A program made the position numbers and the translations under genes. Source: Rhodobacterales bacterium HTCC2255 (GTDB lineage Bacteria; Pseudomonadota; Alphaproteobacteria; Rhodobacterales; Rhodobacteraceae). From it: 64,000 nucleotides of DNA. The stretch spans positions 1,324,066-1,388,065 of the forward strand of contig DS022282.1 in assembly GCA_000153745.1 (NCBI GenBank), in the 5' to 3' direction. Numbering within the stretch: position 1 is the first letter of the stretch; each line of letters opens with the position of its first letter. Below the pieces are notes generated by a model. The model had not been told where the DNA came from. It did no database searches and worked only from the letters and a program-made list of their open reading frames with translations. Of this stretch, positions 1 to 64,000 are shown piece by piece.

Positions 1-1
1 T

Positions 2-2758
2 TTTGGTATTTCTCAAGATATTTCATTAGATAAAATTTTTAATGAAAGAATTAATCCACATAATGATATAATAAACTCACTTATAGAATTATTAAAAACT
101 GGCTCAAAAAACGATATGAAGGCAGCAGATAAACTAAGAGAATACTTTTTAGATAATACAAATAATACAAAACTTAAAATATTAGAAAAAGTATTCTTGA
201 ATGGGAAAACTGCCAAGGCAGGTCCATATTCAGCTAAAGAGAATGTTGCAACATTAAAGTTAATTCCTAAAACTCATTCCTTTTTTGACATACAATCAAA
301 AATTTCAAAAGATGTTGAAGCTACCCGTAAATGTAGATTGGCCATAAATGCATATAACAAGACACTAGTATTACACAGTTTTGCACAGTCTTTCTTGAAG
401 GCATATGATAAACGAAAAGCTTTTAATGCGTATCTTGATTATGATGATCTTATAAACTTATCTTCAAAGTTGCTGACGTCTAGTTCAATGGCTCAGTGGG
501 TTTTATACAGGTTAGACGGTGGCTTAGATCATATACTAGTTGATGAAGCTCAAGATACTAGCCCTGCACAATGGGCTGTAATTGATTGCCTAGCTAGAGA
601 ATTTACATACGGTATCTCAGCCAATGATAGGCCACGAAGCCTATTTATAGTTGGTGATGAAAAGCAATCTATTTACTCATTTCAAGGCGCTGATCCAGAC
701 ATTTTTAGTGAAAAAAAATCTGAATTTAGAGATTTATTTCAACATATAAATCAAGATATGGAGAGTCGCGAGCTACTATATTCATTTCGATCAGCACCAA
801 AAATATTATCCTTAGTTGATCAAATTTTCACTGATGAAAATATAAAAAATCCAAAATCCAAACATAAAGCGTTTCATGATTCAAAGCCAGGTAGGGTTGA
901 TCTTTGGCCGTTTATTGAAAAGCAAAATCAACCAGATAAGGAGGTGTGGTATAGGCCAGTTGATATGCCAGCACCAAATGATCCAAAACAAGAACTAGCA
1001 CGCCTAATTGCGAAAAGTATTAAGGGAATATTACAAAGTAAACAGACAATTAATGTTGATAACGAATTAAGACCCGTTAATCCTGGTGATATTTTAATTT
1101 TAGTGCAAGGTCGTGAAACTCAAAGTTCATCTTCATTATTTAAAGAAATCCTAAAAGAATTGAAATCTTCAAATCTCCCTGTTGCAGGTGCAGACAGACT
1201 TAACGTTGGAGATGAATTGGCTGTTAGAGATATTTTATCGCTTTTACAATTTGCAAATATGGCAAATGACGATTTGTCACTCGCTGAAGCGATGCGATCT
1301 CCTTTACTAGGTTTAACAGAAAATGAGCTGTTCAAAACTGCGCATAAAAGACAGGGTACACTGTGGCAATCCTTAAGAGATCAGAACCATCATACTAACG
1401 CTCTAGCAATCTTAACAGATATTAGAAATCAAGTTGGTTATTTAAGACCATATGAATTAATTGAGCGTATTTTAACAAAACATCGTGGCCGAGAAAAATT
1501 ATTAGCAAGGCTTGGTTCTGAAGTAGAAGATGGTATCGATGAGTTGCTCGCTCAATCATTACAGTATGAAGCATTAGAGCCTCCAACCCTTTCAGGTTTC
1601 TTACAGTGGTTTGTTTCTGGGGAAGTTGAAATTAAGCGTGATATGGGCAAAGGGAACCAAATTCGAGTAATGACCGTCCATGGATCAAAGGGGCTTGAAT
1701 CACCAATAGTCATTTTGCCAGATACTGGTGACAAAAGCTTACCTCAAAATGCTCAGATAACATTATCTAATAACTCATCAGTTTGGAGAAGTACTGGTGA
1801 TGAGGGTAGCGAAATTCAAAACAATGCTGAAAAAGTAATAAAAGAAAAACAAACCCAAGAAAAAATGCGCCTTTTATATGTTGCACTAACAAGAGCGGAA
1901 AGTTGGTTAATTATATGTGGTGCTGGTACACGCAAAAATGAACGCTCTTGGTATAACTTAATTAAAGGGGCTCTGGTTAGTCTCAATGCATCAAAAAATG
2001 ACTTTAAGGATATAGGGGAAGGCTTGTTATTTAAAGATAACAACTGGGAAAGTCTTTCAGTCAAAGAAAAATCAGGTGAATTGAACACCAAAAAAAATAC
2101 TTATCCCAAATGGTTAATGAAAAATGCAAAAAAAATTGACCGTCCAAAACAAACATTGGCTCCGTCAAATTTAGTTGGAGAAAAAACACTCCAAAATACA
2201 TTTAATTCATCTAATTCTGATGCAAAAGAATTAGGAAAAATATTACATAAAATTTTAGAATTCTTACCAAATATACCTAAGAATCAATGGGAGGTGTTTT
2301 TGAATGGTTTCTTTGAAAGCAATAATTTTGGCGTAAGCGACGAAATAAAAGATAGTCTTATATTAGAGGCCATTAGTTTATTAGAAAATCCAACACTAAC
2401 GTATATTTTCTTTACACCCAACGGTCTGTCTGAGGTTGGGATAACAAGTCATATACCACAACTTAATAATAACATTCTTGGATATATTGATAGGTTAATA
2501 ATAGATAAAGATACAATTACTGCTATAGATTTCAAAAGCAATGTAAGCATTCCTATTTCAGATGAAGAAATACCCAAAGGTATCTTAGCGCAACAAGCGG
2601 TTTATCTACTTGCATTACAAAAAATTTATCCAGCTTATGAAATTATAATAGCAATCTTGTGGACAAAGACAGGGGAAGTTATGAAAATCTCCCACAACAC
2701 AGCAATTAATTCATTAGATGCGATACAACATCTTGACGATTCAATAGATGGTTCTTAG
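2..2758 (+). CDS. addA: AddA double-strand break repair helicase-nuclease, 5' end missing
   Basis: C-terminal part of the AddA subunit of the AddAB helicase-nuclease, which resects double-strand ends for RecA-dependent repair. The frame stays open to base 2, so the N-terminus with the Walker A motif lies outside the window; the 880 residues from the ATG at 116 plus about 38 upstream are shorter than the usual ~1150. UvrD-type superfamily 1 motifs follow in order: VDEAQD near 540, GDEKQSIYSFQGADP near 652, YSFRSAP near 780, VMTVHGSKGLE near 1668 and LLYVALTRAE near 1871. Near 2521 an AIDFKS motif followed by a QAVYLL segment matches the RecB-family nuclease (D-x-K) site. trxA follows 35 bases downstream, the usual alphaproteobacterial addB-addA-trxA order. 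Helicase identity is secure; AddA is preferred over RecB or UvrD because of the trxA context and the C-terminal nuclease. Confidence 0.93.
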   Translation, partial: FGISQDISLDKIFNERINPHNDIINSLIELLKTGSKNDMKAADKLREYFLDNTNNTKLKILEKVFLNGKTAKAGPYSAKENVATLKLIPKTHSFFDIQSKISKDVEATRKCRLAINAYNKTLVLHSFAQSFLKAYDKRKAFNAYLDYDDLINLSSKLLTSSSMAQWVLYRLDGGLDHILVDEAQDTSPAQWAVIDCLAREFTYGISANDRPRSLFIVGDEKQSIYSFQGADPDIFSEKKSEFRDLFQHINQDMESRELLYSFRSAPKILSLVDQIFTDENIKNPKSKHKAFHDSKPGRVDLWPFIEKQNQPDKEVWYRPVDMPAPNDPKQELARLIAKSIKGILQSKQTINVDNELRPVNPGDILILVQGRETQSSSSLFKEILKELKSSNLPVAGADRLNVGDELAVRDILSLLQFANMANDDLSLAEAMRSPLLGLTENELFKTAHKRQGTLWQSLRDQNHHTNALAILTDIRNQVGYLRPYELIERILTKHRGREKLLARLGSEVEDGIDELLAQSLQYEALEPPTLSGFLQWFVSGEVEIKRDMGKGNQIRVMTVHGSKGLESPIVILPDTGDKSLPQNAQITLSNNSSVWRSTGDEGSEIQNNAEKVIKEKQTQEKMRLLYVALTRAESWLIICGAGTRKNERSWYNLIKGALVSLNASKNDFKDIGEGLLFKDNNWESLSVKEKSGELNTKKNTYPKWLMKNAKKIDRPKQTLAPSNLVGEKTLQNTFNSSNSDAKELGKILHKILEFLPNIPKNQWEVFLNGFFESNNFGVSDEIKDSLILEAISLLENPTLTYIFFTPNGLSEVGITSHIPQLNNNILGYIDRLIIDKDTITAIDFKSNVSIPISDEEIPKGILAQQAVYLLALQKIYPAYEIIIAILWTKTGEVMKISHNTAINSLDAIQHLDDSIDGS

Positions 2759-2793
2759 ATTCAATTTAATAAGAAAATTTTTGGAGACGCCCA

Positions 2794-3114
2794 ATGGCAA
2801 CCGTAAAAGTAACTGATGACACATTCACAGCTGAAGTAACAAACTCAAATATACCAGTTGTTGTTGATTTTTGGGCAGAATGGTGTGGCCCATGCAAACA
2901 AATTGGACCCGCACTAGAAGAATTATCTGATGAGTATGAAGGAAAAGTAAAAATTGTAAAAATTAATGTTGATGAAAATCCGAATTCACCCGCACAAATG
3001 GGTGTAAGGGGTATACCGGCATTATTTTTGTTTAAAGACGGACAAGCTATTGCAAATAAAACAGGTGCAGCACCTAAGGCTGCATTAGCTGACTGGATCA
3101 CTTCAAGTATTTAA
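2794..3114 (+). CDS. trxA: Thioredoxin
   Basis: Small cytoplasmic thiol-disulfide oxidoreductase of 106 residues, the standard thioredoxin length. The redox-active WCGPC motif is at residues 30-34, the buried Asp at 25 (VVVDFWA) and the cis-proline at 75 (GIPALFLF). A good Shine-Dalgarno GGAG at 2783-2786 lies 7 bases before the ATG. It follows addA in the same orientation and is probably co-transcribed with it. Downstream it faces nadC convergently across a 31-base gap. In related genomes trxA usually faces folC at this point; here folC is about 15 kb away, so a large block sits between the two. Confidence 0.97.
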
Positions 3115-3145
3115 TTCTGATAATTTTTTAATTACTTTTATTAAA

Positions 3146-3994
3146 TTAGAAATCTAATCCTAAGTCAAAATTTGTAACTGTATGTGTAAGGCCACCTACT
3201 GAAATAAAATCAACACCAGTTGAAGCAACTGAAGAAATACGATCTAATGTCATATTTCCTGATGCTTCAACAACCATTGTTCCATTAACCATTTTAACGG
3301 CTGAAAGCATATCTTCATTAGTCATATTATCTAATAATACAACATCTGCTCCACCATAATTAAGCACCTGTTCAAGTTGATTTAATGTATCAACTTCAAT
3401 TTCAATAGCAGTCATATGTGACGCGAAGTTTCTAGCACTTTCTAAAACTTTTTGAATACTTCCTGCAGCTGCAATATGGTTATCTTTAATCATAATCGCA
3501 TCGTTTAATCCAAACCGATGGCTTGACCCACCGCCATGACGAACAGCTTCTTTTTCTACGAGTCTTAATCCAGGCGTGGTTTTTCTTGTACAACTAATCT
3601 TGGCTTTTGTTCCTTTTGTTTCCGCCACAAAAGCTGATGTCATAGTTGCAATGCCAGATAGTCGGCCTGCAAAATTAAGCGCTACTCTTTCAGCCATCAA
3701 AATTGATTTGGCATCACCCTTTATAATCATACAGGTATCATTTGGCTTAACGTACGATCCATCCTTTAAACAGGTTTCAATTTCTATTTTTTTATCAATC
3801 ATTAAAAATGCTATTTCTGCAATTTGCATTCCTGATAATACACCCATGTCTCGTGCATTTAGTTTGGCACTATATGTAATTCCATCTGGTATAACTGCAC
3901 GGCTTGTCAGATCACCAACACCACCTAAGTCTTCCTCAAGTGCGTGTTTAATCATACTCTTTAATAAAAATTCAGGAATATCAGAATGGCTCAT
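3146..3994 (-). CDS. nadC: Nicotinate-nucleotide pyrophosphorylase (quinolinate phosphoribosyltransferase)
   Basis: Converts quinolinate and PRPP to nicotinate mononucleotide, CO2 and PPi, the third step of de novo NAD synthesis. At 282 residues it has normal length. Family features include the EEDLGGVGDLTSRA N-terminal signature, the phosphate-binding SCTRKTTPGLR segment, the RHGGGSSHRFGL basic loop, KDNHI, and the C-terminal VDFISVGGLTH stretch. The ATG is preceded by GGAGTAATT, a strong ribosome-binding site that overlaps the end of nadB. It is the last gene of a nadA-nadB-nadC operon. The downstream neighbour trxA is convergent, with no obvious strong terminator between them. Confidence 0.97.
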   Translation of the reverse strand: MSHSDIPEFLLKSMIKHALEEDLGGVGDLTSRAVIPDGITYSAKLNARDMGVLSGMQIAEIAFLMIDKKIEIETCLKDGSYVKPNDTCMIIKGDAKSILMAERVALNFAGRLSGIATMTSAFVAETKGTKAKISCTRKTTPGLRLVEKEAVRHGGGSSHRFGLNDAIMIKDNHIAAAGSIQKVLESARNFASHMTAIEIEVDTLNQLEQVLNYGGADVVLLDNMTNEDMLSAVKMVNGTMVVEASGNMTLDRISSVASTGVDFISVGGLTHTVTNFDLGLDF

Positions 3995-4002
3995 AATTAC
4001 TC

Positions 4003-5553
4003 CTATAAACTATTTCTTAAAACTAAGGCATCAACTAAATTCATTTTACTACGCTTTTGAAAATTATCGTTTTTGTTTGGAAAGTCTTTCCGATAATGAC
4101 CTCCGCGTGACTCTTTTCGCAAATATGCGGCTGCTGCAATTAATGTAGCTGCTGCGAGCATATTATCAAAATTAGTAGACTTACCACCATGTTCCAAATC
4201 TAACTTCTTAATAAATCTTAATGCTTTTGCTATATCCTCACCTGTTCTAATAACACCAACCCAATTAGACATAGCTTTACGCAATTCTAATATAACTTTC
4301 TCATCAATAAGATTAAACCCAACTTTTGGTACAGGTAAGTTCTTATCAAATATTTTATATTCGTTATTTTCAATTGCTTGAATTATTCCATTTGATGCTG
4401 TTGCAGCATAGACTAATGCTTCTAATAATCCATTTGAGGCCAATCTATTTGCGCCATGCAGTCCAGTCGATGATGCCTCGCCAGAAATCCAGAGCCCTTT
4501 TATTGATGATTTTCCTTTAATATCTGTAGCAACACCTCCCATATGATAGTGTGCAGCAGGTATAACCGGAATTGGTTGCCTTACAGGATCAATTCCACTT
4601 TTTAAACATGCTTCCGAAACTGAGGGGAATTGGTTAATAATGTTAGCTCCAATTGCGCTTCGTGTATCTAAAGCAGGCTTGTTACCACTTTGATGTTCAC
4701 GAAAAATGGCCCTAGCAACAATATCTCTGGGGGCTAATTCAGCATCTTTATGGATATTCTGCATAAATTGAATACCATCTTTATTTATTAAGATGGCACC
4801 CTCTCCACGTAGTGCTTCCGTTGCAAGAGGTGCAGGGTCTAGTTCTAAATCCATTGCTGTTGGATGAAATTGAACAAATTCTGCATCAGCAATTTCAGCT
4901 CCAGCTCGAGCCGCCATTCCTAATGCTAAGCCCCTAACTGTAGGAGGATTTGTCGTTTTCATGAATAAACTACCCGCCCCACCAGCAGCCATTAAATAAG
5001 CCTTAGCTTGAATAACAAAAGGATCATTCTCACCATTTGCTAAAACTACACCACACATTTCATTATTTTTTACTATTAAATCTAATGCTGTCACACCTTG
5101 CATAACTGTTATTGACGGTGTGTTTAACACTTCCTTAACAAGTGTTCTCATAATGGCAGCCCCAGCTTGGTCACCTTTAACTCTCACTACACGAGCAAAA
5201 CTGTGAGCAGCCTCTTTAGACATTAAAAAATCACCATTTCCCAAGCGATCAAATGGTGTGCCAACATCCGCCAATTCAAGCACATGTTCTTTTGCTGCAG
5301 ATGTAACAAATGTTGCAATATCTGCATCAACAATACCATCGCCTGCCATAACAGTATCATTTGCATGCGCTTCTGGGGTATCGTGTTCATCCATAGCTGC
5401 AGCCACACCACCTTGGGCCCATGCACTTGAAGCATCAAACCCCAATGGCTTTGGTGAAATTATGGTCACAGACCTAGGAGCAAGGTTAAGTGCAGCATAC
5501 AGCCCTGCCAAACCTGCTCCAATAATCAGAACGTTATGTTGCTTCTCTTTCAC
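4003..5553 (-). CDS. nadB: L-aspartate oxidase
   Basis: FAD enzyme that oxidises L-aspartate to iminoaspartate, the substrate NadA condenses with dihydroxyacetone phosphate. The 516-residue protein begins with a Rossmann GAGLAG dinucleotide-binding motif at residues 12-17. It carries the succinate dehydrogenase/fumarate reductase family signature: SSAWAQGGVAAA early, FVQFHPTAM and the catalytic-loop EALRGEGA in the middle, and HYHMGGVATD near residue 330. The start codon read here is GTG (CAC on the plus strand at 5551-5553), only 4 bases after the nadA stop, which implies translational coupling. Together with nadA and nadC it gives a complete aspartate route to nicotinate mononucleotide. Confidence 0.97.
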   Translation of the reverse strand: MKEKQHNVLIIGAGLAGLYAALNLAPRSVTIISPKPLGFDASSAWAQGGVAAAMDEHDTPEAHANDTVMAGDGIVDADIATFVTSAAKEHVLELADVGTPFDRLGNGDFLMSKEAAHSFARVVRVKGDQAGAAIMRTLVKEVLNTPSITVMQGVTALDLIVKNNEMCGVVLANGENDPFVIQAKAYLMAAGGAGSLFMKTTNPPTVRGLALGMAARAGAEIADAEFVQFHPTAMDLELDPAPLATEALRGEGAILINKDGIQFMQNIHKDAELAPRDIVARAIFREHQSGNKPALDTRSAIGANIINQFPSVSEACLKSGIDPVRQPIPVIPAAHYHMGGVATDIKGKSSIKGLWISGEASSTGLHGANRLASNGLLEALVYAATASNGIIQAIENNEYKIFDKNLPVPKVGFNLIDEKVILELRKAMSNWVGVIRTGEDIAKALRFIKKLDLEHGGKSTNFDNMLAAATLIAAAAYLRKESRGGHYRKDFPNKNDNFQKRSKMNLVDALVLRNSL

Positions 5554-5557
5554 AGCT

Positions 5558-6598
5558 TTATTTCAAATCAATCATTCGCTGAACCGCCAACCGTGCTTTT
5601 GCAGCCAATTCTTCTCTAACGACAACTTCTTCGTTTCCAGTGTGCAATGACCATAATATTTTTTCTAATGTAATTCTCTGCATGTGCGGGCATAGATTAC
5701 AAGGACCCAAGAAATTTACCTCAGGCACTTCATCAGCAATATTAGAACCCATTGAACATTCAGTTATTAATAAAACTTTTTCTGGTTTATTTTTTCTAAC
5801 AAAATCAATCATACCTGAAGTAGATCCACTAAAATCAGATTCATCAACAACATCAGTTGGGCACTCTGGGTGAGCTATAATTACAGCATCAGGTTCATAT
5901 TTACGATATTCACGTAACTCATCAGCTTTAAATTCAATGTGAACCTCACAAGCGCCTTCCCAATAAACAATTTTTTTACTTGTTTGTTTGGCAACATTTT
6001 GGGCCAAATGACCATCTGGTGTCATAATCACCAGTTCACTGTCCATTGCATTTATCACATCCACAGCATTTGAAGACGTGCAGCAAATATCAGACGCTGC
6101 TTTTACTTCAGCTGTTGTATTTACATATGAAACAACAGGTGCTCCAGGATATTTTTCTCTCATACCAGCAATATCTTTTGCTGTTATACTTTCTGCTAGT
6201 GAACAGCCTGCACGACTATCAGGAATGATAACTGTTTTTTCTGGACTTAGGATTTTTGAAGTTTCAGCCATAAAGTGTACTCCACCCTGGATTATAACAC
6301 TTTCTTTGACTCTGGTTGCTTCAATTGCAAGCTGCAAGCTATCACCTACAATATCAGCTACTCCATGATATATATCAGGCGTCATATAATTATGAGCTAA
6401 GATAACAGCATCTTTTTCTTTTTTTAGTTTATTAATTGCATGCACGTAAGGAGCACGCTTCATCCATTCAGCTTCAGGAATCACTCGGTCTACACAGCTA
6501 TATTGTTGCGCTGTTTCTTTAAACATAGCCGCACTAATCTCCAAATCGAAGACAACTTCTAGTTGAGATTTCATTTCTGGTGATCCAGGAATAATCAT
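5558..6598 (-). CDS. nadA: Quinolinate synthase
   Basis: Oxygen-sensitive [4Fe-4S] enzyme that condenses iminoaspartate and dihydroxyacetone phosphate to quinolinate. Length is 346 residues. The three cluster-ligand cysteines expected for NadA can be placed at C132 (AGCSLAE), C217 (EGACEVH) and C303 (CNLCPH; C300 is nearby). The sequence also contains [20 protein letters not shown] and the [14 protein letters not shown] segment typical of the family. It is the first nad gene of the operon. A 78-base gap separates it from the upstream reductive-dehalogenase fusion gene, which runs in the same direction, so read-through from that gene is possible. No NAD-responsive repressor gene was seen in this window. 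Confidence 0.97.
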
Positions 6599-6676
6599 AG
6601 CCAGTCCTTAAACTTTGTTACTTATGACATAGATAGGGGTGATTGTGGTAAAAGAGAAGTATTTAATGCTTATTAA

Positions 6677-9600
6677 TCAAAGGTCAATTTCAATTGTTCC
6701 ATTTGACTCTAGTGCACGCGATTGACATAAAATAATTGTATCCTCTCGTTCTTTATTGGACAGTACAAAGTCTCTATGCTCTACTTTTCCAGAAATTAAA
6801 CTACAACGACAAACACCGCAAATACCATTTGTACATTTCATATCCACATGGATGCCATTATCTAACAATACATCTGTTACCGTCTGATCTGACTGCACTT
6901 CAAACTCTCTATTGCTCTTTAATAATTTTATTTTAAATGAGTGGTTTTTATAATCTGTAACTTCTGGTGGTGCAAAATATTCAAAATTTACTGCTTCTTC
7001 AGGAAACCCAGCAGATGTTGCACTTTTTTGGGCATCATACATAAATTTATTAGGACCACACACATAGGCATTATAGCCTTCTTTATATGTACCAAATATT
7101 ACGTTAAAGTTAGCCCTTTTCCCTTCATCAGAAAAATAAAGTTTTATTTTATCCTTCCAAGAAACATTAGAAAGATGTTTTAATAATGCTGCTTTATTTC
7201 GGCTCGGTGAACAGTAACTAAATGAAAAATCTTGATGCTTTTTATGTAATTCATGTGCCATCGCAATCAATGGTGTAATTCCTATACCTCCGCCAATTAA
7301 AAAAGCCTTTGATAAGTTTTTTTTAAGTGGAAAATGATTTATTGGATATGAAGTAAAAATTTTACGCCCTGGGGTAAATATTTTGTGCATCAATACTGAC
7401 CCACCTGTTCCATTTTCTTCCTTAAGAACAGCAATTTGGTATATTTTACGATCAAAAGGATTACCAGTTAATGAATATTGTCGAATAAATCCTGGTGCAA
7501 CCACAACATCAACATGCGCACCAGCACTCCAGACTGGAAGATCTTCTCGAGATGGTAATGCAAAACTATATTCAATAATTTCATCAGTTGTTTTTTCAAT
7601 ATTAATAATTTCTAAATGTAAAATATTAATATTGTTTTTTATACTATAGCGATGAAATAAATCTTTTGTATCACCATTAGATAATCGTTTTTTATATTCT
7701 TTCGCATCTAATAATTTTGAATAAGCCTTTATGCCTTCTTCTCTATTAATAGGAAATGGAAATGGAAATGGATGTGGCGCTTGATCCGCAGGATACACTG
7801 CCAATGTTTGTTCAGAATATTTTATATCAAGTTTTTTTTGTAAATTTCTTTCATTAGTACCGTTTGATGTTGGGCGATAACCCTCATCAGCTTGGATTTC
7901 CAAATCCCACCACCACTTTTTGTTTAAGTTGCGTTCTCCATTTCCAACCCAATCATCTAATTTTGCTAAAAATGGTGCTGCGCTAGGAATATTCATTGCC
8001 ACCCAACGAAATGGTTTTTCTGAAAACAATCCTTCTAAGTTCCAAGGGCATGTTTTCATACATCTACCACACATTGCGCCAGCAGCAGTTGTTATTCTAT
8101 AAGTCGCACACCGTTGGCTATCTGATTTCCAGATTTCATATCCATTAAACATTTTCTTTGGTCCAGCCGTAATTGCTCCAGCAGGACATTCACGAGCACA
8201 TTTGTTGCAACTTTCACAAAACTTCTGCATACCAAAATCAATTGGTTTATCATGTTCCATAGGCATGTTTGTTGTGACTATTCCAGATTTTAACCTTGGG
8301 CCTAAATACGGATTTAATATTACTTCTCCAATTCGGCTAACTTCACCTAAACCTGATAATAAAAGTAATGGTGGGTGTATAACATCGCTATCAGTTGCAG
8401 TGTGTGCTTTTGCTTCATAACCTAAAGAACGGATATGTTCAGCAATGACACCGCCTAATAAGGAAAAGCGCAAATAAGCTCTCATTGATAATGCTACAGA
8501 AATCCAATCATCTCCAGAAGATCCATCCATAGTATCAAATCTTTGGTCAACAATCATAGAAATGGCTTGGTCTTGGGTTGGCTTAATTTCTTCACCAGCT
8601 GCATCATGCGAATAATAAGCCCAATCTGGGCATCTAGATATTCCAACTGCATCTATACCTAGGAAATAACACGCTGCCTTTATATTTTGCGCATTTATTT
8701 TAGCATTTTTTGCACTTGTGGATATTTCTTTGTTCGGCGGTTTATTTTGTAATAAAACAAAAGCACTCATAGGCTTCCTTTGTGCCATTGAGGGCGCAGT
8801 TTTACGAACATAGAATCCGTTTCTTGAACCATTCTCAACTGCTTTCCCAAGATCACCAAATTGTGCTCGAGCAAATAAATCAGTTCGTTTTGGTACTCGG
8901 GGTATATTTGGTTCATCTAAATATGTTGTAGGTATCTCAGTTCTTTTTGTTTTTTCAAAAGGCATTGCGCCATCAACAAATTTTCTATGTTTATAAGGTT
9001 CACGATTAAACTTACTTTTTGAATAGCCCAGTCCTATTAACCATTTGAAGCCATGAGTATAGAACTTTGGTTGTGCTGAATATTTTGCTAAGGGCAAATC
9101 AGTTTCTAATTTTAAATTAGTAGTCACAGCAGTTATACCAAATCTAGTTCCAATAAATGGGTTGGTAAGTGTATCTTCTTCTACTGTTGCCAAACCTGAC
9201 AGCACTGCCAATCGGTTTAAATCTACATCACTGCAAGATGTAGAATGCGAGCGTGCATCATATCCTAGTAAACGTATGTAATTTGATATTACATTTGCTG
9301 TTTCTGTACCCAATAGTGTTGCTCGTTCTGATTGAGCATTTTGAATCCAATCACACCCTATTTCATCAGATAATGGATCTCTTGGAAATTCATAAATGAA
9401 AACTACAGCATGTGTATGCTCACTCACTCCATTATTAGGTGCGTCTACAGCTTCTCGCAATTCTGCCATTAAGACATCAATACCAGCTGCAAATGTTTTA
9501 GTTTGCTTTGTTCGCAAATCTTCAGATAGTCTTTCAATGTCAGAGTTATAAATAGGTTTTTTTAAATGACAGTCAGTATCAATTTTAGTAATTCCTACTA

Positions 9601-9889
9601 CTGAACAATCTTGAAAATATGCAAAAGATTTTAGGTGATTAGAACGTTCTGTTAAGTTGCTTGGAATATCACAACGCCCCTTATTAACTAGACCACTTCG
9701 CATTGCATCCATCATCGCTTGATAATCACGCATTGCGTTTATAATAGAATGTGGGTTTTGTTTGTGATCAAAACTTAGTGCTTTCATTCTAGGTGTTTTT
9801 TCAATTGGCCCAGATACACGCTTCAAACGCTCCATGGGGTATGGACCTAAATGGGAAAATCTGTTTTTTTCTGAAAAAAATTTAGTCAT
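6677..9889 (-). CDS. rdhA: Self-sufficient reductive dehalogenase-like fusion: RdhA-type Fe-S/corrinoid domain plus FMN/NAD(P)H/2Fe-2S reductase
   Basis: A 1070-residue multidomain redox protein. Residues ~85-266 and ~405-548 are two diverged copies of the same domain: LGYDARSH with TNPFIGTRFG and VTTNLKLETDLPL in the first, LGYEAKAH with LNPYLGPRLKSG and VTTNMPMEHDKPI in the second. Two ferredoxin-type 4Fe-4S motifs follow, C558/C561/C564/C568 and C594/C607/C610/C614. Residues ~750-965 form a phthalate-dioxygenase-reductase module with an FMN-type RQYSL motif at 803-807 and an NAD(P) loop GGGIGITP at 866-873. A plant-type 2Fe-2S domain closes the chain (C1019, C1024, C1027, C1055). This architecture matches the catabolic cytoplasmic RdhA group (BhbA of Comamonas, NpRdhA of Nitratireductor), which removes halogen from halophenols using NAD(P)H. 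No twin-arginine signal is visible, so it should be cytosolic. A distant epoxyqueuosine-reductase relative is the alternative, but the reductase tail argues against that. Cofactor and substrate are inferred. Confidence 0.85.
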   Translation of the reverse strand: MTKFFSEKNRFSHLGPYPMERLKRVSGPIEKTPRMKALSFDHKQNPHSIINAMRDYQAMMDAMRSGLVNKGRCDIPSNLTERSNHLKSFAYFQDCSVVGITKIDTDCHLKKPIYNSDIERLSEDLRTKQTKTFAAGIDVLMAELREAVDAPNNGVSEHTHAVVFIYEFPRDPLSDEIGCDWIQNAQSERATLLGTETANVISNYIRLLGYDARSHSTSCSDVDLNRLAVLSGLATVEEDTLTNPFIGTRFGITAVTTNLKLETDLPLAKYSAQPKFYTHGFKWLIGLGYSKSKFNREPYKHRKFVDGAMPFEKTKRTEIPTTYLDEPNIPRVPKRTDLFARAQFGDLGKAVENGSRNGFYVRKTAPSMAQRKPMSAFVLLQNKPPNKEISTSAKNAKINAQNIKAACYFLGIDAVGISRCPDWAYYSHDAAGEEIKPTQDQAISMIVDQRFDTMDGSSGDDWISVALSMRAYLRFSLLGGVIAEHIRSLGYEAKAHTATDSDVIHPPLLLLSGLGEVSRIGEVILNPYLGPRLKSGIVTTNMPMEHDKPIDFGMQKFCESCNKCARECPAGAITAGPKKMFNGYEIWKSDSQRCATYRITTAAGAMCGRCMKTCPWNLEGLFSEKPFRWVAMNIPSAAPFLAKLDDWVGNGERNLNKKWWWDLEIQADEGYRPTSNGTNERNLQKKLDIKYSEQTLAVYPADQAPHPFPFPFPINREEGIKAYSKLLDAKEYKKRLSNGDTKDLFHRYSIKNNINILHLEIINIEKTTDEIIEYSFALPSREDLPVWSAGAHVDVVVAPGFIRQYSLTGNPFDRKIYQIAVLKEENGTGGSVLMHKIFTPGRKIFTSYPINHFPLKKNLSKAFLIGGGIGITPLIAMAHELHKKHQDFSFSYCSPSRNKAALLKHLSNVSWKDKIKLYFSDEGKRANFNVIFGTYKEGYNAYVCGPNKFMYDAQKSATSAGFPEEAVNFEYFAPPEVTDYKNHSFKIKLLKSNREFEVQSDQTVTDVLLDNGIHVDMKCTNGICGVCRCSLISGKVEHRDFVLSNKEREDTIILCQSRALESNGTIEIDL

Positions 9890-9909
9890 TCTGTTACTTT
9901 AAACAGAAT
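9888..9909. promoter_or_regulatory. Inverted repeat at the start of the reductive dehalogenase gene (candidate operator)
   Basis: ATTCTGTT at 9888-9895 and AACAGAAT at 9902-9909 form a perfect 8-bp dyad with a 6-base spacer, overlapping the rdhA start codon (9887-9889). It sits in the 115-base divergent region between rdhA and the plus-strand catabolic operon, where a dimeric repressor could act. No regulator gene lies in the island itself. That it is an operator is inference from symmetry and position. Confidence 0.4.
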
Positions 9910-10004
9910 TAATTTATAAAGACTATATTCATACGTTCGATTTCTCTTAATACGATGTCGTTTTTCTTGAAGATGTTAAATTATAATTAGGGCAAAATTA
10001 TACA

Positions 10005-11003
10005 ATGGAAAAAATAGAAGTTAATTTAGATGAAATTGAGCATTTAACTCAAAAAGCTCTTATTTGTCATGGTGCATCAAATTGGATTGCTAAATCAGTA
10101 GCTAAAGCAGTGAGAACAGCTGAAGCTAAAGGCAATTTAATATGCGGATTATATTATTTAGAAAGCTATTGTAGTCAATTAATCACTGGACGAGTAAATG
10201 GAACTATTGAACCTATTGTTTCATTACCAAGAACTGCATCTGTATATGTAGACGCTCAGTTTGGATTTGCTCAACCAGCTTTTGAGCGTGCATTACCATT
10301 AGCTTTAAAGACTGTAACAGAAACTGGTACATGCTCTTTAGCTGTTTCGCATTCTCATACATGTACCTCTTTGGGATATTTTACTGAGCAAATTGCAAAA
10401 TCAGGATTCATAGGTATTGGGTTTACCAATGCGAGCGCTGTCGTATCACCACCCGGTGGTAACAAAGCTATCTTAGGAACAAACCCTATTGCTATGGCTT
10501 TACCTGCAAAAAATGGTGGTATTGCATTTCAATTTGACCAAAGCACCTCTGCAATAGCTCTTGGAAAAATTACTATGGCCTCTGCTGCTGGAGAAGCTAT
10601 TCCATTAGGATGGGCTGTTGATAGTCATGGAAATGACACAACAGATCCAAACAAAGCCTTGAAAGGGTCTTTAAAATCTTCTGGTGATTATAAGGGGTGG
10701 GGATTCGGTCTCATGACGGAAGTTTTGGCAGCAGCATTTACCGGATCAGTAAATTCATTAGATGTTAAAGGATTAAAACTTCCAGAAGGAAAACCTCATG
10801 ATTTAGGCCAATGTTATATAATTCTTGATCCAAATACGCATGGCAACTCTTTCTTTGATCGCATTGACAGAATAATTACAGCAGTTGCTGAACAAGAAGG
10901 TACTAGGTTACCTGGTTCAAACTTTATAATGCCCGAAACAGTTAAAATTGAAAAAAAAATCTTTGACCAATTAAACAAACTCTCAAAAGGCCCAACAGCA
11001 TGA
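10005..11003 (+). CDS. Ldh_2-family NAD(P)-dependent oxidoreductase with atypical active site
   Basis: Member of the malate/L-lactate dehydrogenase (Ldh_2, YlbC-like) family, which reduces or oxidises 2-hydroxy acids, ureidoglycolate or cyclic imino acids such as delta1-piperideine-2-carboxylate. It has 332 residues. Recognisable parts are the VSPPGGNKAILGTNPIA nucleotide-site segment at about 147-163 and the helical KGWGFGLMTEVLAAAFTGS segment near 225. Two usual active-site elements differ: the expected S-H-G is I-C-G at residues 46-48 (AKGNLICG), and the N-S-x-H-f-G region reads SHSHTCTSLGYF at 115-126, closer to the imino-acid reductase type. It is the first gene of a plus-strand operon divergent from rdhA, with a possible -10 TATAAT at 9982-9987. 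It overlaps the next gene by 4 bases (ATGA). The substrate cannot be assigned. Confidence 0.85.
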   Translation: MEKIEVNLDEIEHLTQKALICHGASNWIAKSVAKAVRTAEAKGNLICGLYYLESYCSQLITGRVNGTIEPIVSLPRTASVYVDAQFGFAQPAFERALPLALKTVTETGTCSLAVSHSHTCTSLGYFTEQIAKSGFIGIGFTNASAVVSPPGGNKAILGTNPIAMALPAKNGGIAFQFDQSTSAIALGKITMASAAGEAIPLGWAVDSHGNDTTDPNKALKGSLKSSGDYKGWGFGLMTEVLAAAFTGSVNSLDVKGLKLPEGKPHDLGQCYIILDPNTHGNSFFDRIDRIITAVAEQEGTRLPGSNFIMPETVKIEKKIFDQLNKLSKGPTA

Positions 11004-11983
11004 CAAATTATCAAATCGATTGTTTACAGTATGCAAACTGGTCTGAAAATATTTTTAAAGAAATGAGAGAAGGTGGGCTAGATGCGGTGCATGTTACAAT
11101 AGCTTATCACGAAACATTTAGAGAAACTGTCTTAAACATGGAGCAGTGGAACCGTTGGTTTGAACAGTTTCCTAGTTTAATATTTCAAGGGACCACAGGT
11201 GCCGATGTTCGCTTAGCAAAAGAGACCAACAGAACAGCAATTTTCTTTGGTTTTCAAAATCCATCACCTATTGAAGATGATATTGGCCTTGTTCAAATTC
11301 TACATCAACTAGGCGCACGATTTATGCAACTCACATATAATAATCAATCCTTACTAGCGACTGGGTGTTATGAAAGTTATGACGCTGGGCTCACGAGAAT
11401 GGGACGAGAAGTTGTAAAAGAAATGAACCGCGTAGGAATGGTTGTAGATATGAGCCATTCTGGTGAAAAATCAACTTTGGACGCTATAGAATATTCTGAA
11501 CGTCCCATAGCAATTACTCACGCAAACCCACATAACTGGCATCAAGCCCTACGAAACAAATCAGATACGGTAATGAGAGAACTATCAAATTCAGGAGGTA
11601 TGCTAGGTTTTTCTATTTATCCCCATCATTTAAAAGGTGGGACAAGTTGTACTATTGATAGCTTTTGCAAAATGATTTCTGATACAGCTAATATTATGGG
11701 AATTGATAACATTGGTATTGGAACTGATTTATGCCAAAATCAACCTGATAGCATTGTAGAGTGGATGCGAGTAGGGCGCTGGACAAAAGGCATAGATTAT
11801 GGTGAAGGCACCGCGTCAAATGCTGGATTTCCACCTATGCCAACATGGTATAAGGATAACAGAGACTTTTCAAATATAGCTAATGGGCTATATAAAATAG
11901 GAATGACTGAAACAGAAATCTCAAAAGTCATGGGAAATAATTGGTTAAACTTCTACGATAATAATTTTGGTGCTATTAAATGA
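11000..11983 (+). CDS. Membrane dipeptidase (peptidase M19)-like protein lacking canonical metal ligands
   Basis: A 327-residue amidohydrolase-fold protein of the renal dipeptidase (M19) family. Conserved elements include VDMSHSG (H153), AITHANPH (H174) and GIGTDLCQ (D243). Canonical M19 enzymes also use an N-terminal H-x-D pair and a bridging glutamate. Here the N-terminus reads IDCLQYANWS at residues 6-15, with no histidine, and the glutamate position reads FGFQN (Q86). A conventional two-zinc dipeptidase is therefore unlikely; it may bind one metal or act on a different amide or lactone. No signal peptide or membrane segment is seen, so it should be cytosolic. It is translationally coupled on both sides (ATGA overlaps), so its product is probably made in step with the Ldh_2 protein and the unknown 552-residue protein. 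Confidence 0.8.
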   Translation: MTNYQIDCLQYANWSENIFKEMREGGLDAVHVTIAYHETFRETVLNMEQWNRWFEQFPSLIFQGTTGADVRLAKETNRTAIFFGFQNPSPIEDDIGLVQILHQLGARFMQLTYNNQSLLATGCYESYDAGLTRMGREVVKEMNRVGMVVDMSHSGEKSTLDAIEYSERPIAITHANPHNWHQALRNKSDTVMRELSNSGGMLGFSIYPHHLKGGTSCTIDSFCKMISDTANIMGIDNIGIGTDLCQNQPDSIVEWMRVGRWTKGIDYGEGTASNAGFPPMPTWYKDNRDFSNIANGLYKIGMTETEISKVMGNNWLNFYDNNFGAIK

Positions 11984-13638
11984 TACCACAAGTTGATCTC
12001 CGCAAACCTGAAGAGGTGATGAAATTATCTCGATTGGGTAGTCTACATCAATCGCGTATTAGCTTCATGCGTGTATTGTTAAGACGTTTGGCGTCCGAAA
12101 ACTGGCATTTTGACAAGCCGAATTGGAACATCGATGATGACGGCTTTGGATATGCAACCTATAGCGTGCATGGCCCCGAAAGAAGCTATACTTTGGTTGC
12201 TTTTGCCCACGATTTACCTGCTGAATTAAGGTCTGATCGCGTAATTGCGGAAGCATGGGATTGCACATTCACTCTTCATGATGGCATTCCGTCAGAAGAT
12301 GATATTATTCGCCTAAAAAATAATGTTCCCCTTCAAGAGGCTGGAAGAATATCGAAAAATGAATTAACTCTTTCTAGGGCTAATCGATCTGTAAGGTTGT
12401 GGAATTATGTTGTGGATTCATTAGCTGCAGGAATACAGCCTGATGAAAAAAAATTAAATGACGTTGGTTATTTAATGCGAACAACAGCAGTTTATGGCTC
12501 GGGAAAATTTGGCGCATCAGATCGATCAAAAATTTCTGATAGACAAGAAATGCGAACTCCATTTCAAGCAGAAATGTTAACTGTTTATTTAATACGATGC
12601 TTTGTTATGGATTTAGTAGATTTTGTTGCATCTAAAAAAGGTGGTGATGCCGCCGTTAAATTAGATCCAAAATTACGCAAATCTATGGGAATTGGAAATT
12701 CAACTGGGCTTGGTATGGCTCCTTTTTTAGTCAATCACCCCGCACTTTTAAGCACATGGATATACGCTAGAGAAACTGCGTTAGCACGAGTGAGAGCTAT
12801 TAAAACTGTTCCAGAAGAAACATTTTCTGAAATGAGAGAGCATTTAAATAATGCCCTAAAAAATGCTCGGAGTTGGACAAGTGAGCATGAAATTCAAAAA
12901 CCAAAAATAAAGATATTTTGTGACGAGCTAGCTCAAGTCGTTTCAAAATTTGAAACATTGGATAAAGAAGACTATCCATGGGATGCTCTTCATCTTTGGT
13001 CTACAAATAAACTAAGTGAAGACACACAAGAACAAATTATTTCAGCTCTGTTTGAGCCTTATTCTGAATTAGTAGATGATCTATCTGATTGTATGTATAT
13101 TGATGAAGCTAAACATTTTAAAATAGATGCTTCTATTTCAACAGATGAGTTAAAAAACCAAATAAAGGAAAATTATGAATGGGCTATTAATATAGATTAT
13201 TCAAAAAAAGAAAATCAGTCTAGATTTTGGTATGTTTCAGAATCAAAGCTCGAACCACGCTTAGGAGAACGGTTTGAAGAAGATGGATCTGAACTTGAAC
13301 AACCATTGGCAGTTGCCCGAGATATTGCTTCACTAAATTCAGATTTAAACAAAAAACAAAATTTAGGTGAGTTTTTATTAGCATATCCTGAACACAGACA
13401 TATTGTACGGCGGATACAGTTGAGTAAAAAATTTCCATACTCAGAAATCCGGGACAATTTATTAAATAATAAAATGCTTCCTATTGATATGTTGCGCTGT
13501 AAATTATCATTTTTTGGAGCAACAAAGTTTGACCCAAGATCAGATAGGTGGGTTAGAATATGTATGTTTAAGGATGCTCCGTTTCCTGAAGAGTTAACAA
13601 ACAAAGATAACTGGTCTTATGGGGCCCACGCTTGTTAA
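11980..13638 (+). CDS. Uncharacterised 552-residue protein of the catabolic island
   Basis: I do not recognise a named domain. The protein is 552 residues long, acidic, soluble-looking and probably largely helical, with no signal peptide or membrane segment. Noticeable features are aromatic and charged stretches near the N-terminus (ASENWHFDKPNW around 38-49, WDCTFTLHDG around 92-101), a Gly-rich segment SMGIGNSTGLGMAPFLVNHPAL near 234-255, and a Trp/Arg-rich C-terminus (DPRSDRWVRICMF). The start overlaps the M19-like stop by 4 bases, and the end overlaps the next gene's TTG start by 7 bases, so it is firmly embedded in the operon. The tight coupling suggests a shared role with the neighbouring enzymes, perhaps as an enzyme on the same substrate. 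No function is claimed. Confidence 0.85.
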   Translation: MIPQVDLRKPEEVMKLSRLGSLHQSRISFMRVLLRRLASENWHFDKPNWNIDDDGFGYATYSVHGPERSYTLVAFAHDLPAELRSDRVIAEAWDCTFTLHDGIPSEDDIIRLKNNVPLQEAGRISKNELTLSRANRSVRLWNYVVDSLAAGIQPDEKKLNDVGYLMRTTAVYGSGKFGASDRSKISDRQEMRTPFQAEMLTVYLIRCFVMDLVDFVASKKGGDAAVKLDPKLRKSMGIGNSTGLGMAPFLVNHPALLSTWIYARETALARVRAIKTVPEETFSEMREHLNNALKNARSWTSEHEIQKPKIKIFCDELAQVVSKFETLDKEDYPWDALHLWSTNKLSEDTQEQIISALFEPYSELVDDLSDCMYIDEAKHFKIDASISTDELKNQIKENYEWAINIDYSKKENQSRFWYVSESKLEPRLGERFEEDGSELEQPLAVARDIASLNSDLNKKQNLGEFLLAYPEHRHIVRRIQLSKKFPYSEIRDNLLNNKMLPIDMLRCKLSFFGATKFDPRSDRWVRICMFKDAPFPEELTNKDNWSYGAHAC

Positions 13639-14045
13639 CAGAATCTGAAATTTTAGCTTATGCAAAGAAAGCGACACGTGGCGCAGGTTTTTCTTGGGGT
13701 ATGGCCGAAGAAGCGGCTATGGCAACATTAAGGCTTTATAACGCAGGATATGATGGGTTTTTAGAATTAACTTCTATCTTAGAGAATGCAGATGGGCAAA
13801 AACAACCATTAGATATTAAAATAAAAGTTCCATGTGGATTAACATTAGGTACTTTTTATTTAGATTGTTCAAAAAAAGCGGATTATGTAGAGGTAATAAG
13901 CCATCTTATGTTTCAATCACTTTGTGGTGACTTAAAAATTAAAGAACCTAGATTTCCAGAAGATGCACCAGATATAATTAAAAGATTTGCCCATAGAACT
14001 TATGTGCCTGATAGTGAAGAATCTCGTTTACGTGGAGCAGGATAA
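13632..14045 (+). CDS. DUF3726-like small protein
   Basis: A 137-residue protein. Its N-terminal segment (LTESEILAYAKKATRGAGFSWGMAEEAA) fits the pattern I recall for DUF3726, an uncharacterised bacterial family; the match is from memory. The start chosen is TTG at 13632, overlapping the upstream stop by 7 bases; the first in-frame ATG is about 22 codons later and would remove the most conserved part. Residues 40-110 read as beta-rich (DIKIKVPCGLTLGTFYLDCS, YVEVISHLMFQSL). The C-terminus ends in ESRLRGAG, a pattern that could be a flexible tail. Coupling with the 552-residue protein suggests the two products act together. No catalytic motif is evident. Confidence 0.75.
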   Translation: MLTESEILAYAKKATRGAGFSWGMAEEAAMATLRLYNAGYDGFLELTSILENADGQKQPLDIKIKVPCGLTLGTFYLDCSKKADYVEVISHLMFQSLCGDLKIKEPRFPEDAPDIIKRFAHRTYVPDSEESRLRGAG

Positions 14046-14084
14046 ACAATTGTTTTTTTTCATAAAAGGTGTTTCACTACTTAT

Positions 14085-15314
14085 ATGAAATTAAAAGATT
14101 TAGAAGTTTTTGTTGTCAAAAACCCTCCTCCAGGTTGGGGTGGAAGATATTTTATTTTTGTCAAATTAACAACTGATAATGGGATAATCGGATATGGCGA
14201 AGTTTATTCTGCATCAGTAGGGCCAAAAGCGATGGAAGTTATCATTAATGACGTTTTTGAACGTCATATGATGAATGAGAACCCTGAAAATATAGAGATG
14301 ATGTTTAGACGTACCTATTCATCTGGCTTCACTCAACGTCCTGACTTAAGCATAATTGGAGCCTTTTCAGGTTTAGAAATTGCTTGCTGGGATATTTTAG
14401 GTAAAGCACACAATCGTCCAGTTTATGCTTTATTGGGTGGAAAAATGAATGACCGAATAAGGTCATACACATATCTTTATCCAATGGAACACCATGATAT
14501 TTCAAAATTTTGGACATCACCAGAAATGCAAGCTGAGAGTGCTATGGAAATGATTAATCTAGGTTTCACAGCCATAAAGTTTGATCCTGCTGGTCCTTAT
14601 ACCGCCCGTGGTGGTCACATGCCTGCACTTACTGATATTGAATTATCCGTTAAAATGTGCGCTGCAATAAGAGACGTTGTTGGTACGAAAGCAGACTTAC
14701 TATTTGGCACTCATGGTCAATTTTCAACCGCTGGTGCAATCAGATTAGGCCGTGCATTAGAGCCCTATGATCCTCTATGGTATGAAGAACCAGTTCCACC
14801 AGATAATATTTCATCAATGGCAAAAATTGCTAACTCAATAAGAATTCCTATTGCTACAGGAGAACGTTTGAGTACAAAAAATGAATTTTTTCAAGTTTTA
14901 AAAGAAGGTGCCGCAAGTATTCTTCAACCAGCTTTAGGTCGATCTGGTGGTATATTAGAAACTAAAAAAATTGCCGCAATAGCTGAAGTCAACAATGCAC
15001 ATATTGCACCTCATCTTTATGCCGGTCCAGTTGAGTGGGCAGCTAATATACAATTAGCAGTTAACATCCCTAATATTCTAATGGCTGAAACTATTTTAAC
15101 AGGTGGTGGTTTTTCAGGAAACCTTATTAAAAATAAAATAATATGGGATGATGGATTTATTGTTGCCCCAACATCTCCAGGCATTGGGATTGAGTTTGAT
15201 GAAGAGCTTGCACGAAATAATAAATATAACGAAAACAGATTGCATTTAGAAATGCAGGATGAGCCATGCGACTACAAGAATAGTAATACATTCGCTGGCG
15301 GAGCTTCTGATTAG
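14085..15314 (+). CDS. Enolase-superfamily enzyme (mandelate racemase/muconate lactonizing type)
   Basis: A 409-residue member of the MR/MLE family, whose acid-sugar dehydratases and racemases abstract a proton alpha to a carboxylate using Mg2+. The capping domain precedes a barrel with AIKFDPAGPY (K165, D167), FGTHGQFS (207-214), WYEEPVPP (E234/E235), ATGERLS (E260) and IAPHLYAGPVEWAA (H310). The Asp that normally provides the first metal ligand at the end of beta-3 is replaced by Gly208, with H210 nearby, and the usual Q-P-D is QPA (A283). Acid-sugar dehydratase is the likeliest class, but the substrate is open. The gap after the DUF3726-like gene is 39 bases with an AAAAGGTG ribosome-binding site, so it probably belongs to the same transcript. 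Confidence 0.85.
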   Translation: MKLKDLEVFVVKNPPPGWGGRYFIFVKLTTDNGIIGYGEVYSASVGPKAMEVIINDVFERHMMNENPENIEMMFRRTYSSGFTQRPDLSIIGAFSGLEIACWDILGKAHNRPVYALLGGKMNDRIRSYTYLYPMEHHDISKFWTSPEMQAESAMEMINLGFTAIKFDPAGPYTARGGHMPALTDIELSVKMCAAIRDVVGTKADLLFGTHGQFSTAGAIRLGRALEPYDPLWYEEPVPPDNISSMAKIANSIRIPIATGERLSTKNEFFQVLKEGAASILQPALGRSGGILETKKIAAIAEVNNAHIAPHLYAGPVEWAANIQLAVNIPNILMAETILTGGGFSGNLIKNKIIWDDGFIVAPTSPGIGIEFDEELARNNKYNENRLHLEMQDEPCDYKNSNTFAGGASD

Positions 15315-15433
15315 TAATGATTGTTATTTATTAATATCTAAACCTTGCGACAAATCATGTCGTTAAAATACATGCAATAATATTCACACTCGTTTTAATT
15401 TCAATACTTGCAGTTAAAGAGAGAATAAAATTT

Positions 15434-17980
15434 ATGAAAACACATGCTAAAGCCATTGTTATTGGGGGGGGAGTGGTTGGATGTTCTGTCTTATACCACC
15501 TAGCAAAAGCTGGCTGGAAAGATATTATTCTTATTGAAAGATCTGAATTAACAAGTGGCTCATCATGGCATGCAGCAGGAGGTTTCCATACCTTAAATGG
15601 TGATCCCAATATGGCAAAATTACAAGCCTACACAGTTGGATTATATAAAGAATTAGAAGAACTCTCAGGTCAATCGTGTTCACTACATTTAACTGGTGGT
15701 GTTATGATGGCTGATAGTTCTGAAAGAATGGATTTCTTACGCATGACACACGCTCGTGGTAGATGCTTAGGAATGGAAACAGAATTAATTACACCATCAG
15801 AAGCTAAGGAAATGTTTCCTTTAATGGACGAGACTCATTTTGTTGGTGCTTTATGGGATCCCGTTGAAGGGCATTTAGACCCATCAGGTACAACACATGC
15901 TTATGCGAAAGCAGCGCAAGTTTTAGGTGCGGAAATAGAACTTCGCAATCCCGTTTTAGAAATTACACAAAACAGTGATGGAATGTGGAATGTGGTTACA
16001 AAAAACGGCACAATCAGCGCAGAACATGTTGTAAATGCAGGTGGGCTTTGGGCTCGTGAAGTTGGTAGAATGGTTGGGTTAGAGTTACCACTGCTTGCAA
16101 TGGAACATATGTATCTTTTAACAGATGATATGCCTGAAGTTATTGATTTTAATTCCGAAACTGGGCGAGAACTAGTTGGTGTGATTGATTTCAAAGGAGA
16201 AATTTATACACGCCAAGAACGTAATGGTCTTTTATTAGGAACGTATGAAAAGGCATGTAAGCCATGGTCACCAATTAATACACCTTGGGATTTTGGTCAT
16301 GAGTTATTACAACCTGATTTAGATAGAATTACACCGTCATTAGAAGTTGGATTTAGGCATTTTCCTGCATTTGAGAAGGCAGGCATTAAACAAGTCATAA
16401 ATGGGCCATTCACTTTTGCTCCTGATGGCAACCCTTTAATTGGTCCAGTACCTGGATTAACAAATTATTGGTCTGCGTGTGCAGTCATGGCGGGATTTAG
16501 TCAAGGTGGTGGTGTGGGATTAGCATTAGCAAATTGGATGGTTAATGGTGATCCAGGATTTGATATATTTGCAATGGATGTAGCGCGATTTGGTGAGTGG
16601 GCGACACTCAGATATACCAATGCTAAAGTACGTGAGAACTATTCTAAACGCTTTTCAATTAGTTTTCCAAATGAAGAATTACCGGCAGCAAGACCCCAGC
16701 AAACAACACCTTTATATGACATAATGCTAAATGAAAATTTTGCAGTAATGGGAGATACTTGGGGTTTAGAAACTCCATTATGGTTTGCACCTTCAAAAAA
16801 AGAAGCCCATGATATTTTATCTTTTCACCGATCTAATGACTTTGAACATGTAGCTTCTGAAGTTGAGGCAGTGCGAAATAGTGTTGGAGTCACAGAAATT
16901 TCTAATTTTGCCAAATATGAAATATCTGGTGAAGATGCAGAGATCTTTTTAGACTATTTAATGACAAATAATATGCCAAAACTAGGGCAAATTATTTTAA
17001 CTCCAATGTTAAATGAAAATGGTAAATTAATTGGTGACTTCACTATTGCAAAAGAAGCAAATAATAAATTTTTATTATTTGGCTCATTAAGCGCTACTAA
17101 ATATCATATGCGCTGGTTTGAGAAACATATGCCATTATACAAATCATTAAAAATAAAACGTTATGATATGAACTTACATGGTTTATCAATTGTAGGGCCA
17201 AATGCACGAAATGTACTTCAAGAACTAGTTGATGAAGATATTTCTAACTTGAAATTTAAATTTATGTGTTTTCGTAAAATGAACGTTAATGGCGCACCGT
17301 GTATGATAAATCGCCTAAGCTATTCAGGCGATTTAGGTTATGAAATATGGATGGCACCTGAATATCAAAGAAAAGTTTATTATGGGATTAAAGATAAAGG
17401 AAGCAAATTTAATATTAAGGACTTTGGAATGCGCGCATTATTATCCATGCGTTTAGAAAAGAATTTTCCTAGTTGGTTTGCAGAATTACGTCCAATTTAT
17501 GGACCCTACGAAAGTGGTATGGAAAGGTTTATTAAAATCAATAAATCTAAGTTTATTGGGCAAACTGCAGCCAAAAAAGAACTCCTTAATGGTCCTAATA
17601 TTTGTCGAACGTCTTTTATCATAGATGCTGATACATCAGATGCTATGGGTAATGAACCCATATGGGCCAAAACCAAAAAAACTTATAATCTGATTGATCC
17701 ACCCCATAAATATGGGGCGCACCGGTATGATGCCGATGGCAACGAGATATCAGCAGCTAATCCTCAGAAAAAGGATGGATGGCAAGTTGTAGGCTGGGTA
17801 ACATCAGGAGGATATGCACACTCAATAAAAGCATCTATGGCACAAGGTTATATACCTGCCGACTTATCAAAAATAACGCAAAAAGATATGTTTGAGATAG
17901 AAATTTTAGGGAAAAGGTGTCCATGCCAAATAGTTATTGCCCCACCTTTCGATCCCTCAGGTGGGCGCATGAAATCATAA
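15434..17980 (+). CDS. FAD-dependent sarcosine/dimethylglycine dehydrogenase-like protein with GcvT domains
   Basis: An 848-residue flavoprotein. The N-terminal DAO domain has the dinucleotide-binding motif GGGVVG at 11-16 and SGSSWHAAGG with His46, the position that carries covalent FAD in dimethylglycine and sarcosine dehydrogenases. The middle FAO_M region is followed from about residue 430 by GcvT N- and C-terminal domains (NRLSYSGDLGYEIW, IGQTAAKKEL), which bind tetrahydrofolate and capture the formaldehyde released on oxidative N-demethylation. Family length is 800-860, so it is complete. The ATG at 15434 follows AAAGAGAGAA; the 119-base gap upstream contains a small CGACA/TGTCG hairpin but no convincing terminator. 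The stop abuts the convergent folC stop. Oxidation of an N-methylated amino acid is likely, but the exact substrate is not determined. Confidence 0.88.
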   Translation: MKTHAKAIVIGGGVVGCSVLYHLAKAGWKDIILIERSELTSGSSWHAAGGFHTLNGDPNMAKLQAYTVGLYKELEELSGQSCSLHLTGGVMMADSSERMDFLRMTHARGRCLGMETELITPSEAKEMFPLMDETHFVGALWDPVEGHLDPSGTTHAYAKAAQVLGAEIELRNPVLEITQNSDGMWNVVTKNGTISAEHVVNAGGLWAREVGRMVGLELPLLAMEHMYLLTDDMPEVIDFNSETGRELVGVIDFKGEIYTRQERNGLLLGTYEKACKPWSPINTPWDFGHELLQPDLDRITPSLEVGFRHFPAFEKAGIKQVINGPFTFAPDGNPLIGPVPGLTNYWSACAVMAGFSQGGGVGLALANWMVNGDPGFDIFAMDVARFGEWATLRYTNAKVRENYSKRFSISFPNEELPAARPQQTTPLYDIMLNENFAVMGDTWGLETPLWFAPSKKEAHDILSFHRSNDFEHVASEVEAVRNSVGVTEISNFAKYEISGEDAEIFLDYLMTNNMPKLGQIILTPMLNENGKLIGDFTIAKEANNKFLLFGSLSATKYHMRWFEKHMPLYKSLKIKRYDMNLHGLSIVGPNARNVLQELVDEDISNLKFKFMCFRKMNVNGAPCMINRLSYSGDLGYEIWMAPEYQRKVYYGIKDKGSKFNIKDFGMRALLSMRLEKNFPSWFAELRPIYGPYESGMERFIKINKSKFIGQTAAKKELLNGPNICRTSFIIDADTSDAMGNEPIWAKTKKTYNLIDPPHKYGAHRYDADGNEISAANPQKKDGWQVVGWVTSGGYAHSIKASMAQGYIPADLSKITQKDMFEIEILGKRCPCQIVIAPPFDPSGGRMKS

Positions 17981-19246
17981 CTAAGAATTTTTCTGGAGTA
18001 TATTTCCCGCTAAATAAAGCGAGCCACATATTAGAATTCTAGCGTTATCATCTTGCTTAATAATATCTCTTATAGCACTTTCAACGTCTTCTGAAATAAC
18101 AGCTTCAAAGCCTACATCTCTTGCAATTTTTACAGTTTCTTCTGCAGTCATCGTGGCAGCTTCCCCTGGAATTGATACGCCATATAAATTTGTAGATCGG
18201 CTCAGTAATGGTTTCATATATCCCACAATATCTTTTGTGTTTAACATACCCACAATTAAAAATAGTTTACGAGGTTGTAATCGGCCTATCGCTTCAGACA
18301 ATGCATATCCTGCAGCCTTATTGTGTCCACCATCTAACCAGATTTCAGCACTTGGAGCTAACGACGTTAAAATACCCTTTCGTAATCTTTGCATTCTTGC
18401 AGGCCAATCTGCATTAAGCATTGCTCCCTCAAATGAACTATTTTCTTTTCCTAAATATCTTAATGTTGCCAAAGCAATACCAGCATTTTGTATTTGATGA
18501 GCACCAATTAATTTTGGTAAAGGCAAATCTAGCAGCCCATTTTCATCTTGAAAAACCAAACGCCCATTTTCTTCCCATATATGCCAATGCTGTCCATATA
18601 TTTTACATGTTGCGCCCACTTCATAAGCACGTGCCTCAATTACAGCTAGCGCCTCATCTTCTTGTGGTCCAATAATTGCAAAAGAATTGCGTTTTAATAT
18701 ACCCGCTTTTTCAAAAGCAATTTCAGCCAAAGTGTTTCCAAGATACTGTTGATGATCGATTGAAATTGGAGTGATTACGGTAATTTTTGGCTCATCGATA
18801 ACATTTGTTGCATCCAACCTTCCGCCCAAACCCACTTCCAATAAAGTATAATCAGCTTTTCTTTGTGAAAAGGCCAATAATGCAGCACATGTAGTAATTT
18901 CAAAATAAGTAATTGGAATGTTGCCATTAACTTTTTCACATTCACTCAAATAATTTGCTAAATCTTGTTCTTCAATAATACTACCACTTAGGAATATTCG
19001 CTCATGAAATCTTGCTAAATGAGGTGATGTATACGCATGACATATATCACCTGAAGCTTCTAGACCGGCCCTTATCATAGCTTGAGTAGAACCTTTACCA
19101 TTTGTTCCAGCTATGTGGATTGTGGGTGGCATCTGTTTTTCCGGATTACCAAGCAAATTCAGCAATCGCGTCATGCGATCTAAGGTTAAATCAATAATCT
19201 TTGGATGTAAGGACATAAGCCTTTCAAGAATAATATCACTTTTCAT
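17981..19246 (-). CDS. folC: Bifunctional dihydrofolate synthase/folylpolyglutamate synthase
   Basis: Adds L-glutamate to dihydropteroate and extends the polyglutamate tail of folates, using ATP. At 421 residues it is of normal length. The Mur-ligase-type P-loop is IAGTNGKGST at about 44-53, followed by the SPHLARFHERI segment and the ALLEVGLGGRLDATN-type region (TLLEVGLGGRLDATN). The C-terminal domain has LDGGHNKAA. It lies 17 bases after accD in the same direction, the conserved alphaproteobacterial accD-folC pair. Its stop codon directly abuts that of the convergent dehydrogenase gene, leaving no space for a separate terminator. In many relatives the next gene would be trxA. Confidence 0.96.
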   Translation of the reverse strand: MKSDIILERLMSLHPKIIDLTLDRMTRLLNLLGNPEKQMPPTIHIAGTNGKGSTQAMIRAGLEASGDICHAYTSPHLARFHERIFLSGSIIEEQDLANYLSECEKVNGNIPITYFEITTCAALLAFSQRKADYTLLEVGLGGRLDATNVIDEPKITVITPISIDHQQYLGNTLAEIAFEKAGILKRNSFAIIGPQEDEALAVIEARAYEVGATCKIYGQHWHIWEENGRLVFQDENGLLDLPLPKLIGAHQIQNAGIALATLRYLGKENSSFEGAMLNADWPARMQRLRKGILTSLAPSAEIWLDGGHNKAAGYALSEAIGRLQPRKLFLIVGMLNTKDIVGYMKPLLSRSTNLYGVSIPGEAATMTAEETVKIARDVGFEAVISEDVESAIRDIIKQDDNARILICGSLYLAGNILQKNS

Positions 19247-19263
19247 ATTAAAGCTTACACTCT

Positions 19264-20160
19264 CTATGAATTAGACTTTTCGGGTGGGGCTAAATCACCT
19301 TTGATTTCTGGGCTTAAATTCATAAGCATACGAATAATTGTTATTAAATCACCCCGCATACTTTTTCTATGGGTTACTCGATCTAGCATTCCATGATCTA
19401 GTAAATATTCTGCACGTTGAAATCCTTCAGGTAATTTTTCTCGGATTGTTTGTTCAATAACTCTCGGACCCGCAAAACAAATTAAAGCATTTGGCTCAGC
19501 AATATGAACATCACCTAACATGGCATATGAAGCTGTTACGCCTCCTGTAGTAGGGTGTGTTAAAACTACAATAAAAGGTAAATTAGCTTCTTTTAGTAAT
19601 TGGAGTGCAACTGTAGTTCTAGGCATTTGCATTAAAGACATAATACCTTCTTGCATTCTTGCACCCCCCGCAGCAGAAAAAAGTATTAAAGGGCATTTAA
19701 GTTTTAATGCCTGTTCACAGGCAGCAATTATTGCATTTCCAACACCCATACCCATCGAGCCACCCATGAAAGAAAAATCTTGCACAGCAACAACAACTTG
19801 TGTTCGCCCCATCTTGCCCTTTGCAAGAAACATAGCTTCATCTTCACCCGTTTTTTTTCGGGCATCTTTTATACGATCTGTATATTTTTTTTGATCTTTG
19901 AATTTTAATGGATCAAGTATGACATCTTTTGCTTTAAATTCTTCAAACACACTTCCATCAAACATAGACATACAGCGATCACGAGGTGTTATATTCATAT
20001 GGTGGTCACAATTTATACAAACATTTAAATTATCCGCCAATTCACGGTGAAATAACATTGCTCCACACTCTTTGCATTTAGTCCACAAATTGTCCGGTGT
20101 TTCACGTCTAGAAAAGATCGAATTGATCTTTGGCTTCATATAATTTGAGATCCAGTTCAT
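19264..20160 (-). CDS. accD: Acetyl-CoA carboxylase carboxyltransferase subunit beta
   Basis: Beta subunit of the carboxyltransferase that transfers CO2 from carboxybiotin to acetyl-CoA, making malonyl-CoA for fatty acid synthesis. It has 298 residues. A four-cysteine zinc finger is at the N-terminus (CKECGAMLF, then CINCDHH), the Zn ribbon unique to AccD. The crotonase-fold core shows GGARMQEGIMSLMQM and LTHPTTGGVTASYAMLGD followed by AGPRVIEQT. A purine-rich AAGAAGA ribosome-binding site precedes the ATG. The trpA gene that often precedes accD in Alphaproteobacteria is absent here, replaced by a CPBP-family gene. Confidence 0.97.
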   Translation of the reverse strand: MNWISNYMKPKINSIFSRRETPDNLWTKCKECGAMLFHRELADNLNVCINCDHHMNITPRDRCMSMFDGSVFEEFKAKDVILDPLKFKDQKKYTDRIKDARKKTGEDEAMFLAKGKMGRTQVVVAVQDFSFMGGSMGMGVGNAIIAACEQALKLKCPLILFSAAGGARMQEGIMSLMQMPRTTVALQLLKEANLPFIVVLTHPTTGGVTASYAMLGDVHIAEPNALICFAGPRVIEQTIREKLPEGFQRAEYLLDHGMLDRVTHRKSMRGDLITIIRMLMNLSPEIKGDLAPPEKSNS

Positions 20161-20221
20161 ATCTGTCTTCTTTCATTAAATCTGTATGTAAACTTTTAAA
20201 GATCAAATACCTTAAATGCAA

Positions 20222-21115
20222 TCATCTGCGTGCCCGCCATTCCATAATTATAAAGTATATTAAGAATATAATTGTTGATGTAATTAGCATACTTTGAGCA
20301 GCCTGATAAAACATTTCTGGTGTGTTAAAGAAATCAGGTGCTATATATCTAGAAAGTCCGCTGATTTGTTCTTGATAAGACACCAAAAACATAGCTGAAA
20401 AATTATTTGCAAAATGAACTCCAATTGCTGCGCCAAGATTCCCAGTTCTATATGTTAAGTCAGCCAAAAATAATCCCAGTATTGCCGTAACAGCAACTAA
20501 CGTTAATCCAACATCGACACCCATTGAACCATCATAATGCATTAACCCAAATATTAGTGAGGGCATTACCATAAAAAACCATCTACTTTTTATCCATACA
20601 GCAAATTGCTGTTGTAAATATCCACGAAACAACAGCTCTTCTGCTGTTACCTGAAAAAACATCAAAAATATACCTAATGGTAAGACTGATAACCATCTTG
20701 AAAAGTTTAAATTTTCTATTATTTCATCATTGTTAGGAATAAAACTTTGGGTAAAAGCTAAAAATATACCCGCTAAAATTATGGCATAAAAAAAGTTTTT
20801 AAGGAAAGTTAACTTAGAGCCGCCAATCAAACTATTTAAACCACGTTTATGGAATAATTTTACGCAAAAAAGAAAAACAGCCAACCATATCAAAAAAGTT
20901 GATAATAAGATATACACCTCAAGAGGCGTGGTAAACAGGCCCTTACTTAAATTATCTAAGTTTAAAAACTTTGACATTATCAATATAAAAAATGAAGATA
21001 ATAGCATATAAAAAAGTGCCCACAAAACCAATGTTAAGCTAACTATCCACCATCTATATTCATTTTGCGCTGGTTCTATAAATTGTATAAATTTTTTATT
21101 CATAGAATAGTCCAT
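20222..21115 (-). CDS. CPBP-family intramembrane metalloprotease
   Basis: A 297-residue integral membrane protein with about seven to eight hydrophobic segments. It carries the CPBP (CAAX protease/bacteriocin-processing, Abi) signatures: EELLFRGYLQQ at about 159-169, the Glu-Glu-x3-Arg motif, then FGLMHYDG with a histidine, and GVHFANNF with a second. These residues form the intramembrane metal site in this family. The substrate is unknown; bacterial members process lipidated or membrane-anchored peptides, or confer self-immunity to bacteriocins. It lies between prolyl iminopeptidase and accD on the same strand, with gaps of 52 and 61 bases, so co-transcription is possible. The first residues before TM1 look cytoplasmic. 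Confidence 0.88.
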   Translation of the reverse strand: MDYSMNKKFIQFIEPAQNEYRWWIVSLTLVLWALFYMLLSSFFILIMSKFLNLDNLSKGLFTTPLEVYILLSTFLIWLAVFLFCVKLFHKRGLNSLIGGSKLTFLKNFFYAIILAGIFLAFTQSFIPNNDEIIENLNFSRWLSVLPLGIFLMFFQVTAEELLFRGYLQQQFAVWIKSRWFFMVMPSLIFGLMHYDGSMGVDVGLTLVAVTAILGLFLADLTYRTGNLGAAIGVHFANNFSAMFLVSYQEQISGLSRYIAPDFFNTPEMFYQAAQSMLITSTIIFLIYFIIMEWRARR

Positions 21116-21167
21116 ATATTAAAAATCATTTTAACGTCTAGAGTTATAAGAATAAAAAATAATATTT

Positions 21168-22154
21168 TTAAGCTATTCTATTATATTGAATCAAATCATC
21201 CATTACAGAAACTAATGCTGAACTTATTCCTTGCTCAGAAAGGGAGTGGCCAGCATTTTCTATAATGTGTAATTCCGATGCCTCCCAAGCATTATGTAAT
21301 TTGTATGCAGATAGCGGTGGGCATATCATATCATAGCGTCCATGAATTATTGTGCCGGGAATTTGATCTATTTTATGCATATTATCTAAAATTTTATCAT
21401 CTTTATTTAAGAACCCTTTGTTAACAAAATAGTGGCTCTCAATTCTAGCAAAAGCTCGGGCGTAAGCTGCTGGTGTTGTACCATTTATATTTTTATAATG
21501 CATTGTTGCCAGAGCTGTTTCCCATTCCGTCCATGCTCGAGCATATTTAGTTTGTTCCTTTTCATTAGCCTGAAATAGCTTCGTATGATAGGAACATATC
21601 ACATCTTTTTGTTCTTCTGGCATTAACAAATCAATTAATTTTTTCCATTGATTTGGAAAAAACATTCCTGCACCACCATTGTAGAACCAATCTAATTCTA
21701 AATCAGTCATGAGAAAAACTCCCCGCAATACTAAGTGTTTAACTGCCGTTGGATGTGATTGTGAATAAATTAATGCAAGCGTAGCACCCCAAGAACCACC
21801 AAAAACAATCCATTTTTTGATCAGAAGTAACTTACGTATTTTTTCTACATCATTCACCAAGTGCCATGTTGTATTTGATACAACACTCGCATGAGGTTTT
21901 GAGCGACCACAGCCTCTTTGATCAAACAAAATAATACGGTAAAACTTTGGATTAAAAAAACGCCGCATCCCTGGGCTACAACCTGCTCCAGGTCCACCAT
22001 GCAAAACTACAACAGGAATTCCATTGGGATTGCCACATTCTTCAACGTAAATTTTATGACCATCGCCAACATCTAAAATATGATAATCATATGGTTGAAT
22101 AAGCGAATATAAATTTTTTCCTGCGCCAATTTGACCTTCGGTATTTCTCATCAT
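21168..22154 (-). CDS. pip: Proline iminopeptidase
   Basis: Serine peptidase of family S33 (alpha/beta hydrolase fold) that releases N-terminal proline from peptides. Length is 328 residues, normal for bacterial Pip. Visible are the oxyanion segment VVVLHGGPGAGCSPGMRRFF, the DQRGCGRSKPHA segment, the nucleophile elbow GGSWGATLAL (Ser in G-x-S-x-G), the acid in GRYDMICPP and the catalytic His in ENAGHSLSE near the C-terminus. It begins MMRNT, so the start may be either of two adjacent ATGs. It is divergent from ubiG with 46 bases between start codons, a small shared promoter region. Confidence 0.95.
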   Translation of the reverse strand: MMRNTEGQIGAGKNLYSLIQPYDYHILDVGDGHKIYVEECGNPNGIPVVVLHGGPGAGCSPGMRRFFNPKFYRIILFDQRGCGRSKPHASVVSNTTWHLVNDVEKIRKLLLIKKWIVFGGSWGATLALIYSQSHPTAVKHLVLRGVFLMTDLELDWFYNGGAGMFFPNQWKKLIDLLMPEEQKDVICSYHTKLFQANEKEQTKYARAWTEWETALATMHYKNINGTTPAAYARAFARIESHYFVNKGFLNKDDKILDNMHKIDQIPGTIIHGRYDMICPPLSAYKLHNAWEASELHIIENAGHSLSEQGISSALVSVMDDLIQYNRIA

Positions 22155-22200
22155 TGCTCTATATGTAATTTATAGTTTAAGCATGTCCTTTTGAAAGCCT

Positions 22201-22947
22201 ATGTCAATGACCAGAACAAACACTATCGACCCTGAAGAAGTAGCTAAATTTGAGGCGATGGCGGCTGAATGGTGGGATACTGATGGTAAATTTAAACCTT
22301 TACATATGCTTAACCCAACACGGTTAGACTATATTGTAGAGCAAATTTCCGCAGAGTTCGGTCGTGATCTTACAACTAATCGTCCATTTGAAGGCCTTAA
22401 AATACTAGATATTGGTTGTGGTGGGGGATTACTATCAGAACCAATGGCAAGACTGGGCGCAACAGTAGTAGGTGCTGATGCCGCAGAAAAAAATATCCCT
22501 GTTGCGCAAATTCACGCACAACAATCAGGCTTAGAAATAGATTACCGCCATACTAGTGCAGAAGAGATCTTAAAAAATTCTGAAAAATTTGATGTTGTTT
22601 TAAACATGGAGGTCGTTGAACATGTTTCTGATCCACTGGCTTTTCTAACTGCATGTAGACAATTGCTCAAATTAAATGGCCTCATGCTTTGTTCAACTAT
22701 TAATAGAAATCCTAAAAGCTATTTAATGGCAATTATTGGTGCTGAACATATAATGCGTTGGCTTCCAAAAGGCACTCACGATTGGAATAAATTCATAACG
22801 CCAGATGAATTGTTTGACCTCATAAAAAATGTTGGATTAACTCCTGTTGATCAAAAAGGTTTTGTCTTCAACCCATTGAAATGGAGTTGGTCCATTTCAG
22901 ATAAAGATTTATCTGTAAACTACGTGACAGCTAGTATAAATTCATAG
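22201..22947 (+). CDS. ubiG: Ubiquinone biosynthesis O-methyltransferase
   Basis: SAM-dependent methyltransferase acting twice in ubiquinone synthesis, on the 2-polyprenyl-6-hydroxyphenol and demethylubiquinol intermediates. The 248-residue protein begins with a UbiG-specific stretch ([15 protein letters not shown]). The SAM motif [19 protein letters not shown] is at about 70-87. [10 protein letters not shown] is the post-I motif, and the C-terminal [15 protein letters not shown] is a strong UbiG signature. Two ATGs (22201 and 22207) are possible starts. Presence of ubiG implies a ubiquinone-based respiratory chain. The transcript is probably monocistronic, because the next gene is convergent. 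Confidence 0.96.
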
Positions 22948-22977
22948 TTAATAATATTTTATTAAAGGCTTAAAAAC

Positions 22978-23421
22978 TTAATCAAGCGCTTCACGAAGTT
23001 CGCGCAAAAACCTTAATCCATCTCTTAGTTTATTTTTATCTAATTTAGACATCACATCTTCAAGAACAGGTGTAATGGCTAAAACAGATTCATCCCTTGC
23101 ACGGTCACCTGCATTAGATATCAAGACTAATTTTTTTCGAGCATCATCCCAATCTGGCCGAATATGTATATATCCGTATTTCTCCAGTTTACTAAGTGTG
23201 TTTGTCAATGCACCTTTGGTTAAATTAAACGTTCGGGCAAGCTCCGCTGGGCTTCGCTCTTTATTTTGCCAACTTAAATAATTTAACATCACAAAATGTG
23301 AAAGCTCCATACCCTTAGGGAGAGCCCTAGAAAGGCGTCCCCGCATTAATTGTTCAGACGCTAAAACTTCAGAAAATAGTGATACAGTGATTAAATCCTC
23401 ATTTGATCCTTCACTCATCAC
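22978..23421 (-). CDS. MarR-family transcriptional regulator
   Basis: A 147-residue winged-helix DNA-binding protein. The MarR core is visible: GMELSHFVMLNYLSW, then the recognition region SPAELARTFNLTKGALTNTLSKLEKYGYIHIRPDWDDARKKLVLISNAG, and a helical dimerisation C-terminus. It overlaps the grxC stop by 4 bases (start within the stop of grxC), so the two are co-translated. Targets cannot be read from sequence. Members of this family commonly sense phenolic ligands or oxidants; the pairing with a glutaredoxin hints at a redox role, but this is inference. Confidence 0.92.
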   Translation of the reverse strand: MMSEGSNEDLITVSLFSEVLASEQLMRGRLSRALPKGMELSHFVMLNYLSWQNKERSPAELARTFNLTKGALTNTLSKLEKYGYIHIRPDWDDARKKLVLISNAGDRARDESVLAITPVLEDVMSKLDKNKLRDGLRFLRELREALD

Positions 23422-23675
23422 GCTATCAACAATTTATCTAAATGGCCCATATTTTCTAAATCATACAAGTCATCGCATCCACCAACATGAGTGTCATTGA
23501 TAAACACTTGTGGAACTGTTCGTCCACCATTTGAACGTTGTATCATTTCAGCACGCTTTTCGACATTATCATGTATATTAATCTCAGAAAAATTTGCACC
23601 TTTTTTATTTAGTAATCGTTTTGCAGCTGTACAAAATCCACAAAAATTTCCAGTATAAATTTCAATTTTATTCAT
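23418..23675 (-). CDS. grxC: Glutaredoxin 3
   Basis: An 85-residue glutathione-dependent disulfide reductase. The dithiol active site CGFC is at residues 12-15, the glutathione-binding TVPQVFIN around 54-61 with the cis-proline, and GGCDDL around 66-71. The length is typical of GrxC. In Alphaproteobacteria grxC usually lies next to comF and a methyltransferase gene; here comF is missing and the methyltransferase is divergent across 190 bases. marR is coupled downstream by a 4-base overlap. Confidence 0.95.
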   Translation of the reverse strand: MNKIEIYTGNFCGFCTAAKRLLNKKGANFSEINIHDNVEKRAEMIQRSNGGRTVPQVFINDTHVGGCDDLYDLENMGHLDKLLIA

Positions 23676-23865
23676 AAAATTACCCCAAGATTAATTTATG
23701 TGTACGTGCTTAAATATTTAACATGATTGAGCTAACATTTCTTTTTGCATTATTCAAACCACAATACTCAATACAAATAATATATTTTTTATTATTTCTT
23801 TTTATATATAAACCAAATTGAAGAAGGTAAAACTTTAGCTTTTATTATACAGGCAATGAATATTT

Positions 23866-24690
23866 ATGACTTTACCACCAAAATTGTTTGACCATTCGAT
23901 TTTAAAATTACGCAGAAATCGAACAGATGAAAATTCGTGGTTTATGCACGATAAGGCTATTGAAGAAATAAATGACCGTCTTTCAGAGATTAATCGTGAT
24001 TTTGAAAAAATAGCCATAATTGGATTTAGGGCCGAGAGCTGGGCAAAAAAACTCAATCTTAATGCCACGTATATCAACGATGGTGATTTAATAAACTTTG
24101 ATGGAAAAAATTATGACTTAATTATTCATGCTATGGGCCTACATCGGGCAAATGATCCAGTTGGACAGCTGATACAAATGAATCGCGCATTGATACCTGA
24201 TGGACTTGTAATATCTGTTTTTTTTGGTGGTCAAACACTTTCAGAATTAAGAATTTCTTTTGCATATGCTGAAACTAAAATATTAAATGGTATATCTCCA
24301 CGTATTGCACCAATGGGAGAAATTCGAGATTTAGGAGGTTTATTGCAGCGTGCGGGCCTAGCATTACCCGTAGCAGATAATATAAAATTTGATGTTTCTT
24401 ACGAAACACCATTACAATTAATGCACGATTTAAGAGGAATGGCAGAGACTAATATCATTATAGATCGCTCAAGAAAAACAATGACAAAAAAGCTTTTGAA
24501 TGAAATATCCAAACAATATTTTGATCATTTCAGTGATAACAATGGTAGAGTTAATTCAACATTTGAATTAATTTTTTTAACAGGGTGGGCGCCAGCAGCC
24601 AATCAACAAAAACCATTGATGCCAGGTTCAGCAAAGATAAGTCTTGCCCAAGCACTAAATACTACAGAAAAAAACCCAGAAAAAGATTGA
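23866..24690 (+). CDS. SAM-dependent methyltransferase-fold protein (NDUFAF5/BioC-like)
   Basis: A 274-residue class I methyltransferase-like protein. The N-terminus (LFDHSILKLRRNRTDEN) and the DLIIHAMGLHRANDPVGQLIQMNRALIPDGLVISVFFGG segment match the alphaproteobacterial homologues of the mitochondrial complex I assembly factor NDUFAF5, which lie next to comF and grxC. The SAM glycine motif is degenerate (IAIIGFRAESWAKKL in place of D-x-G-x-G-x-G), so a true methyl transfer activity is uncertain; the mitochondrial relative hydroxylates an arginine. hemH follows 49 bases downstream on the same strand. The ribosome-binding site is weak. Confidence 0.75.
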   Translation: MTLPPKLFDHSILKLRRNRTDENSWFMHDKAIEEINDRLSEINRDFEKIAIIGFRAESWAKKLNLNATYINDGDLINFDGKNYDLIIHAMGLHRANDPVGQLIQMNRALIPDGLVISVFFGGQTLSELRISFAYAETKILNGISPRIAPMGEIRDLGGLLQRAGLALPVADNIKFDVSYETPLQLMHDLRGMAETNIIIDRSRKTMTKKLLNEISKQYFDHFSDNNGRVNSTFELIFLTGWAPAANQQKPLMPGSAKISLAQALNTTEKNPEKD

Positions 24691-24739
24691 TATAAAAAAA
24701 ATCAATTCTATTTATAATTAAAAGATAGCAGGAAAAATA

Positions 24740-25768
24740 ATGACTATACCAGCCGATCACCCAAAAATTAAACCTGCTAAAATAGGTGTAATATTAGCTA
24801 ATTTGGGAACACCCGATGCGACTGACTATTGGTCTATGCGCAAATATCTCTCACAATTTTTATCAGATAAAAGAGTTGTTGATTATTCAGCTTGGCTTTG
24901 GCAACCATTATTACAAGGTATTATATTAACTAGACGCCCATTTTCTTCAGGTGAAGCATATAGATCAATATGGAACAATGAATTAAACGAAAGTCCACTA
25001 CTTACGACTACAAGACTTCAAGCGAGCGCAGTCAAAAAAGAAGTCAAAAAAAATTACGGTGATGATGTTATTGTAGATTTCGCAATGAGATATGGAAACC
25101 CATCAACAGAAAGCGTTATAAAAAATATGAAAGATCAGGGAGTAGAAAAAATTGTCTTTTTTCCACTTTACCCACAATACGCAGGCCCAACAACAGCAAC
25201 AGCCAATGATGAAGCGTTCAGAACTTTAATGAAAATGAATTGGCAACCCTCAATTCGCACAGTTGCTGCATATTTTGATAACCCACTTTACATAAATGCT
25301 TTAGCAAATTCAGTGAAAAAAAAATATGCTTCCTTACAAAAAAAACCAGATATATTGGTTTGCTCATATCACGGAGTGCCAGTTCGTTACTTAATGGAAG
25401 GTGATCCTTACCACTGCCAATGCCAAAAAACTACACGCTTGCTTAAAGAAGCTTTAGGTTGGGATGACACTGATATAAAAACCACCTTTCAATCTAAGTT
25501 TGGACCTGAAAAATGGCTCCAACCATATACTGTAGAAGAGGTTGCACGTTTAGCAGAAGGTGGGCAAAAAAATATTGCAATTATGTCCCCCGCTTTTTCA
25601 TCAGATTGTGTGGAAACTTTAGAGGAAATAAACGAAGAAATTTACGAAAGCTTTGAAGAAGCCGGTGGTGAGACATTCACCTATATTGAATGTTTAAATG
25701 ACAGCGCTGATCATATCAAAATGATGATGGGAATTTTAAAAAATGAATTAGCTGGTTGGGTAAAATAA
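24740..25768 (+). CDS. hemH: Ferrochelatase
   Basis: Inserts Fe2+ into protoporphyrin IX to give haem. The 342-residue protein has the N-terminal GVILANLGTPDA signature, the LSDKRVVD porphyrin-lip segment, the catalytic histidine in CSYHGVPVRYL, and the conserved glutamate in FSSDCVETLEEI. A good AGGA ribosome-binding site lies 7 bases before the ATG. It faces mutT convergently; the 28-base gap contains an imperfect TAACC/GGGTTA dyad that might act as a weak bidirectional terminator. With hemJ and hemW elsewhere in the window it documents haem synthesis. Confidence 0.96.
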   Translation: MTIPADHPKIKPAKIGVILANLGTPDATDYWSMRKYLSQFLSDKRVVDYSAWLWQPLLQGIILTRRPFSSGEAYRSIWNNELNESPLLTTTRLQASAVKKEVKKNYGDDVIVDFAMRYGNPSTESVIKNMKDQGVEKIVFFPLYPQYAGPTTATANDEAFRTLMKMNWQPSIRTVAAYFDNPLYINALANSVKKKYASLQKKPDILVCSYHGVPVRYLMEGDPYHCQCQKTTRLLKEALGWDDTDIKTTFQSKFGPEKWLQPYTVEEVARLAEGGQKNIAIMSPAFSSDCVETLEEINEEIYESFEEAGGETFTYIECLNDSADHIKMMMGILKNELAGWVK

Positions 25769-25796
25769 CCATTCAATTATACTTGCATTGATTGGG

Positions 25797-26195
25797 TTAT
25801 AAAAAATCACGCAATACTGCTATAAGTGGAACATCAGCTGCAGGCATCGGATAATCACGTAATTTTCTTGGCTCAACCCAGGCTAATTTTTGACCCTCTT
25901 GGGGGGTTATGATTCCATCCCACTTTCTACATATAAATACAGGCATTAATAAATGAAAATCTTCATAGCTATGGCTAGCAAATGTTAATGGCGCCAAGCA
26001 GCTAGACCAAGTATCAATTCCAATTTCTTCTTTTAATTCGCGTATTAAAGCATTTTCAGGTGTTTCTAATGGCTCAACCTTGCCACCTGGGAACTCCCAT
26101 AAACCTGCCATCGGCTTACCTTTTGGTCTTTTGGCTAGCAGCACCCGCCCATCTCGATCAATAAGCGCAACTGCTGAAACTAATACAGTTTTCAT
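25797..26195 (-). CDS. mutT: 8-oxo-dGTP diphosphatase (Nudix)
   Basis: A 132-residue Nudix hydrolase that clears oxidised guanine nucleotides from the pool. The Nudix box (G-x5-E-x7-R-E-x2-E-E-x-G) runs from residue 37 to 59, beginning GGKVEPLE and ending RELKEEIGI. The preceding AKRPKGKPMAGLWEFPGG and the C-terminal VEPRKLRDYPMPAAD match the MutT subgroup found beside argJ in Alphaproteobacteria. Its start overlaps the argJ stop by 4 bases, so the two are translationally coupled. Confidence 0.93.
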   Translation of the reverse strand: MKTVLVSAVALIDRDGRVLLAKRPKGKPMAGLWEFPGGKVEPLETPENALIRELKEEIGIDTWSSCLAPLTFASHSYEDFHLLMPVFICRKWDGIITPQEGQKLAWVEPRKLRDYPMPAADVPLIAVLRDFL

Positions 26196-27499
26196 GATCT
26201 ATAATCAGCGTTTATTGAAATATATTGATGCGTTAAATCACAAGTCCACACTTTAGCACTTCCATCACCAATACCTAAATCTACTGTGATCTTTAATTCT
26301 TGGTTTTTCATATAATTTTGGCCTAAATTTTCACTATAGCTTGAAGAACCCCATCCATGTTGTGCAACTAAAATATCACCAAACCATATAGAAATTTTAT
26401 CTCGATCTGCAGGCTCACCTGATTTTCCCACCCCCATAACTACACGTCCCCAATTTGGATCTTCTCCAGCAATTGCTGTTTTGATTAAGGGTGAATTAGC
26501 AATTGCTAGCGCTACTATTTTTGCTGATTTTTCAGAAACAGCTCCATTAACTTCTATTTCTAAAAACTTAGTGGCACCCTCACCATCACGAACAACTTGT
26601 TTAGCTAAGTTCAACATAACAGCATGCAACTCTTCGCTAAATTTCAGAGCCTCAACACTATGTTCATCAATAATAATTTTATTCCCTGATTGACCAGTTG
26701 CTATAAGCATTAAACTATCAGACGTAGACGTATCGCTATCAACTGTAATGGAATTAAAAGTTTTTTCATTAAGTTTAGCCAAAATATTTTGCAAAATATT
26801 TTTCTCTATAGCGATATCAGTCATTATATAAACTAACATCGTAGCCATATCAGGAGCAATCATTCCTGACCCTTTTGCAAAACCAGAAATGTTAACAATA
26901 CTATTGTTTATAGAAAATGAACTGCAGGCACCTTTTGGAAAAGTATCTGTTGTCATTATAGCCCGAGCTGCAGACTCTGCAGAATATTCATCTAATTTTG
27001 AATTTAGTTCTTTAACCTTAGAAATTATTTTTTTATGCGGTAGCTTTTCACCAATAACACCCGTTGAAGCCGTAAATACTGAATTAAGTGGAATTTTCAT
27101 CTCATTAGAAACTGCCGTACATATTTTTTGTACGGATTCTTCACCATATGAGCCAGTGAATGCATTCGAATTACCTGAATTTACTAAAATTGCAGCACCT
27201 TTGTCACTAGTGCCAATTTTTAATTTGTTTTGACAATCTAATACACTTGCTGATCTTGTACTTGATCTAGTAAATAAACCAGCAATTGAACTCCCAGCTG
27301 CACATTCTATTAACATTACGTCATTGCGTTCAGAGTATTTAACGTTCGCTGCCGCCGCAGCAAAACGAATGCCTTGAATTTGTGGTAAAATTGGAAATCC
27401 ATTTTCAGGAGCTAATGGTGAAATATTTGCTGCTGAATACATATTTTTTAACTCAGCAAGCTCTAATTCCAATTCTGCAATTGATTTTTTATTTTTCAA
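26192..27499 (-). CDS. argJ: Bifunctional glutamate N-acetyltransferase/amino-acid N-acetyltransferase
   Basis: Transfers acetyl groups between N-acetylornithine and glutamate in the arginine pathway, and in some forms makes N-acetylglutamate from acetyl-CoA. The precursor of 435 residues is expected to self-cleave before Thr220 in the conserved IAPDMATML motif, giving alpha and beta chains. Other family features are VNSGNSNAFTG, STGVIGEKLP and the EDPNWGRVVMGVG-type segment near the C-terminus. The first ~25 residues (KKSIAELELELAEL) form a charged helical extension before the conserved start. A 63-codon secreted-peptide gene lies 11 bases upstream, and mutT overlaps downstream. Confidence 0.96.
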   Translation of the reverse strand: MKNKKSIAELELELAELKNMYSAANISPLAPENGFPILPQIQGIRFAAAAANVKYSERNDVMLIECAAGSSIAGLFTRSSTRSASVLDCQNKLKIGTSDKGAAILVNSGNSNAFTGSYGEESVQKICTAVSNEMKIPLNSVFTASTGVIGEKLPHKKIISKVKELNSKLDEYSAESAARAIMTTDTFPKGACSSFSINNSIVNISGFAKGSGMIAPDMATMLVYIMTDIAIEKNILQNILAKLNEKTFNSITVDSDTSTSDSLMLIATGQSGNKIIIDEHSVEALKFSEELHAVMLNLAKQVVRDGEGATKFLEIEVNGAVSEKSAKIVALAIANSPLIKTAIAGEDPNWGRVVMGVGKSGEPADRDKISIWFGDILVAQHGWGSSSYSENLGQNYMKNQELKITVDLGIGDGSAKVWTCDLTHQYISINADYRS

Positions 27500-27510
27500 A
27501 ACCTTGATCC

Positions 27511-27702
27511 TTAATCCAATAAATTAACATTTCTAATTACTTTAAAATCAAAAGTTGGGTTAAAAATATCTATCTTGTCTATTTTTTGCAGACGCTTAAT
27601 TTCATTCACTACTTCGCTGGGTATAATATTTTCTCCCCATGCTATAGATGTGAGCGAAATAATTAAAATAATTGGTAATAACACTTTATTAATAAAACTC
27701 AT
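27511..27702 (-). CDS. Small protein with signal peptide
   Basis: A 63-residue open frame I cannot assign to a family. It starts with a lysine and a hydrophobic stretch (VLLPIILIISLTSIAWG) that looks like a signal peptide with likely cleavage after AWG, leaving about 40 residues that are lysine- and isoleucine-rich. An AGAG ribosome-binding site precedes the ATG and a TATAAT-like -10 lies at 27716-27721 on the minus strand. It is 11 bases upstream of argJ, where many Alphaproteobacteria have a parvulin-type peptidyl-prolyl isomerase; no such domain remains here. It could be a genuine short periplasmic protein or the remnant of that gene. Confidence 0.5.
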   Translation of the reverse strand: MSFINKVLLPIILIISLTSIAWGENIIPSEVVNEIKRLQKIDKIDIFNPTFDFKVIRNVNLLD

Positions 27703-27764
27703 TTAAATTTCTCTAATTATACAAAATATTATATTATAAATATATACCATTTGCTAAGCCGACG

Positions 27765-27793
27765 TTGACAGTTTTGAAACACCCGCTTACATG
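27765..27793 (+). promoter_or_regulatory. Candidate sigma70-type promoter for secA
   Basis: TTGACA at 27765-27770 is followed 17 bases later by TACATG (27788-27793), a perfect -35 with a weak -10. It lies in the 239-base divergent region between the small secreted-protein gene and secA, and would give a leader of about 140 bases. Sequence match only. Confidence 0.35.
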
Positions 27794-27941
27794 TTTTTTC
27801 TCACGTTTTGTAAGGAGTCTCTTTATTTGGCGTCTTTTTAGGTGGCTTTAATTAGCCCGGCAAGGCCAATGAATAAAAAACTAGTTCAATAACGTATCAG
27901 ATTTGCCTATAATTTTTGGGCGTAAGTTAGGAATAAATGTA

Positions 27942-30785
27942 ATGCTCGGATTATCAAAAGCAGCTAAAAAAATATTTGGATCACCAAACGACCGCAAGAT
28001 CAAAGCTGCTTTACCTTTAGTGTCAGCAATAAACTTACTAGAAGCTGAGTATCAAGCCCTCAGTGACCAGCAAATTAAAGATAAAACTATTGAGTTTAAA
28101 AAACGGTTTTCAGATGGTGAAACTTTAGACAAACTTTTGCCTGAAGTGTTTGCAAATGCCAGAGAGGCTGCTTTTAGAGCTCTAGGCTTACGTGCATATG
28201 ATACACAGTTAATGGGAGGAATATTTTTACACCAAGGAAATATTTCAGAAATGAAAACTGGAGAAGGTAAAACCTTAGTTGGCGTTTTTCCTGTGTACTT
28301 AAATGCTTTAACAGGGCGGGGAGTTCATGTTGTAACAGTTAATGACTATCTTGCTTCACGCGATGCAGCATGGATGGGCAAAGTATATAGTTTTTTAGGT
28401 ATGACAACTGGTATTGTTATTCCAGACATGGAAGAAGATGCCAAGTTAGCTGCGTATGCATGTGACATAACATACGCAACAAACAATGAATTAGGTTTTG
28501 ATTATTTACGTGATAATATGAAATCTGACCTAAAACAAATGGCTCAAAGAGATCATTATTTTGCAATAGTTGATGAAGTTGATAGTATTTTGATCGATGA
28601 GGCCAGAACTCCACTAATAATTTCCGGGCCTGCCGAAGATAGGACAGAACTCTATAAATCAATTGATGCATTAATTCCTGAACTAATGACAAATCATTAT
28701 GATCTAGACGAAAAGTCTCGTTCATCGTCCCTTACTGATGAAGGAAACGAATTCGTTGAAAAACGTTTGCTCGAATTAAAATTATTACCTGAAGGGCAAT
28801 CTTTGTATGATCCAGAAAGTACATCACTTGTACATCACATAAATCAAGGTCTGCGCGCACACACTCTTTTCAAGCGTGATAAGGATTATATTGTAAAAAA
28901 CAATGAAGTAGTACTCATTGATGAATTTACTGGGAGAATGATGTCAGGGCGTAGAATGTCTGACGGATTACATCAAGCTATTGAGGCTAAAGAAAATGTA
29001 AATATTAAAGCAGAAAATGTAACTTTAGCATCCGTAACTTTTCAAAATTACTTTAGGCTTTATGATAAATTAGCCGGTATGACAGGAACCGCTTTAACAG
29101 AAGCTGAAGAATTCTCTGAAATCTATGGGCTTGGTGTAGTTGAAGTTCCCACTAACAAACCAATCGCTCGGCTTGATGAGCACGATGCAATATATCGCAC
29201 TGCTGATGAAAAGTTCACTGCAATTGTTGAAGAAATTGGTAAAGCACACTCAAAAGAACAACCAATATTGGTTGGAACAACATCTATTGAAAAATCTGAA
29301 TACTTATCAAAACTTTTAAATGATAAAAAATTATTAAAAAATATTTCTGAAAACTTACTAAAACAATCTGTTAGTGCAAAAAAGCAAGAACAAAAAGATA
29401 AGCTTAAAACCTATTCAGAATCTTTTAATGAATTTTCGAAAAAAGGCATATCTCATAAAATACTAAATGCCCGTTTTCATGAACAAGAAGCATCAATCAT
29501 TGCAGATGCTGGCATTCCAAGCGCAGTTACAATAGCTACCAATATGGCTGGTCGAGGGACTGATATTCAATTGGGAGGAAATGTTGAAATGCGTGTTGCA
29601 TCTACAATAGAATCCACCAAAAAACAATCTGACCCAATTGAAATCCGAAAAAGTGTTACTGAAGAAGTAAACAAAGCAAAAAAAGTTGCATTAGATGCTG
29701 GTGGTTTGTTCGTTCTTGCTACGGAGCGACATGAAAGTCGCCGCATTGACAATCAATTACGTGGAAGATCTGGGCGTCAAGGTGATCCGGGTAGATCAGC
29801 CTTTTTCTTATCATTAGAAGACGATTTAATGAGAATATTTGGATCAGAAAAATTAGATGCTGTACTAGGTAAATTGGGCATGGACGAAGGCGAGGCTATT
29901 ATTCATCCGTGGGTTAATAAATCCCTAGAAAGGGCTCAGGCAAAAGTAGAAGGTCAAAATTTTGATGTAAGAAAACAGTTGTTAAAATTTGATGATGTAA
30001 TGAATGATCAGCGTAAAGCTATTTTTGAGCAACGCCTGGAAATTATGAAATCTGACGATTTATCAAATACTGTAAAAGATATGCGTGATGAAGTAATCGA
30101 AGATTTAGTGGACGATGCTATACCTTCTAAGTCTTATCCTGAACAATGGGATATTAAAGGCTTAGAACAATCAATTAAAGAAGCGCTTGGTTTAAATTTA
30201 CCTATATCTGAATGGGCAGCTGAAGAGGGAATCGATGATGAAGATATCATTGAACGTCTTCGTAGTGCTGGCGACGATGAAATGACCAATAAAATTAAAG
30301 GAATTGGATCAGAAAATATTCGTTCAGCAGAAAAACAGCTTTTATTGGGAACAATAGACCAAAAATGGAGAGAACACCTAATTACCTTAGAACACCTAAG
30401 GTCAGTAGTTGGGATGCGTGGATATGCAAACCGTGATCCCTTGAACGAATATAAAACAGAATCATTTGAGCTCTTTGAAACTATGCTAGAAGGCTTGAGA
30501 TCTGATATTACGAGACAGATGGCTCGCTTACAACCACAAACACCCGAACAACAAATGGCTGCATTACAACAACAAATTCAAACTGCACTTAGTCAAGGTA
30601 TGGATGTTAATGAAATTAAAGCGCGCGTAAAAGAAGCTTACGGAATTGATATCGAGCTAGAGAAGCCAAAGGCACCCGAAATTGACAAAAATGATCCAAA
30701 AACTTGGCCAGCTTTAAGCCGTAACGATAAATGTTTGTGTCAATCAGGTAAAAAATACAAACATTGTCATGGGGCGCTGAAGTAA
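27942..30785 (+). CDS. secA: Protein translocase ATPase SecA
   Basis: Motor of the Sec pathway that pushes unfolded preproteins through SecYEG. The start chosen is the ATG at 27942 ([14 protein letters not shown]), giving 947 residues and an AGGA ribosome-binding site; the frame is open to a TTG at 27903 but the extra residues are not family-like. Walker A is MKTGEGKT at 104-111, the [19 protein letters not shown] Walker B/preprotein region follows, and [13 protein letters not shown] is present. The C-terminus ends in a CxC-x8-CH zinc motif that binds SecB, encoded at 45196. A lysine-rich insertion of about 40 residues sits between the TTSIEKSE and [14 protein letters not shown] motifs. It faces map with only 2 bases between stops. 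Confidence 0.97.
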
Positions 30786-30787
30786 CC

Positions 30788-31594
30788 TTAACTCCAGGTT
30801 GGATAGAATTTATTGGATAAAGAATTTGTAAAAATTTCACATCCTGTTGAAGTAACTCCAATAGAATGCTCAAATTGAGCTGATAGAGATTTATCTTTAG
30901 TGACTGCTGTCCAGTCATCTGCTAATATTTTGGTATGTGGCTTACCTAGGTTTACCATTGGTTCTATTGTAAAAAACATACCTTCTTCTAGTACAGCGCC
31001 TGTACCCCAGCGGCCAAAGTGTACAACATTAGGCGCTGAGTGAAAAACCCTACCTAATCCATGACCACAAAAATCACGAACTACCGAACATCTTTGGGCT
31101 TCAACATACGCTTGAATTGCCGCACCAATATCGCCAAAAGTGTTGCCTGGCTTAACTTGATCAATACCAATCATCAAGGCAGTGTGAGTAATGTCTATAA
31201 GCCTTTCAGCTTTTCGCGATAATTTACCACAAATATACATACGTGATGTGTCACCAAACCAACCATCTAAAATACAAGTAACATCAATATTAAGAATATC
31301 CCCATCTTTTAATTTCTTATCAGAAGGTATTCCATGACAAACAACGTGGTTAAGGGATATACAACTGGATTTTGTATATCCGCGATAACCTAGCGTTGCG
31401 GGTGTAGCACCTGCGTCAATCATATAATCGTGAATCAATGTATCTAATGCTTCAGTTGTTACTCCTGGAACAATAAAATCAGTTATCATATCTAATATTT
31501 TGGCAGCCAACGCTCCAGATCTTCTCATTCCTTCGAATTCTTCAGAAGTATGGATAGTAATACCATCTGCATTTAATCTGGGTTTAATATTCAC
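30788..31594 (-). CDS. map: Type I methionine aminopeptidase
   Basis: Removes the initiator methionine from nascent proteins. The 268-residue enzyme shows the five metal ligands of the pita-bread fold: Asp in NIDVTCILDGWFGD (two), His in GHGLGRVFH, Glu in FFTIEPM and Glu in AQFEHSIGVT. SLNHVVCHGIP holds the conserved substrate-site histidine. The N-terminal IHTSEEFEGMRRSGALAAKILD is typical of the alphaproteobacterial type. It may be transcribed after sfsA, which lies 30 bases upstream on the same strand. No strong terminator is seen in the 2-base gap to secA. Confidence 0.97.
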   Translation of the reverse strand: MNIKPRLNADGITIHTSEEFEGMRRSGALAAKILDMITDFIVPGVTTEALDTLIHDYMIDAGATPATLGYRGYTKSSCISLNHVVCHGIPSDKKLKDGDILNIDVTCILDGWFGDTSRMYICGKLSRKAERLIDITHTALMIGIDQVKPGNTFGDIGAAIQAYVEAQRCSVVRDFCGHGLGRVFHSAPNVVHFGRWGTGAVLEEGMFFTIEPMVNLGKPHTKILADDWTAVTKDKSLSAQFEHSIGVTSTGCEIFTNSLSNKFYPTWS

Positions 31595-31624
31595 AATATT
31601 TACCTTGTTGTTACTTGTTTTTGA

Positions 31625-32335
31625 TTAAACAGAATTACTAGCATTTGCCAAGTCTAGTCTTTTTCCAATTGTAATGCCTACTTTAGAAATAACACAATCA
31701 TAACATAAAACTTTAACACCACTTTTAATAGCATGTTTGTATGATTTATTATAATTTGGATCAATATCTTCCGCTATATTAAACAAATCACCATCTGAGC
31801 GCTGTACTAAAAAAAGTATAGTTGCTTGAAAACCCCTTTTAACCATATCAGCCAGTTCATCCATATGTTTTGCACCACGGATTGTCTTACTATCAGGAAA
31901 TTCCACTAATCCTTTTTGCCGCGATAGGGTTACACTTTTAACTTCCAAATACATTTTAGGTGATTTTTCAAAATGAAGTAAAAAATCTACTCGAGAGTTT
32001 TCTCCATATTTTACTTCTGATTGATATTTTTTTTGATTTAAGTTTAGTGAATCGTTATCTAAAGCTTCTTTAACTATTTTATTAGCATTGTGAGTATCAA
32101 CACCTATAAAGGTATTTTTAGTTTCAATTAATTTCCATGAATATTTTAATTTTCTTTTTGGATTATTGTTAAATTCCAACCAGATTGTTGATCCTGGTCT
32201 TGATAATTCTAACATAGAACCAGGGTTAGCTACATGTGCAGTAACTATAGATCCATTTTCTAGGGTGACGTCTGCTAAAAAACGCTTATATCTCTTTATT
32301 AAGGTGCCCTTAATTAGGGAGCTTTCAAATTTCAT
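31625..32335 (-). CDS. sfsA: SfsA-family protein
   Basis: Homologue of the sugar fermentation stimulation protein, a nuclease-fold protein of uncertain role that binds DNA in E. coli. The family start is MKFESSLIKGTLIKRYKRFLAD, which places the ATG at 32333-32335 and gives 236 residues. The frame continues 38 codons upstream into the oppositely oriented CinA-like gene, but that part is non-homologous. Conserved parts are AHVANPGSMLEL, SRVDFLLHF, YLEVKSVTLS and FPDSKTIRGAKHMDEL, which carry the D/E-x-K-like residues. Its start codon is only 13 bases from the divergent neighbour's start. Confidence 0.93.
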   Translation of the reverse strand: MKFESSLIKGTLIKRYKRFLADVTLENGSIVTAHVANPGSMLELSRPGSTIWLEFNNNPKRKLKYSWKLIETKNTFIGVDTHNANKIVKEALDNDSLNLNQKKYQSEVKYGENSRVDFLLHFEKSPKMYLEVKSVTLSRQKGLVEFPDSKTIRGAKHMDELADMVKRGFQATILFLVQRSDGDLFNIAEDIDPNYNKSYKHAIKSGVKVLCYDCVISKVGITIGKRLDLANASNSV

Positions 32336-32348
32336 AAGGAATATATAA

Positions 32349-33074
32349 ATGACCAATCCAACCGCTGCAATGATCGTAATAGGTGATGAAATTTTATCTG
32401 GGCGAACAAGAGATGCAAATATGTTCAATTTAGCGGGAAAGCTTACCATTCATGGTATAGACTTACTAGAGGTAAGGGTAATCTCAGATAAATCGTCAGA
32501 AATTATAGCTGCAGTTAATGAAACACGGGCAAAGTATGATCATGTTTTTACAAGTGGCGGCATAGGCCCAACTCATGATGATATAACTGCAGATTGCATA
32601 GCTGCCGCATTTAACGTCGAAATAGGTATTCGCGATGATGCAAAAAATATCTTAGCTACAAATTATGAAAATGGAGTTGACGACCTTACTCCCGCTCGGT
32701 TGCGAATGGCTAGGATACCTGATGGTGCATTTTTAATTGATAATGTAATTTCAAAAGCTCCTGGTTTTTCTATGGATAATGTTCATGTGATGGCTGGTGT
32801 GCCTAGTGTATTCAATAGTATGATTGATTGGTTATTGCCTAAATTAGAGAAAGGTGCAGAAATGATTAGCTCAACAATTAGAGTTGATTTGCCAGAAAGT
32901 ATTATAGCTGAACCGTTGGGGGTAATCGCGAATAAATTTCCTCATGTATCTATTGGCTCGTATCCGTTTTATGAAGATAATAAGCATGGCGCAAATATTG
33001 TTATACGTTCTACAGAGACAATCTTAATCTCAAATGTTGAGACAGAAATTAAATCTGCATTTAAATTACAATGA
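32349..33074 (+). CDS. CinA N-terminal/molybdopterin-binding domain protein
   Basis: A 241-residue protein with a MoCF (MogA/MoeA-like) fold, as in the N-terminal half of CinA competence/damage-inducible proteins. Visible are MIVIGDEILSGRTRDANMF at the N-terminus and FTSGGIGPTHDDITADCIAAAF, the molybdopterin- or nucleotide-binding GGxGPTxDD motif. The C-terminal NMN amidohydrolase domain of full-length CinA is absent, which is common in Alphaproteobacteria. The AAGGAATATATAA leader supplies AGGA as ribosome-binding site. The following GNAT gene overlaps its stop by 4 bases. The true substrate is not established. Confidence 0.88.
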   Translation: MTNPTAAMIVIGDEILSGRTRDANMFNLAGKLTIHGIDLLEVRVISDKSSEIIAAVNETRAKYDHVFTSGGIGPTHDDITADCIAAAFNVEIGIRDDAKNILATNYENGVDDLTPARLRMARIPDGAFLIDNVISKAPGFSMDNVHVMAGVPSVFNSMIDWLLPKLEKGAEMISSTIRVDLPESIIAEPLGVIANKFPHVSIGSYPFYEDNKHGANIVIRSTETILISNVETEIKSAFKLQ

Positions 33075-33760
33075 AACCAAGCATTGAAACACTTTATGAA
33101 GTTCTTGATTTTACCTGGCCATCTGTAACAACTGAATTACACCATGGCTGGCAAATAAAGAATGGATCAGGTGGCGGTAAAAGGGTCTCTGCAGCAATAC
33201 AAAATAGCCCTACAGCGAAAGTTGAAGTAGCTGAAAAGTTAATGAATGCTCTTGGTCAAAAAAAACTATTCATGATTAGGGAGGGAAATGAAATCTTAGA
33301 TTATAAATTGCATAAATTAGGATATAAATTGATCGATCCATCTGTCATATTTGGTTTGCCCATTGAATTGTTAGCTAAAACATTCGATGGTAAATTTCAT
33401 ACATCACCAAACACTGCAATGAAGAGCTTATGGCTAAATGGTGATATTAATGACATGCGATTAAATGTAATGGCCCGTACAAAAGTATTGAAGACTTATG
33501 TTACGATTAATAACATCGCAGTAGCATTTGTAGCTATTCATAATGCCATTGCAATGGTCCATGCTCTTGAGGTTTCAAAAATAAATCAACGACAGGGTTT
33601 TGGTAAAAAAATTATGCAGCAAATAGCAGGGTGGGCCTCATTAAATGATGCACATTATTTATCTGTCATTACTGTCCACAATAATTTTCCAGCAAAAAGC
33701 CTTTATGAACACTTAAAAATGTCCGAAATAGGCAGCTATCACTATAGAATTAAATTATGA
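33071..33760 (+). CDS. GNAT-family N-acetyltransferase
   Basis: A 229-residue protein whose C-terminal half is a GNAT acetyltransferase domain: VAFVAIHNAIAMVHALEV (beta-4) followed by the acetyl-CoA pyrophosphate loop QRQGFGKKIMQQIAGWA (Q/R-x-x-G-x-G/A) and the NFPAKSLYEHLKMSEIGSYHYR terminal region. The N-terminal ~100 residues are a divergent extension (TLYEVLDFTWPSVTTELHHGW). It is translationally coupled to the CinA-like gene by ATGA. The acceptor substrate is unknown. Its 3' end overlaps the LysR gene by 6 bases on the opposite strand. Confidence 0.88.
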   Translation: MKPSIETLYEVLDFTWPSVTTELHHGWQIKNGSGGGKRVSAAIQNSPTAKVEVAEKLMNALGQKKLFMIREGNEILDYKLHKLGYKLIDPSVIFGLPIELLAKTFDGKFHTSPNTAMKSLWLNGDINDMRLNVMARTKVLKTYVTINNIAVAFVAIHNAIAMVHALEVSKINQRQGFGKKIMQQIAGWASLNDAHYLSVITVHNNFPAKSLYEHLKMSEIGSYHYRIKL

Positions 33761-34666
33761 TCGCCAGATTTCATTACCAGATTTTTTAAAATGCGAACTT
33801 AAATAATCTATAAAAACTCTGAGTTTTGGTGGTATATAGTCTGATGAAGGATAGACAGCGTAGACACCCAATTCTGGAAATTTTATATTGGTTAATATTT
33901 TCTGAAGAGATCCATCTTTTATTTTCTCCCCATATATAAAGCATGGTAAGTACGCTAGCCCTAATCCTGCTTCAGCAGCCATCAATAAAGATTTTCCATC
34001 ATTTACACTTAAGTTGTCTTTTCCACGAATTTGACGTTCTTCACCATCAGGCCCAGGTATTCGCCAAAAGTTATTACTTTTTTCAAATGAATAATTTAGT
34101 AATTGATGATCAGATAAGTCATCAATTTTTTTTGGAATGCCATTGCTAGCTAAATAATCCCGCGAACCAACTATAGCTAATTTTGTATTGGCTATTTTTT
34201 TTGCTTTCATTGAACTGTCAGATAAATTTCCAATTCTTACTGCTAAATCAAAACCTTCAGAAACAAGGTCTACAAAACGATTATCTAAAGTCATATGAAT
34301 TTTTATTTTTGGATATGCTTTTATAAATGGTGTTATACAATTAATTAAATGATTTGACCCAAAATCATTTGAGACAGACACTCTTAATATTCCTTGGGCT
34401 TCTGTTTGCATTGCCTTAACAGATAAATCAGCATCTTGAATCTCTTCAAGAAACTTAATGCATTTTTGGTAATAATTAATGCCAATTTCTGTAGCGCTTA
34501 CATTTCTTGTTGTACGGTTTAGTAATGTTACACCAAGTCTGGATTCCAAACTAGCAATGTGTTTTGATACAGAGGACTTCGAAAGTCTTAGCTTATTGGC
34601 AGCTTCCGTAAAACCACCGCTATCAACTACAGCAACAAAAATTTCCATTTCAGCCATACGGTCCAT
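33755..34666 (-). CDS. LysR-family transcriptional regulator
   Basis: A 303-residue LysR-type regulator. The N-terminal winged helix includes MEIFVAVVDSGGFTEAANKLRLSKSSVSKHIASLESRLGVTLLNRTTRNVSATEIG. The C-terminal periplasmic-binding-protein-like effector domain contains DLAVRIGNLSDSSMKAKKI, LLMAAEAGLGLAYLPCF and the terminal DYLSSHFKK, typical of the AaeR/DsdC-like subgroup. The ATG follows the stop of the permease gene directly, so both are one operon. Targets and inducer are unknown; as a LysR member it may control the permease operon itself. Confidence 0.94.
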   Translation of the reverse strand: MDRMAEMEIFVAVVDSGGFTEAANKLRLSKSSVSKHIASLESRLGVTLLNRTTRNVSATEIGINYYQKCIKFLEEIQDADLSVKAMQTEAQGILRVSVSNDFGSNHLINCITPFIKAYPKIKIHMTLDNRFVDLVSEGFDLAVRIGNLSDSSMKAKKIANTKLAIVGSRDYLASNGIPKKIDDLSDHQLLNYSFEKSNNFWRIPGPDGEERQIRGKDNLSVNDGKSLLMAAEAGLGLAYLPCFIYGEKIKDGSLQKILTNIKFPELGVYAVYPSSDYIPPKLRVFIDYLSSHFKKSGNEIWRS

Positions 34667-35704
34667 TTATAGATCACCGTCTGATGTAAACATAGCAGCA
34701 AATGGTTTAGTTGATTGGTTCTCTGCCAATAAAATTACTAGAGCAGACGTCAATGGTATTGATAATATAGCTCCTGGCAAGCCCCATATAGTTGTCCAAA
34801 AAACCAAAGCTAACAATACAACAAAACTAGAAAGATTTACTGATTTCCCAATCATTTTAGGCTCAAGTATGTTTCCAACATATGTTTGCACAGCCATTAA
34901 TAATACCAGAGCTAGTATAGCCCATTGAAGAGAGCCAAATTGTGCTAATGCTAATCCAACAGGAAAACCAACACCAATCGCTGAACCTACATAGGGTATA
35001 TAATTTAAAAACCCTATCATAACTGCCCAGAAAACAGCACTATCAATACCCATTACCCACATTATTAGAAACGAAATTGATGCTAAAATAATATTAATAA
35101 TTGTCTTAATTGTTAAATAAACACCAATTCTGTTATTTACTTTTGATATTATTTCTAAAGCTTGAGTAGCATCACCGCCTAATGCTTTTGATATCTTAGC
35201 GTTGAAATTATTTACTTCTGTAAGTAAAAATCCTGCATAAAGAGCAGTCATAAATAGTATAGAACCCACTGAAGAAATTGAACCAAAAGCCCTAAAAGCA
35301 AATGATTGTAAATCAATACTCTTCCACCAGTTTTCAATAATTTTATTTAAAGAAGGTGCATTAATTAATCCGAATCCTTCAGCAAGGTTATCAACAACAA
35401 TTTGTAGGTTAGTTTGATAAATTGGTAACTGTGATAAAGTATATTCTATATTATTTGAGATCATAAAAGAAATTAGCGCAACTATAGAAACGAAAATCAA
35501 TAGAACTACTAATCGATGGATAAATTTTGAAAAGTAATTCATCATTGGCCATTTTGCGATAGCTTCTGAAGCAGTTAGCAAAATATATACTGTTAAAATA
35601 CTTAAAATTATTGGTAATAAAATTGATTGTCCAATAAACAGAATCCAAACAACCATTATTGAAGAACCTATTAAGTAAAAAAATCTAGCTGCATTGTTTT
35701 CCAT
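34667..35704 (-). CDS. AI-2E family transporter (permease, UPF0118)
   Basis: A 345-residue polytopic membrane protein of the AI-2E exporter/PerM family. About seven to eight hydrophobic segments are visible, starting with FFYLIGSSIMVVWILFIGQSILLPIILSILTVY. The family C-terminal core is GFLNYIPYVGSAIGVGFPVGLALAQFGSL, VQTYVGNILEPKMIGKSVNLSSFVVLLALVFWTTIWGLPGAILSIPL. Members export diverse solutes or act as Na+/H+ antiporters; the AI-2 link is only historical. The stop abuts the ATG of the LysR gene. Confidence 0.92.
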   Translation of the reverse strand: MENNAARFFYLIGSSIMVVWILFIGQSILLPIILSILTVYILLTASEAIAKWPMMNYFSKFIHRLVVLLIFVSIVALISFMISNNIEYTLSQLPIYQTNLQIVVDNLAEGFGLINAPSLNKIIENWWKSIDLQSFAFRAFGSISSVGSILFMTALYAGFLLTEVNNFNAKISKALGGDATQALEIISKVNNRIGVYLTIKTIINIILASISFLIMWVMGIDSAVFWAVMIGFLNYIPYVGSAIGVGFPVGLALAQFGSLQWAILALVLLMAVQTYVGNILEPKMIGKSVNLSSFVVLLALVFWTTIWGLPGAILSIPLTSALVILLAENQSTKPFAAMFTSDGDL

Positions 35705-35802
35705 TATGTACTTTCAATTATTTTAAATGAAATTAATTAACTTTTAAGGTAAATCCTAGTGTTTATAACCAAAAATAGCCAAATAAGTTAAATCGAATCT
35801 AC

Positions 35803-35829
35803 TTGCACATACTATATTATCTCTATAAT
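35803..35829 (+). promoter_or_regulatory. Candidate promoter of the rimP leader
   Basis: TTGCAC at 35803-35808 and a perfect TATAAT at 35824-35829, spaced 15 bases (16 if CTTGCA is used). Transcription would start near 35836, just before the two hairpins described next. Sequence match only. Confidence 0.5.
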
Positions 35830-35835
35830 AGAAAA

Positions 35836-35908
35836 ATATACCGGAAAGGTTGGCCTCCACCCCTAACCTTCCATCGAAATTTACGACGGGCCGTGAGCCC
35901 GTTTTTTT
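35836..35908 (+). ncRNA. Structured leader or small RNA upstream of rimP (anti-Shine-Dalgarno loop plus terminator)
   Basis: A predicted ~73-nt RNA between the TATAAT promoter and rimP. Hairpin 1 pairs GGAAAGGTTGG (35843-35853) with CTAACCTTCC region (35863-35872; one bulged A) and exposes CCTCCACCC in its loop. Hairpin 2 is the intrinsic terminator at 35886-35908. The arrangement of a short hairpin with CCUCC-rich loop followed by a terminator resembles the alphaproteobacterial alpha-r14/'cuckoo' RNAs, whose loops carry CCUCCUCCC. It could be an independent small RNA or an attenuator of the rimP-nusA-infB operon. Structure is read from sequence; function is inference. Confidence 0.5.
35886..35908 (+). 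terminator. Rho-independent terminator/attenuator before rimP
   Basis: ACGGGC (35886-35891), 5-base loop, GCCCGT (35897-35902), followed immediately by a run of Ts to 35908. It ends 11 bases before the rimP ATG, so it would cut off the operon unless antitermination occurs. Confidence 0.75.
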
Positions 35909-35919
35909 ATGTGAGAAAA

Positions 35920-36471
35920 ATGTCAGACCTAATTGCAAAATCAGCTATAGACAAGCGTATGGCAAGTATTGTTCAGCCTGTAATTGAAGACCTGGGTTAC
36001 GAACTTGTGCGAATACGATTGATGTCAGGCAAAGCAACAACCTTACAAATCATGGCAGATAAACCAAACGGCGGTATTGATGTTAATGACTGCTCAAAAA
36101 TATCAACTGAAATTAGCGCAATTTTAGATGTAGAAGATCCAATTGAAGCTGAATACGCATTAGAAGTATCAAGTCCTGGTATGGATAGACCCTTAACAAG
36201 ATTAAAAGATTTCCAAACATGGAATGGGTTTGAAATAAAAGTTGAAACTTCTGAGTTAATTGATGGTCAGAGACGCTTTAAAGGCTTATCACGTGGTATT
36301 GAAGATAATGATGTACTAATTGAAATCCCGCAAGGAACAATTGGTTTAGATTTTGAATGGTTATCAGATGCAAAATTAGTGTTGACTGATGAATTAGTGG
36401 CTGCTTCCCAAAAGGGCCGCACGAATATAGTTGAAAGTGATTTCGACGACATAGAAACAGAAGAGGAATAA
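35920..36471 (+). CDS. rimP: Ribosome maturation factor RimP
   Basis: Assists 30S subunit maturation. The family start is [34 protein letters not shown], so the ATG at 35920 is chosen (183 residues); the open frame continues upstream through the leader hairpins, which is not coding. Other features are [48 protein letters not shown], the signature of the N-terminal domain, and a C-terminal SH3-like part ending in an acidic tail. It opens the rimP-nusA-ylxR-infB operon; nusA begins 3 bases after its stop. Confidence 0.95.
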
Positions 36472-36474
36472 ACT

Positions 36475-38103
36475 ATGGCTATTACTAGTGCTAACCGTCT
36501 AGAGCTTTTACAAATTGCAGACTCAGTTGCTCGTGAGAAGATGATTGATCCTGATCTAGTCTTACAAGCTATGGAAGAGTCTTATGCAAAAGCTGCTAAA
36601 TCAAAATATGGTGCAGAACTTGATATTCGTGCTTTTATTGATCGTAAGTCAGGCGAGCTAGAAATGACAAGAGTTCGTGTTGTTGTTGAAGGTACTGAGG
36701 CTGAAAACATGTACACTGAGATGACAGTAGAAGAAGCCAAAGCACACAAAGAAGAGCCATCAGTTGGTGATTTAATAATCGATAAATTACCTCCAATGGA
36801 CTTTGGTCGTATTGGGGCTCAATCAGCCAAACAAGTAATATTACAAAAGGTTCGTGAAGCAGAGCGAGATCGTCAATATGAAGAATTTAAAGATCGTCAA
36901 GGTGAAATAATAAACGGCTTAGTAAAACGTGTTGAATACGGAAATGTAATAGTTGATGTGGGAAGAGGTGAAGCCGTTTGTCGCCGTGATCAGCTTGTTA
37001 ACCGTGAAATGTTTCGTAATGGAGATAGAATTCGTGCCTTCATAAAAGAAGTTCGCTCTGAAATGCGTGGTCCTCAGGTTTTTCTCTCTAGAACTGCTCC
37101 GGAATTTATGGCTGAGCTTTTTAAAATGGAAGTACCAGAAATATATGATGGTATAATTGAAATCAAAGCTGTTGCGCGCGATCCGGGATCAAGAGCAAAA
37201 ATTGGTGTTATTTCTTTTGACAATTCAATTGATCCTGTAGGAGCTTGTGTTGGCATGAGAGGTTCACGAGTTCAGGCTGTTGTAAATGAATTAGGTGGAG
37301 AAAAAATTGATATTATTCCATGGAATGAAGATGCTCCTACTTTCTTAGTTAATGCTTTACAGCCTGCTGAAGTGACTAAAGTGGTACTTGATGAAGATGC
37401 TGAACGTATTGAAGTTGTAGTGCCAGATGAACAACTGTCTTTAGCAATTGGTCGTCGTGGCCAAAATGTAAGATTAGCTTCTCAATTAACAGGTTTAGAC
37501 ATAGACATTATGACGGAAACTGATGAATCAGAACGCCGTCAAAAAGAATTTGAGGAACGTTCACAATTATTTATGGATACAATGAATGTAGATGAAGTTG
37601 TGGCTCAACTCTTAGTATCAGAAGGATTCTCAAGCTTAGAAGAAGTTGCATATGTAGAAACTGATGAACTCTTAATGATTGAAGGTTTTGATCAAGATAC
37701 TGTTGATGAACTTCAAGCCCGTGCAAGAGAAAGTTTAGAAGAAATTAATGCAAAATCAATTGCGGAAGCGCGTGAATTAGGTGTTGCGCAAGATTTGATT
37801 GATTTTGAAGGCTTATCACCACAAATGTTGGTTGCATTAGGAAAAGACGATGTGAAATCATTAGAAGATTTTGCAACTTGTGCTGACTGGGAGTTAGCAG
37901 GCGGATATACTACTGTTGATGGTGAGCGTCACAAAGATGACGGCGTACTAGAAAGTTTTGAAGTAAACATTCAAGAAGCCCAAGACATGATAATGCGAGC
38001 CAGGCTTCAAATAGGTTGGGTAACTGAAGAACAGTTAGCAGAAGATGCTGCAGCAGCTGAAGCTGCAAATGCTGATACTAATTCAGAGGGGGCTGAGACC
38101 TGA
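36475..38103 (+). CDS. nusA: Transcription termination/antitermination factor NusA
   Basis: RNA polymerase-binding factor modulating pausing, termination and antitermination. The 542-residue protein has the N-terminal RNAP-binding domain, an S1 domain (EIINGLVKRVEYGNVIVDVGRGEAVCRRDQ around 143-172), KH1 (DPVGACVGMRGSRVQAVVNEL) and KH2 (AIGRRGQNVRLASQLTG), followed by an acidic C-terminus with helix-hairpin-helix repeats. The GAGGA ribosome-binding site overlaps the end of rimP. The stop codon lies inside a perfect 8-bp hairpin (38096-38115). NusA could itself act on the upstream leader terminator, which is a common way to autoregulate this operon. Confidence 0.97.
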   Translation: MAITSANRLELLQIADSVAREKMIDPDLVLQAMEESYAKAAKSKYGAELDIRAFIDRKSGELEMTRVRVVVEGTEAENMYTEMTVEEAKAHKEEPSVGDLIIDKLPPMDFGRIGAQSAKQVILQKVREAERDRQYEEFKDRQGEIINGLVKRVEYGNVIVDVGRGEAVCRRDQLVNREMFRNGDRIRAFIKEVRSEMRGPQVFLSRTAPEFMAELFKMEVPEIYDGIIEIKAVARDPGSRAKIGVISFDNSIDPVGACVGMRGSRVQAVVNELGGEKIDIIPWNEDAPTFLVNALQPAEVTKVVLDEDAERIEVVVPDEQLSLAIGRRGQNVRLASQLTGLDIDIMTETDESERRQKEFEERSQLFMDTMNVDEVVAQLLVSEGFSSLEEVAYVETDELLMIEGFDQDTVDELQARARESLEEINAKSIAEARELGVAQDLIDFEGLSPQMLVALGKDDVKSLEDFATCADWELAGGYTTVDGERHKDDGVLESFEVNIQEAQDMIMRARLQIGWVTEEQLAEDAAAAEAANADTNSEGAET

Positions 38104-38115
38104 TGTTTCAGGTCT
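38096..38115 (+). other. Perfect hairpin spanning the nusA stop codon
   Basis: AGACCTGA (38096-38103) and TCAGGTCT (38108-38115) form an 8-bp stem with a TGTT loop; the nusA TGA is inside the stem. No T-run follows, so this is not an ordinary terminator. It may stabilise or process the operon mRNA, or tune translation of the next gene. Confidence 0.5.
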
Positions 38116-38127
38116 TAGGTATAACTT

Positions 38128-38730
38128 GTGACAAGAGGCATTCAAACCAAACGCAACAATGAACCAGAGCGCAAATGTATTGTGCTTGGAAGTTCGCATT
38201 TAAAAGAAGAACTTATTCGTTTTGTTCTTTGCCCCGCTGGCGTGGTTACACCTGATTTATCAGAAAAACTTCCAGGTCGCGGGATTTGGGTAAGCGCATC
38301 ATCTGATGCTCTTTTTGAAGCTATTAAGAAAAATCTATTTTCGCGAGCAGCAAAAAAACAAGCAACTATTCCGGATAATCTTTTTGAGTTAGTAGAACAT
38401 TTATTAGTAAAAAAAGTAATAGAGACTATTTCCTTAGCGCGTAGAGGTGGACAAGTAGTTAGTGGATTTGAGGTTGTAAAAGGCGCATTAATATCTGGAA
38501 AAGCGCAACTCTTAATTCAAGCAAGTGACGGCTCAGAGAGACAATTGGGAAAACTACGGTCTCCAGAAGGAAAAAATGTATATTTTAACTGCTTAACTCA
38601 AAAAGAATTGGGTTTGGCATTTGGACGAGACTATGCGATACACGCGGCGCTGACAGGTGGTGGACTTACAAAAAAAGTTCGCTATGAGGCTACCCGGCTT
38701 GCAGGTATTCGCAAATTGGACAAAAGCTGA
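38128..38730 (+). CDS. ylxR: YlxR/DUF448 RNA-binding protein with L7Ae-like C-terminus
   Basis: A 200-residue protein between nusA and infB. The N-terminal YlxR (DUF448) domain contains the ERKCIVLG start, RFVLCPAG, and the LPGRGIWV motif, where most relatives have R-x-x-x-R-G-x-W. The C-terminal half (ISLARRGGQVVSGFEVVKGALISGKAQLLIQASDGSERQ) resembles the ribosomal L7Ae/L30e-type RNA-binding fold often fused in Alphaproteobacteria. The start codon is GTG at 38128 (24 bases after nusA). YlxR proteins bind RNA and have been linked to ribosome or RNase P function. infB follows 28 bases downstream. Confidence 0.9.
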   Translation: MTRGIQTKRNNEPERKCIVLGSSHLKEELIRFVLCPAGVVTPDLSEKLPGRGIWVSASSDALFEAIKKNLFSRAAKKQATIPDNLFELVEHLLVKKVIETISLARRGGQVVSGFEVVKGALISGKAQLLIQASDGSERQLGKLRSPEGKNVYFNCLTQKELGLAFGRDYAIHAALTGGGLTKKVRYEATRLAGIRKLDKS

Positions 38731-38758
38731 TAGATTCAGCACAGAAAGGTGATTACGA

Positions 38759-41218
38759 ATGAGTGACGATAAAAAACCATTAGGACTGCGCAATAGTTCT
38801 GGACCAGGCCACGTAAAACAAAGCTTTTCTCATGGGCGCAGTAAATCTGTTGTTGTTGAGAAAAAAAGGAAACGTGTAATTGTGCCTGGAAAAGGTGGCG
38901 CAGACGCTTCTGGTGGACCACGTCCTGCAGGCGTATCTGACTTAGAGCTTGATAGACGTAAAAAGGCTTTAATGGCTGCAGCCGCTCAAGAGAACGATCG
39001 TAAAGCACGTGAAGAGGCTGAAACAAAAACTCGTGAAGCCGAAAGGGCCGAAAGACGTCGGGTAAGAGACGAGAAAGAACGTGTTGAAGAAGAGCGCGCT
39101 GAAAAAGCTCGCCTGCTTTTAGAAGCAAAAAATAAACCTGCAGATGCACCTAAAAAAGTAAAAGTTGAAAAAACCGTCCCAGAAGATGACCCTGCCGCAT
39201 CTCAAGCAGCTGCTTTGAAAGCAGAGGCTGGTGATCGGATAGCACCAAAAAGAGAAGATGCCCCTCGAAAAGAAAATAAACCTCAACCACGTAACCAAAA
39301 AGGTGGTGATGATCGTCGAAGATCAGGAAAGCTTACTATAAATCAAGCATTAGGTGGCGGTGGAAATAGGCAACGATCCTTAGCTTCAATAAAAAGAAAG
39401 CAAGATCGCGAACGCCGCAAAATGGCTGCTGACAATATGGGCGAACGTGAAAAAGTTGTTCGTGATGTACAAGTTCCAGAAGCAATTACAGTTCAAGAAT
39501 TAGCAAACCGTATGGCTGAAAAAACAGCTGCAGTCGTAAAATCCCTTATGACGAATGGAATTATGGCTACACAAAACCAAACTATTGATGCTGATACTGC
39601 TGAATTAATAGTTGAAGAGTTTGGACATAAGGTTGTTCGTGTTTCGGATGCTGATGTTGAAGACGCTATAAAGCTGACTGAAGATAATGACGAAGACTTA
39701 AAACCACGCGCTCCGGTAGTTACAATTATGGGGCACGTTGATCATGGTAAAACATCTGTATTAGATGCACTCCGTAAAACAAATGTAGTGTCAGGTGAAG
39801 CTGGTGGAATAACGCAACATATTGGTGCATATCAAATAACTACAGATAATGGTACTTTATTATCTTTTCTAGATACACCAGGACATGCTGCTTTTACTTC
39901 AATGCGAGCACGTGGAGCTCAAGTTACTGACATAGTTGTTTTAGTCGTAGCAGCAAATGATGGCGTAATGCCTCAAACAATTGAAGCAATAGCACATGCT
40001 AAAGCCGCTGATGTTCCATTAATTGTTGCCATTAACAAAATGGATCATGAAGCTGCTGATCCTATGCGGGTTAGAACTGATCTTTTACAACATTCTGTTG
40101 TTGTTGAGGCAATGTCTGGTGAAGTACAAGATGTTGAGATTTCTGCTCTTAAAGGTACAGGGCTAGATGAATTATTAGAGGCGATTGCGTTGCAATCAGA
40201 ATTACTTGAGTTAAAGGCTAATCCAGATCGTGCAGCACACGGAGCTGTCATAGAAGCTAAGCTTGATACAGGCCGTGGACCAGTTGCTACTGTACTCGTT
40301 AAAAACGGCACACTTCGCAAAGGCGATATCTTTGTTGTGGGTGAGCAATGGGGCAAAGTAAGGGCTTTAATCAACGACCAAGGAAAAACGGTGACGGATG
40401 CAAAACCATCAGTACCTGTTGAAGTGTTAGGATTAAACGGTACACCAGCCGCAGGAGACGTTTTGAATGTTGTTACCTCGGAAGCTGAAGCACGTGAAAT
40501 TGCTGATTATCGCTCACAAGCAGCAAAAGATAAAAAGGCTACTGCAGGGTCTGCAACCACACTTGATCAGTTAATGGCAAAAGCCAAAGCAGATCAAAAT
40601 GTATCAGTTCTACCTATAGTGGTTAAGGCTGATGTCCAAGGCTCAACAGAAGCCATTGTTCAAGCGATGGAAAAAATCGGAAATGAAGAAGTTAGAGTTA
40701 GTGTTCTTCACTCAGGTGTTGGGGCTATAACTGAGTCAGACGTAACTTTAGCTGAAGCGTCTGGGGCACCTATTATTGGTTTTAATGTACGTGCAAATGC
40801 ACCAGCTCGAGCCTCTGCCAATCAGAAAGGCGTCGAGCTTCGTTATTATTCAATAATTTATGATTTAGTTGACGATATTAAAGCTGCTGCATCTGGATTG
40901 TTATCGGCTGAGGTTCGAGAGACTTTCATCGGTTATGCAAAAATTAAAGAAGTTTTCAAAATTACTGGCGTCGGTAAAATTGGTGGGTGTGAAGTTACTG
41001 AAGGTTTAGCTCGCCGTGCAGCTGGAGTTAGATTGTTACGAGATGATGTTGTAATACATGAAGGCAGATTAAAGACACTCAAACGATTTAAAGATGAAGT
41101 GAAAGACGTACATATGGGTCAAGAATGTGGAATGGCCTTTGAAAACTATGAAGATATCCGAGTTGGTGATGTAATCGAGATATTTGAAACAGAAGAGATT
41201 GAGCGTAAACTAGATTAA
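38759..41218 (+). CDS. infB: Translation initiation factor IF-2
   Basis: GTPase that delivers initiator fMet-tRNA to the 30S subunit. The 819-residue protein has a highly charged N-terminal region with long Arg/Glu/Ala-rich coiled coil (about 60-125), the IF2_N module, and the G domain with GHVDHGKT at 325-332, DTPGHAAF and NKMD. Domains II-IV follow, including [16 protein letters not shown] and the C-terminal [12 protein letters not shown]-type fMet-tRNA domain ([28 protein letters not shown]). The AAAGGTGA ribosome-binding site is strong. A strong terminator follows at 41236-41270, closing the rimP operon. Confidence 0.97.
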
Positions 41219-41235
41219 TCAACTTTATATTATTT

Positions 41236-41270
41236 AAAGTGCCATATTTTAATAAATATGGCACTTTTTT
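41236..41270 (+). terminator. Strong intrinsic terminator after infB
   Basis: A perfect 14-bp stem, AAAGTGCCATATTT (41236-41249) with AAATATGGCACTTT (41254-41267), a TAAT loop and a T-run to 41270. It ends the rimP-nusA-ylxR-infB transcript and separates it from hslVU. Confidence 0.93.
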
Positions 41271-41365
41271 ATAAATTATATGTAATTTTATTTAGATATT
41301 TATTACTTGATCCTAGTTCATTAATTAGAAATAATCTTTTTAATAATTATAAAAAGAATAATATT

Positions 41366-41923
41366 ATGGAACAATCTAAATTTCCTGGTTGGCATGGAAC
41401 GACCATCATTGGTGTCAAAAAAGGCGATGATGTTGTTATTGCTGGAGATGGTCAAGTCAGTCTCGGTAATACAGTTATCAAAGGCTCAGCCAAAAAAGTG
41501 CGCCGGATCTCACCTGGTGGTCATGATGTGATATGTGGTTTTGCTGGTTCTACAGCAGATGCATTCACACTCCTAGAACGATTAGAAGCAAAACTTGAAG
41601 CTTCTCCAGGACAATTGGCTAAAGCATCTATTTCTTTAGCAAAAGATTGGCGAATGGATAAATATCTCAAAAATTTGGAAGCAATGCTAATTGTAACTGA
41701 TGGTTCTGATATTTTCGTAATCACTGGTGCAGGTGACGTTCTGGAGCCTGAACATGGAATAGCTGCTATTGGTTCAGGTGGAAACTTTGCATTAGCAGCT
41801 GCTCGTGCATTGATTGATAGTGAACAAGATGCAGAAGCTATTGCTAAAAAGTCTTTAACAATAGCGGCTGAAATCTGCGTATTTACAAACGGCAATATGA
41901 CAGTTGAGAAAATATCTAAATGA
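41366..41923 (+). CDS. hslV: ATP-dependent protease subunit HslV
   Basis: Proteolytic core of the HslVU (ClpQY) protease. The ATG at 41366 gives 185 residues ([17 protein letters not shown]); the open frame extends 36 codons upstream through AT-rich non-homologous sequence starting inside the infB terminator, so that start is rejected. The N-terminal nucleophile is expected to be Thr12 after removal of a short propeptide ending in [23 protein letters not shown] and [17 protein letters not shown] are diagnostic. hslU overlaps its stop by 4 bases. Confidence 0.96.
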
Positions 41924-43224
41924 CAAATTTAACGCCTAGAGAAATCGTATCAGAGTTAGACCGTTTTATTATTGGTCAAAATGATGCTAAAAGATCGGTT
42001 GCAGTTGCACTTCGCAACAGGTGGAGAAGAAACAAACTAGATGATGATATCAGAGATGAAGTCTATCCAAAAAATATATTAATGATTGGTCCAACTGGTG
42101 TTGGAAAAACAGAAATTAGTCGTCGGTTAGCTAAATTAGCTAATGCACCATTTCTAAAGGTTGAAGCGACTAAATTTACAGAGGTTGGCTATGTTGGTCG
42201 AGATGTTGAGCAAATTGTTCGAGATCTTGTCGATAGCGCAATTGTTATGATTAAAGAAAATAAACGTGAAAAAGTTAATGCAGGTGCATACAACAATGCT
42301 GAAAATCGTGTGTTGGATGCTTTGTGTGGCTCAGACGCAAGAGAACAAACTCGTGATGTCTTTAGAAAAAAATTACGTGAGGGTTTATTAGACGACAAGG
42401 AAATAGAACTAGACTTAACTGATACCACTAATCCAATGGGTGGCATGGTAGATATTCCTGGTCAACCAGGTATGGGAATGATGAATATTGGCGAAATATT
42501 CGGTAAGGCAATGGGTGGTAGAACCATCAAGCGAAAAATTAAAATAGCAGATAGCTATAAAATATTAATTGATGAAGAGGCCGACAAGCTTGTTGACCAA
42601 GAAGCAGTAACAAAAGAAGCAGTCGAAGCAGTCGAGGCAAATGGAATTGTTTTCCTTGATGAGATTGATAAAGTCTGTGCAAAAACTGATGCTCGGGGAG
42701 GAGATGTATCTCGGGAGGGCGTTCAACGCGATTTGCTACCACTGATTGAGGGCACGACTGTTTCCACAAAACACGGACCAGTAAAGACAGATCACATATT
42801 ATTTATTGCTTCAGGCGCTTTTCATATAGCTAAACCATCAGATCTACTTCCAGAATTACAAGGTCGATTACCTATTCGCGTTGAATTAAGAGCGCTTACC
42901 GAAAAAGATTTCGTAAGAATACTTACTGAAACGGACAATGCACTTACAAGACAATATTCTGCATTGATGGCCACAGAAAACGTTGATGTTTCTTTTACTA
43001 AAGGTGGGATTGCAGCTTTAGCAAAGATAGCAGCAGAGGTAAATGAAAGTATTGAAAATATTGGTGCACGCAGATTACATACAATTATTGAACGTGTTTT
43101 TGAAGAGCTGAGTTTCACAGCGCCAGACCGATCAGGTGAAAGTATAAAGGTAGATTCTAAGTTTGTAGAAAAACATCTAGGTGAGTTGGCACGAAGCAAC
43201 GATTTATCAAGGTATGTTCTTTAA
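41920..43224 (+). CDS. hslU: ATP-dependent protease ATPase subunit HslU
   Basis: AAA+ unfoldase partner of HslV. The 434-residue protein starts [37 protein letters not shown], with Walker A GPTGVGKT at 57-64 and the [13 protein letters not shown] pore segment at about 83-95. The intermediate domain spans ~110-240. Walker B is IVFLDEIDK, followed by the sensor region and a C-terminus ending LSRYVL, which inserts into HslV. It is translationally coupled to hslV. The Smr gene is convergent downstream across 21 bases. Confidence 0.97.
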
Positions 43225-43245
43225 ATTTTAATATAAAATAAAACT

Positions 43246-43842
43246 TTATCTTTTGCGTCTTAAATAAACATAGAAGGCTCCTGTTCCACCATGTTTAGGT
43301 TGCGCTTGTGTAACCTGTAAAACTTTATCAGAAACTGAAGGCCCACTTAACCAATCGGGTAAGCTTTGTCTTAAGACACCATTTATTGGCCTTTGAAATT
43401 CATCGTACCCTTTGTGTTTACCTTTTCCAGTAATCACTATTATTAACCTTTTTCCCAATGTATAAGAACGGTCTATAAATGCTATCAATTTTATTTTTGC
43501 TTGGTCTGCTGTCAAACCATGTAAATCTATCGTTCCTTCAATTTCCATTTTACCTTTAAGTAATCTATTAAAGTTTTTCTTATCCATATTAGGGGATGAT
43601 TTTTTATTATCATTATTAAAGTCTGGAAAAGTAAGTGTTTCTTTTTTTGAAACTTTTTCACCAATAAAAAATGGTTTTAATTCTGGAGCTTTGGGCAAAG
43701 ATTTTGTTGTTTTTTTTATTTTAAACCCTGAAATGTTATTTTTAATTAGTACTTCAGGGTTATTGCGTTTTAATTGAACAGTAATTTTTTTCCAAAGCTC
43801 TAAGTCTTCTTGACTAAGGGTCTTTAGAGTTTTTTTAACCAC
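43246..43842 (-). CDS. Smr-domain protein
   Basis: A 198-residue protein with a C-terminal Smr (small MutS-related) domain: IDLHGLTADQAKIKLIAFIDRSYTLGKRLIIVITGKGKHKG, then LRQSLPDWLSGPSVSDKVLQVTQAQPKHGGTGAFYVYLRRKR. D-L-H-G and G-K-G are the conserved motifs of this predicted nuclease fold. The first 90 residues are lysine-rich and probably disordered. Standalone Smr proteins have been linked to DNA or RNA cleavage and to ribosome rescue. In related genomes it lies beside mltA; no mltA is present here, and the Tim44-like gene is next. Confidence 0.92.
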   Translation of the reverse strand: MVKKTLKTLSQEDLELWKKITVQLKRNNPEVLIKNNISGFKIKKTTKSLPKAPELKPFFIGEKVSKKETLTFPDFNNDNKKSSPNMDKKNFNRLLKGKMEIEGTIDLHGLTADQAKIKLIAFIDRSYTLGKRLIIVITGKGKHKGYDEFQRPINGVLRQSLPDWLSGPSVSDKVLQVTQAQPKHGGTGAFYVYLRRKR

Positions 43843-43885
43843 TTATTTATTTCCCTAATCTGTAAATATAATCAAATAAAAGTTA

Positions 43886-44542
43886 TTATTCACCAGTTGC
43901 TACTAATGTCCAATTTGGATTATCATTTCCCATTATTCGAGAAAATGTCCAAGTATCTTTTTGTTTCTTAATTTTATTTTTATCGCCTTCAATTATCTCA
44001 TCATTAATATTTTTTACAACAGTTGTAAGTTCAGCAACTAAACTTAGTGTAATTTCACCCTCTTTGGCACGCCAGTCATATTCAGCAGACGTTAATTTAA
44101 TTTCTCTAAGCCCAATAAAAGTAGCATCAATATTTAACTGTGCTTTTTCACGTTCTGTTATAACTGATTCAAAGCTATCATAAACATCGTCTGCTAAGAA
44201 CGGTCGTAAACCATCTCGATCACCCTCTTCAAACGCTATTAATATCATTTCATATGCTTGTCCTGCACCTTGAATAAATTCAGTCACTAGAAAATTTGAT
44301 TCAGCTTTTTTCATTTGAGAAAGTGCTTTTCCAGAAGGACTATCAACTGATACATAATCAGCAATGTCTCTATCAATTTTATTGTCATTCTCTTCTGTCG
44401 GTGTCTTTTCTTTTTGAAATGTGGGTTTAGGTACGTTTGTAGGTTCAAATCCTGATCGCGTACCTAGTACACTACGCAAACGTAATATAACGAAAAGCGC
44501 AATAACGCCTAAAATAACAAGTTGAAACATTGGGTCACTCAT
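43886..44542 (-). CDS. Tim44/TimA-family protein
   Basis: A 218-residue protein with an N-terminal membrane anchor (FQLVILGVIALFVILRLRSVLG, about residues 6-28), a charged linker and a C-terminal Tim44-like domain (GAGQAYEMILIAFEEGDRDGLRPFLADDVYDSFESVITERE, then the DTWTFSRIMGNDNPNWTLVATGE end). The C-terminal motif W-T-F-x-R-x-x-x-s-x-D-P-N-W-x-L matches alphaproteobacterial Tim44 homologues, which are the likely ancestors of the mitochondrial import adaptor. It is divergent from fxsA across 113 bases that contain a small hairpin (CTAGT/ACTAG around GGAC/GTCC, 44598-44627). Confidence 0.92.
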   Translation of the reverse strand: MSDPMFQLVILGVIALFVILRLRSVLGTRSGFEPTNVPKPTFQKEKTPTEENDNKIDRDIADYVSVDSPSGKALSQMKKAESNFLVTEFIQGAGQAYEMILIAFEEGDRDGLRPFLADDVYDSFESVITEREKAQLNIDATFIGLREIKLTSAEYDWRAKEGEITLSLVAELTTVVKNINDEIIEGDKNKIKKQKDTWTFSRIMGNDNPNWTLVATGE

Positions 44543-44655
44543 ATCAAGCCTTTAAATTTTATATATAATACTAGTAATAAGTACATTTATCACATATCTA
44601 GTTCACCCAAGGACGATAGTCCACTAGAAGACAGAGTAATTAGTGAGGATATAAA

Positions 44656-45114
44656 ATGTTTATGCTTATAATATTTATTGCAATACCAATTATTGAAATT
44701 GCATTGTTTATACAAGTGGGAGGAGCCATAGGATTATACCCAACCTTAGCAATAGTGCTCCTTACAGCAATTCTTGGAACTACATTATTAAAATCTCAAG
44801 GATTATCAGCCCTTGGCACGCTGCAAAACTCTCTTCATTTAGGTCAAAACCCAATGAAGCAAATTATACATGGGGCTATGATATTAATATCTGGTGTTTT
44901 TTTACTTACTCCAGGTTTCTTTACTGATGCATTTGGTATTTTATTATTGGTTCCAAGATTTAGATCTTTTTTAATAAATTTAGGTGCAGAAAAACTTGCA
45001 AATAAAATGAATATTAACACTTTTAATACAAAACATACCGATTCCTCTGATAAAGCGGATGTATATGACGCAGATTACACTGTGGTCGATAATGAAACAA
45101 AAGATTCTAACTAA
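44656..45114 (+). CDS. fxsA: FxsA-family membrane protein
   Basis: A 152-residue inner-membrane protein of the FxsA (suppressor of phage F exclusion) family. Hydrophobic segments at about 1-25, 27-50 and 75-100 include FIAIPIIEIALFIQVGGAIGLYPTLAIVLLTAILGTTLLKSQGLSAL and LISGVFLLTPGFFTDAFGILLLVPRFR, where TPGFFTDxxGxLLLxPxxR is the family signature. The hydrophilic C-terminus is probably cytoplasmic. It uses a GAGGAT ribosome-binding site. Position between Tim44-like and secB is the conserved alphaproteobacterial order. Confidence 0.93.
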   Translation: MFMLIIFIAIPIIEIALFIQVGGAIGLYPTLAIVLLTAILGTTLLKSQGLSALGTLQNSLHLGQNPMKQIIHGAMILISGVFLLTPGFFTDAFGILLLVPRFRSFLINLGAEKLANKMNINTFNTKHTDSSDKADVYDADYTVVDNETKDSN

Positions 45115-45195
45115 ATTACTTAAAATACCAATGAGTGATTGTTACTTAAGTTAATAATTGTTAGACGGATTCCCGACGATATACGGAGTTGGACT

Positions 45196-45669
45196 ATGGC
45201 TGAAAAAGAAGAAAAAAAAACACCCCCGAAAGCACCATCAATGAAGTGTTTACATCAATATATTCGTGACTTGTCATTTGAAAATATTGCTGCCCAAAAA
45301 AACCTAGGGGATTCATCTTCTCCAGAGATTAATGTTCAAGTGAACCTTGATGCAAGAAAAGGTGACAGCGACAATTACGAAGTAATATTAAAACTTACAG
45401 TCAATGCAGATTCAAACGAAAAGAAAGTCTTTTTATTAGAAATAGATTACGCTGGCGTTTTTCATGTTGAAAATGTACCCGAAGAGCAGTTGCACCCATT
45501 TTTGATGATTGAGTGTCCCAGAATGCTTTTCCCATTTGTCAGGCAGATAGTTAGAAATACTACTGCTGATGGCGGATACCCTCCACTTAACGTCGACCCA
45601 ATTGATTTTATGGCGCTTTATCGAAGTGAACTTCAAAGACAGGCCGCGGAAAAAGCAACAGTGAACTAA
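45196..45669 (+). CDS. secB: Protein-export chaperone SecB
   Basis: Tetrameric chaperone that holds preproteins unfolded and passes them to SecA. The ATG at 45196 (MAEKEEKKTPPKAPSMKCLHQYIRDLSFENIAAQ) with GGAG at 45185-45188 gives 157 residues; the open frame runs 19 codons further upstream without family similarity. Core features are INVQVNLDARK, FLLEIDYAGVFHVENVPEEQLHPFLMIECPRMLFPFVRQIVRNTTADGGYPPLNVDPIDFMALY. The SecA C-terminal zinc motif seen at the secA end is its docking site. It is convergent with dnaQ. Confidence 0.97.
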   Translation: MAEKEEKKTPPKAPSMKCLHQYIRDLSFENIAAQKNLGDSSSPEINVQVNLDARKGDSDNYEVILKLTVNADSNEKKVFLLEIDYAGVFHVENVPEEQLHPFLMIECPRMLFPFVRQIVRNTTADGGYPPLNVDPIDFMALYRSELQRQAAEKATVN

Positions 45670-45672
45670 TAG

Positions 45673-45704
45673 ACATAATAACTTCTTAAATGTTATGTTT
45701 TTTT
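45673..45704 (+). terminator. Weak intrinsic terminator after secB
   Basis: ACATAATA (45673-45680) can pair with TGTTATGT (45691-45698; one G-T pair), 10-base loop, followed by Ts to 45704. It extends into the end of the convergent dnaQ gene. Confidence 0.45.
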
Positions 45705-46385
45705 ATTCCAAATTGCAGAAGCACACAATGATTTTATAAAATCATTGTGTGCTTTTTTTTCAACATCCGTTACTAAACTATTTAATTTCTTTGGTCTTGA
45801 TAAAGCCGCATAAGAACTATCTGAGGTGCTTTCTAACTTCGATTGCCCCACTAGACTAAGTGAGAAGTCTGGCTGCCTTCCGCCAACTAATTCAAGGTAT
45901 ACCTCAGCTAAAATCTCGCTATCTAATAATGCACCGTGTTTTTGGCGGCTTGAATTATCTATATTAAACCTGCGGCACAATGCATCTAATGAGTTCTGGG
46001 CGCCAGGAAATTTTTTCCGAGCAATTTCAAGCGTATCTAATGATTGGTTTAGTGGTACTTGTGGCAGGTTCGCATTTTTTAATTCAGCATTTATAAACTT
46101 CATGTCAAATTTTGCGTTATGCGCAATCAACGTTGCGTCGCCTACAAAATCTATAAAATCACGGGCTATATTACTAAATACAGGAAAATCTTTTAGAAAA
46201 TCTATGGATAATCCGTGAACCTCAAACGCACCTGGCGGCATATCTCTCTCTGGATTAATATATTGGTGATACACACGGCCAGTGGGTAGGTGTTGGTTTA
46301 ACTCCACTGCACCTATTTCTACGATTCGATCCCCAGCAAATGGATCAAAACCAGTTGTTTCAGTGTCCCAAACAATTTCACGCAT
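45693..46385 (-). CDS. dnaQ: DNA polymerase III epsilon subunit (proofreading exonuclease)
   Basis: 3'-5' exonuclease that proofreads for the replicative polymerase. The 230-residue protein has the DEDDh motifs: Exo I VWDTETTGFDP (D-x-E) at the N-terminus, Exo II LIAHNAKFDMKFI near 92, and Exo III HGALLDSEILAEVY with H and D near 155. The C-terminal region (SRPKKLNSLVTDVEKKAHNDF) binds the alpha subunit. It is the last gene of the maf-aroE-coaE-dnaQ operon, 1 base after coaE. The operon lies just left of the presumed origin. Confidence 0.96.
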   Translation of the reverse strand: MREIVWDTETTGFDPFAGDRIVEIGAVELNQHLPTGRVYHQYINPERDMPPGAFEVHGLSIDFLKDFPVFSNIARDFIDFVGDATLIAHNAKFDMKFINAELKNANLPQVPLNQSLDTLEIARKKFPGAQNSLDALCRRFNIDNSSRQKHGALLDSEILAEVYLELVGGRQPDFSLSLVGQSKLESTSDSSYAALSRPKKLNSLVTDVEKKAHNDFIKSLCASAIWNKKT

Positions 46386-46386
46386 T

Positions 46387-46986
46387 TTATAAATTACCTA
46401 ATATTTTTTTCACTAGGGACTGAACTTGTTCTTGTACGTATACTATAGAATTGGTTTCAATTATATAGTCCGCTCTATCTCGTTTAATTTTATCAGGTAA
46501 TTGTTTTGATAAAATTAAGTCAAATGTTTTTTCGTTCATATCATTTCGTGACATTACTCTTTTTCGCTGAGTTTCTTCATCTATTGAAACAACTAATACC
46601 GCATCTAACCATTGATCTGCTTTTGTTTCATACAGTAAGGGAATATCAACAACAGCTAATTTTTGGTTTGATATATTACACGCTTCAATAAAAGCTGACC
46701 GATGCTCTTTTATTGCAGGATGCACAATATTCTCGATTTTTGAAAATAGGTCTTTATTTGATAGAAGTTCATTCTTTAGCAAATTCCTATCAACTCCTGC
46801 ACTAGTTACACATTCTGGTAGAATATCATATATTTTTTCAATGGTTGATCTATCACTAGTATATAATTCATGTACTGCAGCGTCTGCATCCCAAACAGCA
46901 ATAGATAAATCACGAAACATTTCTGCTGTAGTGGTCTTACCCATACCGATAGAACCAGTTAACCCAAGAATAAATGTCTTTATCAT
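46387..46986 (-). CDS. coaE: Dephospho-CoA kinase
   Basis: Phosphorylates the 3'-hydroxyl of dephospho-CoA, the last step of coenzyme A synthesis. It has 199 residues. The P-loop is GLTGSIGMGKTTTAEMF at 8-24, followed by DADAAVHELY, the lid segment with VVSIDEETQRKRVMSRN and the QLPDKIKRDRADYIIETN signature. Its start overlaps the aroE stop by 4 bases. dnaQ begins 1 base after its stop, so the operon is tightly packed. Confidence 0.96.
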   Translation of the reverse strand: MIKTFILGLTGSIGMGKTTTAEMFRDLSIAVWDADAAVHELYTSDRSTIEKIYDILPECVTSAGVDRNLLKNELLSNKDLFSKIENIVHPAIKEHRSAFIEACNISNQKLAVVDIPLLYETKADQWLDAVLVVSIDEETQRKRVMSRNDMNEKTFDLILSKQLPDKIKRDRADYIIETNSIVYVQEQVQSLVKKILGNL

Positions 46987-47804
46987 AATTCAGCCAACAC
47001 TTTTTTTCGCAGTATTTCGTCAATAGCTGGTTCTACTCCAAACCAACTCTTAAAGCCTGGGACAGCTTGATATAACAACATTCCCAAACCATCAACAGTA
47101 GTACATCCTGTCTTACGTGCTTTTAATATAAGTGGTGTAATAAGAGGATTATAAACAATGTCCGTTACTAGTGTATTAGACGTTAGTGTGTTTAAGTCTA
47201 CATTTAAACTACTAGATCCTACCATACCAAGTACCGTCGTGTTTATAAGAGTGTTTATTTTTGGAAGATGTATACTAATATTATTCCAATCAATAACAGA
47301 AATTTTATTTCCAAATATATCTGCTAACTTTTCTGCTCTTTCATATGTTCTGTTAGCTAGTATAATTTTTGGTGTACCTTGAGCTAAAAGCGAATATATT
47401 ATAGATCTAGCTGCACCACCTGCACCAAGTACCATTGCTGGTCCTACATTAGCTCTCCATTCAAGCGCTGAATTTTTTAAATTATCAATAAATCCTGTAC
47501 CGTCAGTATTATCAGCATAAATTTTATTATCTTTAAAAATTAAAGTGTTGGCTGCACCAATTTTATTTGCTCTGTCTGTGGCAAATGTAGATATTCTTAA
47601 AGCATTTTCTTTATGTGGTACTGTTACATTTACTCCTGCATATCCTTCATCAATTAATTCTTTAATACCCGATGTAAATCTTTCAGGATTTAAACTAATT
47701 TTAATATATGAACCATTAATGTCATATTTGTCTAACCAGTAATTATGTATTATTGGAGATTTGCTTTGCTCAATTGGCCAACCTACTACACCTGCCTTTA
47801 TCAT
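46983..47804 (-). CDS. aroE: Shikimate dehydrogenase
   Basis: NADPH-dependent reduction of 3-dehydroshikimate in the chorismate pathway. The 273-residue protein shows the shikimate-binding QSKSPIIHNYWL, the catalytic lysine in NVTVPHKENAL, the N-T-D-G segment DNTDGTGF, the dinucleotide loop VLGAGGAARSI and the C-terminal DGLGMLLYQAVPGFKSWFG. It overlaps both maf and coaE by 4 bases. Confidence 0.96.
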   Translation of the reverse strand: MIKAGVVGWPIEQSKSPIIHNYWLDKYDINGSYIKISLNPERFTSGIKELIDEGYAGVNVTVPHKENALRISTFATDRANKIGAANTLIFKDNKIYADNTDGTGFIDNLKNSALEWRANVGPAMVLGAGGAARSIIYSLLAQGTPKIILANRTYERAEKLADIFGNKISVIDWNNISIHLPKINTLINTTVLGMVGSSSLNVDLNTLTSNTLVTDIVYNPLITPLILKARKTGCTTVDGLGMLLYQAVPGFKSWFGVEPAIDEILRKKVLAEL

Positions 47805-48400
47805 GTTTTTATTAACTCTCTCTTACGTAAAAAATCTAATACCTCTAATAATGGAAATCCCAATACAGTAAAATAATCACCTTGAATTCTATTAAATAAA
47901 TTTACGCCATTGTTTTCCAATAAATAACATCCCACTGAAGATAAAATATCTGTCCCTGATGTTTGAATATAATATTCTAAATATTCATCTGTAAAATCTC
48001 TCATGAATAGTTGGGCCCTAGAAGTAGTCCTCCACACGGGTTTATTATTATCATAAATAACAGCTGAAGATAATAATTGATGTGATTTACCTCTTAATAA
48101 TTTGAGTGTTTCTTTTGCTTCGTTTAAGGTTCGTGCTTTAGATATAATTTCATTATTACAAACTAAAATTTGATCACATCCTATAATTATATCTGTAGGA
48201 AAATTATTAGCTACTCTTATTGCTTTATATTCAGCTAATGCATCTGAAATATCTTTTGGTTTTGCATCTTCATTTTTTAAGGATTCTTTTATCGTATCTT
48301 CATCAATTTTAGCCGCAATCGATTGAAAATTAACTTCTGCTTGTAGCAATAATTTTCTTCTTATTTTAGATTCTGATGCTAGAATAATTTTCTGTTTCAC
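47801..48400 (-). CDS. maf: Maf nucleoside triphosphate pyrophosphatase
   Basis: Hydrolyses non-canonical or pyrimidine nucleoside triphosphates, a house-cleaning enzyme. At 199 residues it has the N-terminal LASESKIRRKLLLQAEVNF motif (S-x-x-R-R-x-L-L), the conserved acidic GCDQILV, and SSVGCYLLENNGVNLFNRIQGDYFTVLGFPLLEVLDFLR near the C-terminus. The start codon is GTG (48398-48400). It is the first gene of its operon and transcribes away from the AT-rich origin region. Confidence 0.94.
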   Translation of the reverse strand: MKQKIILASESKIRRKLLLQAEVNFQSIAAKIDEDTIKESLKNEDAKPKDISDALAEYKAIRVANNFPTDIIIGCDQILVCNNEIISKARTLNEAKETLKLLRGKSHQLLSSAVIYDNNKPVWRTTSRAQLFMRDFTDEYLEYYIQTSGTDILSSVGCYLLENNGVNLFNRIQGDYFTVLGFPLLEVLDFLRKRELIKT

Positions 48401-48441
48401 TTAATACCTTTAATATTTATTATTATCTGTTGTTTATAATA

Positions 48442-48450
48442 TGTGGATAA
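48442..48450 (-). other. DnaA box, perfect consensus
   Basis: TGTGGATAA, the reverse complement of the consensus TTATCCACA. Confidence 0.8.
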
Positions 48451-48468
48451 GATGTGTTTAAATAATTG

Positions 48469-48477
48469 TTATCAACA
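48469..48477 (+). other. DnaA box, one mismatch
   Basis: TTATCAACA, one base from TTATCCACA, 18 bases right of the perfect box and in the opposite orientation. Confidence 0.6.
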
Positions 48478-48571
48478 TCTAAATGATTTTTTTTTAAAAC
48501 AATTAACACGTTTCCCAAAAACTTAACATTTTATTAGGTGTTAATAAAAAATTCTTTTATTTTTTCAAGCT

Positions 48572-48580
48572 TGTGGATAG
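48572..48580 (-). other. DnaA box, one mismatch
   Basis: TGTGGATAG, reverse complement CTATCCACA, one base from consensus. Confidence 0.6.
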
Positions 48581-48640
48581 CTTTTTAGTCACTTTTTATT
48601 CTTAGTTATACATTTTAAAGATTCTAGATATTGTTATATA

Positions 48641-48653
48641 TATCAATAGTTTA
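48641..48653 (+). other. IHF-type site in the origin region
   Basis: TATCAATAGTTTA matches the IHF consensus WATCAANNNNTTR at every fixed position. IHF sites are a known component of alphaproteobacterial origins. Confidence 0.55.
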
Positions 48654-48658
48654 GTTAT

Positions 48659-48667
48659 TTTTCCACA
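48659..48667 (+). other. DnaA box, one mismatch
   Basis: TTTTCCACA, one base from TTATCCACA; it faces the box at 48671 four bases away, forming a near-palindromic pair. Confidence 0.6.
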
Positions 48668-48670
48668 CCT

Positions 48671-48679
48671 TGTGTATAA
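48671..48679 (-). other. DnaA box (TTATNCACA type)
   Basis: TGTGTATAA, reverse complement TTATACACA, fits the relaxed consensus TTATNCACA. Confidence 0.7.
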
Positions 48680-48834
48680 CTTTGTTTACAGAGTATGGGT
48701 TCATTATTTTTGTGAGTAACAGTGTTACTTAAATATAATCCCCACTTTCCACAGCATATACTACAAACAACTATTATTTCTTAATATATATATTATAGTA
48801 TTTATATTAAGAAATTTGCTTAGAGAAAAATAAT

Positions 48835-49284
48835 ATGGATGTTTTAAATACGCTTTATCCTTGGATAAAAGTTGTACACTTAGTTGCAGTAATTTCTTGG
48901 ATGGCAGGTCTATTATATTTACCAAGATTATATGTTTATCACGTAGAAACAAAATCCATACATTTGAATGCAGAAGAGACAATCATAAAATGGGAATATC
49001 TATTATTAAAACGTATAATGAATCCAGCGATGGTCGTTACTTGGATATTCGGTATTATATTAGCCTTAACGCCTAATATAATTGACTGGTCAGAAATCTG
49101 GATCTGGGTAAAACTAATTTCTGTTATTTTAATGAGTGGATTTCATGGCTTCTTAATCAAACAACATAAATTGTTAGAAAGAGGTATTTTTCAATATTCT
49201 GGAAAACAATATAGATTTTTAAATGAAATACCTACAGCATTAATGATAATAATCATAATAATGGTAATTGTAAGACCTTTTTGA
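48835..49284 (+). CDS. hemJ: Protoporphyrinogen IX oxidase HemJ
   Basis: A 149-residue membrane protein of the HemJ (UPF0093) family, which oxidises protoporphyrinogen IX to protoporphyrin in many Proteobacteria lacking HemG/HemY. Four to five hydrophobic segments are visible. The conserved histidine is in WIKVVHLVAVISWMAGLLYLPRLYVYH (with a second His), followed by KLISVILMSGFHGFL and FLNEIPTALMIIIIIMVIVRPF. It is the first gene right of the origin, in the place where relatives have hemE-hemJ-rho; hemE is not present. Together with hemH it completes the late steps of haem synthesis. Confidence 0.92.
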   Translation: MDVLNTLYPWIKVVHLVAVISWMAGLLYLPRLYVYHVETKSIHLNAEETIIKWEYLLLKRIMNPAMVVTWIFGIILALTPNIIDWSEIWIWVKLISVILMSGFHGFLIKQHKLLERGIFQYSGKQYRFLNEIPTALMIIIIIMVIVRPF

Positions 49285-49286
49285 AT

Positions 49287-49315
49287 TTGACAAATTAATA
49301 CAGTTAAAATATCTA
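49287..49315 (+). promoter_or_regulatory. Candidate promoter for rho
   Basis: TTGACA at 49287-49292, 17-base spacer, TATCTA at 49310-49315, within the 136-base gap between hemJ and rho. It would give a leader of about 100 bases. Sequence match only. Confidence 0.35.
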
Positions 49316-49420
49316 CTATATATACAATCTGGTGACCCACACTAATATAGATTGCAGCCAAAAACATTTTTAAAGTTAAACACCTAAAATTTATTCAGGT
49401 AATTATTTCGTGGTTAAAAT

Positions 49421-50692
49421 ATGGAAAAAGAAAAAGTAAATCTTTCTGAATTGAAAGCAACATCTGCAGCTGACTTATTAAAAGTAGCTGAGACTTTAGA
49501 AATAGAAAACGCATCAACAATGCGTAAAGGTGAAATGATGTTCGCCATTTTAAAAGAAAAGTCAGAAGATGGTGCTGAAGTATCTGGTGATGGTGTAATG
49601 GAGGTGATGTCTGATGGGTTTGGTTTTTTAAGATCGCCACAGGCAAATTATTTACCTGGTCCTGAAGATATATATGTATCTCCACAAATGATACGCAAAC
49701 ATTCTTTAAGAACTGGTGATACCGTTGAGGGCTGGATTTCACAGCCAGAGGAAAGTGAACGTTACTTTGCAATGACAAAAGTGACACAAATTAATTTTTC
49801 TGATCCAGAAGCTGCAAAACATAAGGTGCATTTTGATAATTTAACACCACTATATCCAAATAAACGATTAAAAATGGAAATAGAGGACCCTACAATTAAA
49901 GATAAAACAGCAAGATTAATTGATCTTGTATCTCCTATTGGAAAAGGACAGAGATCTTTAATTGTTGCACCACCAAGGACGGGAAAAACAGTTATATTAC
50001 AAAATATAGCAAAATCTTTAGAAGCAAATCATCCGGAATGTTTCCTTATAGTGCTATTAATTGATGAACGTCCTGAAGAAGTTACAGATATGCAAAGATC
50101 TGTAAAAGGCGAAGTAATATCTTCTACATTTGATGAACCAGCAACACGTCACGTAGCAGTTTCAGAAATGGCTATTGAAAAAGCAAAAAGACTTGTTGAG
50201 CATGGACGTGATGTAGTTATATTATTAGATTCAATTACAAGGTTGGGAAGAGCATTTAATACTGTTGTACCCTCTTCAGGTAAAGTTCTTACAGGTGGCG
50301 TAGACGCTAATGCTCTACAGCGGCCGAAGCGCTTCTTTGGAGCAGCAAGGAACATAGAAGAAGGTGGATCTTTAACAATTATTGCAACTGCTTTAATAGA
50401 AACTGGATCTAGAATGGATGAAGTTATTTTTGAAGAGTTTAAAGGTACGGGTAATTCTGAAGTTGTACTCGATCGCAAGGTTGCAGATAAGCGTGTATTC
50501 CCTGCGATTGATATATTGAAATCTGGTACGCGAAAAGAGGAACTATTAGTAGATCCAACAGATTTAGCCAAAACATTTGTGTTGCGTCGGATTTTAAACC
50601 CTATGGGAACTACAGACGCAGTTGAATTTTTACTTGGAAAACTCAAAGCTACAAAGTCAAATTCAGAATTTTTTGATTCAATGAACACATAA
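49421..50692 (+). CDS. rho: Transcription termination factor Rho
   Basis: Hexameric RNA helicase that ends transcription at Rho-dependent sites. The 423-residue protein has the N-terminal Rho_N helical domain ([21 protein letters not shown]), the cold-shock-like RNA-binding domain ([22 protein letters not shown]), and the RecA-type ATPase core with Walker [22 protein letters not shown] and [16 protein letters not shown]. The Q and R loops ([32 protein letters not shown]) are intact. The ribosome-binding site is weak. mnmE follows 24 bases after the stop. Confidence 0.97.
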
Positions 50693-50716
50693 GATAAATA
50701 TACTTAAGGGTTTTAA

Positions 50717-52015
50717 ATGAATGATATTATCTTTGCACTAGCCAGCGCAAAGGGAAGAGCTGGTGTATCTGTTATAAGAATATCAGGTGATAATTCTATT
50801 ACTTCCGTAGAAAAAATATTAAGAAAAAACTTATCATCAAATAATAAATGTCTAAGAAAAATTTATGATAGCAATAATAGTGTTATTGATGAGGTATTAA
50901 TATTAACTTTTAAAAAAAGTGCCAGTTTTACGGGCGATGAAACAGTAGAAATTCATTGTCATGGTAGCATTGCAGTTGTTTCACACATTTTAAGAACATT
51001 AAGTAGCCTAGAAAACTTTCGAATTGCGGAGCCAGGTGAATTTACAAGAAAAGCTTTAGAAAATGGAAACCTAGATTTAATACAAGTTGAAGGTCTTGCT
51101 GACTTGATTGAATCGGAAACCGAAGCTCAGCGTCGCCTAGCAGTAAGGTCTATGGATGGCGCTCTATCTAAAAAAGTACAAATATGGAGAAAAGATTTAA
51201 TACGTGCTGTAAGTCTTATAGAGGCTACAATTGACTTTGCTGATGAAGACATACCAACCGACGTTACTCCTGAAGTTCTAGACTTAATTAATAAAACCCA
51301 AATAGAAATAAAATCTGAAATTGACGGATCTTTTGCAGCCGAAAGAATAAGGGAGGGTTTTGAAGTAGCAATAGTTGGGCCTCCTAACATTGGTAAATCT
51401 ACATTGTTAAACGCATTAGCGGGACGAGATGCGGCAATTACATCTGATGTGGCCGGAACAACACGTGATGTTATAGAAGTGAAAATGGATATAAATGGGT
51501 TTGCAGTAACTTTATTAGATACAGCAGGATTAAGAGAAACTACTGATAAGGTTGAAAAAATAGGTGTTGAATTAGCAAAAACAAGGGCAAAAAATGCTGA
51601 TATTAGAGTATTTATTACGCACGATGGTACAGTCAATGAATTAAAACTGAAGCCAGAACTTAATGATATTATCGTAATTGGAAAATCGGATTTATTGGAC
51701 AAAACTGATATTCTATCTATTTCAGGAAAATCAGGTGAAGGGTTAGATTCTTTATTAAAAATAATTTCTGATATACTTGAAGACCTATGTGTGGGTGCCC
51801 AAACAGCAACAAGAGAAAGACACAGGGTTGCAATGGTAAAAGCACAAAAATATTTAGACGAAGGTAAAGCTCTTATGGTAGATAGCTTAGAACTATCAGA
51901 GTTTGCATCTTCAGAATTTCACCAAGGAATACAAACACTAAGCTCACTGATTGGGTCTGTTGGAGTTGAAGATTTACTAGATGAAATCTTTTCTAGTTTT
52001 TGTTTGGGTAAATAG
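50717..52015 (+). CDS. mnmE: tRNA modification GTPase MnmE
   Basis: With MnmG it installs the carboxymethylaminomethyl group on U34 of certain tRNAs. The 432-residue protein has the N-terminal formyl-THF-binding domain (IFALASAKGRAGVSVIRISG), a helical domain and an inserted G domain with GPPNIGKSTLLNAL, the G2 loop TSDVAGTTRDV, DTAGLRET and the N/GKSD-type loop VIGKSDLL. The C-terminal FCLGK corresponds to the conserved C-[FIVL]-G-K end that is essential for modification. mnmG follows downstream on the same strand, so the two subunits are co-encoded. Confidence 0.97.
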   Translation: MNDIIFALASAKGRAGVSVIRISGDNSITSVEKILRKNLSSNNKCLRKIYDSNNSVIDEVLILTFKKSASFTGDETVEIHCHGSIAVVSHILRTLSSLENFRIAEPGEFTRKALENGNLDLIQVEGLADLIESETEAQRRLAVRSMDGALSKKVQIWRKDLIRAVSLIEATIDFADEDIPTDVTPEVLDLINKTQIEIKSEIDGSFAAERIREGFEVAIVGPPNIGKSTLLNALAGRDAAITSDVAGTTRDVIEVKMDINGFAVTLLDTAGLRETTDKVEKIGVELAKTRAKNADIRVFITHDGTVNELKLKPELNDIIVIGKSDLLDKTDILSISGKSGEGLDSLLKIISDILEDLCVGAQTATRERHRVAMVKAQKYLDEGKALMVDSLELSEFASSEFHQGIQTLSSLIGSVGVEDLLDEIFSSFCLGK

Positions 52016-52105
52016 TGTTCCTGTTTGTTAACTCAATTTTGATTCAGCTCTTCCACTTTATGGTGTATTTGAAGTATATAAGAAACCAAAGAAAATTTGA
52101 AATGG

Positions 52106-53980
52106 GTGTTTCACGTGAAACAATATGACGTAATTGTAATAGGGGGTGGTCACGCTGGTGCTGATGCAGCTCACGCTGCTTGGAGATCAGGAGCAAAAAC
52201 TGCACTTATTACACATAAATTCAAAACAATTGGAGAGATGTCTTGCAATCCTGCGATAGGTGGTTTGGGAAAGGGGCATTTGGTTCGGGAAATAGATGCG
52301 CTTGATGGGTTAATGGGTCGAGTTGCAGATAAATCAGGCATACAGTTCAGATTGTTGAATAGAAAAAAAGGCCCTGCTGTCCAAGGCCCAAGAACTCAAG
52401 CTGATAGAGCATTATATCGCGCAGCTATGCAAAAAGAATTTATAGGAGTTGCAGGTCTCGATATTATTGAATCTGAAGTGTCAGATTTAATTATGTGTAA
52501 TAATAAAGTTAGGGGGGTAATCCTTTCAAATAAGAGCCAAATTAATGCTCCTACCGTTGTTTTGACAACTGGAACCTTCCTAAGAGGCATTATCCATATA
52601 GGTGATGTAAGCCGACCGGGTGGTCGAATGGGAGATAAACCTGCAATACCTTTAGCAGAGAGATTAGACAGCTTTGGATTACCGCTTGGGCGTTTAAAAA
52701 CAGGAACCCCACCTCGCCTAGATGCGAGATCAATTAATTGGAATGTATTAGAAACACAATCTGCTGATGATGATCCAGCCCTGTTTTCTTTTCTATCAAA
52801 AAAATCTGACATCCCACGTCAAATAAAATGTGGTATCACACATACAAATACCAATACCCATTCAATAATACAAGAAAACCTATCTAAATCAGCTATGTAT
52901 AGTGGAAAAATAGATGGCGTTGGACCACGGTATTGTCCATCTATTGAAGATAAAATTGTTAGATTTTCAGAAAAAGATAGTCACCAAGTATTTTTAGAAC
53001 CTGAAGGTTTAAATGACCATACTATTTATCCAAACGGTATATCGACCAGTTTACCAGAAGATGTGCAGAATGAATATGTTCACTCTATGTTGGGTTTGGA
53101 AAATGCAAAAATTATACAACCTGGCTATGCAATCGAGTATGACTATGTTGATCCTCGGGCTTTGAAACATACGCTTGAACTTAAAGATATAGGCGGCCTT
53201 TATTTGGCAGGCCAAATAAATGGAACAACAGGTTATGAAGAAGCTGCTGCACAGGGTCTCGTGGCAGGTTTAAATGCAGCAAGAGCTGCACTTGGTAAAG
53301 ACTCTATTATATTTGATAGGGCGCAGGCATATATAGGTGTTATGATTGATGATTTGGTCACGCGTGGAGTAAGTGAGCCTTACCGTATGTTTACTAGCCG
53401 TGCAGAATACAGGTTGTCGCTCAGGGCAGATAATGCAGACCAAAGATTAACAAATTTGGGATTTGAGTGTGGTCTCGTAAGTGAAAAAAGACAATATATC
53501 TTTGAAAAGAAGATGGATGCGATTGATAAAGCAAAGATTTTATTAAATTCATATCTGATAACTCCAACCCAAGCTAAAAAAGCTGGCATTTCTATAAAGC
53601 AAGATGGAATAAGAAGATCTGCTATGGAGCTATTATCATTTAAAGATGTAAGTTTTGATAAATTAGGTTGTATGTGGCCTGACTTATCCAAGATAAATCA
53701 AGAAGTAAGAGATCAACTTGAGAAAGACGCTATTTATATAAATTATATAGACCGTCAGTCAGCAGCAGTAAATGCTATGAGAAAAGATGAGAAACTTATT
53801 ATACCAGAAAACTTCAATTATAGTGACATTTCTGGTCTTTCGAATGAGTTAAAACAAAAACTTATGCATTCACGACCAACATCTCTTGCGCAAGCAGGCA
53901 GAATTGAAGGTATGACCCCAGCAGGCTTGGCGTTAATACTTACATCCATAAGAAAATTTGATGTAAAGAGAACTGCATGA
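52106..53980 (+). CDS. mnmG: tRNA uridine-5-carboxymethylaminomethyl modification enzyme MnmG (GidA)
   Basis: FAD-binding partner of MnmE. The core begins [24 protein letters not shown] with the dinucleotide motif, followed by [26 protein letters not shown] and [25 protein letters not shown]. The start is ambiguous: the frame opens at TTG 52097, GTG 52106 and GTG 52115. GTG 52106 is preferred because it aligns with the M-F-H-V-K start common in Alphaproteobacteria, where this FHVK is encoded by a parS site (52107-52122). This gives 624 residues. Its stop overlaps the rsmG start by 4 bases. Confidence 0.96.
52107..52122. other. parS site 1
   Basis: TGTTTCACGTGAAACA, the perfect 16-bp ParB-binding palindrome, embedded in the first codons of mnmG (F-H-V-K-Q). 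Confidence 0.93.
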
Positions 53981-54618
53981 GTGATGCGGGGCCAGAGTTT
54001 GATTTGACGTGTATTTGTGATGTTTCACGTGAAACAATTCAAAGCTTAAGGGTTTATGCGAACTTACTCGAAAAATGGAATAAGACCATAAATTTGGTCT
54101 CAAAAAGTACAATAAATCATATGTGGGAGAGACATTTTTTAGATTCAGCACAATTATGGCCTCACATACCAGAGAACGCTAAAACCCTTGTTGATATTGG
54201 GTCTGGTGCAGGTTTTGCAGGTTTGGTTTTAGCAATTATAGGTAAGGAAAAAAACCCAAACCTAAGGGTTGTATTAATTGAAAGTGATACAAGAAAGTGT
54301 GCATTTATGAGAAATGTTTCACGTGAAACAAATATCAATGTTGAGATAATTACAAAAAGAATAGAAGAAGTAGATGATTTGAAGGCTGATGTGGTAACGG
54401 CCAGAGCACTAGCAACAGTTTCACAACTATTGGACTATAGTAAGAATATTCTCAAAAAGAAGGGCATTTGCCTTTTTTTAAAAGGTGATGCTTGCGCAAG
54501 TGAATTAATTGAAGCAAAAAAATCATGGATTTTTTTATCTAAAGAATCCCAGAGTATTACACACACCTCAGGCTGTGTGCTGCAGTTGATGGAGGTTGCG
54601 CATGCCAGTAAAACTTAA
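53977..54618 (+). CDS. rsmG: 16S rRNA m7G527 methyltransferase RsmG (GidB)
   Basis: Methylates G527 of 16S rRNA. The 213-residue protein shows [20 protein letters not shown], the [18 protein letters not shown] motif near 68-82 and [20 protein letters not shown]. Two perfect parS palindromes lie inside the coding sequence; each contributes V-S-R-E-T to the protein (residues about 16-20 and 114-118). It overlaps mnmG by 4 bases and parA by 17 bases (to the chosen parA ATG). The mnmG-rsmG-parA-parB order is conserved. Confidence 0.95.
54021..54036. other. parS site 2
   Basis: TGTTTCACGTGAAACA inside rsmG near its 5' end; identical to sites 1 and 3. Confidence 0.93.
54315..54330. other. parS site 3
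   Basis: TGTTTCACGTGAAACA inside rsmG, 278 bases after site 2. Three perfect copies within 2.2 kb form the segregation centre. Confidence 0.93.
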
Positions 54619-55387
54619 AAGAGTAGTGTCTATTGCCAACCAAAAAGGAGGGGTTGGTAAAACGACAACAGCTATAAATATGGCAGCAGCAATTGCTCGA
54701 AATGGGCATAAAGTTCTTGTTGTAGACTTAGATCCTCAAGGCAATGCATCGACAGGTCTCGGTATATCTCCAGATGATAGAGAATTTACAGCTTACGATG
54801 TGTTGGTTGATGGAGTTGATATACAAAAAGCAATAGTTGAAACAAACGTAAAAAACTTATCAATTGTAACATCAAACACAGACCTCAGTTCAGCCGATGC
54901 TGAGCTTATGAATGACAAGGGAAGGCTTATAAGGTTAAGAAATTCTCTAGAAGGAATTAGACACTTTGATTACATTTTTATTGATTGCCCACCATCGTTA
55001 AACTTACTTACAATTAATGCATTTGCTGCAAGTGACTCTGTTTTAGTGCCGTTACAGTCAGAATTTTACGCCCTTGAGGGTTTATCACAACTTATTCTGA
55101 CCGTTAGGGAAGTTCGTGAAGCCCTAGGAACAGAATTATTTATTGATGGTGTAGTATTAACTATGTTTGATAGAAGGGTTAAACTTGCCCAGCAAGTTGA
55201 AATAGACGTTCGTGATAATTTAAAAAGTTTAGTTTATAAAACTATAATACCACGCACCGTCAGACTATCAGAAGCACCATCTTATGGTGAAACTATTTTA
55301 GAATACGATGCTTTGGGTCGTGGAGCAGAAGCATATATAGCATTAGGTGATGAATTTTTAAAACGTGATAAGAAAAAGCAAAAATAA
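54602..55387 (+). CDS. parA: Chromosome partitioning ATPase ParA
   Basis: Walker-type ATPase that moves ParB-bound origins to the cell poles. The ATG at 54602 is preferred because GGAGG at 54591-54595 is 6 bases upstream (261 residues); a TTG at 54596 would add two residues. The deviant Walker A is KGGVGKTTT at about 16-24. DLDPQGNASTGLGI, IDCPPSLNLLTINAF and the C-terminal SEAPSYGETILEYD are ParA/Soj signatures. No N-terminal DNA-binding extension is present, so it is the chromosomal Soj type. parB follows 21 bases after its stop. Confidence 0.97.
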   Translation: MPVKLKRVVSIANQKGGVGKTTTAINMAAAIARNGHKVLVVDLDPQGNASTGLGISPDDREFTAYDVLVDGVDIQKAIVETNVKNLSIVTSNTDLSSADAELMNDKGRLIRLRNSLEGIRHFDYIFIDCPPSLNLLTINAFAASDSVLVPLQSEFYALEGLSQLILTVREVREALGTELFIDGVVLTMFDRRVKLAQQVEIDVRDNLKSLVYKTIIPRTVRLSEAPSYGETILEYDALGRGAEAYIALGDEFLKRDKKKQK

Positions 55388-55408
55388 TTTTAGTTATTGG
55401 ATAGAGAA

Positions 55409-56299
55409 ATGAGTATGAAAAAAGATCGTAAGGGACTTGGCCGTGGGTTATCAGCCTTAATGGCAGATATTGATCATGACACAAAAATTATTTCTAATAC
55501 AGTCTCAAATACATCAAGTAATATGTTGCCTATAGAAAAAGTTATAGCGAACCCCAATCAACCTCGCCAAGACTTCAACAAAGAAGATTTAGAAGATTTG
55601 ACGCGATCTATTGCATCACGAGGAATAATTCAGCCCATAATTGTTCGTGTCTCTAAGGAAAATAATGATTTGTATCAGATAGTAGCTGGAGAACGTAGAT
55701 GGAGAGCGGCTCAAAAAGCGCAGTTACATGAAGTACCAGTGGTCGTGCGCGATTTTACAGACGAAGAGTTATTAGAAGTAGCCATTATTGAAAATGTACA
55801 ACGGTCTAACTTAAATCCAGTTGAGGAAGCACTTGCGTATAAGGCGCTTATTGATAATTTCAATTATACACAAGAACAAGTTGCAACTGGTTTAGGGAAA
55901 AGTAGAAGCCATGTAGCAAACTTATTGAGATTATTAAATTTACCTGAAAAAGTATTGAAATATGTACGAGTTGGTAGTCTTTCTTCAGGGCATGCAAGAA
56001 CACTAGTGGGACACAAACAAGCGCTTGCGTTAGCTAATATAATGATTGAAGAAAACATGTCAGTCCGCAAAGCAGAAATATATGTAAAACAAAGGCTTGA
56101 TAGAAAAAACTTGAATAAAAAAATAAATAGAAAAGATGCTGATACGCGTGCTCTTGAAGCTGATTTATTCACCAATATTAAAATGAAGGTATCTATCGAT
56201 CACAAAGAAATAAAAGGAAGTGGAAAACTTATAATTTCATATAATGATTTAGATGAATTAGATAAACTTTGTTCTATGTTGATGGACGGGTCCAAATAA
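55409..56299 (+). CDS. parB: Chromosome partitioning protein ParB
   Basis: CTP-dependent DNA clamp that loads at parS and spreads. The ATG at 55409 gives 296 residues; a TTG 12 bases upstream and a further ATG at 55415 are alternatives. The N-terminal KGLGRGLSALMAD is the ParA-interacting motif, followed by IANPNQPRQDF, the CTP-binding VAGERRWRAAQKAQL and ENVQRSNLNPVEEALAYKAL, the helix-turn-helix (QEQVATGLGKSRSHVANLLRLLNLP) and a C-terminal dimerisation domain. Its 3' end overlaps the convergent DUF454 gene by 26 bases. Confidence 0.97.
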   Translation: MSMKKDRKGLGRGLSALMADIDHDTKIISNTVSNTSSNMLPIEKVIANPNQPRQDFNKEDLEDLTRSIASRGIIQPIIVRVSKENNDLYQIVAGERRWRAAQKAQLHEVPVVVRDFTDEELLEVAIIENVQRSNLNPVEEALAYKALIDNFNYTQEQVATGLGKSRSHVANLLRLLNLPEKVLKYVRVGSLSSGHARTLVGHKQALALANIMIEENMSVRKAEIYVKQRLDRKNLNKKINRKDADTRALEADLFTNIKMKVSIDHKEIKGSGKLIISYNDLDELDKLCSMLMDGSK

Positions 56300-56639
56300 A
56301 AATCAATACACATGATAATACTATTATTTGAATTATAATTATAAACCAGTTTAAACCCAAATATATAGGCAAAATAAGTGCAAAAACCATACAAATTGTG
56401 GCTAATTTTTTTGATTTAAGATTTATTGAGCCACTATTTTGCCAATTATAAATTGGTGGTCCATATCTAGGATGACTTATCAGCCATTTGTGTATTTTCT
56501 CTGAGGAGCGTGCAAAACAAAACGCTGCTAATAATAAAAAAGGGACAGTTGGTAATAAAGGCAAAATAACACCCAGAATTGCCAAAATTAGGGTAATATA
56601 CCCAAAAATTAACCAAATTATTCTCATAATTAAAGGCAA
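56274..56639 (-). CDS. DUF454/YbaN-family membrane protein
   Basis: A 121-residue inner-membrane protein of the YbaN (DUF454) family. The N-terminal segment has IFGYITLILAILGVILPLLPTVPFLLLAAFCFARSSEKIHKWLISHPRYGPPIYNW, the family's L-P-x-x-P-T-x-P-F-x-L-L and R-x-S-x-K-x-H-x-W-L motifs; two more membrane segments follow. The start may be the Met at residue 5 (56627). Function is unknown. It is probably the last gene of the rph-rdgB-ridA-hemW operon, 8 bases after hemW. Other Alphaproteobacteria often have holA after parB here. Confidence 0.88.
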   Translation of the reverse strand: MPLIMRIIWLIFGYITLILAILGVILPLLPTVPFLLLAAFCFARSSEKIHKWLISHPRYGPPIYNWQNSGSINLKSKKLATICMVFALILPIYLGLNWFIIIIQIIVLSCVLIFIWTRPST

Positions 56640-56647
56640 ACCAATCT

Positions 56648-57805
56648 TTAAATTAATAAATCTTTTATTAATGTATTTAAAATAATTCTACCACGCTGTG
56701 TGGCAATTAAGTTATTATTAATAACTTTTATTAAGCCATTTTCTATATTTTTATCAATGAGTTTGTTGTCTAAGGCTACGCCAGATATTTTTTTATATCT
56801 TTCCATATCAACACCTTCAATTAACCGTAGAGACATCATCAAATATTCAGATGCCTGATCGATATGATTAATCACTTCATCATCTATTGTTGATGTTCCA
56901 TTTAGTTCGACACCCCTAAGCCAATTCTCTGGATTTTCTATAGTTGTTGTTGCGATTTTATTTCCATTTTCCGAAATTCTGCCATGTGCACCAGGTCCCA
57001 CACCTATATAATCGCCATATCGCCAATAAATTAGGTTATGACGTGACTCAGCACCCTCAATTGCATGATTGGAAATCTCATATGCAGGCATATCATTTTG
57101 TAATGTAACTTCTTGAGTAATGTCATACATATCAGCCGCTAAACTGTCATTTGGCATTCCCTTTAAACTTCCACGCTCGTAAAGATCGCCAAATCTAGTG
57201 CCATCTTCAATTGTAAGCTGATATAATGATAAGTGATCAACTGCCATTGAACTTGCTTCTTTAAGTTCGATTTCCCAATCAACCTTCGATTGATCCTGAC
57301 GTGCATAGATTAAATCAAAACTGACCCTTTTAAAATTATCTTTAGCTATATCAAATGCTTTACGCGCTTCGTTTACGCTATGCATTCGACCTAAAGCTTT
57401 TAGGTCATCGTTACGAAGCGATTGAATTCCCATTGAAATACGATTTATCCCAGCCTTTCTAAAATCAGAAAATTTTTGAGCCTCTACAGATGTAGGATTT
57501 GCCTCTAAAGATATTTCTATGTCTAAGGCTAAAACCCATAGCTTAGCGATCTCTTTAATAATACCAGCAACAGTTTCTGGCTCCATAAGGCTTGGGGTGC
57601 CACCACCAAAAAATATTGTATTTACAGTTCTTCCTCTAGTACGGATTGCACTATTTTTTAATTCTAAACATATTGCTGAGAGCCACCTGCTTTGGTCAAC
57701 AGATTTACGTACGTGAGAGTTAAAATCACAATATGGGCACTTTGCAGCACAAAAGGGCCAATGTATATAAATACCAAAGCCTCCATTTTCCCAATCGTCC
57801 ATCAA
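56648..57805 (-). CDS. hemW: Radical SAM haem chaperone HemW
   Basis: Radical SAM protein that binds haem and is thought to insert it into respiratory enzymes; once annotated as an oxygen-independent coproporphyrinogen oxidase. The 385-residue protein has the cluster motif CAAKCPYC (C-x3-C-x2-C) at about 18-25 within YIHWPFCAAKCPYCDF, the GGGTPS motif, and SFDLIYARQDQ followed by the LYQLTIEDGTRFGDLYERG region. The HemW-specific four cysteine C-x3-C-x2-C-x-F pattern (last position Phe rather than Cys) is consistent with HemW, not HemN. Its start overlaps the ridA stop by 4 bases. Confidence 0.93.
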   Translation of the reverse strand: MMDDWENGGFGIYIHWPFCAAKCPYCDFNSHVRKSVDQSRWLSAICLELKNSAIRTRGRTVNTIFFGGGTPSLMEPETVAGIIKEIAKLWVLALDIEISLEANPTSVEAQKFSDFRKAGINRISMGIQSLRNDDLKALGRMHSVNEARKAFDIAKDNFKRVSFDLIYARQDQSKVDWEIELKEASSMAVDHLSLYQLTIEDGTRFGDLYERGSLKGMPNDSLAADMYDITQEVTLQNDMPAYEISNHAIEGAESRHNLIYWRYGDYIGVGPGAHGRISENGNKIATTTIENPENWLRGVELNGTSTIDDEVINHIDQASEYLMMSLRLIEGVDMERYKKISGVALDNKLIDKNIENGLIKVINNNLIATQRGRIILNTLIKDLLI

Positions 57806-58182
57806 TTTTTTAGTGCTGTAATTTCAATTTCAATTAACATCTCTGGTTTTATCATGCTTGCAATGATCATTGTAGCAGCAGGTTTAATGTTACCCATATA
57901 TTTTTTTAGAACTGGTGCTATTTCGTCAACCAAATCTGGATTTGTCAGTGTATACTGCACCCGGACAGTATTAGACAATGAAAACCCACCTTCATTAAGT
58001 GATGTTTGGATTGTTTTAAAGCAATTAGATGCTTGTTGAGCAATGTTATTGGGCATGTCCATTGTATTGTAATCATAGCCCGTAACTCCAGAAACAAATG
58101 CCCAGTCACCTCTTATTACCGCACGACTATAACCTAGTTTTTCTTCAAATGAAGAGCCGCTTGAAATAAGTTTATTCATCAC
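57802..58182 (-). CDS. RidA-family protein
   Basis: A 126-residue trimeric-type RidA/YjgF homologue; members deaminate reactive enamine/imine intermediates from amino-acid enzymes. VSGVTGYDYNTMDMPNNIAQQASNCFKTIQTSLNEGGFSLSNTVRVQYTLTN contains the conserved arginine in the R-V-x-x-Y-x-T segment and the C-terminal AATMIIASMIKPEMLIEIEITA shows the E-I/V-E motif. It lies between rdgB (3 bases) and hemW (4-base overlap), inserted into the usual rph-rdgB-hemW set, so it is co-transcribed with them. The specific substrate is unknown. Confidence 0.92.
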   Translation of the reverse strand: MMNKLISSGSSFEEKLGYSRAVIRGDWAFVSGVTGYDYNTMDMPNNIAQQASNCFKTIQTSLNEGGFSLSNTVRVQYTLTNPDLVDEIAPVLKKYMGNIKPAATMIIASMIKPEMLIEIEITALKN

Positions 58183-58185
58183 ATT

Positions 58186-58791
58186 TTATTCCTTTTCGAA
58201 AGTTTTTATTAATTTCTTAAATGCATCAGCTCTATGGCTTATTAAATGCTTATCAGTGGGTAACATCTCTCCAAAAGTTTGATGCATTCCTTCAGCAATA
58301 AACATTGGATCATACCCAAATCCATTATTACCCCTAGGGGGCCACGCTATCTCGCCATTGATAGATCCTTCAAATAACTCATCATGTCCATCAGGCCATG
58401 CTAAACATAAAGTGCAACAAAACTTTGCTTTGCATGGCTTTTCAGCATGCTGAATCTTATCCCATATTTTTGACATAGCCATTGAAAAATTTCTTCCATT
58501 TGATGTCTCTGCCCAATCAGCACTGTATACACCAGGAGCACCATCAAGAATCTCTACCGAAAATCCACTATCATCAGACAACGCAGGCTTACCTGAAGCT
58601 TTTGCAGCAAAATGCGCTTTTATGCGCGCATTGCCTGCATAGGTATTTTCAGTTTCCTCGGGTTCATCTAGGCCTAAATCACTAGCGGATATTACAGATA
58701 TTCCAAAAGGCTTTAATAAATGCCCTATTTCTTTAAGTTTACCTTTATTGTGGCTTGCTAAAACAATCTGTTTTTCATTTAGTTTTCGCAT
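58186..58791 (-). CDS. rdgB: dITP/XTP pyrophosphatase
   Basis: Removes deaminated purine nucleoside triphosphates (dITP, ITP, XTP) from the pool. The 201-residue protein has VLASHNKGKLKEIGHLL at the N-terminus, the DDSGFSVEILDGAPGVYSADWA catalytic segment and the FGYDPMFIAEGM and RADAFKKL C-terminal motifs. The start codon overlaps the rph stop by one base (TAATG), so it is translationally coupled. Confidence 0.95.
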   Translation of the reverse strand: MRKLNEKQIVLASHNKGKLKEIGHLLKPFGISVISASDLGLDEPEETENTYAGNARIKAHFAAKASGKPALSDDSGFSVEILDGAPGVYSADWAETSNGRNFSMAMSKIWDKIQHAEKPCKAKFCCTLCLAWPDGHDELFEGSINGEIAWPPRGNNGFGYDPMFIAEGMHQTFGEMLPTDKHLISHRADAFKKLIKTFEKE

Positions 58792-59504
58792 TAAGATATG
58801 GCTGCTTTTTGTGCTATTATAAGCTCTGAAATACCTTTTTCAGCCAAATCCATTAAACTGTTAAATTCGGTTCGATCAAATGTTGCGCCTTCTGCAGAAC
58901 CTTGTATTTCAACTAGGCCATTTGAACCTGTCATTACAAAATTTGCATCGGTTCCAGCCTCGCTATCCTCAGCATAATCTAAATCTAAAATAGGCTGACC
59001 ACCATATATTCCACATGATACCGCCGCAACATGTTCTGTAAGAGGATCTTCTTTTAAATCACCTGCTTTGATCATTGCATTTATAGCTAATCTTAATGCA
59101 ATCCAGCCTCCAGTTATTGACGCGCACCTGGTACCACCATCTGCCTGTAACACATCACAATCTACAGTAATTTGTCTCTCGCCAAGTGTTAAGCGATCAA
59201 TCCCAGCACGAAGTGATCTTCCAATAAGTCTTTGTATTTCTTGTGTTCTGCCAGATTGTTTTCCAGAAGCAGCTTCTCGACGATTTCTTGAGCCAGTAGA
59301 TCTAGGTAACATTCCATACTCAGCTGTGACCCATCCCATTCCTGTATTTCTAAGCCAAGGGGGTGTTCTGTCTTCAACACTTGCCGTGCAAAGAACATGA
59401 GTATCCCCACATTTAATTAAACATGAACCTTCTGCATGTTTAGTAAAGCCTACTTCAACTTCAATTGGACGCATTATGTCAATGGCTCTGCCAGATGGGC
59501 GCAT
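58791..59504 (-). CDS. rph: Ribonuclease PH
   Basis: Phosphorolytic 3'-5' exoribonuclease that trims tRNA 3' ends. The ATG at 59502-59504 is chosen since the family starts [19 protein letters not shown] and a CAGGAGA ribosome-binding site precedes it; the frame is open 18 codons further upstream. Of 237 residues, [22 protein letters not shown]-type ([24 protein letters not shown]), [13 protein letters not shown] and [18 protein letters not shown] are diagnostic. It opens an operon rph-rdgB-ridA-hemW-DUF454 and is divergent from hrcA across 116 bases. Confidence 0.95.
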
Positions 59505-59620
59505 TATATTTCTCCTGTTATATATAATGTTGATACAAGTAATGGACATTATGCGCAAACCAAGATTGACCTAGTCTTGAAAGGTTTTTAATATAATATT
59601 GACCCCATGAAAGGGCACAC

Positions 59621-60679
59621 GTGAAAGAATCCAATCAACATTCGATCGATGATCTTAATGAGCGAAGTAAAGAAGTATTTCGGCTATTGGTTGAGTCGTA
59701 TCTTAATACTGGAGATCCTGTAGGATCGCGTACGTTAACTCGAAGTTTAAGCGAAAATGTTTCAGCAGCTACTATAAGAAACGTTATGAATGATTTAGAA
59801 TTTTTGGGTTTACTGAACGCGCCTCATGTTTCAGCAGGACGTATACCGACTGAAAGCGGTTTAAGACTTTTTGTTGATGGCTTATTAGAGGTTGGTGATA
59901 TAAACACTCAAGAACGAAAAGAAATTGATGCTTCCTTAGATTATCCAAATGATATGTCTTCAGTTTTGAATAAAGCTGGCACGATGCTATCAGGCCTCAC
60001 TCAGGGGGCGAGCGTTGTTATGGCACCAAAATCTGAGGCACCAATTAAACATATTGAATTTGTTTCTTTGGCGCCTGACCGTGCATTAGTAGTTTTGGTT
60101 ACAGAAGATGGAAATGTTGAGAATCGTATGTTCAACCCACCTTTAGGACAAACACCATCATCAATGAGGGAAGCTGCAAATTTCTTGAATTCAATAGTCT
60201 CTGGTCACACAATAAGTGATTTGCGAAGTGTTGTTGAAAGACATGTTGAAAGACATCAGCAGGATCTAGATCTATTGTCTCAGCAAATGATAAAAGATGG
60301 TGTAGCCGTTTGGGCTAAAGATCAGGGGGCTGAAGCAAGATTAATTGTTCGAGGAAGATCAAATTTATTAGATGATGGTCAATCAGACGAAGATATGGAA
60401 CGTATTAAAACTTTGTTTGATGATCTAGAGCAAAAAAAAGATATTAGTCAATTTTTAGACCTTGCAGAACAAGGTGAGGGTGTGAAAATATTTATTGGAT
60501 CAGAAAATAAATTGTTTTCACTTTCGGGGTCGTCATTAGTAGTTTCTCCGTATATGAATGCTGATCGCAAAGTAATTGGTGCGGTAGGAGTTATAGGACC
60601 AAAAAGATTAAATTATGGGCGTGTTGTGCCTATTGTAGATTATACTGCCCAGTTAATTGGGCGCATACTAAGGACTTAA
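59621..60679 (+). CDS. hrcA: Heat-inducible transcription repressor HrcA
   Basis: Repressor of heat-shock genes that binds the CIRCE inverted repeat, usually before groESL. At 352 residues it is normal. The N-terminal winged helix is LVESYLNTGDPVGSRTLTRSLSENVSAATIRNVMNDLEFLGLL, followed by the HrcA core SAGRIPTESGLRLFVDGLL and the C-terminal VVSPYMNADRKVIGAVGVIGPKRLNYGRVVPIVDYTAQLIGRIL. The start is GTG at 59621. A TATAAT at 59592-59597 with TTGACC at 59566-59571 (20-base spacer) is a possible promoter. No CIRCE element is seen in the region. grpE follows 4 bases after its stop. Confidence 0.95.
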   Translation: MKESNQHSIDDLNERSKEVFRLLVESYLNTGDPVGSRTLTRSLSENVSAATIRNVMNDLEFLGLLNAPHVSAGRIPTESGLRLFVDGLLEVGDINTQERKEIDASLDYPNDMSSVLNKAGTMLSGLTQGASVVMAPKSEAPIKHIEFVSLAPDRALVVLVTEDGNVENRMFNPPLGQTPSSMREAANFLNSIVSGHTISDLRSVVERHVERHQQDLDLLSQQMIKDGVAVWAKDQGAEARLIVRGRSNLLDDGQSDEDMERIKTLFDDLEQKKDISQFLDLAEQGEGVKIFIGSENKLFSLSGSSLVVSPYMNADRKVIGAVGVIGPKRLNYGRVVPIVDYTAQLIGRILRT

Positions 60680-60683
60680 ATGA

Positions 60684-61280
60684 ATGTTAGATGATGAAAA
60701 ACCAAAAGTATCCCTATCTGAGCCAGAAGTGCCGATGGATGATGAAGAATTGGTAAATATTGAAGATTTAACAGAGCTAGACACAAAAGAGTTAGCTAAT
60801 GAAGAATCAGATGAAATAAATGAGGTAGATGAACTACGTGCAGAAAATGCAGAGCTTAATGATCGCCTAATGAGGGCTTTAGCAGAAGCTGAAAATCAAA
60901 GAAAGCGTGGAGAGCGCGATCGTAGAGATGCTGAGGTTTATGGTGGACGTAAATTAGCACGTGATTTACTTTCTGTTTATGACAATATGAAACGTGCATC
61001 TGAAATGGCTACAGATGAACAAAGAGAAGCAAATAAAAGTTTGTTTGAAGGTATAGATCTTACTCAAAGAGAATTAATAAATACATTTGCAAAACACAAT
61101 ATTGTTCCTATAGCACCAGAGGTTGGGGATAAATTTGATCCTGAATTGCATCAGGCAATGTTTGAAGCACCAATGCCAACTGTAAAAGCAGGACATATTT
61201 TACAAGTTCTTGATGAAGGATTTATGATATCTGATCGCCTTTTACGGCCAGCTAACGTAGGTGTTTCTTCGGGCGGATAA
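60684..61280 (+). CDS. grpE: Nucleotide exchange factor GrpE
   Basis: Co-chaperone that releases ADP from DnaK. The 198-residue protein has a long acidic N-terminus, a coiled coil from about 50 to 100 (ELRAENAELNDRLMRALAEAENQRKRGERDRRDAEVYGGRKLARDLLSVYDNMKRA) and the C-terminal beta domain ending PEVGDKFDPELHQAMFEAPM ... GFMISDRLLRPANVGVSSGG, the signature of GrpE. The hrcA-grpE pair is conserved in Alphaproteobacteria. It faces mutS convergently; a terminator hairpin lies between. Confidence 0.96.
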   Translation: MLDDEKPKVSLSEPEVPMDDEELVNIEDLTELDTKELANEESDEINEVDELRAENAELNDRLMRALAEAENQRKRGERDRRDAEVYGGRKLARDLLSVYDNMKRASEMATDEQREANKSLFEGIDLTQRELINTFAKHNIVPIAPEVGDKFDPELHQAMFEAPMPTVKAGHILQVLDEGFMISDRLLRPANVGVSSGG

Positions 61281-61286
61281 AGTTAA

Positions 61287-61322
61287 ATTGTACGGTAGTA
61301 ATTAAACTTATTGCCGTACAAT
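61287..61322. terminator. Bidirectional intrinsic terminator between grpE and mutS
   Basis: ATTGTACGG (61287-61295) and CCGTACAAT (61314-61322) form a perfect 9-bp stem with an 18-base loop, exactly in the gap between the two convergent genes. No long T-run follows, so strength is uncertain. Confidence 0.55.
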
Positions 61323-61324
61323 AA

Positions 61325-63961
61325 TCACTTAATGAAAGACTTTAATTTATAAATTAAAGCTAAAGCATCTTTTGGAGTTAATTCGTCAGGATGTATATCT
61401 TTTATCTGTTCTTCAATTTGTGATGAACCCTCAGGCTTCATCATATTATTCGGGTTTGTATTAAAGAGTGGTAATTCATTAATAATTGCTTTTGTCTTTC
61501 CACCCTGATCAGCATTCTCCAATTTTTCTAAAACTTCGGTTGCTCTTCTTATGACTGTTTGTGGAATACCAGCCAGCTTTGCAACTTGTACTCCATAGCT
61601 ACGATCTGCAGCGCCTTTTTTAACTTCGTGGAGAAATATAATATCTCCTTTCCACTCTTTAACGCCGACTGTTGCATTCATTAGGCCCTCTAAATTTTCA
61701 GTTAAACTGGTTAGTTCATGATAATGAGTTGCAAACAAGGCTCTACAATTATTAATATTGTGTAAGTTTTCTAAAGTTGCCCATGCAATTGATAACCCAT
61801 CATATGTAGCTGTGCCGCGGCCAATTTCATCAAGAATTACTAATGCGTTTTCACCCGCTTGATTTAAAATGGCGGCTGTTTCGACCATCTCGACCATGAA
61901 AGTAGATCGTCCCCTAGCTAAGTCATCTGATGCCCCCACCCTTGAAAAAAGCTGAGTAATCATGCCAATTTCTGCGCTTTCTGCAGGAACAAAACTTCCT
62001 ATTTGAGCCATTAATGCAATTATTGCATTTTGACGAAGAAAGGTTGATTTGCCTGCCATGTTTGGTCCAGTTAGTAACCAAATTGGTTTATCTCCATTTT
62101 GGCCAGCGGATAGATCACAATTATTTGCTATAAAAACGCCAGATGCACTTTTTTGTAAGGCGGCTTCTACAACCGGATGCCTACCTGCAGTTATTTTGAA
62201 TTTACGAGATTTATCTAATTTTGGGCGGCACCAATTTTCTGACATTGCAATATCTGCAAGCGCGATGGTTAGATCTATTTCTGCAAGAGCTTTTGCAGCA
62301 TTTAAAATTCTTTCAGAGAACTCTATGATCTTTAATTTAGTTTGATCAAATATTTCTAATTCAAGAGACAATGCTTTTCCACCAGCATTTAATATTTTAG
62401 TTTCAATCTCTGACAGCTCAATAGTTGTAAACCTAATAGCATTAGCAGTTGTTTGGCGATGAATAAATGTAGATGAAAATGCATCACTAAGCATTTTTTT
62501 TGCATGAGTTGCAGGTGTTTCAATAAAATATCCAAGAACATTATTGTATTTAATTTTAAGAGAAGTAATTCCAGTAAGATTTAAAAAATCAGTTTGCATA
62601 GATGAAATCACTTTTCGACCGTCATCGCGTAATCTTTTAATTTCATCTAAATCTTCATTAAATCCTGAACGAACGAACCCACCATCACGAGCGAGTAAAG
62701 GTGAATTATCATCAAAAACGCTATCTAATATGTGAATAATTTCCTCATTGCCTTTAAGATTCTGTCTTGCATTTTTTATTAGAACAGCATCCAAATCCAG
62801 TGCGCTCCTAGATAAATCCTGACCTTTTTTTAAACTATTGCGAATAGCGATAAAGTCTCTAGGCCCACCTCTATCTAAAGAGATGCGGGAGAAAGCCCTC
62901 TCCATGTCAGAAGTTTGGCGTAAAACATTTTGGATTTCTTCTCTTAATGAATTATTCGGTTTATAAGCTTCAATTGCATCCAAGCGAAGAGAAATCGTAT
63001 TTAAACATGTAGATGGGCTACTAAGTCTTTTTTCTAATAATCTAGCGCCCGGCCCTGTAACGGTGCGATCTATTACATCTAATAGTGATCCATTTTTTGA
63101 TCCAGATAATGTATGTGTTAACTCCAAATTGCGCCTTGTAGACGTGTCAATTTGCACAAAGTCTTCTAAGTTTTCTTTGATTGGTAGTTTTAGTGCGGGC
63201 AGTTTCCCTTTTTGAGTTATTTCAAGATAATCAATAATTGCACCTAGTGCAGATATCTCGGCACGTGTGAATGTTCCAAATCCATCCAAGGACTGGACTT
63301 TAAAAAAATCACATAATCTTCTGGTATTAGATGTACTATCAAAGCTTGCAGGTGACAGAGATGTAAGTGTAGTTCCAAATTCACTTGTTTGATCTTTAAA
63401 GCTATCATAATTAGTATCTGATATTAATACTTCAGCTGGATTGAGCTGAGCCAGCATTGGTCCGTAGGAAACTTGAGGACAGTTTTGCACATGAAGGTCA
63501 CCTGTAGAAACATCAACCCATGCGATTGCTGAGCTTTTTCTTAGAATAGAAAAAGCACATAAATAATTACTTTCTCTCGCAGATAAAAGGCTATCTTCTG
63601 TTAGGGTTCCAGATGTTACTAAGCGCACAACGCCACGTTTAACAACTGACTTTGAACCTCTTGCTTTTGCTTCAGCTGGAGTTTCTAATTGTTCACAGAC
63701 AGCAACACGAAAACCTTTGCGAATTAAGGTTAATAAGTAATTTTCTGCTGAATGATGTGGAACACCACACATTGGAATATCATTACCTAAGTGTTTTCCT
63801 CTTTTTGTCAGAGAAATATCTAACGCTGCAGCGGCAGCAACCGCATCATCGAAAAATAATTCATAAAAATCACCCATTCTATAAAAAAGTAGTGCATTTG
63901 GGTATTCAGATTTTATTTCTAAAAACTGTGCCATCATTGGCGTTATTGATGATTTTGACAC
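61325..63961 (-). CDS. mutS: DNA mismatch repair protein MutS
   Basis: Recognises mismatches and starts methyl-directed or nick-directed repair. The 878-residue protein starts with a GTG (63959-63961). The mismatch-binding domain has YRMGDFYELFFDDA (the conserved Phe-x-Glu wedge), and the core, lever and clamp domains follow. The ATPase site shows GPNMAGKSTFLRQN (Walker A), DEIGRGTATYDGLSIAWATLE (Walker B/signature) and ALFATHYHELTSL. A C-terminal helix-turn-helix/dimer segment follows (HPDELTPKDALALIYKLKSFIK). Almost nothing is left of the upstream region (39 bases), so its neighbour cannot be named. Confidence 0.97.
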   Translation of the reverse strand: MSKSSITPMMAQFLEIKSEYPNALLFYRMGDFYELFFDDAVAAAAALDISLTKRGKHLGNDIPMCGVPHHSAENYLLTLIRKGFRVAVCEQLETPAEAKARGSKSVVKRGVVRLVTSGTLTEDSLLSARESNYLCAFSILRKSSAIAWVDVSTGDLHVQNCPQVSYGPMLAQLNPAEVLISDTNYDSFKDQTSEFGTTLTSLSPASFDSTSNTRRLCDFFKVQSLDGFGTFTRAEISALGAIIDYLEITQKGKLPALKLPIKENLEDFVQIDTSTRRNLELTHTLSGSKNGSLLDVIDRTVTGPGARLLEKRLSSPSTCLNTISLRLDAIEAYKPNNSLREEIQNVLRQTSDMERAFSRISLDRGGPRDFIAIRNSLKKGQDLSRSALDLDAVLIKNARQNLKGNEEIIHILDSVFDDNSPLLARDGGFVRSGFNEDLDEIKRLRDDGRKVISSMQTDFLNLTGITSLKIKYNNVLGYFIETPATHAKKMLSDAFSSTFIHRQTTANAIRFTTIELSEIETKILNAGGKALSLELEIFDQTKLKIIEFSERILNAAKALAEIDLTIALADIAMSENWCRPKLDKSRKFKITAGRHPVVEAALQKSASGVFIANNCDLSAGQNGDKPIWLLTGPNMAGKSTFLRQNAIIALMAQIGSFVPAESAEIGMITQLFSRVGASDDLARGRSTFMVEMVETAAILNQAGENALVILDEIGRGTATYDGLSIAWATLENLHNINNCRALFATHYHELTSLTENLEGLMNATVGVKEWKGDIIFLHEVKKGAADRSYGVQVAKLAGIPQTVIRRATEVLEKLENADQGGKTKAIINELPLFNTNPNNMMKPEGSSQIEEQIKDIHPDELTPKDALALIYKLKSFIK

Positions 63962-64000
63962 TGTTAAAAATCCCTTCCCATTGTAAGAAAGATAACCATC

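Follow-up and report, generated by a model that had tools for sequence, protein, structure and literature searches.

Several described proteins come close to the one studied here. JtRdhA of Jhaorihella thermophila is an NADPH-dependent, oxygen-tolerant enzyme that turns over bromo- and iodophenols and on which chlorinated compounds act as inhibitors only (PMC10463259). BhbA of Comamonas sp. 7D-2 (WP_015585978) is a full-length fusion encoded near ring-cleavage genes on the conjugative plasmid pBHB, which carries two copies, WP_015585978 being BhbA and L134 the other one. NpRdhA of Nitratireductor pacificus (4ras, 6zxu) has a vestigial and an active cobalamin domain, two 4Fe-4S clusters and the residues Y426, K488 and R552, but no fused reductase, as stated in PMC10463259. 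Phthalate dioxygenase reductase (2pia) is named after another partner enzyme and has no RdhA fusion. Ros_A3X954 of Roseobacter sp. MED193, a Tat-less Roseobacter RDase, debrominates 2,6-dibromophenol (PMC13101508).

The window, that is, the whole stretch of 64,000 nucleotides that was analysed, contains a gene, rdhA, whose predicted product combines several of these elements. The relevant features are as follows.

3146..3994 (-): nadC, nicotinate-nucleotide diphosphorylase; context (NCBIfam; sister loci)
4003..5553 (-): nadB, L-aspartate oxidase; context (NCBIfam; sister loci)
5558..6598 (-): nadA, quinolinate synthase; context, 78 bp downstream of rdhA (NCBIfam over cut-off; order in 3/3 sister loci)
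6677..9889 (-): rdhA, predicted self-sufficient reductive dehalogenase, RdhA-PDOR fusion, 1070 aa (ORF, TIGR02486, 4ras, 2pia, Foldseek)
6680..7621 (-): phthalate-dioxygenase-reductase-like tail, residues 757-1070 (Pfam, 2pia, motifs, fusion alignment)
8045..8071 (-): second 4Fe-4S motif CGRCMKTCP, residues 607-615, with C594 upstream (motif search and fusion alignment)
8096..8098 (-): R598 codon, equivalent to NpRdhA R552 (same in 38/38 aligned fusions including the window's)
8183..8218 (-): first 4Fe-4S motif CESCNKCARECP, residues 558-569 (motif search)
8225..8722 (-): active core for cobalamin binding, residues ~390-555 with approximate limits (4ras alignment)
8288..8290 (-): K534 codon, equivalent to NpRdhA K488 (same in 38/38 aligned fusions including the window's)
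8474..8476 (-): Y472 codon, equivalent to NpRdhA Y426, the proton donor (same in 38/38 aligned fusions including the window's)
8900..9889 (-): N-terminal half (residues ~1-330), a vestigial duplicate of the cobalamin domain (phmmer alignment with the N-terminal half of 4ras)

Architecture and class of the fusion protein

The rdhA ORF is single, starts with ATG and has zero internal stops. It is not a chance frame, because intact full-length homologues are present in many genomes. The RdhA part matches NCBIfam TIGR02486 well above the cut-off (204 bits over 160; 4.6e-60), and the protein aligns with NpRdhA 4ras at 4.2e-147 (phmmer), 212 of the 502 aligned residues in the mapped part being identical; the PceA structure 4uqu also aligns, at window residues 466-661. 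The C-terminal 300 residues match phthalate dioxygenase reductase (2.3e-48 with 2pia, residues 756-1062), and the tail contains Pfam Fer2 (5e-12) with a plant-type 2Fe-2S motif running from C1019 to C1055. We take the tail motifs RQYS and GGGIG to be those for flavin and NAD, respectively, next to the plant-type 2Fe-2S motif. When the AF2 model was searched with Foldseek, 14 NpRdhA chains ranked first (TM by target length 0.82-0.84) and the alignment spanned nearly all of NpRdhA, at moderate model confidence (mean pLDDT 73; <50 across 499-534). The original prediction of an RdhA domain and a reductase tail in one intact chain is thus borne out, as is that of a corrinoid enzyme, with the RdhA family over its cut-off and NpRdhA as the best structure match. 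Of the two proteins it had named for this layout, BhbA is a correct example (43.1% identical to the window protein across 1065 positions, with the catalytic residues shared) and NpRdhA is not, having no fused reductase.

PMC10463259 names six NpRdhA active-site residues as conserved (F291, S422, M423, Y426, K488 and R552). All six are conserved in the window protein, in 38 of 38 aligned fusions and in BhbA, and the catalytic Tyr/Lys pair that a comparison with NpRdhA was expected to reveal is found at Y472 and K534. By our own reading of the two half-sequences, T191 and G251 of the vestigial copy occupy the positions of Y472 and K534. Residues 108-156 lie between two stretches aligned with 4ras and stand opposite only 7 of its residues; the part of PMC10463259 consulted describes an insert above the active site that is specific to the fusions, without giving its coordinates.

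By sequence, the window protein belongs to the published class of self-sufficient catabolic RdhA (BhbA/JtRdhA type), with an RdhA core, a vestigial N-terminal duplication, two 4Fe-4S motifs, the Tyr, Lys and Arg equivalents, a C-terminal PDOR and no Tat motif. The predicted absence of a twin-arginine signal agrees with a search of residues 1-60, in which no RRxF[LIM] motif was found. The host of JtRdhA, Jhaorihella, is presumably also a member of the Rhodobacteraceae, like that of the window. The RdhA part was found in 81 of 198 genomes sampled from this family, 77 of them with one intact fusion. As a protein the window RdhA is therefore ordinary and not new, since its class is already published and common in its bacterial family. 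By its description in PMC10463259, JtRdhA resembles it in the RdhA-PDOR fusion, the named active-site residues, the lack of Tat and the marine host, and differs in that the window clade is long-branched and the window genome small.

A respiratory RdhA was rejected, there being no Tat motif in residues 1-60, and the two adjacent genes encode NadA and an Ldh_2 protein, with no RdhB there. Epoxyqueuosine reductase QueG was also rejected (TIGR00276, 23.9 bits against a cut-off of 200). A Pfam check for Dehalogenase had been suggested; PF13486 gave no match in the window protein or genome, which carries little weight because this family was also silent in 14 of 14 control genomes. Ros_A3X954 is a different RDase, apparently shorter to judge from its motif positions, and was set aside as a case of the same layout: its motif CDICTKCADACP (283-294) is missing from the window protein and from the MED193 fusion L074.

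We infer the activity, electron path, substrate and physiological role as follows, and give the overall reading a probability of roughly 75%: a cytoplasmic, cobalamin-dependent, self-sufficient reductive dehalogenase that clears toxic or unusable bromophenols or acts in reductive co-metabolism, and does not supply carbon. Electrons would pass from NAD(P)H through FMN and the [2Fe-2S] cluster of the tail to the two [4Fe-4S] clusters and on to the corrinoid cobalt, which would strip the halogen off the bound substrate; Y472 with K534 would give the proton, and the phenolate would be gripped by S468, K534 and R598. The NAD(P)H self-sufficiency proposed originally is in print for JtRdhA (PMC10463259). 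Halophenol chemistry, likewise foreseen, is likely by homology to characterised class members, from which the substrates would be ortho-brominated or -iodinated phenols and the halogen removed most likely bromine. The chlorinated substrates also envisaged are unlikely by analogy, since JtRdhA is merely inhibited by them.

Host genome and physiological role

The host genome (2.3 Mb, 36% G+C, 99.75% complete) looks like that of a streamlined, Amylibacter-type pelagic member of the Rhodobacteraceae. The expectation of cobalamin genes elsewhere in the genome is confirmed in part: four for corrin synthesis (cobK, cbiD, cobA and cobB) lie together in one stretch. In one sister pair, the only one for which it was computable (5 of 6 pairs were saturated for each of six genes), dN/dS is 0.076, indicating purifying selection.

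The enzyme might be truly catabolic, debrominating aromatic acids that are then ring-cleaved as a carbon source, as with BhbA. The BhbA gene lies near protocatechuate 4,5-dioxygenase genes, and on plasmid pOM-1 a relative has pobA and extradiol dioxygenase genes in its vicinity. Of the 86 loci that were compared, 5 have a pobA-type cluster, and the TRAP-transporter clusters DctP and DctM are present in 8 each (MarR-type genes in 7). These recurring neighbours are confined to subsets of loci, and a conserved operon that could serve as a substrate clue was not found family-wide. In the window's genome, however, none of six ring-cleavage families (PF00775, PF04209, PF02900, PF05138, TIGR02295 and TIGR02272) has a match at E <= 0.001; the search covered these six and not every route, BoxB being outside the set, and the gentisate model exceeded its own cut-off in 0 of 14 controls. 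PF00775 is also missing in 3 of 3 sister genomes (which carry no completeness figure) and in A. kogurei, and is present in HIMB11. Moreover, rdhA shows no association with this intradiol dioxygenase family over 198 genomes (PF00775 in 64 of 81 with rdhA and 84 of 117 without; P = 0.32, Fisher's exact test), and the window's neighbouring genes give no indication of aromatic-compound metabolism. A catabolic role is thus improbable.

Because the six families are absent from the host, and PF00775 also from its sisters, the use of halophenols for growth is not supported for this organism, and co-metabolic debromination or detoxification fits better. Working within a ring-cleavage pathway, which the name of the published class suggests but which is no property of the enzyme as such, is likewise not seen with these six families. 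Since a ring-cleavage route was not found, the role would not be carbon supply, and the reaction most likely either disposes of bromophenols that are toxic or that the cell cannot use, or is one of reductive co-metabolism. With its class already published, the gene alone adds little; what is new here is a known enzyme class in a streamlined pelagic host without detected ring-cleavage families and with corrin-synthesis genes. An intact dehalogenase in reduced-genome plankton, with the product pathway undetected, suggests that reductive debromination may be useful per se in surface seawater.

Substrate of the pelagic clade

A long branch of 0.82-0.83 changes per site leads to the window clade. 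Fourteen substitutions are specific to this clade, among them Q467L next to S468, V498A, G501S and Q505H, and its substrate may therefore have moved away from that of its homologues. Relative to NpRdhA, A419 is replaced by V465 and N452 by A498; at the positions of NpRdhA F290, A419 and H459, BhbA has F, S and Q, whereas the window protein has L, V and H. Four to five of the 14 changes fall in pocket stretches chosen after inspection (P about 0.02), a post hoc enrichment that vanishes over residues 400-620 as a whole (6 of 14, P = 0.41); 5 of 14 fall in residues 327-400 (P = 0.001).

It is conceivable, though unlikely, that in the Amylibacter/NAC11-7-like clade RdhA-PDOR left catabolism and changed its pocket, being retained in the absence of a pathway for ring cleavage and serving the reductive detoxification of small natural bromocarbons or bromophenols; if so, RdhA-PDOR would contribute a biological reaction to marine bromine cycling under aerobic conditions. 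The narrower proposal that in oxic seawater the pelagic-clade enzyme reduces small bromocarbons, converting bromoform to dibromomethane for instance, seems to us decidedly improbable. PMC6594743, citing another paper, reports that three marine alphaproteobacterial strains, Phaeobacter gallaeciensis, Roseobacter denitrificans and Rhodobacter vinaykumarii, turn CHBr3 into CH2Br2, and describes a DGGE band related to Amylibacter marinus (NAC11-7) in a bromoform-plus-methanol treatment yielding CH2Br2. In the window clade, some of the clade-specific substitutions are close to the substrate pocket. That study, however, ran without a methanol-only control, and none of its amplicon sequences was close to that band. 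Furthermore, characterised class members use ortho-halophenols (PMC10463259), the phenol-binding residues are unaltered in the window fusion, and the pocket clustering is the post hoc one described above. A limited literature search found no printed link of an RdhA-PDOR enzyme with Amylibacter or bromoform, and the main text of PMC13101508 does not contain the word bromoform. The account of the oxic conversion of CHBr3 to CH2Br2 consulted here names no enzyme, and the RdhA-PDOR family is a directly testable candidate for it.

A part for rdhA in NAD metabolism, as the gene directly upstream of nadA-nadB-nadC, is very improbable: all 3 of the 3 sister loci share the window's gene order and spacing (78-79 bp), but the arrangement is confined to the window clade, nadA adjoins rdhA in none of the other loci compared, and of 18 further loci from the family only 1 has nadABC in the same stretch as rdhA, three genes apart. 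The order of rdhA and nadABC in the window clade is thus due to shared descent.

Domain architecture and active site

The core of the original prediction, an RdhA-type fusion in a compact alphaproteobacterium, is sound; the genome assembly has 2 contigs that total 2.30 Mb, with completeness of 99.75% and contamination of 3.35%, and the enzyme class is already known. What is new is a divergent member of that class in a small-genome pelagic lineage. The relevant features are the following.

6677-9889, minus strand: rdhA, RdhA fused to a phthalate-dioxygenase-reductase (PDOR) tail, single intact ORF, 1070 aa
Residues 558 and 607 of the protein: 4Fe-4S motifs (motif search)
Residues 1019-1055 of the protein: plant-type 2Fe-2S motif (motif search)

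The protein matches the NCBIfam reductive dehalogenase model TIGR02486 above its cut-off (4.6e-60). The best solved relative of the RdhA part is NpRdhA (4ras, 4.2e-147, residues 3-107 and 157-726), and the tail is matched best by 6kbh, a fused P450, and by 2pia, phthalate dioxygenase reductase (2.3e-48 over residues 756-1062). These matches within one ORF bear out the predicted fusion; both expected 4Fe-4S motifs were located, and the twin-arginine motif, predicted to be missing, was not found within residues 1-60. A Pfam search recovered the Fer2 and 4Fe-4S domains but not the Dehalogenase model PF13486, which is also silent in the control genomes (0/14). With an AlphaFold2 model built from 41 sequences (mean pLDDT 73, pTM 0.74, with low-quality regions that include 499-534), the top Foldseek matches in the PDB are 14 NpRdhA chains (TM by target length 0.82-0.84), followed by two P450s fused to a similar reductase and then 2pia. 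This predicted structure adds little beyond the sequence match, and the domain arrangement is not established by it.

In the alignment of 4ras with the window protein, F291, S422, M423, Y426, K488 and R552 of NpRdhA correspond to F339, S468, M469, Y472, K534 and R598, which places the anticipated catalytic Tyr/Lys pair at Y472 and K534. These six are among the residues named as conserved between NpRdhA and JtRdhA, a self-sufficient enzyme of the same layout, in the passages of PMC10463259 considered here, and they are unchanged in all 38 aligned fusions and in BhbA. The A419 position, near the substrate's second bromine, is V in 35 of the 38. The N-terminal half repeats the fold, but when the two half-sequences are compared by eye, T191 and G251 occupy the places of Y472 and K534, in keeping with a vestigial domain. 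According to the same passages, JtRdhA uses one NADPH per product, is active in air, and debrominates and deiodinates ortho-halophenols, whereas chloro-analogues merely inhibit it. By analogy, the window enzyme probably performs the same chemistry.

Distribution and divergence of the fusion

The window's own family was sampled with 198 genomes, the window's genome among them; in at least 81 of these, among the matches listed, the match extends over the RdhA part, as read by eye from the match table. A wider tally (117/198) also counts genomes matched through a reductase alone. Four of the 81 lack a single intact fusion, namely G033 (without the tail), G096 (fragments with stops), G099 (split between two frames) and G102 (partial). 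Relatives in genomes G193 (contig 12, 38798-40090) and G096 (contig 17) are fragmentary or interrupted by in-frame stops, and are possibly decayed copies in some family members. In a scan of named genomes, the best 80 of 566 confirmed loci carry mostly Rhodobacteraceae record titles, plus Hyphomicrobiales and gammaproteobacterial Granulosicoccaceae. The fusion occurs in Granulosicoccus- or Granulosicoccaceae-titled records at loci L069, L080, L082, L107, L118, L124 and L132; three Granulosicoccaceae fusions in the tree fall among alphaproteobacterial rows, one of them beside Jannaschia, likely through gene transfer or misbinned contigs. Plasmid copies were found in 8 of 72,556 records (E up to 1e-60).

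The closest relatives among the matches listed are in two Amylibacter MAGs (L054, 84%; L055, 77%) and a Rhodobacteraceae MAG (L063, 76%); A. kogurei (G120), the other genome of the same genus, shows 58-59% identity. Two trees, built from 38 and 39 fusions, unite the window's fusion with those of the three sister loci in a single clade (SH-aLRT 100). The clade has a long stem and nests in a large, mostly alphaproteobacterial group, with BhbA apart. Its placement within that group is unsettled, with support that is below 95 and differs from one tree to the other, and each of the four members drew a warning on letter composition. Fourteen sites that are invariant across 29 other fusions are changed in all four members, including Q467L (adjoining S468), V498A, G501S and Q505H; their clustering is not statistically firm. 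Given these sites, the substrate range of the clade may differ from that of other fusions.

Genomic setting and fate of the product

At E <= 0.001, the window's genome has no match to PF00775 (intradiol dioxygenase), PF04209 (homogentisate dioxygenase), PF02900 (LigB extradiol), PF05138 (PaaA/PaaC), TIGR02295 (HpaD) or TIGR02272 (gentisate dioxygenase). Positives among the 14 controls numbered 4, 1, 4, 4, 8 and 4, respectively, those of TIGR02272 never being above cut-off. The genome therefore retains a dehalogenase without the tested means of ring degradation, and this setting argues against the catabolic role implied by the class name. PF00775, the sole family of the six compared in the sister genomes, is absent in all three (1.9, 2.4 and 2.0 Mb, completeness unstated) and in A. 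kogurei, and present in HIMB11. It was found in 148 of the 198 family genomes, with no association with rdhA among the matches listed (64/81 with rdhA, 84/117 without, P = 0.32); this leaves the case for a catabolic role in other genomes neither stronger nor weaker.

HTCC2255 is described as a streamlined member of the NAC11-7 lineage with 36.7% G+C in passages of PMC10203303; the host, with a 2.30-Mb genome and 35.9% G+C in the window, resembles it, and by this resemblance we infer that the host belongs to this lineage. Passages of PMC6594743 cite from others the conversion of CHBr3 to CH2Br2 by three marine alphaproteobacterial strains, and report that treatment with bromoform plus methanol, for which there was no methanol-only control, gave an Amylibacter/NAC11-7 band. 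In those passages the amplicons held no sequence close to this band, and no enzyme is named for the conversion. A link between the window-clade enzyme and this conversion is a lead, not evidence.

The cobalamin genes expected elsewhere in the genome were found in part, as four corrin-synthesis genes. A CbiJ/CobK match (2.3e-57) lies in the same stretch as cbiD, uroporphyrinogen-III methyltransferase (cobA) and cobB, each of these above its curated cut-off; for CobK, TIGR00715 is barely above its cut-off and the best-scoring model barely below its own. A scan of ten more ORFs in this stretch, including one covered earlier, gave no further corrin gene. On these four genes, de novo cobalamin synthesis in the host is likely, though not proven.

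Neighbouring genes

Downstream of rdhA, after a 78-bp gap before nadA: nadA, nadB, nadC
10005-17980, plus strand: divergent run of Ldh_2, peptidase M19 (dipeptidase), a 552-aa protein, DUF3726, MR/MLE dehydratase-like and DAO/GCV_T
11980-13638, plus strand: the 552-aa protein

All three sister loci retain nadABC and, in the same order, the divergent genes from Ldh_2 to the MR/MLE dehydratase-like one. Of the DAO/GCV_T gene, only a piece was found where the L055 stretch ends (95% over 155 aa), and nothing in the compared stretches of L054 and L063. No part of this gene order was found in A. kogurei, at L056, L057 or L091, or in the wider locus comparison. In L055-L063, the one unsaturated sister pair, dN/dS is 0.076 at rdhA and 0.023-0.105 at five neighbouring genes. 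The 552-aa protein shows 73-82% identity in the sisters and a dN/dS of 0.081 in one pair, with no Pfam match below E 0.8 and no NCBIfam match.

Among 86 loci, shared synteny around rdhA is mainly found in Ruegeria records. TRAP-transporter parts (DctP in 8, DctM in 8), a MarR-type regulator (7, annotated MarR in L135) and a pobA-type hydroxylase (5, annotated pobA in L137) occur near rdhA, in a neighbour list that omits the 4 of the 86 loci without a full rdhA ORF by a simple ORF caller. Plasmid pBHB carries two fusions (L134 and L139, mutual identity 78%), each adjoining a tripartite tricarboxylate transporter binding protein; NAD(P) transhydrogenase genes adjoin one of the two and perhaps supply NADPH.
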